From positions 71,192,046-71,256,045 of the forward strand of contig NC_069125.1 of assembly GCF_026914265.1 (NCBI RefSeq): DNA of 64,000 nt. Direction: 5' to 3'. The DNA is from Mya arenaria (taxonomy: Eukaryota > Mollusca > Bivalvia > Myida > Myidae). The notes below the pieces were generated by a model. The model saw only the letters and a program-made list of their open reading frames with translations. It made no database searches and was not told where the DNA came from. Shown piece after piece: positions 1 through 64,000 of this stretch. The position numbers and the translations under genes were made by a program. The first letter of the stretch is position 1. Each line of letters starts with the position of its first letter.

Positions 1-87
1 GAAAATTACAATTTAATGCAAAAATAGGTAGCGTGCATGTTGATTAGTATATACACATCCAATTGACAGTATTTCTGTATGTTTCAG

Positions 88-308
88 GTAGGAAGCTGTT
101 TGGAGATGGTTACTCCGGCCTGGAATATGACTACCGCGGCTTGTTACGCCTCTACCGCCAAGTCGGAAACTATGCCATGGCTGATAGATATGCCAATATC
201 CTACAACAGTGGAATCGTATTAGGGATAGAAACAATTCCATAGAAGTTAAACCATTAGAGTTCACATTGTCAGCAGGGCTTTCAGAACTTGTGACAGAAT
301 ACTTCTAA
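88..308 (+). CDS. APPBP2: APPBP2-like, last coding exon (partial)
   Basis: This is the final coding exon of a gene like amyloid protein-binding protein 2, a TPR-repeat protein that in vertebrates binds the cytoplasmic tail of APP and serves as a substrate receptor of a cullin-2 ubiquitin ligase. A polypyrimidine tract and AG at 86-87 precede the exon, and the frame runs to TAA at 306-308. The segment YSGLEYDYRGLLRLY followed by VGNYAMADRYANILQQWN and RLRDR-like IRDR matches my memory of the APPBP2 C-terminus (YSGLEYDYRGLIKLY, then NWNRLRDR). The last 25 or so residues diverge from the vertebrate tail. Upstream exons with the TPR repeats lie outside the window. The 3' UTR follows, with ATTAAA at about 554 and 570 as candidate poly(A) signals. 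Family assignment is from recalled similarity. Confidence 0.85.
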
Positions 309-720
309 AGATTGTGATAATCTAGAATGTGTGCACTGATTAAAGGATGCTGTGATTTTGTTCTTATAAGAGCCAAGTGAACATTAAAGAGAACATGCAT
401 GTTGCTTCAAGTTGTTGGATGGTAGGTGCAGGACAATCAGATGTGATAGAGTTCCCTGATTGGTCTACTGATAGTTACCCACATCCCCAAAGTGGAAGCA
501 ATTACAGAAGAAAGTTCTTAGCTCTCACAAGGTGTGCCAAGTGTGCTATATAAATTAAATATTAAATGTATACTCTGTTGGCAAATACAATATTTTCGCT
601 GTGGTTGTATAAGTTATTATTTATATGCTTAGTGTTGCACTGTGGCAGATCATGGATTGTGGTTGTTTTAGCTATTACTTTAAATGGCATTTTCTGAAAT
701 ATATGTTTTTGTGCTTATAA
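309..720 (+). other. Probable 3' UTR and flank of the APPBP2-like gene
   Basis: Non-coding AT-rich sequence after the stop codon. Two ATTAAA hexamers near 554 and 570 are candidate poly(A) signals. No other gene or repeat was recognised before the minisatellite begins. Confidence 0.4.
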
Positions 721-2390
721 TTGCTAGTTGTTTACAGTATCTTGGCTAGTGTTGTATACCGTATCTTGGCTAGTGTTGTTTACAGTATCATGGCTAGTGG
801 TGTATACATTATCTTGACTAGTGTTGTTGACAGTATCTTGGCTAGTATTGTTGACAGTATCTTGGCTAGTGTTGTATACAGTATCTTGGCTAGTGTTGTA
901 TACAGTATCTTGGCTAGTGTTGTTTACAATATCATGGCTAGTGGTGTATACATTATCTTGACTAGTGTTGCTTACAGTATCCTGGCTAGTGGTGTATTCA
1001 TTATATTTGCTAGTGTTGTAAACAGTATATTGGCTAGTGTTGTATACACTATCTTGGCTAGTGTTGTATACAGTATCTTGGCTATTACAGTATAAAGTAT
1101 ATGACCAGTGTTGTATACATTATCTTCGCTAGTGTTGTATACAGTATCTTGGCTAGTGTTTAATACATTATCTTCGCTAGTGTTGTATACAGTATCTTGG
1201 CTAGTGCTGTATACATTACCTTGGCAAGTGTTGTACAGTATCTTGGCTAGTGTTGTATACATCATCTTGGCTGGTAATGTATACAGTATCTTGGCCAGTG
1301 TTGTATACATTTAGTCATTATCTTGGCTAGTGTTGTATACATCATCTTGGCTAGTGTTGTATACATTATTTTGGCTTTTCTCATATACATCATCTTGGCT
1401 AGTGTTGTATACATCATCTTGACTAGTGTTGTATACAGTATCTTGGCCAGTGTTGTATGCATAATCTTGGCTTGTGTTGTATACATGATCTTGGCTTGTG
1501 TTGTATACATCATATTGGCTAGTGTTGTATACATCATCTTGTGTATACAGTGTCTTAGCCAGTGCCACACATTATCTTGGCTAGTGATGTATACAGTACC
1601 TTGGCCATTGTTTAAAACAGTATTTTAGCTGGTGTTGTAAACAGCATCCTAACTAGTGTTGTGTACAGTATCTTGGCTAGTGTCATACACGTTATATTGG
1701 CTAGTGTTGTATACAGTATCTTGTTGTATTCATCATATTGGCTAGTGTTGTATACATCATCTTGACTAGTGTTGTATATAGTATCTCAACTAGTGTTGTA
1801 TACAGTATCTTAACTAGTGCTGTATACATTATCTTGGCCAGTGTTGTATGCATAATCTTGGCTTGTGTTGTATACATGATCTTGGCTAGTGTTGTATACA
1901 TCATTTTGGCTAGTGTTGTATCCATCATCTTGACTAGTGTTGTATACAGTATCTTAACTAGTGTTGTATACAATATCTTTACTAGTGTCATACACATTGT
2001 CTTGGCTAACGCTGTATACAGTATTTTGGCTAGTGGTGTATACAGTGTCTTAGCTAGTGCCACACATTATCTTGGCTAGTGATGTATACAGTACCTTGGC
2101 CATTGTTTAAAACAGTATTTTAGCTGGTGTTGTAAACAGCATCCTAACTAGTGTTGTGTACAGTATCTTGGCTAATGTCATACACGTTATATTGGCTAGT
2201 GTTGTATACAGTATCTTGGCCAGTGCTTTAAACAGTATCTTAGATGATGTTGTAAACAACATATTGGCTGGTGTTGTAAACAACATATTGGCTGGTGTTG
2301 TATAAAGTATCTTAGCTGGTGTTGTATACAGTATCTCAGCTGGTGTTGCAACATCTTGGCTGGTGTTGTATACAGTTTCTTGTTTTCTTT
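721..2390. repeat. 24-bp minisatellite array (about 70 units)
   Basis: Tandem units of about 24 bp, consensus TATCTTGGCTAGTGTTGTATACAG, with variants CATTATCTTGG, CATCATCTTGG and GTAAACAG. The unit length is a multiple of three and rarely carries stops, so several frames on both strands stay open for 60-120 codons and spell repeats such as ILASVVYS. I treat these as satellite translations and not as genes. The later half contains a long duplication: about 1566-1730 recurs at about 2061-2225, an offset of 495 bp. Units become more divergent after 2220. Confidence 0.9.
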
Positions 2391-2399
2391 AATAATATC

Positions 2400-5348
2400 T
2401 GCGAGTATAAAAAGGATAAACTATAATATGGATAAGTTGTCTATCAAATGCGTTAAGTTTAACTGAATTACAAGAATCTATTAAACAATTTTAAATTATA
2501 TTTGCATGATTACTTTTATTTTTGAAGTATGGTTGTTTGTCCTTATCTTTCAGATCTGTATTAATTATAACAGTCAGTTCTAATGAATTTGTGAACAAAA
2601 AAATCTATATTACATCTTGTTTATTAAGTTCAAATGAAATGGGATATATACACAAGTTATTATTGACGTTTTTAATCTAAGTTTTACCTTTGTTGTTGTT
2701 GAGGTGTTTTAATCATGAACAACAGTTTAATAACTCTTTATTCAGTGTTCATGTGTACATTTTTGTTAATTATCATATTTTGGAACTGCCTTTTTTCAAG
2801 TTTTATTATCTTGCTGTGTGGCAGGATTGTTTGTGTTGAGTGTCCACCTTTTGGGTGCCTAGAATTTTGGACAGGTTTGCAAAGAAAACAAAAATAAATA
2901 GATCTGTTCAAACTGGGCATTTTAGCGAAGACTGTAGTGTGCACCTGGATTCATTGAGAATGAAGTGAGATGACAAACGTACAACAGTATAATGATTTGC
3001 AATGAAATAACAATTTGAAATCCACACATTGGCTAAAAATGATAAAATTAGGAAAATTATAAAAACTATAATATTGTTCTAGGATTGTAAATTTATATCA
3101 TGTCATCATTTTGAACCGTTCACTGTTTAGTTCCAACTTTGGTACCTTTTGTTTACAGTCATCTGATTCAACTTATGGACACAATTTTATTAGGTCATCT
3201 TTTTAAAGAAAATAGTCATATATCTGCAGGACTAGTCTTACATTTCAAGTATTTTTATACATGTATATGTACCTTGAAGCTTTTGAATCAGTGACATTTA
3301 ATCTAGATTAAGTCATTTAAGAAGTTATTCTACCTCCAAGTTTCCGGAAATATCTACATCATGTCATGTTTCATATTGCACGCTTCTTCTATCTATTTAT
3401 TAAGCTCATCATGAGTCATACCAATAAACATCAAGTCAAGATTTGCCTCATATATAGGAGAACTGGTACCGATTTCATAATTCAATATTATTGTGATATT
3501 ATTTTCGCCTGGCTCCTTAGATTCGTTGATTAATGTATTCGTTGATACTTCTTTGTTTATGCTTATTACTATTAAATGAAAGATTAAGCATATCTTGTTA
3601 TTGTTGGATTATTTTCAGTGTAAATGTACATGTACATCTTTGATAGAATTGTGTTGAGTAAGGGATGTCACCTACAGTGTATTTGTCAGCAAAGGAAGCC
3701 ATTGAGAAGCAGTTCCACGTTGACATGAATAGTTGTATACGTCATTTTAATATTCACCAGCAGACAATTGTATCAAAAATTTAAAGTTGGTCACATGTTA
3801 TCTCTGGCTAGTGTTCACATTGAAATGATTTCACTGGTTAAAAAATACAGTAAATAAACATTTCAGCTTTTTTTGACCTTATCTACTATTTTTTTACAAG
3901 TGGCTGCTTAAGGCTAAAAGCTGTGGTGTTCTATAATTTCCACAGTGGTACAGACATATAAATGTCCGACTTTTCATGGAACTGTCCTCAATTTTACGAA
4001 AACACTCGAGTCAAATCTCAATGTCAGTCTCAACCCATCTTACCCCATAACATCGACTTAGAAGTATTTTCGTAATAATGAGGTCGGGGGCTCATCAATA
4101 CTCTGGGAGCGGTGTTCGCACCGAGGGGGGTACCGCACTGGTGATACTTTTTGTCAACGTTCGAGAACCGCACTGGGACTCACTGAGGGGCTTGATGAAA
4201 CGTTCTCTGGCTTAGGGGGATCACCCATTATGAAGTCAAATACTGATGCGGGGTAATACGACATAATACTTTTGCATTTTAGGCGTAGATTATCATTATA
4301 CAAAAACGAAGTATATTTACAACATTTATACTGGCTCTGAAACATGTTGAAACACTGACTTATTATAATGAGCTTTAAATGAAATATAGAACCAAATTAT
4401 ACTTCAATAAACTTGACTTGTTTTAACAAATTTAATATATTTCTTTAAGAAATTGCCACAAGAAAATATTTGAAGCAGCATTCATTGGTCCTCATTTATG
4501 ATTACACCAACATACATCTTCATCGCAACATGCACGTTCTTCCGTGGTTTTTCCTTGACCGGAAATGGTTTTAAATGCTTAATTAAGATTAATTACCGAT
4601 TGACTTTAAAGCTAAATCCGGTAAACTTCCGTCATGAAATCATACAATGTATGATTAAATCTTCATGAACTATTTAACAATACTGACATTAATTACCAGG
4701 ACGGAGTATGAAGCTTATCTTTGTATATACATCAGCTATCTTCTTTCAATCATGAGTGATAATTACAACAATTGTTTGTATCTAATGATGAATGTAATTA
4801 ATATATACATGCAGCCTGTATGGTAAATGTTTAAATTGTTTTGTGTTTCAAAAGATGGACATGGAAATACACAAATATAACAAGTTCTCGGAGTCATTTT
4901 GGGTTGGTATTTTATCTACAATAAAGAAATGAAGAGAGTGAGTGAGTGAGTGAATGAGTGAGTGAGTGAGTGAGTGAGCGAGCGAGCGGGCGGGCGGGCG
5001 GGCGGGTGGGCGGTCGGTCGGTCGGGCGGGCGGTCGGTCGGGCGAGCGGGCGGGGTTTCGGGTGGGCTGTCGTGAGTGAGTAAATATCTGAGTCAAAGGT
5101 AGAGTAACTGGACATACGGATGGACGAACAGTTGAGCATATGGTTTAATGCATGGTCGACGGTATAATTTATTAGCCAACAAAAAGTATAAAAAGCGCGT
5201 TCGGTTTACCATAGCGCACTTTTTACGTACTGGTATTTTTTGTTATCATTATTAAATGATAATAAAAATACATATGGAAAAAAGTACACATAAATTTATG
5301 TACGTTTCTTATTGGCTTATTAATGATTTGTTCTCGAATGTTCCATAG
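2400..5348. other. Intergenic or intronic stretch, no gene recognised
   Basis: AT-rich sequence between the minisatellite and the first visible F-BAR exon. I found no exon with convincing similarity; the missing first exon of the PSTPIP-like gene could lie here or further upstream. A GC-richer patch at about 4030-4260 looks like an old repeat fragment of unknown family. The only clear structure is the microsatellite listed separately. Confidence 0.5.
4936..5078. repeat. Compound GAGT / CGGG / CGGT microsatellite
   Basis: A run of GAGT (GTGA) tetranucleotides passes directly into GAGC, then CGGG and CGGT tetranucleotides, then decays. The minus-strand open frames across it (Pro-Arg and Ser-Leu-Thr-His repeats) are translations of the microsatellite. 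Confidence 0.9.
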
Positions 5349-8300
5349 GAAATCGATTTTAATGGGACACTGGGATTTGAACTGCTGTGCAAGCGCATTC
5401 GAGATGGTCAAAAATCAAGCAAAGATATCGAAGATTTCTTCAAGAAAAAGTAAGACATGAATGAAGTATAAGTACTGTTTTATATTTTATCAGAAAATTA
5501 TTTTTTTTATAAAATACCTAATTAGACAACTGACGAACACCATTCCTATTTTAGTTCGCCTCGATTATTATGTGACTGAATCATTGACATCTGTAGCTAG
5601 GGTATTTTGTAAATTTGTCGGTTAACTTCAATTTATAAAATTACCAAAAATCAAAATTGCCAAATTTAAATTCCTTTACGAATACCCCGTTTTTCCAGAA
5701 GCAAAGCGGAATCTCAGTATGGAAAAGCCTTGAGGAACCTGGCCAGAATGGCGGATGGCAAAGAAGAATCGGGGTAAGACCATTTAGATAAACAATGCTA
5801 ATAGAGAAATTCTAAAAAATATATTAATACTATTGTATCATTAGTGTTATTATAAGTCAAAGCACTGAACTGAAATTGAAAACATCGATCTAAAGTATTC
5901 GAGGAATACATGATACCATTCCCTCATCGACACCCTCCTTTTGCCTGCTCCTGTACGACGGTCATACTCCCAAGCTTTATTTCTAGGGACCTAGGCCTGG
6001 GCTGGCAGGAGCTCAAGTCACAAACGGAGCGGGCAGCCCGCTTACATAAGACCTCCGCTGAAAACCACGCCCTTCTCGCTGAGGAGCTCGCCAGGTTCGC
6101 AGACAACATGAAGACGGAACCGAAACAGGTACGTCCAAGACGGACTGGAACTTTCCTCGAGATCTATAAAACTGACGGAAATCAAACGGTTCTATTTTCG
6201 AAGAATTTCATGTTTAACGTTGGCTGTCATTTCAGCATGAAGACAGGGTAAAGGACAAACAGAAAATGAAGCGAACGGCACATTCTAAAATGACTGAGGT
6301 AAGTATCTACATACTACCTATTCAGCAAAAAGTAATACTAGTATATAATACCCGTTCTAACTTGTGACATATCTGGTGGCGATTCATGCTGATCCATATA
6401 CAAATCATGTCAACGGTCATCTACCTGCAGGGCCACACCATGTCATGCCCCCTGTTTTACCTCCACAGTTACAGCGCTCGTACCTAGAGCGATGCCGCGA
6501 GCACATTCAGTACGAGCTCCAGCACGGCGCCGCATCCAAATCCGGAACCGTCAGCTGCAAGGACATCGAGAAGGTAACCACATTTGATTTGCCCGCGCGA
6601 AACTTGGGCAATGTCGGATTGTTTTACGATCATGTTTTTTGAAATAGTTAGCTGGCATTAAATTTCATGTCGATTTAAACTTGGAGCGCTTAATCTTAGT
6701 TGTTTTTTTAATCATTTGTATTTTAGGTACGCATCAAATCAGAAAAATGCAAAGAGCTCATGGAAAAAGCAGGTAAATAAATACACAAAACAATAGCAAA
6801 GATAATACTTTCCTCGCGGTCAACCTTCCTCATTGACAACGTATTATTACATTATTGTAAGATGACCTACGTATTAAAAATGTTTATAAACTGTCATATA
6901 TGTACACAAATAAGCTGTGTTTACAGACGGCCAGTATCGGGCCGCGGTGGAGGCTTTGGAACAGATCAGGCGCGCGTGGGAGGCAGACATGGAGGAAGCG
7001 TGCAAGGTAAGGAACACAGACCCCGACTCGGACGGTTAATAAAGGCTTACAGTAGTTCTCATCTTTATGCATATAAAACAACTAGGTTTATTTAGTGAGG
7101 CCACTGGAAAGTCACCTGTGAGGGATTCGTACCCGATACCTCTTGGATGAAAGGCAGCTTTTACATGAATACTGCTGGACAACCTATGAAGATTATGTTT
7201 ATAACATACTAGACGTACATTGTATGAACTTTCTGATTATGATTTTGGATTTTAAGTTGAGCAAAGCAGGTTGGTCCTTTTCAAAATGAAAAATTATGCC
7301 TGTACTGTTTGTCAATATCGTTCAGTTTATTTATAACGCTTCATATATACTACTGCTTACAAATGAACTTAGCATTTTATGGTTTTAAATATGTTTTAAT
7401 GAGGTAATTGTTTTCTTCACGAGCTACAGGTGTTTCAGCGTGCGGACGAGGCGCGGATATTCCTTGTGCGAGACCTGCTATGGCGCTGTACCAACCTTGA
7501 CTCCCAGCTGTGCGTCGACAGGGACCAGGTAACAAGCAGTGTCTCATATTGACCTTGAACAAATAACGATTCGGTTGTCGTCGTCAGTTACCAAGTAACA
7601 AGTTTCGTGCAAAGACAATGGTGTGTTAGCCGTTATATAGACTAAAGGACAAACGTTTAACGGATTTTGAATATTAAAACTCCTGGTACACTGACACAAA
7701 TAATAGTTTATTAATGTACATGCAAGATAATCGTTTAAAGGTTATTCAATATTCAATATTTTGAGCAATACTTTACGGCTTATTTATTATGGTCAGCCGG
7801 GACTTGTCTAGTATCCTCTTCTGGAGATCAAAATGTAGTAATTCCAATAGATTCATGGCTGATATACACACAGCAGAAACCACTATTTCTTATGTTTAAG
7901 TGGCACTCTTATTCAAAATCAATACATACACATGTACATGTATAACAAACATACATTTGAATGATAAACCTTTAACTTAATAAGAATCATTGTTTTCGAC
8001 AATTATTCATCTTTTTCGGTAAAAAATGTAATGTACATGTAAAACAATTGTATTAATTTTGGCAAACCTTATTTGGGAGAAAGAGGTTATCTTAATTAAA
8101 ACGTATTTTACGTTTAAAACAATACGTAATGTAAATAAACGCGTGTATGTAATTTGGCAGTTTAAGCATAAATTAGAACTGAAGTATAGTATCAGCTAAA
8201 TCAGAGACCTGGAATGTCATGCTGGAAATCCTTTTCGTGCCCAACGGCAAAGTTTAAAAAGTGCCCGTATGTAAAAAATGAATTAAAATTCAAGTTTACT

Positions 8301-9914
8301 ATAATTTGTTTAACTGAGGTGGTAGAAGGCATCTACCATGGCCGCTCGTGTAAGATTGGTTCATCCCAAACCTCGCACAGGGTGTTTTTTTACAGGAAAT
8401 AGGTTAACCTCGTTTCCGCAAAACGCCTTACGCCCGGGTTGGGATGAGCCTATATTACACGAGTGGCCATGAAATATACTTATAAATCTTGCACACGGGT
8501 AAAGATAATAATGAACTTATATGTAAGAAATAAATTAAGATACATTTCAAGTCACTATATTTTGTTCAACTGAGGTGGGAGAAAGGGCATCTACCATGGC
8601 CGCTCGTGTAAGATAGGTTCACACCGACCCACACACAGGGTGTTTTACGGGAAACCGGTAAACCTGGTTTCCGCAAAACAACCTACTCTCTGGCTGGGAT
8701 GAACCAATTTTACACTCTCGGCCATGTCTGCTAGACCAAGCCAAAAGTAGCACATACATAACGAATAGCAAACGTATTACAATCGGAAAAGATAATTTCA
8801 TCATTAAACTTTAAAAATTGACGATGTACGATTAATTAAACGAATTGTATACGTATTTTATTAATTACTTGACCTCCAATGTTGAACCAAAAATAAATCC
8901 GTTTGATATCAAAAGGACGCCCGCTTCAGCGGGCGCCAATTTCGAATACGTTAAAATGGTTTTGATAATTGGCAAGGGATATTTCCGCATTATATTATTT
9001 CAACCAATGTCCATATTTAGAATTTTGCGTTTTGTGCATTGTAATGAAACTTACAAAAAACGCTGTGTCCCGCCATTAAATATGCAAAGTAAGGAAATGG
9101 TTTGTTTTGTTCTTTTAAAAGAAACTATCAATCTTATTGGCATCATTAAGTGCTACCATTAATTATATTAAATACAAAACCTTTGTCCTTTAGTATATAG
9201 AGGTTCTCATAAAACATTTTTCGGATTTATTGACAAATTTTAGTTAACAAAATGTAAGGAAATTACCCATGCACATATATACTTCTTTCATTTCGGTCAG
9301 TGCTGCGAGAACGTGCGCGATTCCCTTGAACGTTGTGACGTCACTCACGACGTCTGTGACTTTATTCAACACTTCATGACCGGCAATATCAGACCGGGTG
9401 AGTTCTTGCTAGTTACGTTTTTGTTGGGAATGGTGTGTTTGAATTTGGCTAAAATCATATCTTTAGTTTACAAATGGTAACGGTTGTATCGGAGAGGATC
9501 TCTATAAAGAGCTGTAACATGTATATGTGCATCTTCCTCATCAGCTCCGATCCCATATGAGAACTACTTCTCTGACTCGCGGGTGCAGAATTCGCCTAAC
9601 ACACTGCCGCGGCGCCGGCGACCGAAGGCGTCCCCTATCGCCACCCCGCCAGCTTCGCCATTGTGCAGTTCCAACCGAGCAGTCCCTCAACGAACAGACA
9701 ATGCAGGTATACATGTATAATCACAATATATACAGTATCCTGGTTCTAAATTACTGACTTTTCGGTTGATTGGATAAATTTTAGAAGTACGTTTAAGTAA
9801 AAATAAGTTATTGATTTTTTTTGCGTACATAATTATGTAACAGTTGTTTTTTCATGTTCTTACACTACTTGTGTTTCAGCATTTTACTCCGATTACTCGT
9901 ATGCATACAAGTAA
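5349..9914 (+). CDS. PSTPIP: PSTPIP-like F-BAR domain protein (5' exon missing)
   Basis: F-BAR protein of the PSTPIP1/2 group; the family binds and bends membranes and links PEST-type phosphatases to actin. Exons read from splice sites: 5349-5449, 5699-5773, 5987-6128, 6236-6298, 6469-6573, 6727-6772, 6927-7006, 7430-7528, 9301-9397, 9545-9706, 9880-9914. Phases join without a break and give 334 codons plus TAA. The first exon encodes FNGTLGFELLCKRIRDGQ, close to the FCH start of PSTPIP, followed by a charged helical region (ESQYGKALRNLARMA; YLERCREHIQYELQ; QYRAAVEALEQIRRAWE) and the conserved end CDVTHDVCDFIQHFMTG. After the F-BAR comes a Pro/Arg/Ser-rich linker (TLPRRRRPKASPIATPP) and a Tyr-rich end, AFYSDYSYAYK. 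No SH3 domain follows, so the layout resembles PSTPIP2. The initiator exon is not seen. AATAAA lies at 9991-9996. Confidence 0.85.
8322..8475. mobile_element. Hairpin MITE, copy 1 (CATGGCCGCTCGTGTAAGAT)
   Basis: Imperfect palindrome inside the PSTPIP-like intron. The left arm GGCCGCTCGTGTAAGATTGG then TTCATCCCAA pairs with the right arm GGGATGAGCC, ATTACACGAGTGGCC. The core has the paired blocks GGTTAACCTCGTTTCCG and CAGGGTGTTT/AAAACGCC. No coding capacity is visible. The family is unnamed here. Confidence 0.7.
8585..8735. mobile_element. Hairpin MITE, copy 2, same family and orientation
   Basis: Second copy about 265 bp downstream of the first, with the same arms (GGCCGCTCGTGTAAGATAGG; ATTTTACACTCTCGGCCATG) and the same core GGTAAACCTGGTTTCCGCAAAAC. 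The 25 bases before each copy are also alike (GTTTAACTGAGGTGGTAGAA versus GTTCAACTGAGGTGGGAGAA), so the pair may be a local duplication and not two insertions. Confidence 0.7.
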
Positions 9915-9990
9915 AGGGAAACCCGTCAGTGAAGATACGACACATCACAGGATGTTTTGAACAGCGTATCAGTTACATATGAGTGTTCAG

Positions 9991-9996
9991 AATAAA
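9991..9996 (+). terminator. Candidate poly(A) signal AATAAA of the PSTPIP-like gene
   Basis: Canonical hexamer 77 bases after the TAA at 9912-9914. Confidence 0.6.
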
Positions 9997-10569
9997 TTTA
10001 TGAGTATGAATTACAGTATATCTGTATATCAATCCTTCCGTGCGTTTCTCTCGTGTCTATATGAGGCTATGCAGTTGAACCACCTAACTTGACATCAGAT
10101 CTGAAGAGTTTCTCCAGTTTAGCTTTGATATCAAAAGGTACAACAATTTCCACCAAGCCTCCAAATGACGTCGAGTTGACGTGTGAAAGGCGCCGGTGTC
10201 TGACGTCGGATGACTGGCGGTTTACAGTCGGAACCAAACGTTATATTTCCAGCACCAATCTGACGTCGAGGATTGACCAATTATCACCAATCTTATTGGC
10301 CCACCATGTAAAGCAATTGACATGGATTTTCATCGAGTTTTCTATATATCTATATAACTGTTTGAATTTTATCTTATTTCATAACTAGGGGAGGCAGCTA
10401 CGGGGAACGATCGATTTACCACTGAACAAAATCCCTAAATAAACGACTAGACAGATCGACATAACATTTTGTCATCAAATTCGAAATTATCATCAAGTTT
10501 GTCTAAAATACATAACCTTAGCTCGAACTGATCTTCAATCGAATATTTATGGCGTTGCTCATACGTCCT

Positions 10570-10925
10570 CGTCGGCATGATACCAGGCATGGACGGCGGT
10601 TGGACGTCGGCATGATATAAGGCATGGACGGCGGTTGGACGTCGGCATGATATAAGGCATGGACGGCGGTTGGACGTCGGCATGATATAAGGCATGGACG
10701 GCGGTTGGACGTCGGCATGATATCAGGCATGGACGGCGGTTGGACGTCGGCATGATATAAGGCATGGACGGCGGTTGGACGTCGGCATGATACCAGGCAT
10801 GGATGGCGGTTGGACGTCGGCATGATATAAGGCATGGACGGCGGTTGGACGTCGGCATGATATAAGGCATGGACGGCGGTTGGACGTCGGCATGATATCA
10901 GGCATGGATGGCGGTTGGACGTCGG
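10570..10925. repeat. 35-bp minisatellite (about 10 units)
   Basis: Near-perfect 35-bp units containing GGCATGGACGGCGGTTGGAC, GTCGGCATGATATAA. Variants are few: TATAA, TATCA or TACCA, and GGACGG or GGATGG. The minus-strand frames stay open because 3 units equal 105 bp and the unit has no stop in any of the three reading registers; they spell a Pro/Arg/His-rich 35-residue repeat. Flanking sequence (10150-10270 and 10915-11045) is also rich in GACGTC. Confidence 0.92.
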
Positions 10926-11740
10926 ATGTTTGTCGCTTTCCCATCATCGGCTTCATATCAGAAACAGACGTTAGTAAGACGTCTATATTCCGATCGCCGG
11001 CGTCGCGACAAAAATCTAACGTCATCCCGACGTCTCACTGACGCCTTGTTTCTGCTGTGCAGAGATGTGTCACATACTTCATTTGCTATATTTAAGGCGT
11101 AGAAAAATAAGTTTCCGGTTTTATGCCCGGAACAAACATAATAGGCCGTAGGTCGGAAAATATGTAAACAAATTGGCAAATTGTTTCTTGAGATGTTTCT
11201 GTTACCAGAAACTATAAATCATATGCCTATAAGAACATCTATACAATCAGTATTAGCATCACCGGTATTGTCAAATTCAAGAACGCTTTTTTCTTTTAAA
11301 AACAAAACAATCAAACAAATTATATAAACAATATTTCTCGAGGCGATAAAAAGGTTAAGTGTCGGCCAAACAATAGGGAAGGTCGGCAAACCGGAAACAC
11401 ACATTTTTTTACGCCTAAATAAATAAATGTATATATACATATAGACTGTTCAAATGTTTAAATGTTATAGTGACTCAAACATGTGTGTCATCGTGAATGG
11501 CTTTCCGATTACATTGGTCGATTTGGCAAGTACATGTTCATTAATGTTACATTTCAAAACCCACCGTGCAGGCCGTGAAGACTCTTCGTGACATTTTTTA
11601 TTTGAAGTACTGGACAAGTGTCCATGAATGTCACTGTGCGAGACCAAGTATTTATGCCATACTTTTGAATTTTTACAATATTTACTGAAATATCAATGAA
11701 TTACGATTTTACAACCATTACTGGATACTAAATAACCACG
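10926..11740. other. Intergenic stretch, no gene recognised
   Basis: A GACGTC-rich tail of the minisatellite region, then ordinary AT-rich sequence. No exon or element with clear ends was found. Confidence 0.4.
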
Positions 11741-11741
11741 G

Positions 11742-12055
11742 CCATCAGCGGCGGTTCAATGAATTAATAACGGGGGGGGGGGGGGCAACCGTCAACCACA
11801 CGCAAACTCTTTTATTTCACTGAGATATTGAAACGACACGTATAAAATCTTTGATGCATTTCAACCCTTCACTCAAAAATACTTTTGTACATCTTATAAA
11901 GTTGACATCCTTGTGGAAACATCTACGTATATATACATGTATTGGTAAAGGTATAATTTTAAGGTTTAAATTAGGTGTTTTTAGAGCTAATTTGCCGGTC
12001 AACTGTGGGGTGGAGGGACACGGGCCCTTGTGCCCCGCCTCTAGGACCGCCACTG
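11742..12055. mobile_element. Possible hAT-like MITE (CAGCGGCGGTTC ... GGACCGCCACTG)
   Basis: Short inverted ends CAGCGGCGGTTC and GGACCGCCACTG, with a G-homopolymer (11771-11784) next to the left end and GTGCCCCGCC next to the right. CAG...CTG ends with an adjoining GGGGC/GCCCC block are typical of hAT derivatives. The flanks GGCCAT and GGTCAT are similar but an exact 8-bp duplication is not clear, so the assignment is tentative. Confidence 0.4.
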
Positions 12056-12169
12056 GTCATCACGGTCACGGATTAAGGTTGTAAACCGTATGACTAGACC
12101 TTATCATGATTTATGACTATTACAATCCCTATTTTTGCGGTATACACACAAATACCATCTTTGTCATGA

Positions 12170-12170
<1 letters not shown>

Positions 12171-12264
<94 letters not shown>
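12171..12264. repeat. (AT)n dinucleotide microsatellite
   Basis: About 94 bp of uninterrupted AT repeats, 260 bases upstream of the PEBP gene start codon. The Ile-Tyr open frames on both strands are artefacts of it. Confidence 0.97.
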
Positions 12265-12266
<2 letters not shown>

Positions 12267-12522
12267 CATCCGTCCTCATGCAACTTCAACACACAGATGT
12301 GCCGTTTTGTCGAAATTCAGTAACAAGTTTTACAATCACGTAACCGTTGCTCGAGTGGCGTATAGAAAACTGGTTTCAAGCATTGCGATTAAAAAGAATT
12401 GGTCCGGAACCGGGTGCGGTGTACTAGATTGTGATACAGACATTATACAACGTTTACTTATACAGCTGTTATACTAGCATAGTGTGGACATAGCCTGATC
12501 GGAAAATATCCCGGAGTTTGCC

Positions 12523-15500
12523 ATGTTTGGGACCGTAGTGATTATATTAACATTTGCAGGTAAGTACACAACGCATTATTTCAACATTATAATATTAATC
12601 ATTATTATGCAGAACATTTGTATTTTTAAATCAAATATGTCAAAAGTCCAGTAAAATTGAACGCACAGACTTGAACTGTATAAAAGGGTGCGGTTTCATG
12701 GAATTTTAACACAGGTTGAAATGCCGAAAACTGACCAACATGTCAGAGAAAGGACGCTCTTTCGATGCGTAAGTAATATAAACATGATCGTGATTGGCAT
12801 GACCCCATTGTCAACTTATTGTACACTGACTCAAGACATTCCTTGTTTATACAGCAGTACGCTTTTACAAAAATCGATATTACCGATGTTATTATTCAAG
12901 GTGCCATCGAAATAAACATTTCAAAGGGACTCTCAAGCTGAAATGTTTAAAGGGTCCGATTTAAAGCATCATATGATTTGAATATCTGACATTAGCTAAA
13001 AAATAATTTTATTCACGAACATTTTGGAAGTATATTTGCTGTCAATTCAAGATTATTGAACGTTGTAGGCATGTATGATCTATGCCTCTACAACTCATTC
13101 GTTTCGTATGGCGATATTTGAAACAAGTCTGTTAAGTCCATTGTAATCCATCAGAGGTTTAATTAAAGGTTTAATATAAATCTAATGCAGAGCATCATCG
13201 CTAAGGTGTACGACCATGGTAACGTCATACATAGTTCATTTTTGTACACCTTTACAGTATTAGGTTATTACAGTGTGTAACGTTGCCTTTCTGATTGTCC
13301 ATTATTTAAAGAATGTATTACCACCTATTATCCATTCTTAAAATATTGGACAGTCCAATAAAGCCGTTACGCACCCAGAAGCCTTCAAGTACAAAACAAC
13401 AACGTATGGTACCACACATCTTAATGAGTACTCCTTAACATTTTAACAGAACCATCCGCTGGAGTTACAATGTTAACCAGTTGAAGTAGTGCAAAAACAT
13501 CAATCGTTTTTAGCTCGACTATTCGAAGAATAAGGAGAGCTATACTACTCACCCAAGCTTCGGCGTCGGCGTCACCCCTTGGTTAAGGTTTTGCATGTAA
13601 GCACCTTTAAGTCATTATCTCGGTAAATACATCAGTTATTGCATTTAAACTTTGGATATGTATTCCCAACTATCTTACATACTAAATTAATGAAGTTAGA
13701 TAACAATTATTTGAATATAATGCAAATAATAGGCCTTTATTATTCGACTTAGAAATTCTGGTTAAGGTTTTGCGTGCAAGCACACATAGGTTAATATCTC
13801 GGCAACTACTTGAGGTATTGCATTGTGACTTTATACAATGGTACTCAACCATCCAACCTACTTAATTAACCAAGTTAAATAACTTTAGTTTGCATTAAAT
13901 GCTAATAATAGGCCTTTATTTTTCGACTTAGAAATTCTGGTTAAGGTTTTGTGTGCAAGCACACATAGGTTAATATCTCAGCAACTGCTTGATGTATTGC
14001 ATTGAGACTTGATACAATGGTATTCAACCATCCAACCTACTTAATTAACCAAGTAAGATAACTCTAGTTTGCATTTCATGCAAATAATTGCCCTTTATTA
14101 TTCGACTTAGAAATTCTGGCCAAGGTTTTGCGTGCAAGCACACATAGGTTAATATCTCAGCAACTGCTTGATGTATTGCATTGAGACTTGATACAATGGT
14201 ACTCAACCATCCAACCTACTTAATTAACCAAGTAAGATAACTCTAGTTTGCATTTCATGCAAATTATTGCCCTTTATTATTCGACTTAGAAATTCTGGCT
14301 AAGGTTTTCCATGTAACCACATTTAAGTTAATATCTCAGCAACTACTGGATGCATTGCATTGAGACTTTATAAAATGGTACTCAACCATCCAATCTACTC
14401 AAATAACAAAGTAAGATAACTCTAGTTTGCATTAAATTCAAATAATGGCCCTTTTTTATTCGACATAGAAATTCTGGTTAAGGTTTTGGATGTTACAACT
14501 TTTAAGTCAATACCTCAGCGAATACATCATGTATTGCATTGAAACTTTATACACAGGCTCCCAACCATTTAACCTTTTTATTTAATCAAGTTGGATAACT
14601 CTATCTTTTATAATTTTTGACCCTCTATTATGCGACTTAGAAATTCTGGTTAAGGTCTTGCATGTTAGCACACATAGGATATCATCTCAGCAATTACTTG
14701 ATGTATTGCATTGAGACTTCATACAATGGTATTCAACCACCCAACCTAATTGAATAACCCAGTTAGATAACTGTATTTTGCAAATAATGGGCCTTTATTA
14801 TTACACTTAAAAATTCTGGTTAGAATTTTGCATGTAACAACATATATGTTAATATCTCAGCACATCATGTATTGGAATCTAATCTAACAGTGATCCATGC
14901 ATGTTTCGCCAAAACTTTTCAATCCTTACACTGAAAAGCGGCGGAATAGTCGAGCGCGCTGTCTCAGTGACAGCTCTTGTTTAATAAACATGCTTCGGGG
15001 GCAAACAAATGATCACCACCCCCGCACAGTGCGTCGTATTTTAAAGAAACTCTCAACTGAGAGTTATTTTATTGTCTCTATATATATAAACATTCGTAAG
15101 TTGTGTAAGTTAATATCAATCTTGCATCATGCATACTGCTTTCCATTTCTTCCAGCACCGGCAGTTGCGTCGCCGTGCGCAATGGAGAACCGGACGAGCC
15201 AGCTGACCGACTGCCTCCAGGGGATCGGAGCCGCACTTAAGGACACTAGTGCATTCTGGTTCGGTGAATCCTACCGGACACGTTGTCCGCCGGGCTCCGA
15301 AATCTCTGACCTTCAGTGCACCAACTCACGATTAGACAGTAACGACAGTGTCATGACGCGGATGTTCGAGACGCAGGATGGGTTTGACGTCACCAAGCTG
15401 GACAGAACGCTTGATCTCAATTACACATCAATTGGACGTAAGTCACGCTATACATAACGTCAAAAAAACATGCAAACGAAAGTTAATGATCAACTACATG

Positions 15501-18500
15501 AACACAGTGTGAGTGCATGGCAGTCTTATACTAATGCATACGTTTTATAAAACATTATTTGTCCATGTCCATATAACATAAACGCTAGTCGTCTGCATCT
15601 GCAGGCAACTACAGCGGCTGCGGGACGACGTATGTGTGGGACGGCGAGGAGATGTGGACACATGACGTAGATCCGCTAGCCGGAGACGTCGAGCACCCCT
15701 GGTACCTAAGGGACAGGTAGTAGAATACAGATTCTATTGCGTACATGCATTTTTATTTTCAGTTTGTAATGCTGAAGTGAAAACGATAAATGTTAATTTA
15801 TAATAGTCTTAGATATGGTTTTCGATTGCGCTGAAAAAGAGAAAGGACACTTTCTTATTTTACACACGTTTCTCTTGTGGCCATACGTTCACCTAAAAGA
15901 TGGTGGCAGGCGAGCATACAAGCCACTGTACGTTCGTCATCTTCGACGTTGGCTACTTCTAGTTTATATGTATACCACCAAATGTAATACCAGTTTGTAC
16001 TCTTACCGTGCCCACATTATCCCGTGCAGCCCCATGTTTCACTGGGATGTTAAAGCGGGCGAGGAGAACAGCTTCTTTACGCTAGTCATCTACGATGTTG
16101 GATACCCTGTCTACCACGGCGTTTACATCAACATCCCAGGGAACAACATCTCAGCGGCGGATGTAAGGAAACCTTATTAGTGAATTTTAAAAATAGTATT
16201 TTGACAAAGAAATTACATCAAATGTTTATCTGATATGAGTGGCAATCTTACGCATATTTTTAGGATTTTCTGATGTCTTCAGCATTGTATTATTTTAAAA
16301 AAGCTTTTCAAAATGATGTGTTTGTGTGTTGTGATTTTTAATGAAAGTGTCAGGCCACTACTTTTATATAAATTGGTTTACAAAACCGGCGAGTCTAATT
16401 TTCCGAAAAGTACAAAAAAATTGAAAAATGAATTTCACTTTTTTTTTTCAAAATTATTTTCCCGACCGTATTGATTTTGGTGCGAAACGAAAGAAAAACA
16501 AACAGATAAGATTACGAATGCAGTATATCTCGACCATTCGGAACTCCTCGGCCATTTTATCGAAAACAACCTGTAGTCTGGAGTTCCTTCCCCTAACACT
16601 ATCGTTATATGTATGAAATATCAGTAAGCAGGGAACCAGACTAAACAATCTGTTGTTTTTGAAAAAAAATGGCCGAGGAGTTCCGAATGTATCTCGACTG
16701 GTTTGTTGTTTCGAAGCCGGTATCCCGGTCCGAAAATATCCGGACTTAGCATGGATTGGGTTACACACAACTAGGACCCCGCATGGTAAAGTTTATTAAA
16801 ACTCAAATCTAGGTCTAGTTTGGTTTTTAGTTCCTCAGGAATCGTTTTCACAATATTAAAGCTCAAATGTCTTCATAAAATGTTACTTCCTTATTTACAA
16901 AATTGGAAATTATTTCACTTTATTGACATTTTCCAATATTTAAATAACTGAAACAATGTTTAGAAAATGTAATGTATTGTCTTAATACAGTTCCCTTTTT
17001 TTTCAATTTAATATTGGTCAATTTTTAAGTGTTCTGCATTCACTTTTGCTTTAGCATACCCTTAAAGCTAAACAAATGTCTTGCTGAGTAATATTCAATG
17101 TATCTTTGATAAAAAGTGTAGTTTATACATGTAAACATGTTTTATAGTCAATTTCATTGATGTTTTATATGCACAGAATGTAAGATTTAAACTGTATGTT
17201 TAATTAGAAGTTTGAAACTTTGAGTGGGTTAAAACATGCATTAATAGCAGTTTAAAAATTTAAAATGTCAAGTAAATGATATAAATTTTCAACGTTTTTA
17301 TGTTGTTCTCTGATTTTCACCCTTTAAGAGTATGTTTTGTGACTTTTTTCCTTTTTTTTCCGACCACCCGGTGGACATTTTTTCCAAAAATTCTTGTAAA
17401 CCAAAAGATAAAAAAGGAGTGGCCTGATTTAGTATTGCTTCGATCTGAAACTCGTCTATAATGGAATATATATCGAGATAACTTACGAACGGTAAAAGAA
17501 AATGTGCGTTTAAAGAAGCTCGCTGAAATGGTCTACACATAGAAGATACTAGTATTTCTTCTCATTCAAAACGATGGTCATCCAATACGAGTGAGTTTGT
17601 TCGTCCGATATGTGAAACTTTGAAAATTTCGTCATACTTAATTGTCTTAGATTTTGTTACAAGCAGTGCGTTTTTCAATGCAAAGTTTCTTTAATCCGCT
17701 AGTACATGTATATAAAGTCACCTTTATTATCTATTAAGTAGTTTTATCCCAGTTATAACAAATTTGATATTAAATATCACAAAATCATAGTCGATTATTT
17801 TACCGGCAGGTGATCGATGCATACCACGGGCCAAAAGTGTCCACGTCGATTGAGAACCCGTACCTGTTTCTCCTGTACAAGCACTCGGCTCGAGTTACCC
17901 CGCCCCAGGAGCTCCTCGACGAGATCAACCCCAGCAGCTGGGGAAACGCCAAAGACTACGACCTCAAGAGATTTGCTGAGAAACTCGGCTTTACAGGTAG
18001 ACAAACTATGATCCATGTGCTTATCACCTTTATATGAAAAAAACAACAGCATTGATATCGACTCTTGTCTGGTTTTACCTCTAGGATTTTGTCTTGTAAC
18101 TACCCCCTTTAATCTTCTTGTCAATGAGCCGTCTATACACTGAGAGAAAGGTCATTTGAGCAATTAATCTATGCTACTTTTTGATACCATTCATTGTTCT
18201 TTATTAGTATCTAAATGCCATCCATGTTTGGTTTTACAGACCCAGTTGCCGCTAACTGGGTGGTAGCGACAGGGGACACGTACGCCGCCAACTACATGGC
18301 AGAGACGGTAGGACTCTTCAACTGCCCAATTTTTGCAACCAAAGGTATGTATACCTGCTCACAGCTTACAGAAATCAGTTAGCACGAGCAATTACTTATT
18401 AATTTGTTGGGGTATAACATTAAACTAATGACTCTTCCTCGTGTGAAAGTTTATCCTCGTTCAAAACTGATCATATATCAATTTTATGATCATACGTTGT

Positions 18501-21500
18501 TGTCTTTATTTTTCTTCTACGGACAGTCGATATCTTGACTATATTTTAATGGAATTAACCGTTTAATAATATGGAAGCGTCCAGGTGCCAAAGTGAAAAA
18601 TATTTTCCAGTATACTACTAGTATCTCCTAATTAGGAGATTCTAATCATAAGTATTACTAACTCATATTATATCTAAGTCCTAATTATGAGATAGTATCT
18701 CCTAATAAGAAGATAGTAAATCGTAATACGGAGATAGTATCTCATAATTAGGAGATAGTATCTCATTATTAGGACTTAGTAAGTCATAATTATGAGTTAG
18801 TATCTCCCAATTAGGAGATAGTAAGTCGTAATTAGATAGTAAGTCGTAATAAGAAGATAGTATCTCCTAATTATGAGATAGAATACTGGAAATAGTTTTT
18901 ACTTTGGCACCTGGACGCTTCCATACTTTAAAATTACCTCATTACTGATTAAAATTTAACACCGATCAGTTGTTTTGATAATTTCTTTTCGACGAGGCTA
19001 TAATTTATTTTTTAAATATGCAACGTGTCCTTTATTTTGTTTCGGAAAAAATAGTGAAAAAGGGAATGAAAACTGGCTGAGAGAGATATCATTGATGTGA
19101 ATGACTTCAAAGTTTTTAACGTTTCTTTATATACGTAGACCTGAATTCGCGATGTTGGATTTAATCACGATATCTCGAAAGCAACCACAACGCTGAAAGT
19201 TCATATAATTGTTAACACTGGATGACTGACTGAATGACTAACTTTGTGTATACATGTGACTGTGTTTCAGCCCTGCACGAGAAGCCTCGCCCATTCATCC
19301 CGCCAACGGCCTCCCTATCCGTCTGGCTTGACGTCCACATGTCCACCGAGGACCTTAGCTTCGTTGCCTGCTGCAAAAATTTCATCTACGAGTAAACAAG
19401 ATATATTACGTATTTTATAATTGCAGAGAAATAGTAGCATAACAGTGACGCCTTGATTCGAATGTTAAACATGCAGGGATGCCATGTTGTGAAGGTTGAT
19501 GTTTGTTTTGATCAGTATGTTCACGCATATCCGCTGCTATTTAGATGGTTATATTCGTATAGATATGGTCCATATGGAACATTGCCCCACAACACTCTGA
19601 AAAGTAAACCATCAGGTTTTCTTGTCCGTTCTTATTGTCCCACATTTTACCAATTATGTCACCCCCAATCAAAAGGGAGACATATTGTTCCTGCACGAGT
19701 TTTTAGATCGTCCGTCTCTCCGTCAGACATCGTCTCTGCTCAATATCTCGTTCTTGAAGGATTCTGAAATTGCTCGCCACAAGTATTACCGTTTTGTGCA
19801 GAGCGCATGTTATAGCCTGCTAGGCTCAAGGTCAATGTCAACTTAGAGGTCAAAGGACATGGCTATATTTCGTATCCGTTTCATATCTCCTGATCCGCTT
19901 GAAGATATTTTGGCATATTTAGACGAAGTGCGATCGCTTGTTACAACCAGCTTGGTTCAAGGTCAATGTCACACTATGAGGTCATAGGTCATATGACTAC
20001 ATTTCGTCGCTGCACCATACCTTGTGAGCCCCTTGAAGGATTTTAAAATATATACCTACAAATGTTCACCATACTGAGACGATGTGTAGAGAGTTATTAC
20101 AACCAGCTCAGTTCAAGGTCAAGGTCACACTTGTAGGTCAAAGGTCATATGGCTATAATATGACTATAATTCGTGTCTGCTCTATGTCTCTTGAACCACT
20201 TCAAGGATTTGAAAAAAGTCCCGCAGACGTTCAACTTACATGTGTTTAGATGCCTGGCAGAGCTCATGTTAGTACCAGCTTGGTTCAAGGTCAAGATCCG
20301 GGACTTTTGTATGATGCGCAGTTTCTGTATTAAGCGTTCTATGCTTTTCCATAAATACATAAAAAAAATCAAATGTCAATTTTCGTGGAACTGAATGAGA
20401 CGACCATAAAGGTAGACATCTGTCTTTTTTATTTCGAAAAAAAACAACAACACCTGGTCTAGTTGTTTATTTTTTTTTGATAACCAGCTAAGAATGTGTT
20501 AAATGATTTATCTTACGTTACTAATTTTTGACAGTTTATCCAAACATATCTCTAATTGAACCGTTTTCAGTCGTCATCCGCCGGTGTTTATGAAAGTTAT
20601 CTAACATTGCCTGTCGATTAATTCAACCTTGACAATGCTCGTGTCATTTCAGAGCGTACGAGACGTTCCTGGACCCGATCGGTAACCGCATCTTCAACAG
20701 CGCCCACATGCGGACGGAAGCCAACGTTACCTATACCATGCGCAAGGCTGGATTTCCCGGCCAAACTTTTGGACCAGGTAAATTGGCAACAATTTATTAT
20801 TAAACAAATTAGGTTCAATGTTTTGCTTTTTTGCCATGGAACAATCATATGACCAGACATAACTTGAAACAGTACCAAAATAGGTGCCCTTATTTCGTCA
20901 ACTTCATGATCCATAAGTATAAATAGTTTCATATTATTTTATTTTTTTGAAATAACAACTCTATTTCGCAAATCATCAATGGCTCCCTCCTCTTAATTTA
21001 TTACTTACATAATCAACCTATTTCTGCCCATCTGCAGACGAGCTTTACGCTCTGGTGACTTTTGATCCGGATGTTCCCAGCGCCACTGTCGGCACGGAGG
21101 AGAAGCCCCTGCTACACGGGCTAGTCGTCAATATCCGCAATGGAAGTGTACCCACCGGTATGGAATGTTATCACAGGTTATAATAAAGATCTTAAAAATC
21201 TTGAAAAAACATAATAATTGCACGGTGTAACGGTTGCATTTTCTGTGCAATACCAATGGTTTTTCAACCTCTCACCAAGCCAACACAACACACATTATTT
21301 TTTCCGTTCAATTTTTGATTATTCAAATAAATGAGTGCACACACATCAAAAGAGTACCAGGTATGATTGCCAGGTATGAGTATAAGGTAAATATGCTTGT
21401 AGCACATACAAAATATTCAGAGAATTTGAAAATGCCACTTAACACCTCGATACTTTTACTGACATAACTTTGGAAGCCATATGTTATTGTTGTATAACAT

Positions 21501-22200
21501 CACACCTTAACTTAACATTAAATTCGGTAAAATAATGTCGTGTATTTATTCCGTAAGGTGATGAGGTGTTGCGATACAGCGGACCGTCTCCCCCGGACCA
21601 GAAACCCCACTTCTACTACTTCCTGTTATACCGGCAGTCTAGTGAGCTAAACGCCACCCTCATGTCCACGTACTCAGCCAACAATGCCAGGTATGCGGAC
21701 ATTGGGGATCGGTTAGAAAAAAGATATGACAAAACCTTCGATCATGACAGTCGTTGAAAAACACCATAATTAGAATTTCATCACAACAATTCGACTGAAG
21801 TAGCACGTGCATCATATATTTTAATAGATAAATGTAAACAAAGTCAAGATCGTTGAACTTATAAACCACCGTCTTTGGTATGGACTTATTCGGCGAGCAT
21901 AATGCAATAATTTCAATACTTTACGCCGTTTTCAGATACTTGTTCGACATCAACCGTTTAGTGTCTGAACAAAGCCTGACGTTGGTTGGCGCTAGTTGGT
22001 TCCGTGCCACTACGGACCCCTACACCATCACACGCGTGCTTGGCCGAGACTCGTCCCAATCTGAGAGCCTTTGCGCCACCATCCCGGGCGGCAAACCGGA
22101 ACCTTGCCCCACGAGCGCCGCGTCAACCCTCCCACTGTCCGGCGCACTTCCATTCACCACATTAGCGTTAATGTTGATGGCGACAATCATGCATGTATAA
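12523..22200 (+). CDS. Secreted, probably GPI-anchored, two-domain PEBP protein
   Basis: Complete 11-exon gene, 539 aa, for a protein with two tandem phosphatidylethanolamine-binding protein (PEBP) domains. Coding exons: 12523-12559, 15156-15437, 15605-15716, 16030-16162, 17810-17996, 18240-18344, 19271-19391, 20653-20777, 21038-21157, 21558-21690, 21936-22200; all are GT-AG and in phase. Exon 1 encodes a signal-peptide core (MFGTVVIILTFAG). Exons 2-3 form a Cys-containing N-terminal part. Domain 1 (about residues 140-285) has YHGVYINIPGNN and ends PVAANWVVATGDTY. Domain 2 (about 310-490) has FDPDVPS, HGLVVNI and YSGPSPPDQKPHFYYFLLYRQ, the classic PEBP blocks. Domain 1 lacks DPDxP and the loop after it (YDVGYPVYHGV). 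The C-terminus is Ser/Thr/Pro-rich and then hydrophobic (FTTLALMLMATIMHV), as in GPI signals. AATAAA lies near 23034. Introns hold several repeats. Ligand and role are unknown. Confidence 0.88.
13513..14955. mobile_element. 1.44-kb element with GCTCGACTATTC inverted ends and 179-bp internal repeats
   Basis: Perfect 12-bp inverted ends: GCTCGACTATTC at 13513-13524 and GAATAGTCGAGC at 14944-14955. Between them lie about seven tandem monomers of 179 bp (shared block CGACTTAGAAATTCTGGTTA at 13745, 13924, 14103, 14282, 14461, then 14633 and about 14803). It sits in PEBP intron 1. No coding sequence or target duplication is seen. The left end (TAGCTCGACTATTCGAAGAA, GGAGAGCTATAC) is one I associate with a common bivalve repeat. 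Confidence 0.75.
16351..17426. mobile_element. 1.08-kb inverted-repeat element (CAGGCCACT ends)
   Basis: Inverted ends of about 32 bp: CAGGCCACTACTTTTATATA then AATTGGTTTACAA at the left, and the complement of CAGGCCACTCCTTTTTTATC then TTTTGGTTTACAA at the right. It lies in PEBP intron 4. No target duplication was found, and no transposase remains. A second inverted pair (16529-16560 and 16665-16698, TCGGAACTCCTCGGCCATTT) lies inside and may be a nested MITE or an internal hairpin. Confidence 0.7.
18570..18925. mobile_element. 356-bp MITE with palindrome-chain core
   Basis: Terminal inverted repeats of about 45 bp beginning TATGGAAGCGTCCAGGTGCC then AAAGTGAAAAA, with the complement ending at 18925. 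The core from about 18620 to 18885 is almost entirely tandem variants of the palindromes TATCTCCTAATTAGGAGATA and TAAGTCATAATTATGAGTTA. It lies in PEBP intron 6. No coding sequence is present and no clear target duplication was found. Confidence 0.8.
19560..20420. repeat. Degenerate tandem repeat with AGGTCA motifs (PEBP intron 7)
   Basis: About four diverged units spaced 131, 156 and 172 bp apart, each with AGCTTGGTTCAAGGTCAATG and then GAGGTCAAAGGTCATATGGC-like sequence, followed by a CTTGAAGGATTTTRAAAT block. The first part (GGGAGACATATTGTTCCTGC) resembles the start of a repeat common in molluscs. No coding capacity is visible. Confidence 0.7.
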
Positions 22201-22503
22201 GGTGGAGCGCCTTTTGAAGTTAGACCGGGGAGATAGGACATGAGTTACACTCTACTTATATGCAGACCAACTTACTGCGACCAACCTAGTTTTGGACATA
22301 TAATACTTGTTTAGCGTTTGCATGTGTGTATAACATATAGCATCATCCAATTCTGGCTGGTCACATTAAGGTCGTAGGGACATGTTCATATCACGAGCGG
22401 TTGATAGTTGTTTTCCAACGCATTTTATAAAAGACCCTGCAACCCAACCATTTCAGTAAAAGTTTATAGTGTGGTTCATTTAATAGAATTTTCATTAGAA
22501 ATT

Positions 22504-22538
<35 letters not shown>

Positions 22539-23489
22539 GTCATTTGTTTCCTATTATGACAGGCAAAACTGTTTAAACCTATAGATTGGACTTAAATGAT
22601 ACAACTAGAAGACTGAAGATTCAATGATTTAGATTTAATGAATATGATGGAATTATGTTGTTCTATCCTTTTTAACTATTAAGTATCTATTCAGTATCAA
22701 TCACTATTCTTTATCATTGTTTCACTCTGTTAGTTCTTTAATGGTGAATGATTAAGTAGTAATGTTTTAAGTTATCTTCTATTTTGTTTTCTTTGTTAAA
22801 ATTAATACATCTATTTAATATGTATAGTTATATACCTGTATAATCAAACTTGAATCTAGCTAACTTCATCTTGTAATTTCAATGCTGATTTTTAAATTTT
22901 TCTAATTTCTGTTGCGTTGCATGTCCATATATGTGAGATGTAATATCTATGTGCTTTTCTGAACATAGATGAAAAGAGCGCTATAAAAATGATGAATCTG
23001 GTAAATGATAATAACATGAACAAATAATGTTAATAAAACAAGAACATTTGTTATTTCAATACTTTACTTTTGCGTTACTTTATAACGAAGTCTGTTTAAA
23101 TTTCACCGAAAAATATTCAGGTGATCTAAAGTACAGAACTTATGCTGAATTCATGATTAAAATGATTATAAATTGCTTGAAATTAATTTTAAAAGAGGAT
23201 TAAGCCCCTTAACCCTGAGTTTGGCATGACTCCCTCATTTAAAACAGACCCGAGGTTAATGTTCAGGATTGACAATTATCAGCTAGAAGTGTTTGAACTC
23301 CTGAGTATTGGACAGTTATTGGTAATACAAAACAATGCAAGAAGTGTCGTAGGTCTTAAATTCATGTTTATTTAAACAAGCAGAAAATGATGAAAAAAAA
23401 CATCAGTAACAAGTCAGTTCCGAATGTACCAAGTTTCTATCACCTCTTTCCTGAAACGTTGAAAAGGTTTCGATAAGATATGTTACTTA
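22201..23489. other. Convergent 3' ends of the PEBP and HSD17B14-like genes
   Basis: Non-coding sequence between two convergent genes. It holds the PEBP 3' UTR, an (AG)n tract at about 22507-22536, a segment at 22960-23010 with GAGCGCTATAAAAAT that looks like a retroposon tail, and AATAAA at about 23034 (plus strand). Nothing else was recognised. Confidence 0.5.
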
Positions 23490-23495
23490 TTTATT
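23490..23495 (-). terminator. Candidate poly(A) signal of the HSD17B14-like gene
   Basis: AATAAA on the minus strand, about 95 bases beyond the stop codon at 23590-23592. Confidence 0.6.
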
Positions 23496-23589
23496 CAATT
23501 ATTTCGTTTGAAGTACAATGGTGACATAGCACACAATGAACAATTAACAGAACACGCACTCAGCTTACACTATCGGTTACGTCCGCATC

Positions 23590-26500
23590 TCATACAAAGT
23601 CCGCGGAGTCCTTGGCAAGTTGGTTCTTCATCCCGTAGCTGAGCTCGGCGCCGCCGGTGAGAGGGATATTGATGCCGGTACAGAAAGTGGCGTCGGCGGC
23701 TAGAAACAGGCACGCCCGCCCACACTCCTCGATCGTCCCAAACCGACCCAGCAGCTGTCGAGTAAAATAGACACGCATTTCAGTCAAGCTAAAATCATCA
23801 AGCTAAATTTATTTTAAAGATTTCTATTTTTCCTAAAATACAAGTTTATGAAGTTTAGTTTGAATTAAAACAGAGTGAAATGATTTCAAATCACGCGATT
23901 GCACTAGAATGTGTTGTTTATTTCGCAGAGCTGGCATGAACTAGAGCAGCATAACGTTCGTCTTTTTATGATTATTATCATAGCTAAAATGATTGTTCAT
24001 GTGAGAAGTACAAGCAACTTTAATTCTTTGCAAGCACGCCGACATCGGGGACAGTCAGGTTAGGACAATTACTCTTCTTTCTGTCCAAAAACAGACGTTT
24101 TCTTTCCGTCCAAAAACAGACGTCTTCTTTTCGTCCAAAAACAGACGTACTAAACACCCCTTGGCTACCACAACGGATTATACCGGCTGTATCACAGATC
24201 ACATGTGTAAGTACAGAAATTCGAGCAATTTGAAAAGCTTACCTGGGCGTTTTCTCCGTTTCTGCGGCACTTCTCCGGATCTGGTGTCTTGTTAGCGCCG
24301 TCCTCCCACATCGGCGTCCACACGTTCCCGGGAGAAAACCTGCATACAGTAACAGCACTGAGTTACAGTTGTGTCATCAAGACAAATGTACGATATTCTG
24401 ATCATATTTTGTCAGTTCATTTCAATTAAATACAATGCAGCAAGTGCGTGTCGACAGAAATGATAATGAAACAACATACGTATTGACGCGTACACCGTGT
24501 ATAGATTCATCTATTGCCAGCGCTTTGGTGAGAGACGTGATACCACCCTAAAAACAGCATGTGCCGTTTTAATCAGGACAACACCGTATAAGCTGCTGAT
24601 GAAACCAAGTCGACAAGTGACGGAGTGAGGTTAGAGATTGCAAATGAGAAGACACATATGTAGAACGTTTGGAAGAATGGTTACCTTTGAGGCGACGTAG
24701 GTGCAGGATCCTGGCTGTCCGATGTCCGCCACGAGACTCGAGTCCTGAATAATACATCCCTTGGTCTGTCGCAGGTACGGCAAGGAGTACTGAACGAAAC
24801 GAAAAGAAAAACAGAATAAAGTTTCTAATTAATATAACAAATTGAATAACTTGTGTTTTGATAAAATGATCAACTATTGTATGAAAGTGTATTCATGTAC
24901 ATGGCTTTACATTTGCATTACCTTAGCAACGAGGAAGTAGCTGACGAGGTTAACGTTGAGCAGGCTCTTGAAGTCATCCGCCGAGATGTCGTCAATTCGC
25001 ATTACTGGAGGATCTGCAGGTACGGAAGTCGGGATTAATACACTGACTTCAAATGGTTTCATAATAAGTTATTATTTAATAACTAAAGACCACTTGAAAA
25101 TTTCAACTCCCTCATAAATATAGAACGTTGAAATACATACGCTGCCCGGCGTTATTTATAACACAGTCGATTCTTCCAAACTTCTTAACTGCAGTGTTTA
25201 TCAAATTCTGAAAATTCAGAAATACGACATTCAAGGTTGATTTAAGTCGTTGCGATGCTACATAGTGTGAGATTTTCACTTATATATAGTCATTACTGAA
25301 ATTCCTTAGAAACAGGTGCGGTGGTAAGAACTCGTAACATAAGCAGGGATCACAGAAAAGAAGGCCTTTTGTTTAACACATTTCATTGAACAAAAATAAT
25401 AAATAAGTAAAACACACACACACACACACACACATTGTTTGCCATGATATTGCAACGGATTAAAACGAACGCGGAGCTCAAAGACGTATCGGTTGATGCA
25501 AAAAAATTTTTTTTAATTTTAATGCATTAGAGCTATTATGTTTTACTTATTTAACTTGAATGATAAAAAAGAAATTGTCTACAGATAAAAAAGATTAGCG
25601 ATATGTTGGCGTGTTTTGACTGGTGAATTTATGGCCACTTGGCTTTTAACTGAAAAACCCAATTGCGTTTGGTTAATATTTTTGAATATGTACATAAATC
25701 TTGTGCTTTTTTGCTCTGATCATTAAAGTCAAATGAGTAAAACATAATTATGCATAATAAAACAAAAATGCATCGACCTTTATTGTGCGCCTGTGAAATA
25801 TTTATCTCCAAAAGGAACGCCGTTTATGCCTGCAAGCGTCGACAAGTGGCCATTGTTACCTTGATGTCGTCCTCACTGGTCATGTCACAGCGCACGAACA
25901 CTGCACTTCCTGGACCCTCAGCGTTCATCTGGGTTTCCAGCTCCCGCCCCTCCGCCTCTATTGTAAATAATAACACTTTATCGAACAGATGACAATGCAC
26001 TTCTACTACTACCGTCAAGACCACCACAACCACCACCACAACTTTCATTATTCTTTTATATGTTTTTATTCTTATTATATCTTATACAACAATCTGAAGA
26101 TCGTGCCAAAGATGGTGTATTTATGAGAACAAATTTCTTTGAACTTGAAGAAATGAAGCGCAAACGGGAAATCTAGCCTTAATACGTTGACTACGGGATA
26201 TCATGCCTAAATAAATCGTTTGAATAATGTGAATGGGTAATACATGACTGAATAAAGTGTATGGGGAATACATGTTTAAACAAGGTGTATGGGGAATACA
26301 TGTTTAAACCAGGTGCATGGGTAGTACATGCCTGAATAAGGTGTATGGGGAGTGCATGCTTGAATTATGTGTATGGGGAATACATGTTTAAACAAGGTGT
26401 ATGGGGAATACATGCCTGAATAAGGTGTATGGGGAGTGCATGCCTGAATAATGTGTATCATCCGAGGGAATACATGTTTAAACAAAGTGTATAGGGATTA

Positions 26501-29500
26501 CATGTTTAAACAAGGTGTATGGATAATAGATGTTTAAACAAGGTGTATGGGTAGTACATGCCTGAATAAGGTGTATGGGCAATACATGTTTAAACACGAT
26601 GTATGGGGAATACATGTTTAAACAAGGTGTATGGTGAATACATGTTTAAACAAGGAATATGGGTAGTACATGCCTGAATAAGGTGTATGGGGAGTACATG
26701 ACTGAATCAATTGTATGGGTAGTTCTTGACTGAATCAGGTGTATGGGTAGTACATGACTGAATAAGGTGTATGGGGAGTACATGACTGAACAAAGTGTAT
26801 GGGGATTACATGACTGAACAAGGTGTATGGGGATTACATGACTGAACAAGGTGTATGGGGAGTACATGACTGAATCAGGTGTATGGGGAGTACATGACTG
26901 AACAAGGTGTATGGGGAGTACATGACTGAACAAGGTGTATGGGGAGTACATGACTGAACAAGGTGTATGGGGAGTACATGACTGAACAAGGTGTATGGGG
27001 AGTACATGACTGAACAAGGTATATGGGGATTACATGACTGAACAAGGTGTATGGGGAGTACATGACTGAACAAGGTGTATGGGGAGTACATGACTGAACA
27101 AGGTGTATGGGGATTACATGACTGAACAAGGTGTATGGGGATTACATGACTGAATCCGGTGTATGGGGATTACATGACTGAACAAGGTGTATGGGGAGTA
27201 CATGACTGAACAAGGTATATGGGGAGTACATGACTGAACAAGGTTTATGGGGAGTACATGACTGAACAAGGTGTATGGGTAGTACATGACTGAACAAGGT
27301 GTATAGGGATTACATGACTGAATCCGGTGTATGGGGATTACATGACTGAACAAGGTATATGGGGAGTACATGACTGAACAAGGTGTATGGGTAGTACATG
27401 ACTGAACAAGGTTTATGGGTAGTACATGACTGAACAAGGTGTATGGGGAGTACATGACTGAACAAGGTGTATGGGGAGTACATGACTGAACAAGGTGTAT
27501 GGGGAGTACATGACTGAACAAGGTGTATGGGGAGTACATGACTGAACAAGGTTTATGGGGAGTACATGACTGAATCCGGTGTATGGGGAGTACATGACTG
27601 AATAACGTGTATAGGTAGTACATGCCTGAATAACGTGTATGGGTAGTACATGACTGAATGAGCCTGAGTTTGCGCAATACATGTTTAAACAAGGTGTATG
27701 GGGAGTACATGACTGATGAAGGTGTATGGGTAGTACATGACTGAACAAGGTGTATGGGGATTACATGACTGAACAAGGTGTATGGGGAGTACATGACTGA
27801 ACAAGGTGTATGGGGATTACATGACTGAACAAGGTGTATGGGGAGTACATGACTGAACAAGGTGTATGGGGAGTACATGACTGAACAAGGTGTATGGGGA
27901 GTACATGACTGAACAAGGTGTATGGGGAGTACATGACTGAACAAGGTGTATGGGGATTACATGACTGAACAAGGTTTATGGGTAGTACATGACTGAACAA
28001 GGTGTATGGGGATTACATGACTGAACAAGGTGTATGGGGATTACATGACTGAACAAGGTGTATGGGGAGTACATGACTGAACAAGGTGTATGGGGAGTAC
28101 ATGACTGAATAACGTGTATAGGTAGTACATGCCTGAATAACGTGTATGGATAGTACATGCCTGAATGTTTGCGCAATACATGTTTAAACAAGGTGTATGG
28201 GGAGTACATGACTGATGAAGGTGTATGGAGAATACATGTTTAAATAAGGTGTATGGGTAGAATATGACTGAATGTGGCGAATGAGGAAAAACAAGCATGA
28301 ATAAGGTGTTTATACGGGAGAATATGTCCAAGTAAGGTTAATACGTTAGAATAAGTCTTAAAATGATACCTACGTGAAAACATGCTAAATAAGGTACTAC
28401 GAGATAAAATGCCTCATGAGGTGCGTCACGGTGGAGAACCCACGTGACTTATTTGGTAAAGTGCACGGCAACAAATGTCAACAAGTCTCGATTCAGGTAA
28501 GGTTTTTAAAGATAACTTTCTTAATATTTGGAGAATTTTTGTGAAATAAAGACCATAAACCCCGCATTTAAGAGCTCTATCCACGGTAAAAAAGAACTTT
28601 CTCTAATATCTTAAAGTTTTCCTGAAAATCTTGACCAACTGATTTCTCAGAGTTGAAATCTAAGGCAATGTACACGGCTTTTGACAAATCTATCGGTTTA
28701 CTTCATGTTATCCGTAAATAATTCATACAAAAATCTTATTTTAAGCAAATTTTATTTATTTTAAAGTTTTCAGCGTGTATTGTTGAACTTCTTATAGTTA
28801 TTTCAAAGGTGAAAATGAGCTAAAACCAAATTGATAAAGTACACGGACATTTTAGGTTTGATAAAGTACATGGTCGTTTGCAACCTTCAGTGTATATACT
28901 AATTATTTCACTGAGTGGTGCTAAAACGAGTTATTATAAATATATTTATTATTTCTATTCTTAAAATTCATTATTGAACATTGTTCCATGTTTGAAAAGA
29001 CGCATTGTAATGGAGTGATAATGGAAGAATGAACGCGTGTCGCCTAAATGATGGGCTCATTTTCATGAATCATGGAAACATGTGTCATCACACTAAAATT
29101 CAGTCCCGTATTTAAACAATATACTCGCAATTGACATATAAAGGGCTTGAAGTTTTTGTAAAGGGAGTTCCACTTCTTTTTCGTATCGTATATGTAAAAC
29201 GTGTTTGTATTCATTATACATGGTAAACAGTAACACATAACTGCTTAATAACTCTTCATTTTGTCAATTTTGAGGAAGAAAAGTGTTCTTGTACTTTTAA
29301 TGTCTTCTATTGCTAGCTGATTTGAACGACTTATAATTTTGTGACATTTGTTTCATTTCAGAATATGAAGACTCCGACTTTATGCAAAGAATGCGGAATG
29401 GCATTTCAAAATAAAACAAGAGCTGTCACAGTATGTGACGAATGCCCCCGAATGTGACATTGACCTACGAACAAGGTCAGTACATGAAAAGTTGATCTTG

Positions 29501-32500
29501 CCTTTACGTGTCAAATACATATGGCAAGTTATTTTAAATTGCCTCTGAACATAAAAAAATACCACCCATACTTGACAACCTACACTGTTATGTCCTTATA
29601 TTCAGAATTCCCTTGTGAATAAACACTTAAGTGTATCTTTCACCTTAGAGGTAGGGACATGGGTCTTGCACACGACACGTTGTCTTCGTATGTGGAACAC
29701 ATGTAGCAAGTGATTTTAAAATCTGTCCATACAAGGGAAAGTAACAGCCCTGACACGACAACCTATACTCTATGTCCTTATATGCAACACTCCATTGTGA
29801 ATAAACACTAAGTGTGACCTTGACCTTTGAGGTAGGGACACGGGTCTTGCAGGCGACACGTCGTCTTGGTATGTGGAACAAAAGTGTCAAGTTTTTTTTA
29901 AACCTGTCCATACAAGGGAAAGTTACAACCCGGACACGACAACCTATACTCTATGTCCTTATATGCAGCACTCCATTGTCAGACAATGCGAATGTCCGTC
30001 GGACAGTCGGACATGTCCGGTATATTTCAATTTTGACCGACGAAACTTTTGTGTTGGTCGGTCACACTGTCCGGTGAAAAATTAAAGTCAGCACCGTTTA
30101 ATTTTCGGAAAATTTACTTTCAGTTTCTAAATAAATGTTCAGAGTTATTTTTATATCATGATTATTCAGCGTGTTAATCCGTGTTTCACTATTTGTAAAC
30201 CCCGTTTCAACATGTTTCCGTAAAAGCCGATAAAACGCGTAAGGTTCCGATTTCAGCTGGTACTCTAATACTTTTATTTTACGGAAATGTTCGGAAATTA
30301 CAAAATTCCGTTATGTAGTGGTTCCCGGCAATCGTGTTAATTTAAATATGATGATTAATAAACCGAGCTGACTTTCTTTCCGCTCTGTTTAACATTGCCA
30401 ATAACAAGAACTCTACTTTCGTTTTTGCATAAATGTGCCTGAGTTTGACTTGTAGTACAATTCGTAACATTTTATAACCCTATTGTATCTTTAATTTAAA
30501 GATGAATTAAGTGTAAGATCTAGCTGTTTCATGGGTAGACGAACCAGATATGAGTTTTTATTGGGGAGGCAAGGGAAGAAAAAAATTATGACATTTATAA
30601 GATTTTGTTTACATTATGTTTGGCCTTTTTTTGTAATTTATTATAGTACTGTAGGACAAATCTAACCAAAAGGATCTAAACCTGTTATAATGGGGAATTA
30701 CAAAACTTATTTAAAAAAGAGGCTTATTAAATCAAGGTTTAGGCTGATGTTACTGAATACTGTTTGTAACATTGCGACAGGTAAAAATTTGGTGCGACAG
30801 GTAAACTTTCAGTGTTTACCTGTCGCAATGTCCTGTGAAGAAGGAAAAGTTTTCGCGTTGTCTGCATTGTGAATAAACACTATGTGTGACCTTGACCTTT
30901 GAGGCAGGGACACGGGTCTTGCACACGACACGTCGTCTTGGTATGTGGAACACATGTGGCAAGTTATTTTAAAATCTGTCCATACACGAGAAAGTCACAG
31001 CCCGGACACGACAACCTATACTCTATGTCCTTATATGCAGCACTCCATTGTAAATAAACACTAAGTGTGACCTTGACCTTTGAGGTAGGGACACGGGTCT
31101 TGCAGGCGACACGTCGTCTTGGTATGTGGAACACATGTGGCAAGTTATTTTAAAATCTGTCCATACACGAGAAAGTTACAGCCCGGACACGACAACCTAT
31201 ACTCTATGTCCTTATATGCAGCACTCCATTGTGAATTAACACTAAGTGTGACCTTGACCTTTGAGGTAGGGACACGGGTCTTGCACGCGACACGTCGTCT
31301 TGGTATGTGGAACACATGTGGCAAGTTATTTTAAAATCTGTCCATACAAGGGAAAGTTACAGCCCGGACACGACAACCTGTACTCTATGTCCTTATCATA
31401 TATAATGCAGCACTCCATTGTGAATAAACACTAAGTGTGACCTTGACCTTTGAGGTAGGGACACGGGTCTTGCAGGCGACACGTCGTCTTGGTATGTGGT
31501 ACACATGTGGCAAGTTATTTTAAAATCTGTCCATACAAGAGAAAGTTACAGCCCGGACACGACAACCTATACTCTATGTCCTTATATGCAGCACTCCATT
31601 GTGAATAAACACTAAGTGTGACCTTGACCTTTGAGGTAGGGACACGAGTCTTGCACGCCACACGTCGTCTTGGTATGTGGAACACATGTGGCAAGTTATT
31701 TTAAAATCTGTCCATACAAGGGAAAGTTACAGAGCCGGACGGACGGTGCGATTTTAATATGCCCACCTTCGGGAGCATAAAAACAACATCTAGTAGACCA
31801 CGATAGAAGGCATTCTGGTCGATTGCCATCGTTTTTGCGGGAATGTGTTTACACAGACACAGGTTAGTTTTTAGCTTTTTTTCGCCGAGAAATAAGAATA
31901 TACTTATAGTTATACTTTTATTATGACTCCCCTCGTGTAGAGGTTAAGATTTGCCGTCGTCTGACTGTGTTTTCAACGTTCTTTAGGGGGTTGCGTTTTT
32001 CACATAATAATGTGGTCCACCATGTTTCAGTGGACAGGGTCGTTCAGATTTATGGTGCTGATTACACGATCAAACACTCATTGCGTGGCAGTTATATGGT
32101 GTTTTTTTATAAATTATATTCAAGTACTGACATTGCCAGCATTTCTCGCTAACTTGTGACAGCACATGTTTTTTTATAGGTGCAGCAATCACGAGACAAA
32201 GTTGCACGTTTGCAAATAGTGTGGCAAAACTACCCTTGCAAGACTTGAAGATACACGAAAGACGCGAATCGGCCAATTGAAGCTAACCTGTGTGTGTGGG
32301 TTCAAACTGGGTGACACGACCAATCTCAGTGACCAGATTTCTACTAGATACAGGGGTATGACACGTCACAAATGTCTACAGTGTCGCTCAGCATTCAAGT
32401 TCAAATCTGGACTCAGCAGGCACGTTAAGGCGAAACACACCTAATCAGGACACATTGAAAGATCACAATGGTCTAGTTAGAAGTGCATTCCAGTATGTTT

Positions 32501-34967
32501 CTGAGTTGAAATAACGTTTTGATGAGTTCAACATTTTATTAAGATAAATAGCAAAACGTACTGTTACCAAATGGTGCTCTTTCAAAATGTTCGTTTGTCT
32601 TACAGTACTGAAAACATTGCAGTGTAAAATTAGTATGAAAACGGATTGAGCATAAAACATTTTCACAAGGTTTAGAGATGCATTGTTGTCATTTTCCCAT
32701 TGGTGTCCTATAAACTCTTAACTGCATGTATCTTATATAATTCAGCAAGCTTTGAAACACAATTATTTTGTAATCACAATAAAGCCTTTAGTCTAGAACA
32801 TTCTAATGTCCCATGTTCAGCTCTAATCTATATGTTCAAGTCTTAGTCCTAGCCTGTAAGTTGGTAATATAGTGTGCTCTCATTCCTCCTTGCTGTTTCC
32901 CATCTTACTCGGAGCCTCCATCTTTACAATGAGTTCCTGTCTGTATTGTTCGAACGACCGCAGTTTTACTGATGTAGATCAGATAATATTTGTTCAGACT
33001 GAACCAAATAAAAGATTCAGTGTTACCTGAAAGGTATGAACAATATGCTTTAAATGTGGAAATATATATAAACTAATTGTGATGTGCCTATTTTATTGTT
33101 TTATATCACATCAAAATAGGAATATTCATGAAATTTATAATCACCACAAACAGACCGCAAACTACAGAGATGTTTTATTCGCCGTCAGTCCAGATTATAA
33201 TTTATAAGTAAAACTATCTGATTTTTGAAGAAATGTATGTATGATTCTGTATTGATCTGCATATTTAAAAGTAATCGAACTTATAATGGCAGACTTTCTC
33301 TTCAATTATTCCATAGACTATCTTTCAACTCCTCATTAAATATGATTGCTAAACATTTAGTTATTTAGGTGTGCGTTATAATGCAAAATTTATGGATACA
33401 ACTTAAATAAAAACTAAACACTATACATTCTGACTTCACGAATAGAAAATGCTTATATAACGATTAGTTTGTAAACCGCACTCTACTTTCAAACATAAAC
33501 TAAAATGACCGTGTACTTTATCATCCTAAAATGCCCGTGTACTTTATCAATTTGGTGTTAGTTCATTTTTACCTTTGAAATAACTTGAAGTTAAACAATA
33601 CACGCTGAAAACTATAAAATACATAAAACTTTCTTAAAATAAGATTTGTGTATGAATTATTTACGGATAACATGAAGTAAACCGGAAGATTTGTCAAAAG
33701 CCGTGTACTTTGCCTTAGATTTCAACTCTGAGAAATCAGTTGGTCAAGATTTTCAGGAAAACTTTAAGGATATTAGAGAAAGTTTTTTATTACCGTGGAT
33801 AGAGCTCTTAAATGCGGGGTTTATGGTCTATATTTCACAAAAATTCTCCAAATATTAAGAAAGTTATCTTTAAAAACCTTACCTGAATCAAGACTTGTTG
33901 ACATTTGTTGCCGTGCACTTTACCAAATAAGTCACGTGGGTTCTCCACCGTGTGCGTATGTGGAACATCTACATACATGCTTGAAGATATATGCCACAAT
34001 AATGTATGCAATTGATAAAAGTTGCAATTTTGAGTTGCAATTAGAATTGCATATAAGCTTGTTTCCGGTTTCAAACTTTTTGAAATATTTCGCACCTGAC
34101 CCATTAACGATAAAGACGCTTTCAAAATGGACCCATACAAAATGACGTGTTTTAGTGTTCAAATTATATATAATGACACAATTTTAGTAAAAACAACATC
34201 ACAAGAACTGTATATTTAAGCGCCTAACGAGCTGCGAAAACTTGAGCCTTGTTATCTTAATATAACCCATGGTTATATTTGCCGGTCTATTTCAAAAAGA
34301 CTTGGAAAGTCACAGCATGGACACGACCCCCGTGCATATATATTCAGCATTCCATAATGAACCACCTTTAACTAGGATCTTGACCTAAGGGGTAGAGACA
34401 GGGATCTTGCGCGTGATACGTCGTCTTTATGCCTTGCATCTCATCTGTGTAAGTGAAAACGATTCCACTGTGCAAGCAAAGTTACAGACACGAACATAAA
34501 TCGGACGGAAGGACGCAGTCCCGCGTTCGTGGGCATAAAAACATTATGTACCCTTAACTTTTTTGCAATGAAGTCGGAAACAAACATTTATCATTTCTTT
34601 CGCCTTAGCGAGGCAAATACTTTATGATGGAGTTGAGTGGTAAAATGTGATTCCATTGTAAAGCAGATGAAACTTAAACTATGATATAAATTCATCTAAT
34701 ACACATGATGTAGCCACTTACCTCCTCTTGAACAGAATACGACATTTGATCCAGCCCGAACTGAAATAGTAAGGCACTTTAAAGAAAAAAAAGGAAATTA
34801 ATAGAGTTATACTGATCTTGTTTACATAAAGAAAGTTGCATATTTACAATGGAAACGTGAATATCCATGCATCACTTACCAAACACCTCGACGCAACCAC
34901 GCCCAATTCCCTTACTGCCTCCTGTCACTATAGTAACCTTATCCTTGTAACGAAGTCCTTCCGCCAT
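23590..34967 (-). CDS. HSD17B14: 17-beta-hydroxysteroid dehydrogenase 14-like short-chain dehydrogenase
   Basis: Complete nine-exon SDR gene, 272 aa (human protein 270 aa). The family oxidises steroids and other hydroxyl substrates with NAD+ in the cytosol. Exons in transcript order: 34880-34967, 34722-34760, 25860-25957, 25141-25207, 24922-25013, 24685-24789, 24480-24547, 24243-24339, 23590-23754; phases join exactly. The start MAEGLRYKDKVTIVTGGSKGIG carries the cofactor-binding TGGSKGIG at residues 15-22. NNAG is at 93-96, the catalytic Ser at about 145-146, and YVASK puts Tyr at 159 and Lys at 163. SPGNVWTPMW follows, and CTGINIPLTGGAELSYG near the end is diagnostic of HSD17B14. Intron 2 is 8.8 kb and holds the 28-bp minisatellite and the 5.5-kb transposon; the other introns are short. 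Substrate is inferred from family only. Confidence 0.93.
24074..24148. repeat. Three tandem 26-bp units in the last HSD17B14 intron
   Basis: Three units with CCAAAAACAGACGT separated by TTTCTTTCCGT-like spacers. Short, non-coding, inside the last intron of the dehydrogenase gene. Confidence 0.7.
25412..25434. repeat. (CA)n microsatellite
   Basis: Short CA run in intron 3 of the dehydrogenase gene. Confidence 0.85.
26215..28350. repeat. 28-bp minisatellite array (about 76 units)
   Basis: Units of 28 bp, consensus GAACAAGGTGTATGGGGAGT then ACATGACT, inside intron 2 of the HSD17B14-like gene. The 5' part (26.2-26.7 kb) uses a CATGTTTAAACAAGG variant and the rest is more uniform. A composite block at about 27595-27730 recurs at about 28105-28230. 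Minus-strand frames are open for up to 276 codons because three units make 84 bp without stops; they are translations of the array (MFSHVLPIHLVQSCTPHTP and the like) and I do not call them genes. Confidence 0.95.
28422..28426. repeat. Left target-site duplication TGCGT
   Basis: Direct repeat immediately outside the left CACGGTG terminus, matched at 33953-33957. Confidence 0.7.
29415..31785. mobile_element. Tandem 180-bp repeat element (ACAAGAGCTGT ... GCATAAAAA)
   Basis: Begins ACAAGAGCTGTCACAGTATG and ends GGGAGCATAAAAACAAC. Between them are about seven units of roughly 180 bp with TGTGACCTTGACCTTTGAGG, GGGACACGGGTCTTGCA, CGACACGTCGTCTTGGTATG and CAGCCCGGACACGACAACCT. It interrupts zinc-finger exon 1 of the 5.5-kb transposon and is itself split by the 885-bp insertion. 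The same start motif appears at 59909 (septin intron), and single related units lie at 34300-34545 and 59909-60215. No coding capacity is visible. Confidence 0.8.
29980..30864. mobile_element. 885-bp DNA transposon with CAGACAA ends and 6-bp target duplication
   Basis: Inserted into one unit of the 180-bp array. CATTGT flanks it at 29974-29979 and 30865-30870, and the interrupted unit resumes exactly after it. Ends are inverted: CAGACAATGCGAA at the left and TTCGCGTTGTCTG at the right (12 of 13 match). Near the right end is a hairpin made of GCGACAGGTAAA and TTTACCTGTCGC; near the left end are GTCCGTCGGACAGTCGGACA palindromic blocks. No transposase. Superfamily not assigned. Confidence 0.75.
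33953..33957. repeat. Right target-site duplication TGCGT
   Basis: Direct repeat immediately outside the right terminus, matched at 28422-28426. Confidence 0.7.
34296..34545. mobile_element. Single unit related to the 180-bp repeat element
   Basis: Contains GGACACGACCCCCGTGC, CATTCCATAATGAACC, TAGAGACAGGGATCTTGCGC and ends CGTGGGCATAAAAAC, the same order of blocks as one unit of the 29.4-31.8 kb array. Lies in intron 2 of the dehydrogenase gene, outside the 5.5-kb transposon. Confidence 0.65.
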
Positions 34968-35294
34968 GGCTAAAGATGTTCAAACTGAATGGACTTTCAT
35001 ATCACAGACACTTGAACTCCTACCATTATCTACACGTTACAGTCTGGTTACGCGAATTTTATCTGTGTACATAGCTGAGACCAATAACACATCCTACTCC
35101 CAAGTGCAGTCACTAAGAAGTCATGATAGGCGCACATCATGATGTGCATTAATTAATAGTAATTTTATGCATGGATGATTATATCGACTAATATACATTC
35201 TTTGGTTTATAGACAAAATACGTAGTATGGTAGCCCTAAATTTATTAGATTAGAATGGCGACTAATATAATTCATGACTTCGCTAATTTGCTTC

Positions 35295-37328
35295 CTAGTC
35301 AAATAGCCCCCAAGTCAAATAGCCCCCAAGTCAAAAAGCCCCCATTTTGGTCAAATAGCCCCCACACACATTTTAAAATTGGTCAAATAGCCCCCAAAAA
35401 ACGCCCCCACTTTTTTCATTTTTTATATGTATGTATGCATACTTATGTTATTCCAAAACACTTTTAAACCTTTATTTTTACAAAATAAAGTGCAATTAAC
35501 ACATGGTATATATCTGAAAATTTTACCAAGTAAGAATAACAAACGTTTTAAAATATGACTTATAAATAATATATTATTACATCGAATCTACATTTTAAAT
35601 GTTTCTAAGTCATAAGTTTTTGGGGTTTTTTTTGGTGTGTTTCTTTATATCAATATTGATTACGCATCAAACTTAAAGCTGCACTCTCACAGATTTATTG
35701 TTTTGACAACTTTTTATTTTTTGTCTTGGAAAAAGCAAATTATTGCATAAATATCTGCAAACCAGTGATAAAAGATGCTGACAAAATATTAGATCGCATA
35801 TTCCCGTTCGAAAATTAATGTTTTATGGCTTAAACCGAAATGCTTAAAACATCAATTTTTGAACTTGAATATAAAAATCTGCGATCTATTTTTTTTTGTC
35901 AGCATTCTTATATAACTGGTTTCCATGCATTTTCGCAAAAATCGGCTTGTTCCAAAATTAAGGAACAACAAGAATATATATAAAAAAATAAATAATTACA
36001 TACAACATTGAACACTTCAAGGTACATGGAATGATCATTTCAAGGCCAGAGTATGAAAAATACCCCATTTTTTAAATATTCTTTTCTTCTTTTTCAGTTC
36101 ATTTATCTATTTGTCCTTTCTTTGAGACTCTATGCTATAAACATGGATTGCTAAAATTTCAAATACATTAAATTATCATGAAAAGCTATAATCAAACTCT
36201 TATTTCAGCTGATACTTTGGAAGTTAACACATTCATGATTCTTAATATTTTAAGGATGAAAAAAACAACGTGAATACGTGCAGTTTAAATGTTTTCTGAC
36301 AGGACAACATTTTTATTTCTCTTCAATTACTGCAACATAATATCGCTTAGTGAATAAGAGTTGTAATAAATATTGATATTGATATCTTACGTGAATAAAA
36401 TTAGCTTCATCATTATGTCTTATGTTCTTTTCAACACAAACTAATGTCATTTTATTAAAAAAAAGTCAATGTTATCAATTACCATATAATCGCGTCCAAA
36501 ACATACCACTAGTGCAAATTTGCAAATGTGGCATAAAAACGCAACATATCGTAATGATAAGATGATATAACTGTTTCATAATGTACTTCATACGGACATA
36601 CAATACTACGCATTTCAAAATGCAGGTCAAAATCATTAAATGAATGTGAAAATACAAATATGATAATATCGACAGCGTTGTTTTGTTAAAATCTTCGTTT
36701 TATTTGTAGTTATAGCATAACTACAATCACATAACAGCTAATAAATATATTTTATCTCTTTTTCCATATTAAAAGTCAAGTCAACCATGCAGTGTCCCTA
36801 CTTGAGCACATCCAGTGTAAAACAAGCTACATATGGAATATTTGTGTGAGTTTCATGTATGCCCAATTCAGCCGGACATATATAGAGGAAATGTTTTTTA
36901 GCAGGCCGGTGTCGGTCAGATCGCCAGATCTGTACAGGTCCCACGCAGCGAACACACGTCCCTGCATGGACCTGTACGTACGCTGCCATCTGGTTACGCT
37001 GCAAGCGTTGTCCTGAGACCAGACGGATATATATACACATATCTTAAAAATATTACAACTTACCTTCAAATATACATTGAAATACCTTAAAAATATTACA
37101 ACTTACATTCAAATATCTTAAAAATATTACAACTTACCTTCCAATATAATTTCAAATAAAAAAGAAGTGGGGGCTATATGACCAAAATGGGGGCGTTTTG
37201 ACCAAATTGGGGGCGTTTTGACCATTTTTTTCCAAGTGGGGGCTATTTGGCCAAAAGTGTGAGGGCTGTTTGCCAAAATGGGGGCTATTTAACTTGGGGG
37301 CTATTTGACTTGGGAGCTATTTGCCCAG
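35295..37328. mobile_element. 2.0-kb element with ends built of TCAAATAGCCCCCAAG repeats
   Basis: The left end (35295 to about 35417) is a chain of TCAAATAGCCCCCA units; the right end (about 37166-37328) is the inverted chain, with CAAAACGCCCCCA variants. The outermost bases pair as CTAGTCAAATAGCCCCCAAG against CTGGGCAAATAGCTCCCAAG. The interior is AT-rich, includes part of a TTAA-class MITE (35677-35962), and has no recognisable transposase. No clear target duplication. It lies upstream of the HSD17B14-like gene start. Confidence 0.75.
35673..35962. mobile_element. Truncated AGCTGCACTCTCACAG MITE
   Basis: The left end TTAAAGCTGCACTCTCACAG matches the complete copy at 37628-37966 and the interior aligns through the GTCAGCA and AAAATCGGCTTGTTCC blocks, but the right inverted end is missing. 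Confidence 0.7.
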
Positions 37329-37627
37329 GTTAAACCAGGTTGACTTGATGATAACGTGGTTTCGGATTCACCTTTAATAGAGAACAAACATAATTGACAT
37401 TAATCTTGAAATGAAACTAACTATTCATCAAATTGCAAATTTGGCACAATATTTTTAGAATATATACATACATTCATGTACTTGTATTTTATTATGCAAC
37501 ATCTGGGAAAATGATTAGCAGACACTACGTGTGTTAGAGTGTGATAAACACATGCACACGTTTCGTCCAAATACTAATACATTCGCATTCATATTTTCGC
37601 TGGCTTCGCGAGTGATATTATTTATTA

Positions 37628-37966
37628 TTAAAGCTGCACTCTCACAGATTTACAACTTTTTTTTATTTTTTGTCTTGGTAAGAACAAATTTTTGCGTGAA
37701 TATCTGTAAATCAATGATAAAAGATTGCTAACAAAAGATCAGATCACAGATTTTCATATTTCCGTTCGAAAATGTTTTATGGCTTAAATCATTACTAATG
37801 GTTTAAGAAAAATGCATAAAACATCGATTTTTGAACTTAAATAAAAAAAAAAATGTCAGCAAACTTATATCATTGGTTTACAGATATTTACGCAAAAATT
37901 TGCTCTTTCCAAGACAAAAAATAAAAAAGTTGTAAAAACGGTAAATCTGTGAGAGTGCAGCTTTAA
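37628..37966. mobile_element. 339-bp MITE with TTAA flanks
   Basis: Long inverted ends: TTAAAGCTGCACTCTCACAG then ATTTAC at the left, complement ending CTGCACTC... GCAGCTTTAA at the right. TTAA at both borders fits a TTAA target duplication with AGCTGCACTC as the true end, as in Kolobok or piggyBac-type insertions. The two arms pair over most of their length. Non-coding. Confidence 0.85.
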
Positions 37967-39336
37967 CGGTTATAAAATAAATAACTAAAAATACTTATTG
38001 CGTGCGACGGATGACAGTTCACCGAAGTCATTCAATGGAAATATTGAACATTTTATTCAAAACTGATATTGAATAGTATTCCAGATTTCAGTTTAAAATT
38101 TATGCACCGATAATACGGTAAAAAATAAGCTGTTATCCGAATTCCGAGGGTTTTGGGTAATGATATCATTTTGAGTTGTGCAAAGTGATACTTCGGTATC
38201 ATATCGAGCGTAAATGTATGAATACCCAATAATGTCCTCACTTTTACTATACTTTCAACTTTTATTTTCAAATGCTAAGTTCCGCATTATACGGAAAACA
38301 AAAGCAGACATTTTATACAAATACAATGTTCATATCACGTAATACAATGGAAAACGGCTATACATAAGTATAGAATGTTATATACAAACAAACACTTTAG
38401 TGTTATAGAGAATCATAAAAATACACACATATACATAAGTAAGCTTTTTAGAAATAATAATGCCGCGCATATATGCAGCATCGGCACATGCAAGTATGCA
38501 AAATATAAACATGTTTATTAAATATAAATGTGACATACATTGCGGTACCATCGACTAGCTTCACCAGCTGTACGGCCAGTCCACACTCGCATGGTTTCGC
38601 CAGTCGGTATACCACATATATGAAAGTTTAAGAATTATATAATTTCGTCAAGTTCAACGCTGTGTTAATCACATAAAAAAATAAAAAAAATAAAAAAAAC
38701 CCAAAAAAACAACAAAAAAAACAACAAAAAACAAACAAAAAACAAACAGAAATTTATAGAATGTATACGTGTAAGAAGCTACAGAAAATGAGTTGTTTAA
38801 CGCATATGATGAAACAGGATTTATATAAACAGCTATGTTTCATGTTATATAACAATGATTTAACAAATATATACAATGCTATTTACAACTGTTTGCAGTG
38901 TGTACATATCATATGTTGACATATTAGTGAAAGAAATAATGCTCAAATAAATCAATTATCAAATTGACTAGTTACTTTCATTGTTATGGTTAGTGATTGT
39001 TTGCTTTATGAAAAACTAATACAAATTATAGGTGTGAGTATATCTATTTAGCATAAGTATCTACTACAAAAAAGATAAAATGTGGACAACAAATTTGGTT
39101 AGTCATTTATTAGATTTGTACCATCGATTAGCTTCGCCAGCTGTACGGACAATCCATACGCGCAAGGTTTCACTAGTCGATGTTTCGTATATATATAATA
39201 TGATATTTTCACACCTATTTTAAAAACTTGCCGAAACCGAAACACAACGATTTAAAGGTGCTTTTAATCAAGAGTTTATGATGTATTGATCTTTTTTTCT
39301 TTTTTCTTTTTTTTCTATTCCAAAATGAATTCGTTT
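37967..39336. other. Repeat-derived flank and LINE 3' region
   Basis: AT-rich sequence without host exons. It contains A-rich and CAAA-rich tracts at 38659-38750, and two copies of a 75-bp block (about 38548-38615 and 39118-39190, ACCATCGACTAGCTTC, CCAGCTGTACGGCCAG). Between the LINE stop at 39337 and 39118 is AT-rich sequence with a T-rich tract at 39290-39318. Where the LINE ends exactly is not clear. Confidence 0.45.
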
Positions 39337-42300
39337 CTAACTTTGATTTTTCCTTGAAAAGTAATTTATTATTTTATGACAAAAGATACTTAGTTTACGA
39401 ATGTCCTCCTTGTTTTCGTTGTTAAACAGTTCTCTTAATTTCTGAGTATTAGGTCTGTTATAATAATATCTATTAAGATATTTGTGCCTCTCATTTGAAA
39501 AAGTATTACATTTGAACAAATAGTGAAACTCATCCCCAACATCATCACAGTTAACACATTTTCTTTCATTTATGACAGTGTTATTCCATCTACCCGTTTC
39601 TATTGGTAGTCTATGATTTCTGTTTATAAAGGACAATAATGATTTAGTTAAATTTGATGATAAATCATTTATATAATTACTTTGTGCAAAATTAACTTTT
39701 ACAATTTTGTAGAAGTTCGATGCTGAGGTTCTGTCAATATCAGTGTGCCATTGTTGAATAAAACAGTCATTTAGTTTTTGGTGCATAGACTTTATAAGCC
39801 ATTTACTATTACTAAAACTTTGGCTATACCATATACCCGAGTAACCGTTATTGCAAAGTATATTTTTAACATTTTCGAACCATGGTGATTTAACACGTCT
39901 TTGTGAAACAAGTTCATTAAGTATAACATACAATTTTGAGTTTAGTTTTATTACTTGACTGTTTTCTTTGTTGTCAATCATTCGAGCCCAGTAAGATACA
40001 ATTCTCGTTTTTATGTCTACTGATAGCGGCCGGATGCCGATTTCTCCGTATACCATATAGTTTGGTGTAGATTTTTTTAAGTTGAAAATATATTTGTAAA
40101 ATTTCAGTTGAACCCTTTCTAAGACATCAATATTTCCAAAACCCCAAATTTCACATCCATATAATAAAATGGGTTTTACACATTTCTCAAAAAGATCAAT
40201 TTGAATAGCAAATGATAGTGTGAGTTTTTTTTTTTTTCTAAGTAGCGAAAACATGGCCTTTGTAGCTTGGTCAGCTAAATACTTCTTTGTTTTATTATTT
40301 GATCCTGTCCTCGATAAATACAAGCCCAGATACTTATATTCTTCAACTTGTTCTAAAACAATGTCTCCTATTTTGAAATTCAGATTGTTCAATCGTCGTC
40401 CTTTGCCTATTATCATGATTTTGGTTTTATCTGTGTTTATTTTTAATTTCCAAATATCACAATATGTTTTAAAAGCATCTAATGCATGTTGCAATTCTCC
40501 AGCATTATCACTGAATATAACCGTGTCATCAGCATATAAAAGTATGAACAATTTTACGTATACTCGTAGCCCATCTATTGTGCTTTCTTGTGTTATTCCA
40601 GTTATACCTTGGTCACTTAGATAAGACTCAATGTCGTTTAAAAACAATGAAAACAAGAAAGGTGACAAATTTTCTCCTTGTCGTACACCAACGAAACAAC
40701 TAAATGTATCTGAAGTGCCTTCGGACGTCATAACCTTTGATTTAATATTGTCATACATGTTGAAAATGATTTTGAAACATTTACCATTGATATTTTCATT
40801 AATTAGTTTTCTCCAAAGTCCAACTCGCCAGACTGAATCAAATGCTTGTTTAAAATCTACAAAACAGCAGTATAGTTTCTTTTTATTAGATTGTAATATA
40901 TCAAGCAGACATTTAAGAACATATATATTATCTACAGTTGAAAAATTCTTTCTAAACCCAGCCTGCGTTTCATTAATAAAATTTTTGCTTTCAGCATACT
41001 TATTTAGCCTGGTGTTTAAGACGCAAGTAAATAATTTCCCAAAACAACTGAGAAGAGAAATGGGTCTGTAATTTTCAGGCAGTTTTGAATCACCCTTGTT
41101 TTTGTAGATTGGTTTTATAATACCCTCTGTCCAACTTTCTGTAATTGTACCATGGTCTAAAATTAAGTTGAATAACTTAACATAAATTGGTAGCATTATA
41201 TGTACAGATGATTTAATATGTTCATTGACAATGTTGTCAATACCAGGTGCTTTATTACATTTAAGCGCCTTCGCTGCAATTAATATTTCTTTTGCACTGA
41301 ATGGTCTGTTAATTTCTTCATTTGTAGGATCTATGTTTTCATTTTCACGAAGTATATCTTCGTTAAGCTGCGTATCCTCGTGTATATTTGAATTATCATT
41401 TAATTTTTTAAAGAAATTGAAAAAATCGCCAAGTGTTGCACTTACTTCATTTTTTTTATATTCAGAATTTAGTATCTGCCAGTATTTGCGTGTGCTATTT
41501 AGTTTCAAGTTCCTTAACCTGTTAATTTTGTTATTATTATAACTGTTTTGTGAAGTGTGCATTGTGCGTTTGTATTGCTTACTAATGTTTCTTAGACATT
41601 CTTTTAAATGACTTGTTTTATGCTTGTTATATGTCCTTCGTGTTTTGTGATAAATATTTCGCAAGTTTTGACATTCCCTGTTAAACCAGGGAGAATCGTT
41701 TTGTGTCGAGACATTATGTTCTCTTTTGTGCACCATACCAAATGTTGTAACAGCGTTTTCGCTAAATAATATTGCGATATCATTTACAACATCATCTATA
41801 TCGTTTTGTGAAATTTGATTATTTCCTGATAGCAAATCTAATTTACTTTCAATATCTGATACTTTTAAAATATCAATATTATCTACAAAATTAGCTGATT
41901 TACTACTGTCCCAAAGTTTTGGGCCCTTTGTTGATTTATTTCTATTTCCCGTTATAGGGTAGTGTTTACACTTTACGACAGCTGTAAGTGAGCAATGGGC
42001 ATCAGATAGTAAGTGACAAAAATCTTTCACTTCAAAATTAATTACATTTTCAAACACGTTTGACGTAGATACCATATAGTCTACCGTGCTTGCACTTTTA
42101 CAAGTTAATTGAGGATTAGTCCCGTCAGAGCCGATGCGACCATTCCATAGGAATAAATTATTATTTTTGCAAAAATCAATAAGTTGGTTTCCATAATGGT
42201 TGATTGTATTATCAATATTATGTCGATGCAAAGAAATATTACATTTTTCAAAATTGTAGAGTACATTCGAATCTTCATTTTGTACATCTTTTTTTGTAAA

Positions 42301-42850
42301 TCAAATAGGTCTGATAAAACATTGTCACAGAAAGTGAAATCGTGCAAATTGCCGCATCGTGAATTTATATCTCCCAGTAGGAGTATATGGTCATTTTCTG
42401 AGCAAAATCTAAACAGCTCATTTTGAATTTCAAAATACGGGTCAACATGAGAGTATTTTGACCCGATGGGTGGTATATATAAAATACCACATTTAAGATC
42501 AATATTGCTATTACAACCATATATATCTTTCGAGATAGTGAAAAATTTAATAAGGTCGCTCTGTGGTGATGTATCAATCTGTACAAATGGTAATACATTA
42601 TCTTTCACAATAAGAGCAATACCACCAGAGCGATAACGAGTTAATTTCTGTCTGTTGAACATGAATACAGAGTAACCAGGGATACTTATAAAATCTGTAT
42701 CATCAGTTTTGGTTTCTTGCAAGCAAATAATATCATATTGGTTTATAACAGTTATAAAGTCTGGAGTTTTTATTTTGCTTAATACACCACCAACATTTAA
42801 CGACAAGAATTTTAATCTACAATGATCAGTATCGGCGTTTTCTGAATTGT
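39337..42850 (-). CDS. LINE ORF2: AP endonuclease and reverse transcriptase, one frameshift
   Basis: ORF2 of a non-LTR retrotransposon on the minus strand, about 1,160 codons. The endonuclease begins KFLSLNVGGVLSK and has CLQETK, GGIALIVKD and LLGDINSR, with STVDYM and SDAHC after the frame change. The reverse transcriptase has APGIDNI, YRPISLL, DFKQAFDSVWR, GVRQGENLSPFLFSLF and the catalytic YADDTVIF. The C-terminus has a Cys/His motif, CVNCDDVGDEFHYLFKC. The frame changes once, near 42285-42297 in an A-run within the endonuclease; no other break is seen across 2.9 kb, so this is a young copy. The motifs fit the APE-type jockey/CR1-like superclade, clade not resolved. Confidence 0.92.
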
Positions 42851-42899
42851 CACAAGGATTACCATTATCACTTGAGTAATAGCCGTCTTCCCCGGACCG

Positions 42900-43490
42900 C
42901 TACATGTTTTCCTCGGGGCGTTGATCAGCTGTCTGGTCGCTAGCCCCGGGATTATCGGAAGGTGTCAATGACTCCTGATCGCCACGTTCCTGTGGGGGAG
43001 GTTGTGTATCCAGTAAACTGGGTGAATCAGTTAAGTCGATTTCGGAAGTTGTATCAGAGTCACTATTATAGCAGTTTGGTTTCTTGAAATAAGTGCCAGT
43101 TTCAAGAGGTGACGTGGCTTTCTTTTTGCCCGCTAACGTCGGTCGCCGGGTTGTAGTATTCTGCGGTGTACGACTGTCGAGCACCGCAAACGGGTTTGAA
43201 GTTGACACAGGTTTACTTGTAGAGGGAGCTTGTGTGTTTGGGGCACGACTTCTGTAGTAAGTTTTTGACCACCTCGGCTCGTCTCTGTGGTTCTGTGATT
43301 GCCTATGCGTTGTATTTTGATAAGATGTGTGTTTTTGAGTAATGTCTGTATACAATTTGCCATTGATAAAGAGTTTGTCTCTGATCAGGACAACTTTGTT
43401 GTTGGTATCTTTCCTCGCCTCGTCCGCGACACTGTATAGTTGCCTTCTCTTATCTTCCATATCTTTTGGATACTGTTCCTTCTATATATA
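42900..43490 (-). CDS. LINE ORF1, 5'-truncated
   Basis: About 190 codons ending with TAG at 42900, ahead of ORF2 on the same strand. EQYPKDMEDKRRQLY, then VVLIRDKLFINGKLY, resembles the end of the RNA-binding part of LINE ORF1 proteins. The rest is a hydrophilic Ser/Thr/Pro/Asn-rich tail with an acidic stretch (YNSDSDTTSEIDLTDSP). The upstream RNA-binding region is absent, so the insertion seems 5'-truncated at about 43490. Confidence 0.7.
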
Positions 43491-43617
43491 CTGCTAAATA
43501 TTAGCTTTAGTTTTTTCGCGATATTGTATAACTTGATTTTAAATAATGTATTGCATAATAATTCATTTTCTTTCATGCTTTACGATGAAATATGGTGTTT
43601 TAACAGTAAAATAACAA

Positions 43618-43648
43618 CAGTGAAAATATCAATTTGATATTTTCACTG
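43618..43648. repeat. 31-bp palindrome (CAGTGAAAATATCAA arms)
   Basis: Perfect 15-bp arms CAGTGAAAATATCAA and TTGATATTTTCACTG around one central base, with a further TGAAAATATCAA copy at 43661. It lies about 130 bp beyond the 5' end of the LINE. Confidence 0.85.
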
Positions 43649-44191
43649 CAAAATAAGGAGTGAAAATATCAACTTTCAGAATTACTTTTAAATTCCTTTG
43701 TTGGTACATGTACTTGCCTTGATCAAAACAGAACACTGGACTTCAGTAAATTATGTCAAAAAAATAAATAAAAAAAATAATAATAAAGAAATGTTTTATA
43801 AATTGAAATAAATATATAATTGGAAATTAACAACTTACCGTTTATTACCGGTTATCCCGTTTATCAAACATTTTACTGATCTTTGAAGCTGAATGTTCGA
43901 ACATTTGCTTTCATACCAAACAAATTACAGACAAAAACAACTGTCCGAACATAAATAAAATTTTATATCATCGTTCAAATGTATTTTGAACTGTTAACCG
44001 TTGTAGTACGTAAAATGAGCTTCCTGGAGAATTCACACAACAATTTACAGATAGATCCGATATTTTTTACCCCACCCACACCTCAAAATGTGTCAACAAA
44101 CTAGCGTGGCATTTACTCTTTATCTGGAAAACAAACATTTTAAAGCGAAACAGACATGTCTCTGACAGTAAGATGACTGAATATAAACTTA

Positions 44192-45839
44192 GGCCAGAGT
44201 TTTTTTTATCTTTAGATTTACGGGAGATTTTTCAAAAAGTTGGGTAAGGAGGAGGAAATAAAAATAAAAATAAAATGCATAAAATGTCCCAAAGGAGAAA
44301 TAAATAAAAATAAAACGGATTTTTCACCGATTTTTTTTATTTTTTAAAACTTCTTATATCATGAAGACAAAACACACCTTACTTGTGTCAGCTATTTCAT
44401 AGGCTGAAAAAAGCGTGATAGATCACCATAAAGTTTCAAAAGCATAATTAAAAGATCCTTTTAATGACTGAAAATATTGACCTCAACACTGTGAGTTCAA
44501 GCGCTCATTGAAATTAATTGTATATATTTGTTCGAATGCATCTATGCATATGAGGTGCATATATTATCAACCCATGGATTTTATGAAACATGTCAGTGTA
44601 ATAAAGAAGTTTAAATGGCCAATTCTAACCTTTTGCCCACAATATAAGCATATCCTTTCCATTGTGAAGTAATCAAACATTGAACACAGTTTCAGACACG
44701 GTATAATAAGGAGGTCAAATGTGTTTTTTCTGTCTTTAACGAAATAGCACCGTGACAATTTACCGTGATGTGGTTTTTATATAGAAAATATAACCCAAAA
44801 AAAGTAGAAGCCCTGATGGAAATTCTTCTTCACTTCAAAGTTTGACAGGGCTTACGGATACACAGACAGTCAAAATCTACATTTATGTACTTCACCAAAG
44901 AAAATTCGGGAGCATTCAGATAAATTTTACAAGTGTTATATGTTTCAAAAAACCAGGTCTAAGAACTGATTTTAGAATCAGTCTGAAAAATATCCTTCTA
45001 ATTCCAGCTATGCCCGTTGGCAATAAGAAACGGATAAGTTTGACTTCTTGCACTGACTGCCAGATATCTTATGTTCAGATTTTTTTCTGTTTTATCGGAA
45101 ACACACATCGACATGTTATTATTACATCATTTTCAGTATTCTATAACGATTTAAATTCGAAATCATTATTAAACTAATTAACAACTACGAATATCACGAT
45201 ACCTTGTGTTTTTCTCTTCAAATATGTGATCGTGAAGCAGTGTGTTCAATGCTCCCCAGAGTCAAATTCAGAAAAAAATATCCATTTTGACTATGATGAA
45301 CACGATATCATTTTCCAGTTTGTGTTTGTCAGAAGCTATACATTTTTGCGCTGTAATCCAATTCATCCTTGTTAATAAACGACGTGCGCCAACGACTTTT
45401 AATAGACAATACAACCCACGAATTTCTGTCTCCTTATTTTGACCGGAAGTTTCGCAATCATTCCACGAAACGCGAACAACATACTGAATCTACAAAAAAA
45501 ACAACAATAAACACGCTTTAAGTTCACCACGGTTTGATTTAAACAATGAAACATAAACATCGGAACGTTTTTTGTTGTAAAATATTCCTAGATATAGCTG
45601 CAGAAATTGCGAGAAATAAGGGGTATGACAAAAAGTACTTTCACTTTTGACAGGACGTTGTTATGGTAACGGGTACCTGTTCTGTTCCCCCGCGTATTTC
45701 CGACTGTTTACGTGGTTTATGCGGTAAAAGACCGATAATGAATGACAATTGGTACACCAGTTGGTTCTTATTTTTATTTGGGTTTTGCAATATTTAGGTA
45801 CGGCGCTCCCGTAAATCTAAAGATATAAAAACTCTGGCC
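44192..45839. mobile_element. 1.65-kb PIF/Harbinger-like element with TTA duplication
   Basis: Inverted ends of about 35 bp: GGCCAGAGTTTTTTTTATCT then TTAGATTTACGGGAG at the left and its complement at the right, ending GGCC at 45839. TTA lies directly outside both ends (44189-44191 and 45840-45842). A 3-bp TWA duplication and GGC-type ends are usual for PIF/Harbinger derivatives. No transposase is visible in the interior, which includes AAATAAAAATAAAA tracts. Confidence 0.75.
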
Positions 45840-46167
45840 TTACTATAAAAACACGCGTACATGCAGTCTTAAACTAAGACGAATGGTTAAAATCCAATGA
45901 GTATCCACATTTGTTTTGCTAACACATTTGACCTTCCAACTTTACATTCTTTAAATAGCGGCGTAGTAATTTGGTTATGTATTCATGCCCATCTTAAAAT
46001 AAAAAGTGTTTTCATTATTTTTTGGAACATATGTGCACTAATAATACTTCTTTGTATACTGTTCATAAAGCTTTGCAATAAAAAACGAGCGAATATTAAG
46101 CTATAAGAATGAATAGCAGAGAACTATTTCTCAGCAAACCGAAAGTAGAAAAGTTGACAGCTATAAT

Positions 46168-46207
46168 TATGCATGAGGGGCGCCCCACGGGTAGCGGCCC
46201 TCATGCA
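46168..46207. repeat. Short GC-rich stem-loop (GCATGAGGG / CCCTCATGC)
   Basis: Arms GCATGAGGGGC and GGCCCTCATGC around GCCCCACGGGTAGC. It is followed at 46239-46259 by an A-run. Possibly the 3' part of a retroposed sequence; family unknown. Confidence 0.4.
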
Positions 46208-46291
46208 CATACTTTTCAAAAAAGAGGGTAATTCAGAAAAAAAAAAAAAAAAAAAAAAACTCCGAAAATAAGCATAAAAGAAACAGAAAAA

Positions 46292-46437
46292 TTGTTTATT
46301 TCAGTGTAAGATCGTATTTAATTTCACTCGCGATCATAAAAAACTACATTTTCACTCGTGGCTTCGCCACTCGTGAAAATATGTTTTTTTTTATCGCACT
46401 CGTGAAATAAAATACAATCTTACACTGAAATAAACAA
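46292..46437. mobile_element. 146-bp hairpin MITE (TTGTTTATTTCAGTGTAAGA)
   Basis: Nearly complete palindrome: TTGTTTATTTCAGTGTAAGA to the left, TCTTACACTGAAATAAACAA to the right, with CACTCGTGGCTTCGCCACTC GTG at the apex. Non-coding. Confidence 0.85.
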
Positions 46438-46444
46438 ATATCCT

Positions 46445-46555
46445 CTATTTATTCTGTCATGCATGCAATATGTAATATGTATATTTTATGTTTCGTTTAT
46501 AACGATGAGCTTTATATGCTTAAGTTAAATAAATATTCTATTCTGTTCTATGATG
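46445..46555 (+). mobile_element. LINE 3'-end fragment
   Basis: ACGATGAGCTTTATATGCTT then AAGTTAAATAAATATTCTAT and TCTGTTCTATG resembles the tails at 48190-48290 and 51160-51262. Only the 3' UTR is present. Confidence 0.5.
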
Positions 46556-46623
46556 CATAAATGTTTATTGAGTGAGATATAAAAGATATGTTAAATCATC
46601 TGTTTATCTTTTGATGGTGAAAC

Positions 46624-46880
46624 CAGGGGCGGATCCAGGAATTAACGTTATAGAGGGCGTAACTTCATGGTGCAACCTTTTGATGCACCTCTCCCTCTGA
46701 ACCGGACGTATATATATATATATATGGCATAAACTGTTTGCATCCATGGGGATTTGGTGTTACTCAATCAAGAGAATGTTAACAAGTTGTAGTCGAAAAT
46801 GATGTTTTTTAGCGCATTGTTTCTCCTATATTGACATAAAAAGTAAACTTGGACGATTTTAGAGGGGGCGCGCTAGTGGA
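46624..46880. mobile_element. Possible hAT end (CCAGGGGCGGATCCAGGAAT)
   Basis: CAGGGGCGGATCCAGG is a very common hAT-type terminus in animal genomes. A GGGGGCGCGC block at about 46863 could belong to the same element, but no inverted partner end was found. Confidence 0.35.
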
Positions 46881-47403
46881 AACCAAGTTATTTAGCTTAA
46901 GCCAAGTTAAGGAACGTGTTGGAGTGTATCACTACACATGTTTGCATTAAGGCTGGATAGTGTTTGTTCTGTGAGTGGTAGACAATGGACCGTTACACCA
47001 ATGTGTACACACCGGTCTCAAAAATAGTCAGTAAGACCGGTGTGTACACAATGCCGTTACACTTTATAAATGTGTTTTGACTGCCAGGTGTTTTGTAACC
47101 TAAAGTAAAAACCAGATTTTACAATGCGGTAAAAGTACAGCGTCACCAATGTAAACAACAATCTGACATAGGTATTTCGTTATATCCGGGTTGGAAAAAA
47201 GTAACATGTAAGTCATATTATTCAGGTTTTTGTGATAGATTTGTAAGTTCCACTTTAAGAATGCATGGTCCGATAAATATTTACGATGTTTTGTCAACGA
47301 CATTACCGTACCAGGTAATCGACCAATCCAGGTAAGATTCAGTTTAATTAATATGAAACGAACCAAAGGACATACTATACTGTATAGTATATACATGGGA
47401 TCT

Positions 47404-48860
47404 GGTTATTTCGTAACCTTACCATTTCGTAACCGCTCATTCTTGGTTATTTCGTAACCATTGTGTTAGTCATTTCATAACCATTGACAAATCGATTGGT
47501 CATTTGGTAACCATCCGTTAATGAAGTGTTAAATGGCACACTTATCACCTCGTTAAGTTTATTGCTCAATACATAATACAAATTGCACAGCAACCAAGAT
47601 TACAACAGGGAAATATCCCACAAATTCCTGCAAACAATTACCATTGACTCAATTGAGCGTCAGTGCTTTGATTACCAGTGACGGTTCTTTTATTCAAGCT
47701 GCAAAAAACACTTGCAGGAAAGTCATATTAGTTTGATAAAATATATTTTATTGATGCAAAGTAGTAATAAAATACTCATTAGAAAATTAGCAATGTATTG
47801 TGATAAGGCGTTCAAACTTCGTGATTCGTTGATATAATGTGATGTGTCATGGATGTTTTCTATCTTATTGTTGATAGGGTAAAAACTCATATTGGGTTGG
47901 TGTATTTTCCCTATGTTTTGTTATTTCGGTACATGTTTGCATCATTTTCGTGGTACTTACAATGTAATCAAATATACTTTCATTACCCATTATACGCAGT
48001 CATATGCGGCTATATACATAACCAATACATGATAACTGTTTGATCAATCTTAAATAATGTCCGACTGTATGTAATATTCAATTAAAAATTATATCATATA
48101 ATATTAATTCATTCTCACAAGTATATCCCAGAAACAATCAAATCAAATGAATTTAGCGTATAATATGCTGTGTTAAAATTGTTGCATGCCATATATATGT
48201 TTTTTTGTTTGTATATATGTTATTATGACGATAAGCTTGTTATGCTTAAGTCTAATAACTATTTTGTTCTGTTCTGTTCTGAATTAAATGTTAATTAGTC
48301 GTGCTTATTAAATTGATTGCAATTAATGTTGTCTTACTTAATTCCATTGTTTGTTCACACCTTGATAGTTTCAAGTTCAAAGTTCATTGGCAGATTGGCA
48401 TAAAATAGCCTTTGGCCATTAACAAAATAAATATGGCAAAAACATAAATCAACTATAAAGAGTAACGGAATAATAATAAATATACATCATGTAATTAAAT
48501 ATGAAAATATAAATTGTTAAACACTTAGAAGGAAAAAGCAGAAATTAACAAAAGTTAACATAAGGAGGATTACTATATACAAGGAAAGTATTTCTTAAAT
48601 TCATGGCTTCTTTAATGTAGATTGCTATCTGAGTTTGTCTTTAGTAATAATCATAGAATGCACTTCAACATTTATAGTTTTTACAAACTTATTTTGGAAA
48701 ATAAAATGTTATTATTTATATTAAAGTATATATTATGTATCATTGAAATATTTAACTGATGGTTACGAAATGACCAATAGATTTGTCAACGGTTACGAAA
48801 TGACTAACACAATGGTTACGAAATAACCAAGAATGGGCAGTTACAAAATAGTAAGGTTAG
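47404..48860. mobile_element. 1.46-kb element with ends made of GGTTATTTCGTAACC units
   Basis: The left end (47404 to about 47522) consists of five units of the near-palindrome GGTTATTTCGTAACC spaced by short unique sequence (ATTCTT, ATTGTGTTAG, ATTGACAAATCGATT). The right end (about 48758-48860) carries the same units and spacers in inverted order. The interior holds AT-rich sequence and a LINE 3' tail at about 48190-48290. No transposase or target duplication was seen. Confidence 0.75.
48190..48290 (+). mobile_element. LINE 3'-end fragment inside the 1.46-kb element
   Basis: ATTATGACGATAAGCTTGTT, ATGCTTAAGTCTAATAACTA and TTCTGTTCTGTTCTG match the order of motifs in the tail at 46445-46555. 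Confidence 0.5.
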
Positions 48861-49236
48861 ATAGATAGATTCTTTTTCATGAATATTATTTTTGGTCAAT
48901 TGTTATTACATTTCACAAAAATCTTTATTTTATTTTTTGTTAAGTTGAAACCATGTTCTACAATGTATATTAAAGGGCATGGCCCAAGGAGTGTGGCTTA
49001 TCAATATTGCCTTACATATTGTGAATGTACATACATTTTTTCTCTATAGTATATTTCAATACATGTTTCGGGCCAAATCGGGGGGGGGGGGGGGGGGAAT
49101 ATACTGCTGAATATTGTGGAAACTTTTTCAACATATATTACATATTTTATTTGTCTTTTATATAATATTTATTTGTTTTCAGCCGTCATCACCTTTGACG
49201 TTCTATAGTCGCCTTGATTTCCAGCAAAAATTTGAA

Positions 49237-50485
49237 ATGTCCATACCACTACCACACAAAGTTTATAAAGTAGGGGATACAGAGAATCCAAATGCCAGGA
49301 TTGTGAGAGTAGTGCATATTTCAGACACACATATGCAACATGATGATTACAAACAGAATATTCCAGAGGGTGACATTCTTATACATTCAGGAGATTTTTC
49401 TCAGTACAGTTTGAAAATATTTTTAAAACGGAAGTCCAGGGAGAGGCAAAATCTTGTTAGTGAGATGAACAGTTTCTTTGGAAGTCTTCCATTTAAACAC
49501 AAAGTACTGGTACCAGGCAATCATGAGATGTGCTTTAGTGAGTCTGACAAGGCGTTCTTGGAAAGCCATCTAACTGAAGTCATATATCTTCAAGACAAAT
49601 CAGTTCAGTTGGAAGGATTAAATATATTTGGTTCTCCTTGGACTGCCAATAGATGGTATTCATATGCAGACTCATTCACAAAGAAGATGAGTAGATTACA
49701 CAGAATTTGGAGTGAAATACCTGAAACTACAGATATTCTTGTCACACACATGCCTCCTTTTTGTATTCTGGATTTGGCAACCAAAAAATTTGCCGGACTA
49801 AAGAATTTGTTTGGTGCAACTGAGGGCTTGTGTGATACCTGTTCATTAGTCCATGCTCAATCTGAACATTGGGGATGTCGAGATCTGAAGAAAGCTGTTT
49901 TAAAAAACATCAGGTATTTCTCTTTTCATTTTTTTTTACATTTAAAACAAATTGGAATAGCAATGATAATAGTTACTCTAATTGTTAATTACAGCATAGT
50001 AAGTTATAAATTAATGTTTTTTAATTTTAACATGGCATGTGTAACTCCATACTTTTCACTATATTCTTTATCTGGTCTTAGTCATATAAAGAAATTATTT
50101 TAGTCTCATATTTTTGTTACTCACATATACATTTTGTAAGAATTGGTTATACGCTGTTGGAAACAAACTTGAAGAAACGGGAAAAAATCAACTTGATGCC
50201 TCCTTTTTAGTCCTGTTTTATTCCTAGTTCTAAGATTATCGGGTACAACTAAGATCCCTTGATGAAAGTGGCCCCTGCTTACTTGTGTGTATGTAAAATA
50301 CATGTTAGTCCAACCAAAAGTGGTAATGAGACATCTGTTCCACTCCTTTCAGGCCTGTTGTGCACATGTTTGGCCATGTACATGAGGGAAATGGTGTCGA
50401 GACAGTGGATGGTGTGACCTTTTCAAATGCTGCTATGAAGCTTAAATCCAGGCTAAACGTGTTTGATGTTCATGTTCAAACATGA
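49237..50485 (+). CDS. Metallophosphoesterase, UPF0046/MPPED-like
   Basis: Two coding exons, 49237-49913 and 50353-50485, encode 269 aa ending TGA. Calcineurin-like phosphoesterase of the group that includes MPPED1/2, which hydrolyse cyclic nucleotides weakly using two metals. All metal motifs are present: SDTH (Asp30, His32), SGD (Asp53), PGNHE (Asn95, His96), VTHMPP, and GHVHEGNG with GHVH at residues 233-236 after the splice. The donor AG|GTATTT is in phase 2 and the acceptor TTTCAG|GCC restores Arg226. An acceptor at 49181-49182 precedes the first in-frame ATG, so a non-coding 5' exon probably lies upstream. Repeats surround the gene closely, and a LINE 3' end begins about 115 bp after the stop. 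Members are usually 270-300 aa. Confidence 0.88.
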
Positions 50486-50599
50486 CAGAATCGTCTCAGG
50501 AATACCTGTACAAACATGAACATATCATCTCAGGAATACCATTACTATGTGTCGTTCTTCTGTGTGGAAGTAATATTCGTCATTTAAGCTGTACCGTTA

Positions 50600-51262
50600 T
50601 TGTAGACTGATAAAAATTGGGCGAATTGACTAATGATGAATGTGCATATTCTGATGATAACTGAACGAAAAATAAGAATGCTTAAATATTGGATACGAAT
50701 TTTAAAATCTAATAATACATCATTAATAAAAAATACATATAGAATGTTAAAAAATGAACTCAAGCAAGAAAAAAATCTAGATAGTATACACATAAATAAA
50801 TATAGAATTGCCCTTACAAAATTTCGAGTTTCCTCACATGACCTATTAATCGAAACGGGAAGACATCATAACATCCCAAGAACAGATAGAATATGTACCT
50901 TTCGTAATATGAATACCATCGAAAATGAATATCATTTTCTTTTAGTATGTCCAAAATATCACACTCTACGAAAACAATTCTTTAAACCATACTTTTGCCA
51001 TTGGCCAACAAAACAAAAATTTATTACCCTTTTGTCCTCAGACAGCGGAAAAACTATGCACTGTGTTAGTAAATATCTATATCATGCATTTTTGTTACGA
51101 TCAGAACCTAATTATGTTGAGAATTGATATGATATATAGTATACTTCTCTATTGACTATGTCTTTGCTCTTCACGATGAGTTGTTTCATATGATTTATTT
51201 CATATGTTTTGCATTTTGGCTATAGATGATATGTCATTTAATGCTGAATAAATATTATGTTA
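50600..51262 (+). mobile_element. LINE 3' end with the C-terminal part of ORF2
   Basis: An open frame to 51127 encodes a LINE ORF2 C-terminus: KYRIALTKFRVSSHDLLIE and CTFRNMNTIENEYHFLLVC, the Cys/His motif of this superclade. After the stop comes a tail with CACGATGAGTTGTTTCATAT and AATAAATATTATGTTATGTT. It differs in sequence from the LINE at 39-43 kb, so it is another family or a distant copy. Strongly 5'-truncated. Confidence 0.8.
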
Positions 51263-51269
51263 TGTTAAA

Positions 51270-52190
51270 AAAAATCAAAAAAATCAAGCATACCCGGTAC
51301 ATGGGGGGGGGGGTTAACTATTCAATGTGATATACAAGGGGTAATTAAAAGTGTTCTTGCAAGTTTTAAATGCCATTCCTTAGGAAAATTATACTCTCTT
51401 ATGGTAACATTTAATCTTTTGTGTACCAAAAACTGAAATGGCATGATAATATTCAAAACTTTAAAGTTACCGTAAAAGGGATCTTAATGTTTTCGGGGAA
51501 AGTGCCAAAATATTCCATGTTCTGCAAGTCTGTATTGTAACTCGGAAATTTACCTACTGTTAAAATTACGCTAGTTTAAAGATTCGACACAAATTTTATA
51601 TTCATTTCCGCCACATGTTTTGAAATTAACGTTTCCACGCTACACTGTAACTCAAGTGTATAGATCTTTATAAAAATTTGGATCCCATTTTCCAAAGCGA
51701 TGTATCCTTAAACCACTATGATTTCCGTATTTTTCCCCTATGTTTAACAAAATGTTCTGTACCTTTTCTACAGAGAATGGAACTGTTATGTGTTAGTAAG
51801 GAAAAAAAACACATTTAAAAGTTTTAAAGAGAGTCCATGTTTTTTATCACTCCTCTTAGATCAGCAGTTTCCACGGGATAATGATGAAGATTATGGTTTC
51901 TGTGCACTGAACTCATGAGATCTATCTATGAAGTTTGAAGTCAATACCTCAATGACTTAAGTAATGCTCTGGAAAAAAAAGTATGAAAATCAACAAAGGG
52001 GAATGACCAAAAAATACTTCACCCAGAGATACAGAGTTTCTGTGAACTGCACTTGAAGTTTACTGTATATAAAGTTTGAAGACAATACCTCAAAGACTTT
52101 GCAAGTTATGCTCCGTACAAGATTGCCCAGACGTACATGCATGCCTATCATAACTATTTCCCTTTCGCCTTTTGGCAGAGTATAATAAAA
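51270..52190. other. Non-coding stretch before the 59-bp minisatellite
   Basis: AT-rich sequence with a short G-run at 51304-51313 and a pair of similar sentences (TATCTATGAAGTTTGAAGTC at 51923 and TGTATATAAAGTTTGAAGAC at 52062) hinting at an old tandem duplication. No gene recognised. Confidence 0.4.
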
Positions 52191-52194
52191 AATA

Positions 52195-53045
52195 GCTAGA
52201 ATACTGGGGCAGAATACATGGCTCTCAGGAAATAAGGCATACTACCTTAGAACACCTTATTAGGGCATAATACACGACTCTTAAGGAAAGAAGGCATACC
52301 ACCTTTCCTACTGGGGCAGAATACATGGCTCTCAGGATAGAAGGCATACCACCATTGTCACCCTCCCTACTGGAGCAAAATACATGGCTCTCAGGAGAGA
52401 AGGCATACCACCTTTGGCACCCTTACTACTGGCAGAATACATAGCTCTCGGGAAAGAAGGCATACCACCTTTGGCACACGCACTACTGGGGCAGAATACA
52501 TGGCTCTCAGAAAATAAGGCATATCTTCTTAAGCACCTTCCCTACTGGGGCAGAATACATGGCTCTCAGGAAAGAAGGCATACCACTTTTAGCACCCTTT
52601 CTTCTCAGGCAAAATACATAGCTCTCAGGAAAAAAGGCATACTTCCTTTGGCACCCTCCCTACTGGGGCAGAATATATGGCTCTCAGGAAAGAAGGCATA
52701 CCACCTTTGGCACCTTTCATCCTCGGGCAGAATACATGGCTCTCAGAAAGGCAGGCATACCATCTTTGGCACCCTTCCTACTTTGGCAGAATACATGGCT
52801 CTCAGAAAAGCAGGCATACCATCTTTGGCACCCTTCCTACTTTGGCAGAATACATGGCTCTCAGAAAAGCAGGCATACCATCTTTGGCACCCTTCCTACT
52901 TCGGCAGAATACATGGCTCTCAGAAAAGCAGGCATACCATCTTTGGCACCCTTCCTACTTCGGCAGAATACATGGCTCTCGGGAAAGAAGGCATACCACC
53001 TTTGGCACCCTCCCTACCGGGGCGATACATGGCTCTCAGAAAAGA
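52195..53045. repeat. 59-bp minisatellite (about 14 units)
   Basis: Units with GGCAGAATACATGGCTCTCA, GGAAAGAAGGCATACCACCT and TTGGCACCCTTCCTACT. The period is exactly 59 bp in the best-conserved part (CAGAAT at 52787, 52846, 52905); the first units are more degenerate. Open frames of 128-263 codons on the plus strand are translations of the array. Confidence 0.93.
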
Positions 53046-53064
53046 AGACATTTGTTCATTTCAG

Positions 53065-55197
53065 CATTTATTATTTCAATTATACTGTATTTCAAAATGT
53101 TTTACTAAGATATATTACATGAATACATGTACACATTACAAATTATATAACATATTAATATGTGATGTTATTTGATTTGCTCATACATAGTACTATAAGA
53201 ACACAATACAATTTACACATATAATTGACTTACTTGTAGGTTTGCTTAAACCATGATTCTTAATTTAAGTACATCCTGTTACATCAGATTTAGTTCATGA
53301 TGATCGGAAGAATTTTGCATTCCAGCATCTGAGCCCACAAACAAGTGATTTGGAAAGTGAATATTTTTTTCAGAAAACCTTTTTTATTACTATTAAAACT
53401 ACATGTACACATGTTGGCCAAAACATCACTCTCCAACCATTTCTTTACAAACAAACTTGACCCATCCACTTTATTTCTAATGTACCAAGTAAATTATAAT
53501 GGACAGTTACTTAGTATCCTGAAAAACTTATTTAAAGCTTTTTTACATAAGATAAAAATCAATAAAGAAAATCTAGTGATTTTAACCAGCTTCAGCCATT
53601 ATGGAAGACAAAGTTATGGCACATGCTTTAAACAGAGCAATAGACCAAGGGTTTTGAAAGAAACTCACAGTTCTGTTACAAATGAAAACAACTAGACTAA
53701 ATCAGGTTCACAAAATGTTCAAGATTTCAAACAGATCTTAGAATATTATTGCACAATATAATGAAAGGATAACAGAAACGGCACACTCTCACCTTCTGAA
53801 CAAAACATGGACATTCAAAACATGCACTTCAGATTTCCTACCATTATGTCTTAGAAGGCTATTTGGCAGCTATCTTTACAATACACAATTACCAAAGATA
53901 AAACAAACTTGTATGAACAAAGCAAGCATTAGTCCATAATTGACCTCGGTTCCATGATTATGTGACCTCCCATTCTCATCTTTACAAATGGAGATTCCTT
54001 TCTATAATGCAAGGCAATATTTCAAAATGTTATCAAAACAGATTTAATACCTATATGTAAAACAATTTCCTCTGTACTAAACAACAACACACACACACAA
54101 CGAACAACAAAAAAAGAAAGACAAAAATAGATTCAAAAATTATTATACGTCTCGAAATATAATTAACATGACGCAAATAGGAGTCTAGCCACGCGTGGCC
54201 ACTTGTCATAGGCGGTCAAAATAATTCATTGCTCAACTACGTTCTATCATTTATTGACAAACTATAATACCTTTATTGGTTAATTGATTGTTTGGATGAT
54301 AACCAGCGTCATGTTAATTGCTACAGATTTACATAAAAAATTGCATTATTATTATCAAAGACTAAAAAATTCAATATAACACAAAAATATAAAACCTCAG
54401 TATAAACACTTTGGACCCAGTTTAGGCCAGAGCACTTCTATATACAATGACATGATATTGTGAATGACTGCTTCATGTATTAGTGGTTGATTCATGTCAT
54501 CAACATATAATGCTGAGCACTATTATGCTAACACATCCATGACATGTACATGCATGTTCTAATAATCCATTATGTTGTTACGAAAGTAAAGGCATTAACA
54601 TTGGCAGATAAATTACCTGTCAGCTGGCCAATATCTAAATGTCTTAAGATTAACAACATTTTGGCAAAATATATTAATTTGAAGATCTGTCCTTCTTTCC
54701 ACATATATGAATTATGATGTAAACTTGGGCCAAACAACCAGTAACATAAGGACAAACTTTGTTCCTTTAAAGTATTCTTCAAAAGAAGAAATGTCCTTCA
54801 TAATTAGGTCCTATATTAACAGCAATAGAAGTCAGCAAAGTAGTAGAGCCTCTTTCCTAAAGGCCCCCATCAACAGCACTAGTCTAGTTAAAGCCCTGGT
54901 TCCAACAACACCCTGACAGCTAGATGCATTGTTAAACCTAAAACAGACAGAAGGTACAATCAGTATTATTAATATACATTAACAGAATTAAATGTGCTTG
55001 ACCAGGAACCAGCAGCCAGTAATTCAAAAACTTGTATAAGAGTTATGATTTATAATTAAGCTTCCTATATTCAGTTTCTCAACAGCCACTCTGTTATTTT
55101 ATATACCTCCACCCCACCATACCTCCTGTGGGAGCTCCTTTCTTTGACAGTTAAAACATTAAACACAAATATATCTTTCCAATCCCATTTATACCTC
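53065..55197 (-). other. Probable 3' UTR and flank of the septin gene
   Basis: Non-coding on both strands as far as I can tell. Minus-strand AATAAA hexamers lie at 54250-54255 and 53067-53072, so the septin 3' UTR could be about 0.95 or 2.1 kb. Long 3' UTRs are common for septins. No other gene was recognised. Confidence 0.4.
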
Positions 55198-58100
55198 CTA
55201 TACATTGTGTGAGCGGACCCCGTTCTGCTGGCCGCCCTTCTGCGCCTCCATCTCGGCCTGCATCTTGGCAACCATCTCCTGCATCTGCCGCAACTACAAC
55301 ACACACGTACAAATACAAGGCATGTATTTATGCATTTTGTCAATATTATTAAGCAAGACATCTCCAGGGATCTTGAATTGAAGAGCCTACTGAATGTTAT
55401 TAAATACAGTCGTATGACTATTTTACACCAGTTTATAGAGAGTGACATGAAAATCAGCATGTCCAGCATTTATATACATTCTCAGATATAAATGCAATTA
55501 CGATAAAAAAATAGCAATGATTCTGATTCATTTATTTTCAATGTGTCGAGTATAACTGAATTATCCTACTGGACACTCTGACATTCCAAGTGCTGTGTAT
55601 AAGTGTACCTGTTTCTCCTTCTCTATCAGAGCTTGGTCCCGGGCATCCGCACCACCACCTGGAGCATCCGGTCTGTTGCCACGACTGTAACAACAAAACC
55701 AATACATTAGAATAATAGCCCTGCTGCTTGCGATAATATTTGCTGCATTATTCACTGACATGATGGTTAAAATATGAATGTACATTTTTTCAGATGTTTA
55801 AAGATTACTGCTACTTTAGTGCTATGGTTCTACCCATTTGTCTTACTGGTATATTGTATATAGATATTACTATACTAGTAAGTCCTGAACAGCATTACAA
55901 TACATAAAAGTAAGATAAAAAGTAAGATAAAAACACCACTCCTAATGGCATGATCAAATGATTACACAGAGCTCCATTTTGACAAGACCAAAAACGCATA
56001 TTAGCACATTCATTTTTCTTGTTCTTAGTCTTTGTAAATAAGGAAGTTTTATAACAAACCACTTCCAAATCAACTAAACCTAGGTAGATCAGACAAAATT
56101 AGCAAACTTTGCACAGTAATCTAATGTTTCCCAGAAAAGATGGGCACATTTGTGTCAATATGATCAATTCTATCTTTAATAATGTGCTTTGATCCATGAT
56201 ATAATGGAGTACATGTAGGAAAGTAGCACAGCAATCTACACTATTGATTAAACACAGTTGTTTATAATTATAGAGGCAAGAAATGGAAACAAAGTATAAT
56301 CATGTTAGGAATGGGGATGGAGCCTCTATGATTAGAAAAATGTGTCCTTTTGACTAACATTGGGAATTCAATCTTTGCCTAAAAATGAACAAGAATGCTT
56401 TAAAAACACAAAAGAAAAGATAATGAAATCTTTCTTTCTTAAAGAATACATCTAGCGTATGTAAACAGGTTGGAAGTCGAAATTTGTTACTTTTATTATT
56501 TTTTTAAAACTTAAGATTGGTAGTTATATTTTCGCAATTTCACAGCTTTAGAATGGGGCCAAAAATTGTTCATAAAAAGGTCCGCTGAGATGGCTTATAC
56601 ATTAACTTACGGGCTTAGAATATTTCAAAGTACCACATGTAAAATAAGAGACAGAGGTATTACTAATATATATAAATACGGCAAATAGAGTTTCTAACTG
56701 TCAAATTTCCAGGTTATGGTAATATGTAATTCAGAGTAAAGCAGTTGGTACACAAACTAAACACAGTGATATTTTAGAGGCTACAAGTTGTACTTCTAAC
56801 AGTAATTGTCAAAAAGGTCAATAAAATCAGACTACAAAATATAGTTAAATATACCCCGGTAGTTAAATGAAATAGCTATAGAACAACTAGAGAGACTTTG
56901 CTAAGAAGTCAAACATGATCACTTTACTCTGCAGCAAAATATCTTACTTTAATATTTAGATTCAGAAAAAGTGAAGGATTCTATATATGATATGATTGGA
57001 TTAAGGGAGACAATCACAACATCAAGTGCACGACTACACTCCAGTGAGTTGTCTTACCATGAATGTTAACACATCCATTATCGCAACGACAAGGGGACGC
57101 ACATATATGGAAGAGAAAACAAGTACATTCTTTGTTAGCATCATCATAAAGATAATTATTGTGTTTCATAAAGCATAAGTATTTACGGTTTACCCTGGCA
57201 ATTAATAAAAAGGTGAGCAAAGCAGAATGTTATTATTGTCTTAAAAAAGTTTTAAATATGCAATAAAATTAACCCTTATTGATTCACAAATGTTAAACAT
57301 TGTATTTGTAAAAGCTGTCATGCAACTAAAGCTAATATATTAGTAAAAGCAATTCTTGTGTTTTTATTCTGAAAGTGTTTTAAAGATCATTGTTGCTAAC
57401 AGAATCATGCTTGTGCATTGCTAAGATCCGTTGGGAGTTTTAAGGCAATATGGTGATGACAAATGACATGTTTGTTGTATCAGACACACACTTGGAAATC
57501 ATGCCCTAAGTTCAGTTTCCATCATCATCAATGACTTGCTACAATGCCATGCCCCATCTACTTGAAACACATCGCACATTAGCTATAAGATTAGCGCTTA
57601 AATAGTATAAAACATACTCGGAAGGTTCAGGAACGGCTCTGCGTCGAGAACTGATAAAACAACAAGCGCAACTTAGTGCAGCCTAACAGATTTTATAGCT
57701 GATGGCAAAATAAGCTGCAAAATCCTGCATTAAGTGGCCTATAACGGCATATCTGCACAGTGCACAGCCTGCATAATTACAACGTAAACATGAGAATATC
57801 TACATTCCTTCAACTGATCTCTCTGATAAGAAAGAAGCAAATCATTTAAGTGAAGCTAAAACTGAATATGTAGCAGAATCTTGGTTAAAAACATGAGTAC
57901 TTTCTTACACATCAGTGCTAAAAAAGTCAAAAGCAAAGTAAATAAATTTGAATTGTGGGCACACAACAAATGCATTCTCACAACATGGAATTTCAACATT
58001 AGTAACCAGTATGATTCATTATTGAAAAAGTGTTCTGTGGGAATAAGGGTGTTCCAACATCAATAACCTGTACTGTTTTATACTTTATAATCAGCATATT

Positions 58101-61100
58101 TAATAGAAACTTTTTTTAACACATGTTCATCAATAAAGTTCTGTCAGAATGTAGTATATATTTCATAAAGAAAGAGGTAAAGACAACTGGAGCTACACAC
58201 CTGCTTTTCTTGGAAGGCAGGGATTGTCCTGAGGCGAGTCTCCCAGCACGGAAATTCTCGTAGTGGACCTCCTGCGTAACTTCCTGTAAATCCTGCATGT
58301 GGGTGCTGAAAAATGGGGGAAGTGGGGTTGTCACAGAGGTCAACTACATAGCGTTCTTGGTTTCAAGGTTCTAGGTTCTGACTTTTCAACATTCAACTAA
58401 GTTATAGTTGCACTGGTGTCTCTTATATTTATTTTACTGACTCGCCAGCATATTGTGATCTGTGTTTTTTTTATTTTGTTAAGTGCGGATAATAAACATT
58501 ACAATACATGCTTAACTGTAAGTCTTACATGAGCATGGTCCTGAGTTTAATGAAGTCACAGTGTTCGGGGTTTTCCACCTCAACCACCCCCCAGGGGTAC
58601 ATACGACCCCGGACCTTCTTCCCCTTCACTTCAATGATTGTATTAGACCCGACCACAGCAAATGGCACCGCCTCCTGCAAACAGAGTTATGAAAAATATA
58701 ATCATGTCTGCAAAACCACCATTAACTTGTATCATGATTTGATTTCCTGTTAATCTAATGTTGTAATTGCACAATATAGATGACCCCCTCTCCTAGTCAC
58801 TCTATGCCTTCCCCCACCCACCTTGAGTTGCCGGCACTGCTCCTTGTATTCCTCATCCTCATCATCGTCACAGTCTGGCAGTGGGTACAGGGTGATCCCC
58901 TGCTGCTCGATCTGCTGTAGGATCTGTAACATATAAAAGAGTAGTGGATTTATTGTAAAACTTCCACACATAAAACCTAACAAGAAGTTGCCGAAGCTCT
59001 CTTCAAATCACTCATGGCATTAAACAACAAATTATTTTAATGCAACCAAAATTGAACTTTGCAATGATATTAAGTTGTAAAAACTTGAGTTTGCTAAAAT
59101 CAAGTACTTCTAAAGGGCCCACTTATTGCTACATGCTTATAAAACATGCAAAATTCAAGTCTTCTCTCATAAAATAAGTGTCAATATTAAAACATTCCAC
59201 TGAAAGACATTCAAGAAGCTCATTGTTAAGCTCAATGAAGATTCAGCAAACATCAGTTGTTTTCATTTGCATCAACTAGGCGCTAACAGCAAAAATAATA
59301 AGGAAGTCTAGCAATGTGCTTTTTTCAGTTACATAAACTAATAAACAGACAGAAGATACCAGCATAAGCAAACAGACCCATTTAAAAGAACGATAGTTAA
59401 CATCCATGAATATTTTCTAGTCATTATTAAAAGATTATCTATGTCAGACTGAATATTTATCTCCCAGGTGTTGTGAGGATGTTCACTCTGAGTATTAATT
59501 CAAAGTCACGCACCTTCTTCTTCTGATTTAACACCTCTTTCTTTGTAAGCGTGTCTGCTTTCGCTAACACTGGAACTATGTTGACTTTATGATGTACTGC
59601 TTTCATGAATGCTATGTCTAGAGGCCGTAATCTGAAACATGATATATACTGCATGTAAGTTTAGTATACTTTAGACTGCAAACAAGATTTCTTATACATT
59701 TGAACTACACCAAAATATGATTTCTCAAGTAGAATAAAGTACTATACAGTACAAGTGCCATATACAGCCATGAAGATTTCCCCTGCTTAGGAACATACCT
59801 TATTTTTTCATAATGACAGGTACTAATAAATGTATTGTCACACTCACTATTGAACTGTATTTTGACTGAATAAAGGCAATTTATGTTTTAAAATATCCTT
59901 AACCTGTAATAAACAAGAGCTGTGACTGTAAGTGAGGAATGCCCCCAAAGTGGAACTCAAGTGTGATTCAAAGGTCAGAAAGGGAACATATAGCATGTAC
60001 CTTAGAGGTAGAGATACGGGTCACGCACGTGACACCGTGTCTTGATATCAAACACATGTGGCAAGTTTATTTCAAAATCCGTTCATACATGAGAAAGGTA
60101 CAGCCCGGACATGAACACCTATACTCTATGTCATTATATGCAGCATTCCATAGCGAACTAATGCTAAGTTTGATCTTGACCTCATGGGTCCAATGTAGGT
60201 TAATCACAATTAGACCTACATTCTTAATGGGCATAATTTTTTCCAGATTTTTTGTTAAAAAACATGATTGCAAGCCAAATAAAAGCCAAAATAATCGCGT
60301 TCTACACAAGAGGTAAGCATGGCCCTATATTGCTTAACTGATGTCTTGGAAACAAACATTTTCATATGTTTTATGAGTATTTGATAGAAATTACAAATTG
60401 AAGTGTCGAAAAGGATCTTCAAATATTTGACATTATAATCTTTTATTGATGGTGTTTCAAAAGTGAACAAAATTTTATGAAAACAAACATATTGACCAAG
60501 TTGCATTGAGTTTAGGTCAAAATCGTGGGTTTAAATCTAGGGTTTAAACATAATTTTCTTTGCTTTGACTTTCTGACATTCTTTTTTACTGACCCAGTAT
60601 TGACAAAGATTTTTTGGAGCAAACTGAACAAATTTCATTGATTTAAGCCAAAATTGTGGCCTATAGTGTTCACAAGGCCTGCCTTAGACTTGACCTTGCT
60701 TTAATTTTGAATTTGAACCCCCACCCTCTTCCCCCAGTATCAGACTTGACCTAGATTGTATGCAGATATACAAGTCTTATAGACTTCATGCCAAGTGAGC
60801 TAAAAATCAAAACTAATTTCTACATCTTCCCGGCAAAGGATTAAGCAATCTATATTTACATTAGTATATTCCTTACCCGTGTCCTGAAGGGTTGATAAAG
60901 TAGAAGCAGCAGTGTACGCGATTGTCAATGATGTGTCTCCTGTTTAGCCCACTCTCATCCTGCAGGTAGCGCTCAAACTGGTCATCTACATACTGGATGA
61001 TCGGTTTGAAACTGAAACAGTATTGTAAGGTTTATTATCCAAGGGCTGAAAGCAGCGAAACTTCATTATTGTATTCATAATTTTTAGACCACAGTAAACT

Positions 61101-63320
61101 ACATACCAAAAGTTAATTTGTTTACCAGTCTGTGGAGTTGAGTGAGTCCCCGAACCCCGGCGTGTCGACCACTGTCAGTCTCAGTTTTACTCCACGCTCT
61201 TCAATCTCCACTGTGGACGCATCAATCTTCACTGTTTGCTTTACCTTCTCTGAAATGTTCATGTTTATTTTTAATTTCATGTACATTATAATGACATCAA
61301 TCAAATAACATTATAAAAAAAGTTTGAAAACAATATAAATACAATGCAATAAGAATATATGCAACTTCATCTCTTGACTCTAAAACCACTATCAAACTTT
61401 CACCAAATTCACTATAGCCTTGCAACAAAAACAGCAGAATATGTTGAACATAACATTTGTATAAACAAATAAATAAAACAAAACTTGTATAAGTCAGGAA
61501 AGACCCGTTATCAATAAACAGCTGTTCCATTAAACATGATACATATGTTTATATATGAAAATAAAATGTGTTTTTTTATTTATATACACATTTTTTTCTC
61601 TTACATTTCAATCTTATCAAGATGGATTTAGAGTTTCTCAAGATGGGGTTTACATGAAGCTTATCAAACTATTTGCAGGATTTCAAAAATGTATGAACAC
61701 TTCACAGCTTGAAACTATGATAACATTTATTAATATCTTACATGAAGCTTTTACCAACAGTTTTCCATCATACTCTAAATCTACACCTTTGAAAAAACTT
61801 TTTTTAATAGGCGTACCCATTTTGCAATACTGTATCTTTTATAATCAAATTTTCAAGAGCAAAATACTTAAACGATAACTGATAACAATCAGCATTTGTC
61901 ATCAGTTATAAAATCACTTGTCAACATCCATATTACGGTGAAGTTAATGCAGTGTGACCTTCACCTGTATAGTTACATGTAATGAGGTACACTGCGTTTA
62001 TAAGAACAGTTATTTCACACTTGACATGACATAACACTACTTGATTTACAATCTTAAGTGCTCACAAGATCATTTTTATGAGTCCTTATATTTCTAACAC
62101 ACCTATAAACATACCATCCAGGAGAACATTTGGTTTTAATTAACCTTACATTATATCATAGTGTTCCCCCAATGTTTGGTACATTGCAGAATAAAAAAAT
62201 GAAAATATGAATAAAATTATAATAAAATGAAATATGTCTTTTGTGAGTCACACTTCAGAATAAACAATGTATACTTCACAGTTCTTTTATCAAACTTTTC
62301 AACCCAGTGTCAGTCTATTCTGGTCATTCAAATAATGGGTGTCCAAGATCTAGATGTCTTATTACATTTTGAGGGAACACAACTTGTATCAATTAATGCT
62401 ACATATAAGGCAGACACATTATGCACTAATGTTGGTCCATCATCATAAAGGACCACAACTGTGCACCTACCTATAGCTGTGGGTATCTGCCTCTCTGGGT
62501 AGAGGTCCGTCAGAAAGAGACTGTTGACCAGGGTGGACTTCCCCAGGCCAGATTCACCTACAATATGGAGCAGTGGTATTGCCGATATTCAAACACAAGA
62601 AGAAAAAACAACCTTTCTGTCTTTCACCTCTACACTGATTTCAAAAATCAAATATCCACATCAAGGTAATGTAAAAACATGGACATGAGGAATAAACTGC
62701 TTAAGGGAGCAGCTTTGTAAAAACCTGCTTTTAATTAAATAATGACTACAAGAACAGGCAAGCGAACAAAATGTTTTGGCAAAGATTGCCATGACTGTTT
62801 GACAGTTAGTTATACAATGTACAGTCCAACAAATTGCAAAAAAACCAGAACAATGCTGCATTACACATTACACTGACATCATCGTAAACCTGTCAAAGGC
62901 ATTACTGAAAGGAAATACTTCTTAAGTTCATAAATAACTTTCAGCTACAGAGTTTTAATTAGCTACACATTCATCATCACCACCATTATGTGTTTACTGA
63001 TAAGTGGTACGTTATGAGTTGCCCAACAGTTGTGAGTAACTCAACAATTGTAGTTTGGCATGCTATTCATAAACTACCTGTATTCAAGTTATAATCCCTT
63101 ATAATTTTTTCAAAACTCTGTTTGATCGAAGGAGAAGTAAATTCCTATTCCATTAATATCTGTTAACTATTATTCCTGCTTGCCCATGCCAACCACAGGT
63201 CGCTTGCCACTTACCGACAACCATGAGGGTGAACTCAAATCCCTTCTTGACAGATTTCCTGTGAACCTGGTTTGGCAAATTGGCAAACCCCACATAGCCA
63301 GACTGCTCTGGGTTCACAAA
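55198..63320 (-). CDS. SEPTIN2: Septin-2-group septin (first coding exon outside window)
   Basis: GTP-binding filament protein used in cytokinesis and cortical scaffolding. Exons in transcript order: 63215-63320, 62471-62557, 61126-61249, 60877-61011, 59514-59631, 58822-58923, 58529-58674, 58201-58305, optional 57618-57650, 55609-55684, 55198-55293. Phases agree and give 364 codons plus TAG without the optional exon. It starts [20 protein letters not shown], followed by the P-loop GESGLGKS, switch [12 protein letters not shown] of the G4 motif, the [20 protein letters not shown] block, the septin unique element [20 protein letters not shown], and a C-terminal coiled coil [18 protein letters not shown]. 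The block order and wording follow human SEPT2. The N-terminal Met exon must lie beyond 63320 and was not found up to 64000. The linker between 58201 and 55609 is lineage-specific. Confidence 0.93.
57618..57650 (-). CDS. Candidate 33-nt cassette exon of the septin
   Basis: Bounded by TTTTATCAG-like acceptor sequence and a GTATGT donor on the minus strand. It is 33 nt, begins in the phase left by 58201-58305 and ends in the phase needed by 55609-55684, so inclusion or skipping both preserve the frame. It would add [10 protein letters not shown] plus one junction residue to the basic/Ser-rich linker before the coiled coil. Confidence 0.55.
59905..60215. mobile_element. Single-unit member of the ACAAGAGCTGT repeat family
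   Basis: Begins ACAAGAGCTGTGACTGTAAG, TGAGGAATGCCCCCAAAGTG and contains GTACAGCCCGGACATGAACA and ATGCAGCATTCCATAGCGAA, matching one unit of the array at 29.4-31.8 kb. It lies in a septin intron. Confidence 0.7.
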
Positions 63321-64000
63321 CTGAAAATACAAAAGCATTAACATTTACTTTTCATAGCTCACACATACCATCAATATGAAATGGTGCTACAATATGACAC
63401 TGACAGGCCTTCATGTCAACCTTTAAACTGGCTATCTCAATTCTTAGTCAATTGCAATACATCAATACGTGTGTCCACATGACCTTCACCTTGTCAATTC
63501 CAAGGTTACAGCTCAGTCTTTCAAGATCTTAAACAACAAAACACACATCAAAATACATCCTGATAATCTTCTCATCCAAGAAGGTATTTTTTGTCCATTA
63601 TAATGAGCCTATTTTTCTTAGTTCCAGTTCAGCCTGGAATTGCTGGTGGGCCGGACAGGTGAGGTGGCAGCTAGCATGTGGAGGTAATGTAAACATCAGT
63701 GGTGGAGGCCACAAACCAGCCCAGCCATGGACCATGATGTTTACATTGTAATACACTCCCAACAAATAGGAAGGCAGTTACAAAATCTGAATACCTTAAT
63801 ACATGTATACAGATAAAAGCCTTATAAACAAACTTGAAGTTATAATCAACTGAGCAATACCTTATAATGGTAACAAGCTTTTTTCCTTTCACAAATAATT
63901 AATTAATGAAAATTGATCACTAAACATTATTAGTTGTTGATTAATTTGTCTGTGGTGGCAAGGTCTGTCATAAATGTCAGACATATTTACGTTAATGCAA
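63321..64000. other. Septin intron sequence to the window end
   Basis: No exon recognised on either strand; the upstream first coding exon of the septin was looked for here and not found. Confidence 0.5.

Follow-up and report, generated by a model that had tools for sequence, protein, structure and literature searches.

A young, apparently non-autonomous family of CAC-ended transposons with long inverted arms and a predicted, decayed zinc-finger gene

Among named classes of transposon, the nearest ones to combine CAC ends with a 5-bp stagger are those from which V(D)J recombination descends. Hztransib is described as having 'long TIRs' with a 5-bp duplication, and the same source offers a single example of a Transib-type duplication, GCTCG (PMC1852546), another source giving the single example CCAGG (PMC4411706). 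The targets of RAG are called GC-rich (PMC11844651) and the end consensus of the protostome RAGL elements is given as CACTWMCAAACKTYKBB (PMC7204232). From molluscs, one Transib element is listed in a bivalve-centred survey of genomes (PMC10294476), and N-RAG-TP of Aplysia is said to be a transposon made up of RAG1 N-terminal-like sequence without the core (PMC8355894). Members of the CMCT clade are described as having CA..TG ends in most cases and duplications of 2-5 bp, with 3 bp in fungal EnSpm, and the reference list of the same paper includes work on hAT groups whose duplications are 5 or 6 bp long (PMC12730594). Pack-TIRs have been described in animals, where a set of 370 drawn from 100 genomes contained multicopy cases as exceptions (PMC8277862); related accounts concern plant Pack-TYPE elements (PMC8903248) and Turmoil-1 (PMC2572040).

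The window (the whole stretch of 64,000 nucleotides analysed, C4:71192046-71256045) contains a transposon copy of 5526 bp at positions 28427-33952, with ends CACGGTGG...CCACCGTG and an exact TGCGT flanking both sides. Its features are as follows.

28422..28426, no strand: left target-site duplication TGCGT, from the sequence as read
28427..28879, plus strand: left terminal inverted arm, 453 bp, starting CACGGTGG, from inverted-repeat search and gapped alignment
28458..28468, plus strand: subterminal motif AAAGTGCACGG, from alignment of the arms
28667..28677, plus strand: subterminal motif AATGTACACGG, one base off, from alignment of the arms
28836..28846, plus strand: subterminal motif AAAGTACACGG, from alignment of the arms
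28863..28873, plus strand: subterminal motif AAAGTACATGG, one base off, from alignment of the arms
29362..29419, plus strand: first part of zinc-finger exon 1, acceptor AG at 29360-29361 and ATG at 29365, limits predicted
29420..31778 (about), no strand: later nested insertion with 181-bp satellite monomers, not present in any of the 17 further copies of the alignment
31779..31862, plus strand: rest of zinc-finger exon 1, to the donor GT at 31863, limits predicted
32180..32444, plus strand: zinc-finger exon 2, acceptor AG at 32178-32179 and stop TAA at 32442-32444, limits predicted
33503..33952, minus strand: right terminal inverted arm, 450 bp, ending CCACCGTG, from inverted-repeat search and gapped alignment
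33953..33957, no strand: right target-site duplication TGCGT, from the sequence as read

The first-pass annotation had described inverted ends of about 450 bp, some 95% alike, with an exact TGCGT outside both, and this description holds. In a gapped alignment 429 of 454 columns are identical between the arms (94.5%) with 5 gap columns, the first 60 bases are the same in both, and the inverse complementarity ends precisely at the terminal C and G. A 6-bp duplication, GTGCGT, could be read by shifting one boundary; it was rejected as it breaks the symmetry of the ends. The 11-bp subterminal motif AAAGTRCACGG occurs, exactly or one base off, four times in each arm with a common orientation within each, the four of the right arm lying on the minus strand. 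Read from each tip, CACGG is found five times in the left arm and six times in the right.

Elsewhere in the window, 73 copies of a 28-bp unit with strong GC skew form an array at 26221-28272 that ends about 150 bp before the transposon. A non-LTR retrotransposon lies on the minus strand at 39337-42899, where a 987-aa frame contains a reverse transcriptase (PF00078, E 2.5e-39) and the frame before it an endonuclease domain (PF03372, E 1.6e-8). An open frame on the plus strand at 49111-50103, with a domain of the calcineurin-like phosphoesterases (PF00149, E 7.5e-12), is perhaps an exon of a host gene, and a pair of inverted repeats at 47414-48859 (108 nt, 92%, 1230 nt apart) perhaps marks a further transposon.

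A search of the host genome (1.216 Gb in 18 contigs) with the roughly 450-bp left end, the check suggested by the first-pass annotation, revealed a repeated family. There were 731 first-look candidates; among the best 40 of these, scored over the full or nearly full arm, identity was 100% for the window's own arm and 96-98% for the rest, with two further partial matches. Twenty copies were fetched and both ends were found in 17, which together with the window copy gave an 18-copy consensus of 3193 bp. Divergence from this consensus is 1.8-3.2% in 16 of the 18 copies and 7.3-7.6% in L032 and L045, the latter values being inflated by replaced segments, a satellite block in L045 and about 0.9 kb of other sequence in L032. 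The family is young, with most copies around 2% diverged, and has undergone a recent burst. Nearly all ends that were read are CACGGTGG/CCACCGTG, the exceptions being L048, with CACAGTGG at one end, and L042, which has lost the terminal G; ends were located by likeness to that of the window copy, such that strongly differing ends would escape. Five loci gave a MITE form, 456-465 bp long, which was counted as one insertion since all five have the same flanks. Copies that share their flanks with one another at different places are L010/L011, L014/L016 and L052-L055 with L057, presumably through segmental duplication of the insertions. In the 806 bp of L007:1501-2306 a full arm is succeeded by 118 bp from the opposite end, which is probably an internal-deletion derivative.

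Target-site duplications were read at 27 insertions with both ends: the window copy, 17 of the 20 fetched copies, 8 of 13 further copies and the MITE. In the remaining five further copies one end was missing from the fetched stretch or by the words searched. The duplication is exactly 5 bp in 21 cases, exactly 6 bp in two (L044 and L050) and 6 bp with one mismatch in one (L046), while three insertions (L032, L042 and L075/L076) have none; for repetitive targets such as TTTTT, ATATA and TATAT the length is ambiguous. The 5-bp duplication noted beside the CAC ends of the single copy is therefore the rule, and none of the 27 was read as 2, 3 or 8 bp. As the arm recurs across the genome and exact 5-bp direct repeats flank most insertions, the structure in the window is not due to chance. 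The 21 five-base duplications are AT-rich, with 20 G+C among 105 bases (19%; p 3e-4 if the background is taken to be 35.5%) and an A or T at the centre in 20 of the 21.

The window copy is longer than the family form of about 3.19 kb because a satellite-bearing insert of about 2.36 kb landed in it, inside the A-run of the zinc-finger exon 1, a run that blurs the edges of the insertion. The peptide CDEC...DLRTR (about 29430-29483) was considered as exon sequence and rejected, as comparison with the other copies places it in the satellite insertion. Distinct satellite-bearing inserts are present in two family copies, the window copy and L045, and the breakpoints of L026, whose insert itself is unread, are those of L045. 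In their tails these inserts resemble the Helitron-like satellite carriers known from bivalves.

The interior of the element holds, as predicted from the consensus, a decayed two-exon C2H2 zinc-finger gene. Exon 1, preceded by an acceptor, would contain an ATG and an A-run that varies in length and would end at a donor, and exon 2 would contain further fingers followed by a stop. While the exon 2 frame is broken in the window copy, it is open in 11 of the 18 copies, and the whole two-exon frame is open in two, L041 and L035, the latter without the GT donor. The 136-aa join of the consensus exons showed weak zinc-finger similarity in Pfam, under the curated cut-offs. The consensus has a frameshift in one of the exon 2 fingers, the parts of which are kept in an older copy and in the diverged relatives.

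When the genome was searched with the protein, the best 150 of 1540 candidates were scored, at 74-94% identity, and some of the matches fell in copies already fetched (among them C5:37457458 in L042 and C4:71224238 in the window). Two loci, L081 on C14 (C14:59794065) and L082 on C12 (C12:16660154), encode complete proteins of 141 aa with an identical splice position, and C12:17890338 gave a similar match; a third locus, L083 on C5, is a closer copy in which exon 1 is broken and the usual stop is lacking. Between L081 and L082 dS is 0.70 and dN 0.091, a dN/dS of 0.13, with an intron identity of 0.80 without gaps; as dS exceeds the intron divergence this ratio may be too low, and against the intron p-distance it would be about 0.4. 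For the last 63 codons, dS is 0.33 and the ratio 0.34 between the family consensus and L082, against a dS of 0.84 and a ratio of 0.16 between the consensus and L081, the ratio between L081 and L082 being 0.10. By these substitution estimates the intact genes are apparently under purifying selection, and L082 is nearer to the family than L081.

At both loci the sequence runs collinear with the interior of the element, at an identity of 71-75%. L081 follows the consensus from inside the left arm, at 241, to 1700 at 73%, the inner-arm part being 81% identical to the other arm and holding two GATAAAGTACACGG repeats, seen in the translated frame; AAAGTACACGG motifs also lie upstream of its intact gene. 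In L082, consensus 172-231 is followed by 851-1777, an insertion of about 1.2 kb and 1778-1814. Since inner-arm sequence and gene occur together at both loci, the two were linked before L081 and L082 parted, be it as a gene plus its flank or as an old element. The tip CACGGTGG is absent from both in the DNA fetched, which covers their right sides only in part: L081 has a lone CACGGTG at 337 and a lone CACCGTG at 2905, with no further likeness to the tips, and CACGG is absent from the 3.4 kb of L082. No transposase-like frame was seen beside the gene in either.

The 18-copy consensus has no stop-to-stop frame longer than 99 codons, hence no transposase is seen and the family is apparently non-autonomous. 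Searches of the genome with end, arm and tip patterns and with RAG1/Transib probes found no autonomous relative. The end pattern with an altered ninth base had eight matches (one for the backwards control): five at loci of the MITE form, one in a copy of the family and two at old partnerless ends. Of the partnerless copies, L034 and L036 enter family sequence and end early, and L049 consists of a truncated arm with other repeats next to it. When the old end L058 served as query the best 40 of 646 candidates were scored, and the next best matches, at 80-84%, included several at known family copies. The inner-arm pattern with another continuation had two matches in the genome, both in old copies of the same element; the tip pattern followed by other sequence had none there, and a 30-bp end pattern had none in viral contigs.

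We consider it most probable, at about 55%, that the members of this family are non-autonomous, Pack-type cut-and-paste DNA transposons mobilised in trans by a transposase that uses CAC ends and a 5-bp stagger. Because no autonomous partner was found, the type of this enzyme is deduced from the ends alone. It would be encoded elsewhere, now or formerly, and would belong to the CAC...GTG superfamily group (CMCT clade); such a DDE/D transposase would act in trans, recognising the subterminal AAAGTRCACGG motifs, cutting at the CAC ends and joining with a stagger of 5 bp. The zinc-finger gene may have been captured from a family of host genes on which purifying selection still acts, and the 5' flank of that gene may be the source of the inner arms, in which case the arms would have grown by inverted duplication. 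A captured gene would have a parental host gene without transposon ends; L081 and L082 lack arm tips where read but retain inner-arm sequence.

As to the class of the transposase, an origin in an EnSpm/Chapaev-like (CMCT) group, or in an entirely unnamed superfamily that combines CAC ends with AT-rich duplications of 5 bp, is possible and the best placed of the alternatives. A CMC transposase would carry the motif C(2)C...H(3-4)H. The ends usual in the CMCT clade and its range of duplication lengths (PMC12730594) agree with the family. The genome also contains a fragment at C4:6479282-6479419, which would bear on this class only if it were connected with the family ends. It lies in a frame with HVPMIHEKYGTLATFSGQFVEK on the minus strand (L086, C4:6479200-6479560), is a weak match to the Transib probe and has a motif that resembles CMC-type transposases.

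In a more doubtful alternative the zinc-finger gene was not captured at all; it would have belonged from the start to an old transposon lineage as an accessory gene, such as one for a protein binding the subterminal repeats, with L081 and L082 being old, partly destroyed copies in which the host has kept the gene. This concerns the origin of the gene and the other three alternatives the class of transposase, and the odds overlap. The collinearity of L081 from inside the left arm through the gene argues for it, as does the retention at L082 of arm sequence adjoining the gene, and for L081 the AAAGTACACGG motifs together with the lone CACGGTG and CACCGTG words suit an old copy of the element no less than the flank of a host gene. 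Against this, neither locus shows an arm tip in the DNA read or a transposase-like frame. The binding site predicted by a simple finger-recognition code is also not enriched in the element, with 5 sites at 6/8 matches against 7.5 expected from the window.

The proposal of the first-pass annotation, a non-autonomous relative of Transib or the RAG-like elements, stands in part. What was found is an apparently non-autonomous TIR transposon that has CAC ends and, as a rule, duplications of 5 bp, and its ends and duplication length fit Transib; the end of HzTransib may likewise read CACGGTGG, and as Hztransib combines long inverted ends with 5-bp duplications, the length of the arms is no argument against it. 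Kinship with Transib or RAG is nonetheless unlikely. The AT-rich duplications depart from the GC-rich target preference of Transib, and two clean 6-bp cases occur. The protostome RAGL end consensus agrees with CACGGTGGAGAACC for CAC only and, compared by eye, mismatches CACGGTGGAGAACCCAC. The RAG1 profile PF12940 had no match over the host genome, where its controls were silent too, so that this is no proof of absence. A 69-aa Transib/RAG C-terminal probe, which matched HzTransib in the PDB at E 8e-8, had two weak matches in the genome, the better at E 0.38. A literature search for Transib together with CACGGTG found no paper, which says nothing wider about what is in print.

A derivative of the hAT groups with 5- or 6-bp duplications (hAT5/hAT6) is very improbable, for while the duplication length would fit and subterminal repeats are usual in hAT elements, CAC is unlike the usual hAT third base and arms of 450 bp are unusual for hAT.

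Going beyond the Pack-type reading, one may speculate that the family represents an unnamed lineage of animal DNA transposons marked by CAC ends, by 5-bp duplications rich in A+T and by long arms studded with the motif. The small C2H2 protein would then be the lineage's own and would long have been under purifying selection, either as an end-binding accessory or adopted by the host, with the transposase acting in trans; we regard this as rather unlikely. If the hidden transposase were of the Transib/RAG kind that class would be widened, and if it were of another kind, CAC ends with a 5-bp duplication would be too little for calling elements Transib-like. The linked and apparently selected zinc-finger gene would in turn make gene capture or host adoption testable in an animal family of many copies.

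Compared with the known systems, the family resembles Transib (Hztransib) in its CAC ends, 5-bp duplication and long inverted ends, but no transposase is seen in it, its duplications are AT-rich and include some of 6 bp, and it carries a zinc-finger gene. With protostome RAGL and ProtoRAG it shares the initial CAC and the 5-bp duplication; its ends differ after the CAC, and the two are alike over 450 bp. No RAG1L or RAG2L was seen among the consensus frames, and no RAG1L with the RAG1 profile, whose controls were silent. N-RAG-TP is likewise a molluscan transposon and has zinc-finger character, whereas the 136-aa consensus join of the family had no match to any RAG1 family of Pfam up to an E of 0.01. 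The EnSpm/CACTA and Chapaev elements have similar CAC...GTG ends and repeated subterminal motifs, which occur in CACTA, but their named members duplicate mostly 2-4 bp, against mostly 5 bp in the family, for which no transposase was found. KolobokP, described as abundant in bivalves, also has terminal repeats of about 450 bp and was rejected as these are described as direct, while the arms of the family are inverted. Pack-TIR and Pack-TYPE elements are, like the family, non-autonomous TIR elements with exons, an intron and gene flank; the family differs from most Pack-TIRs in being multicopy, and in that its inner arms may themselves be captured DNA.
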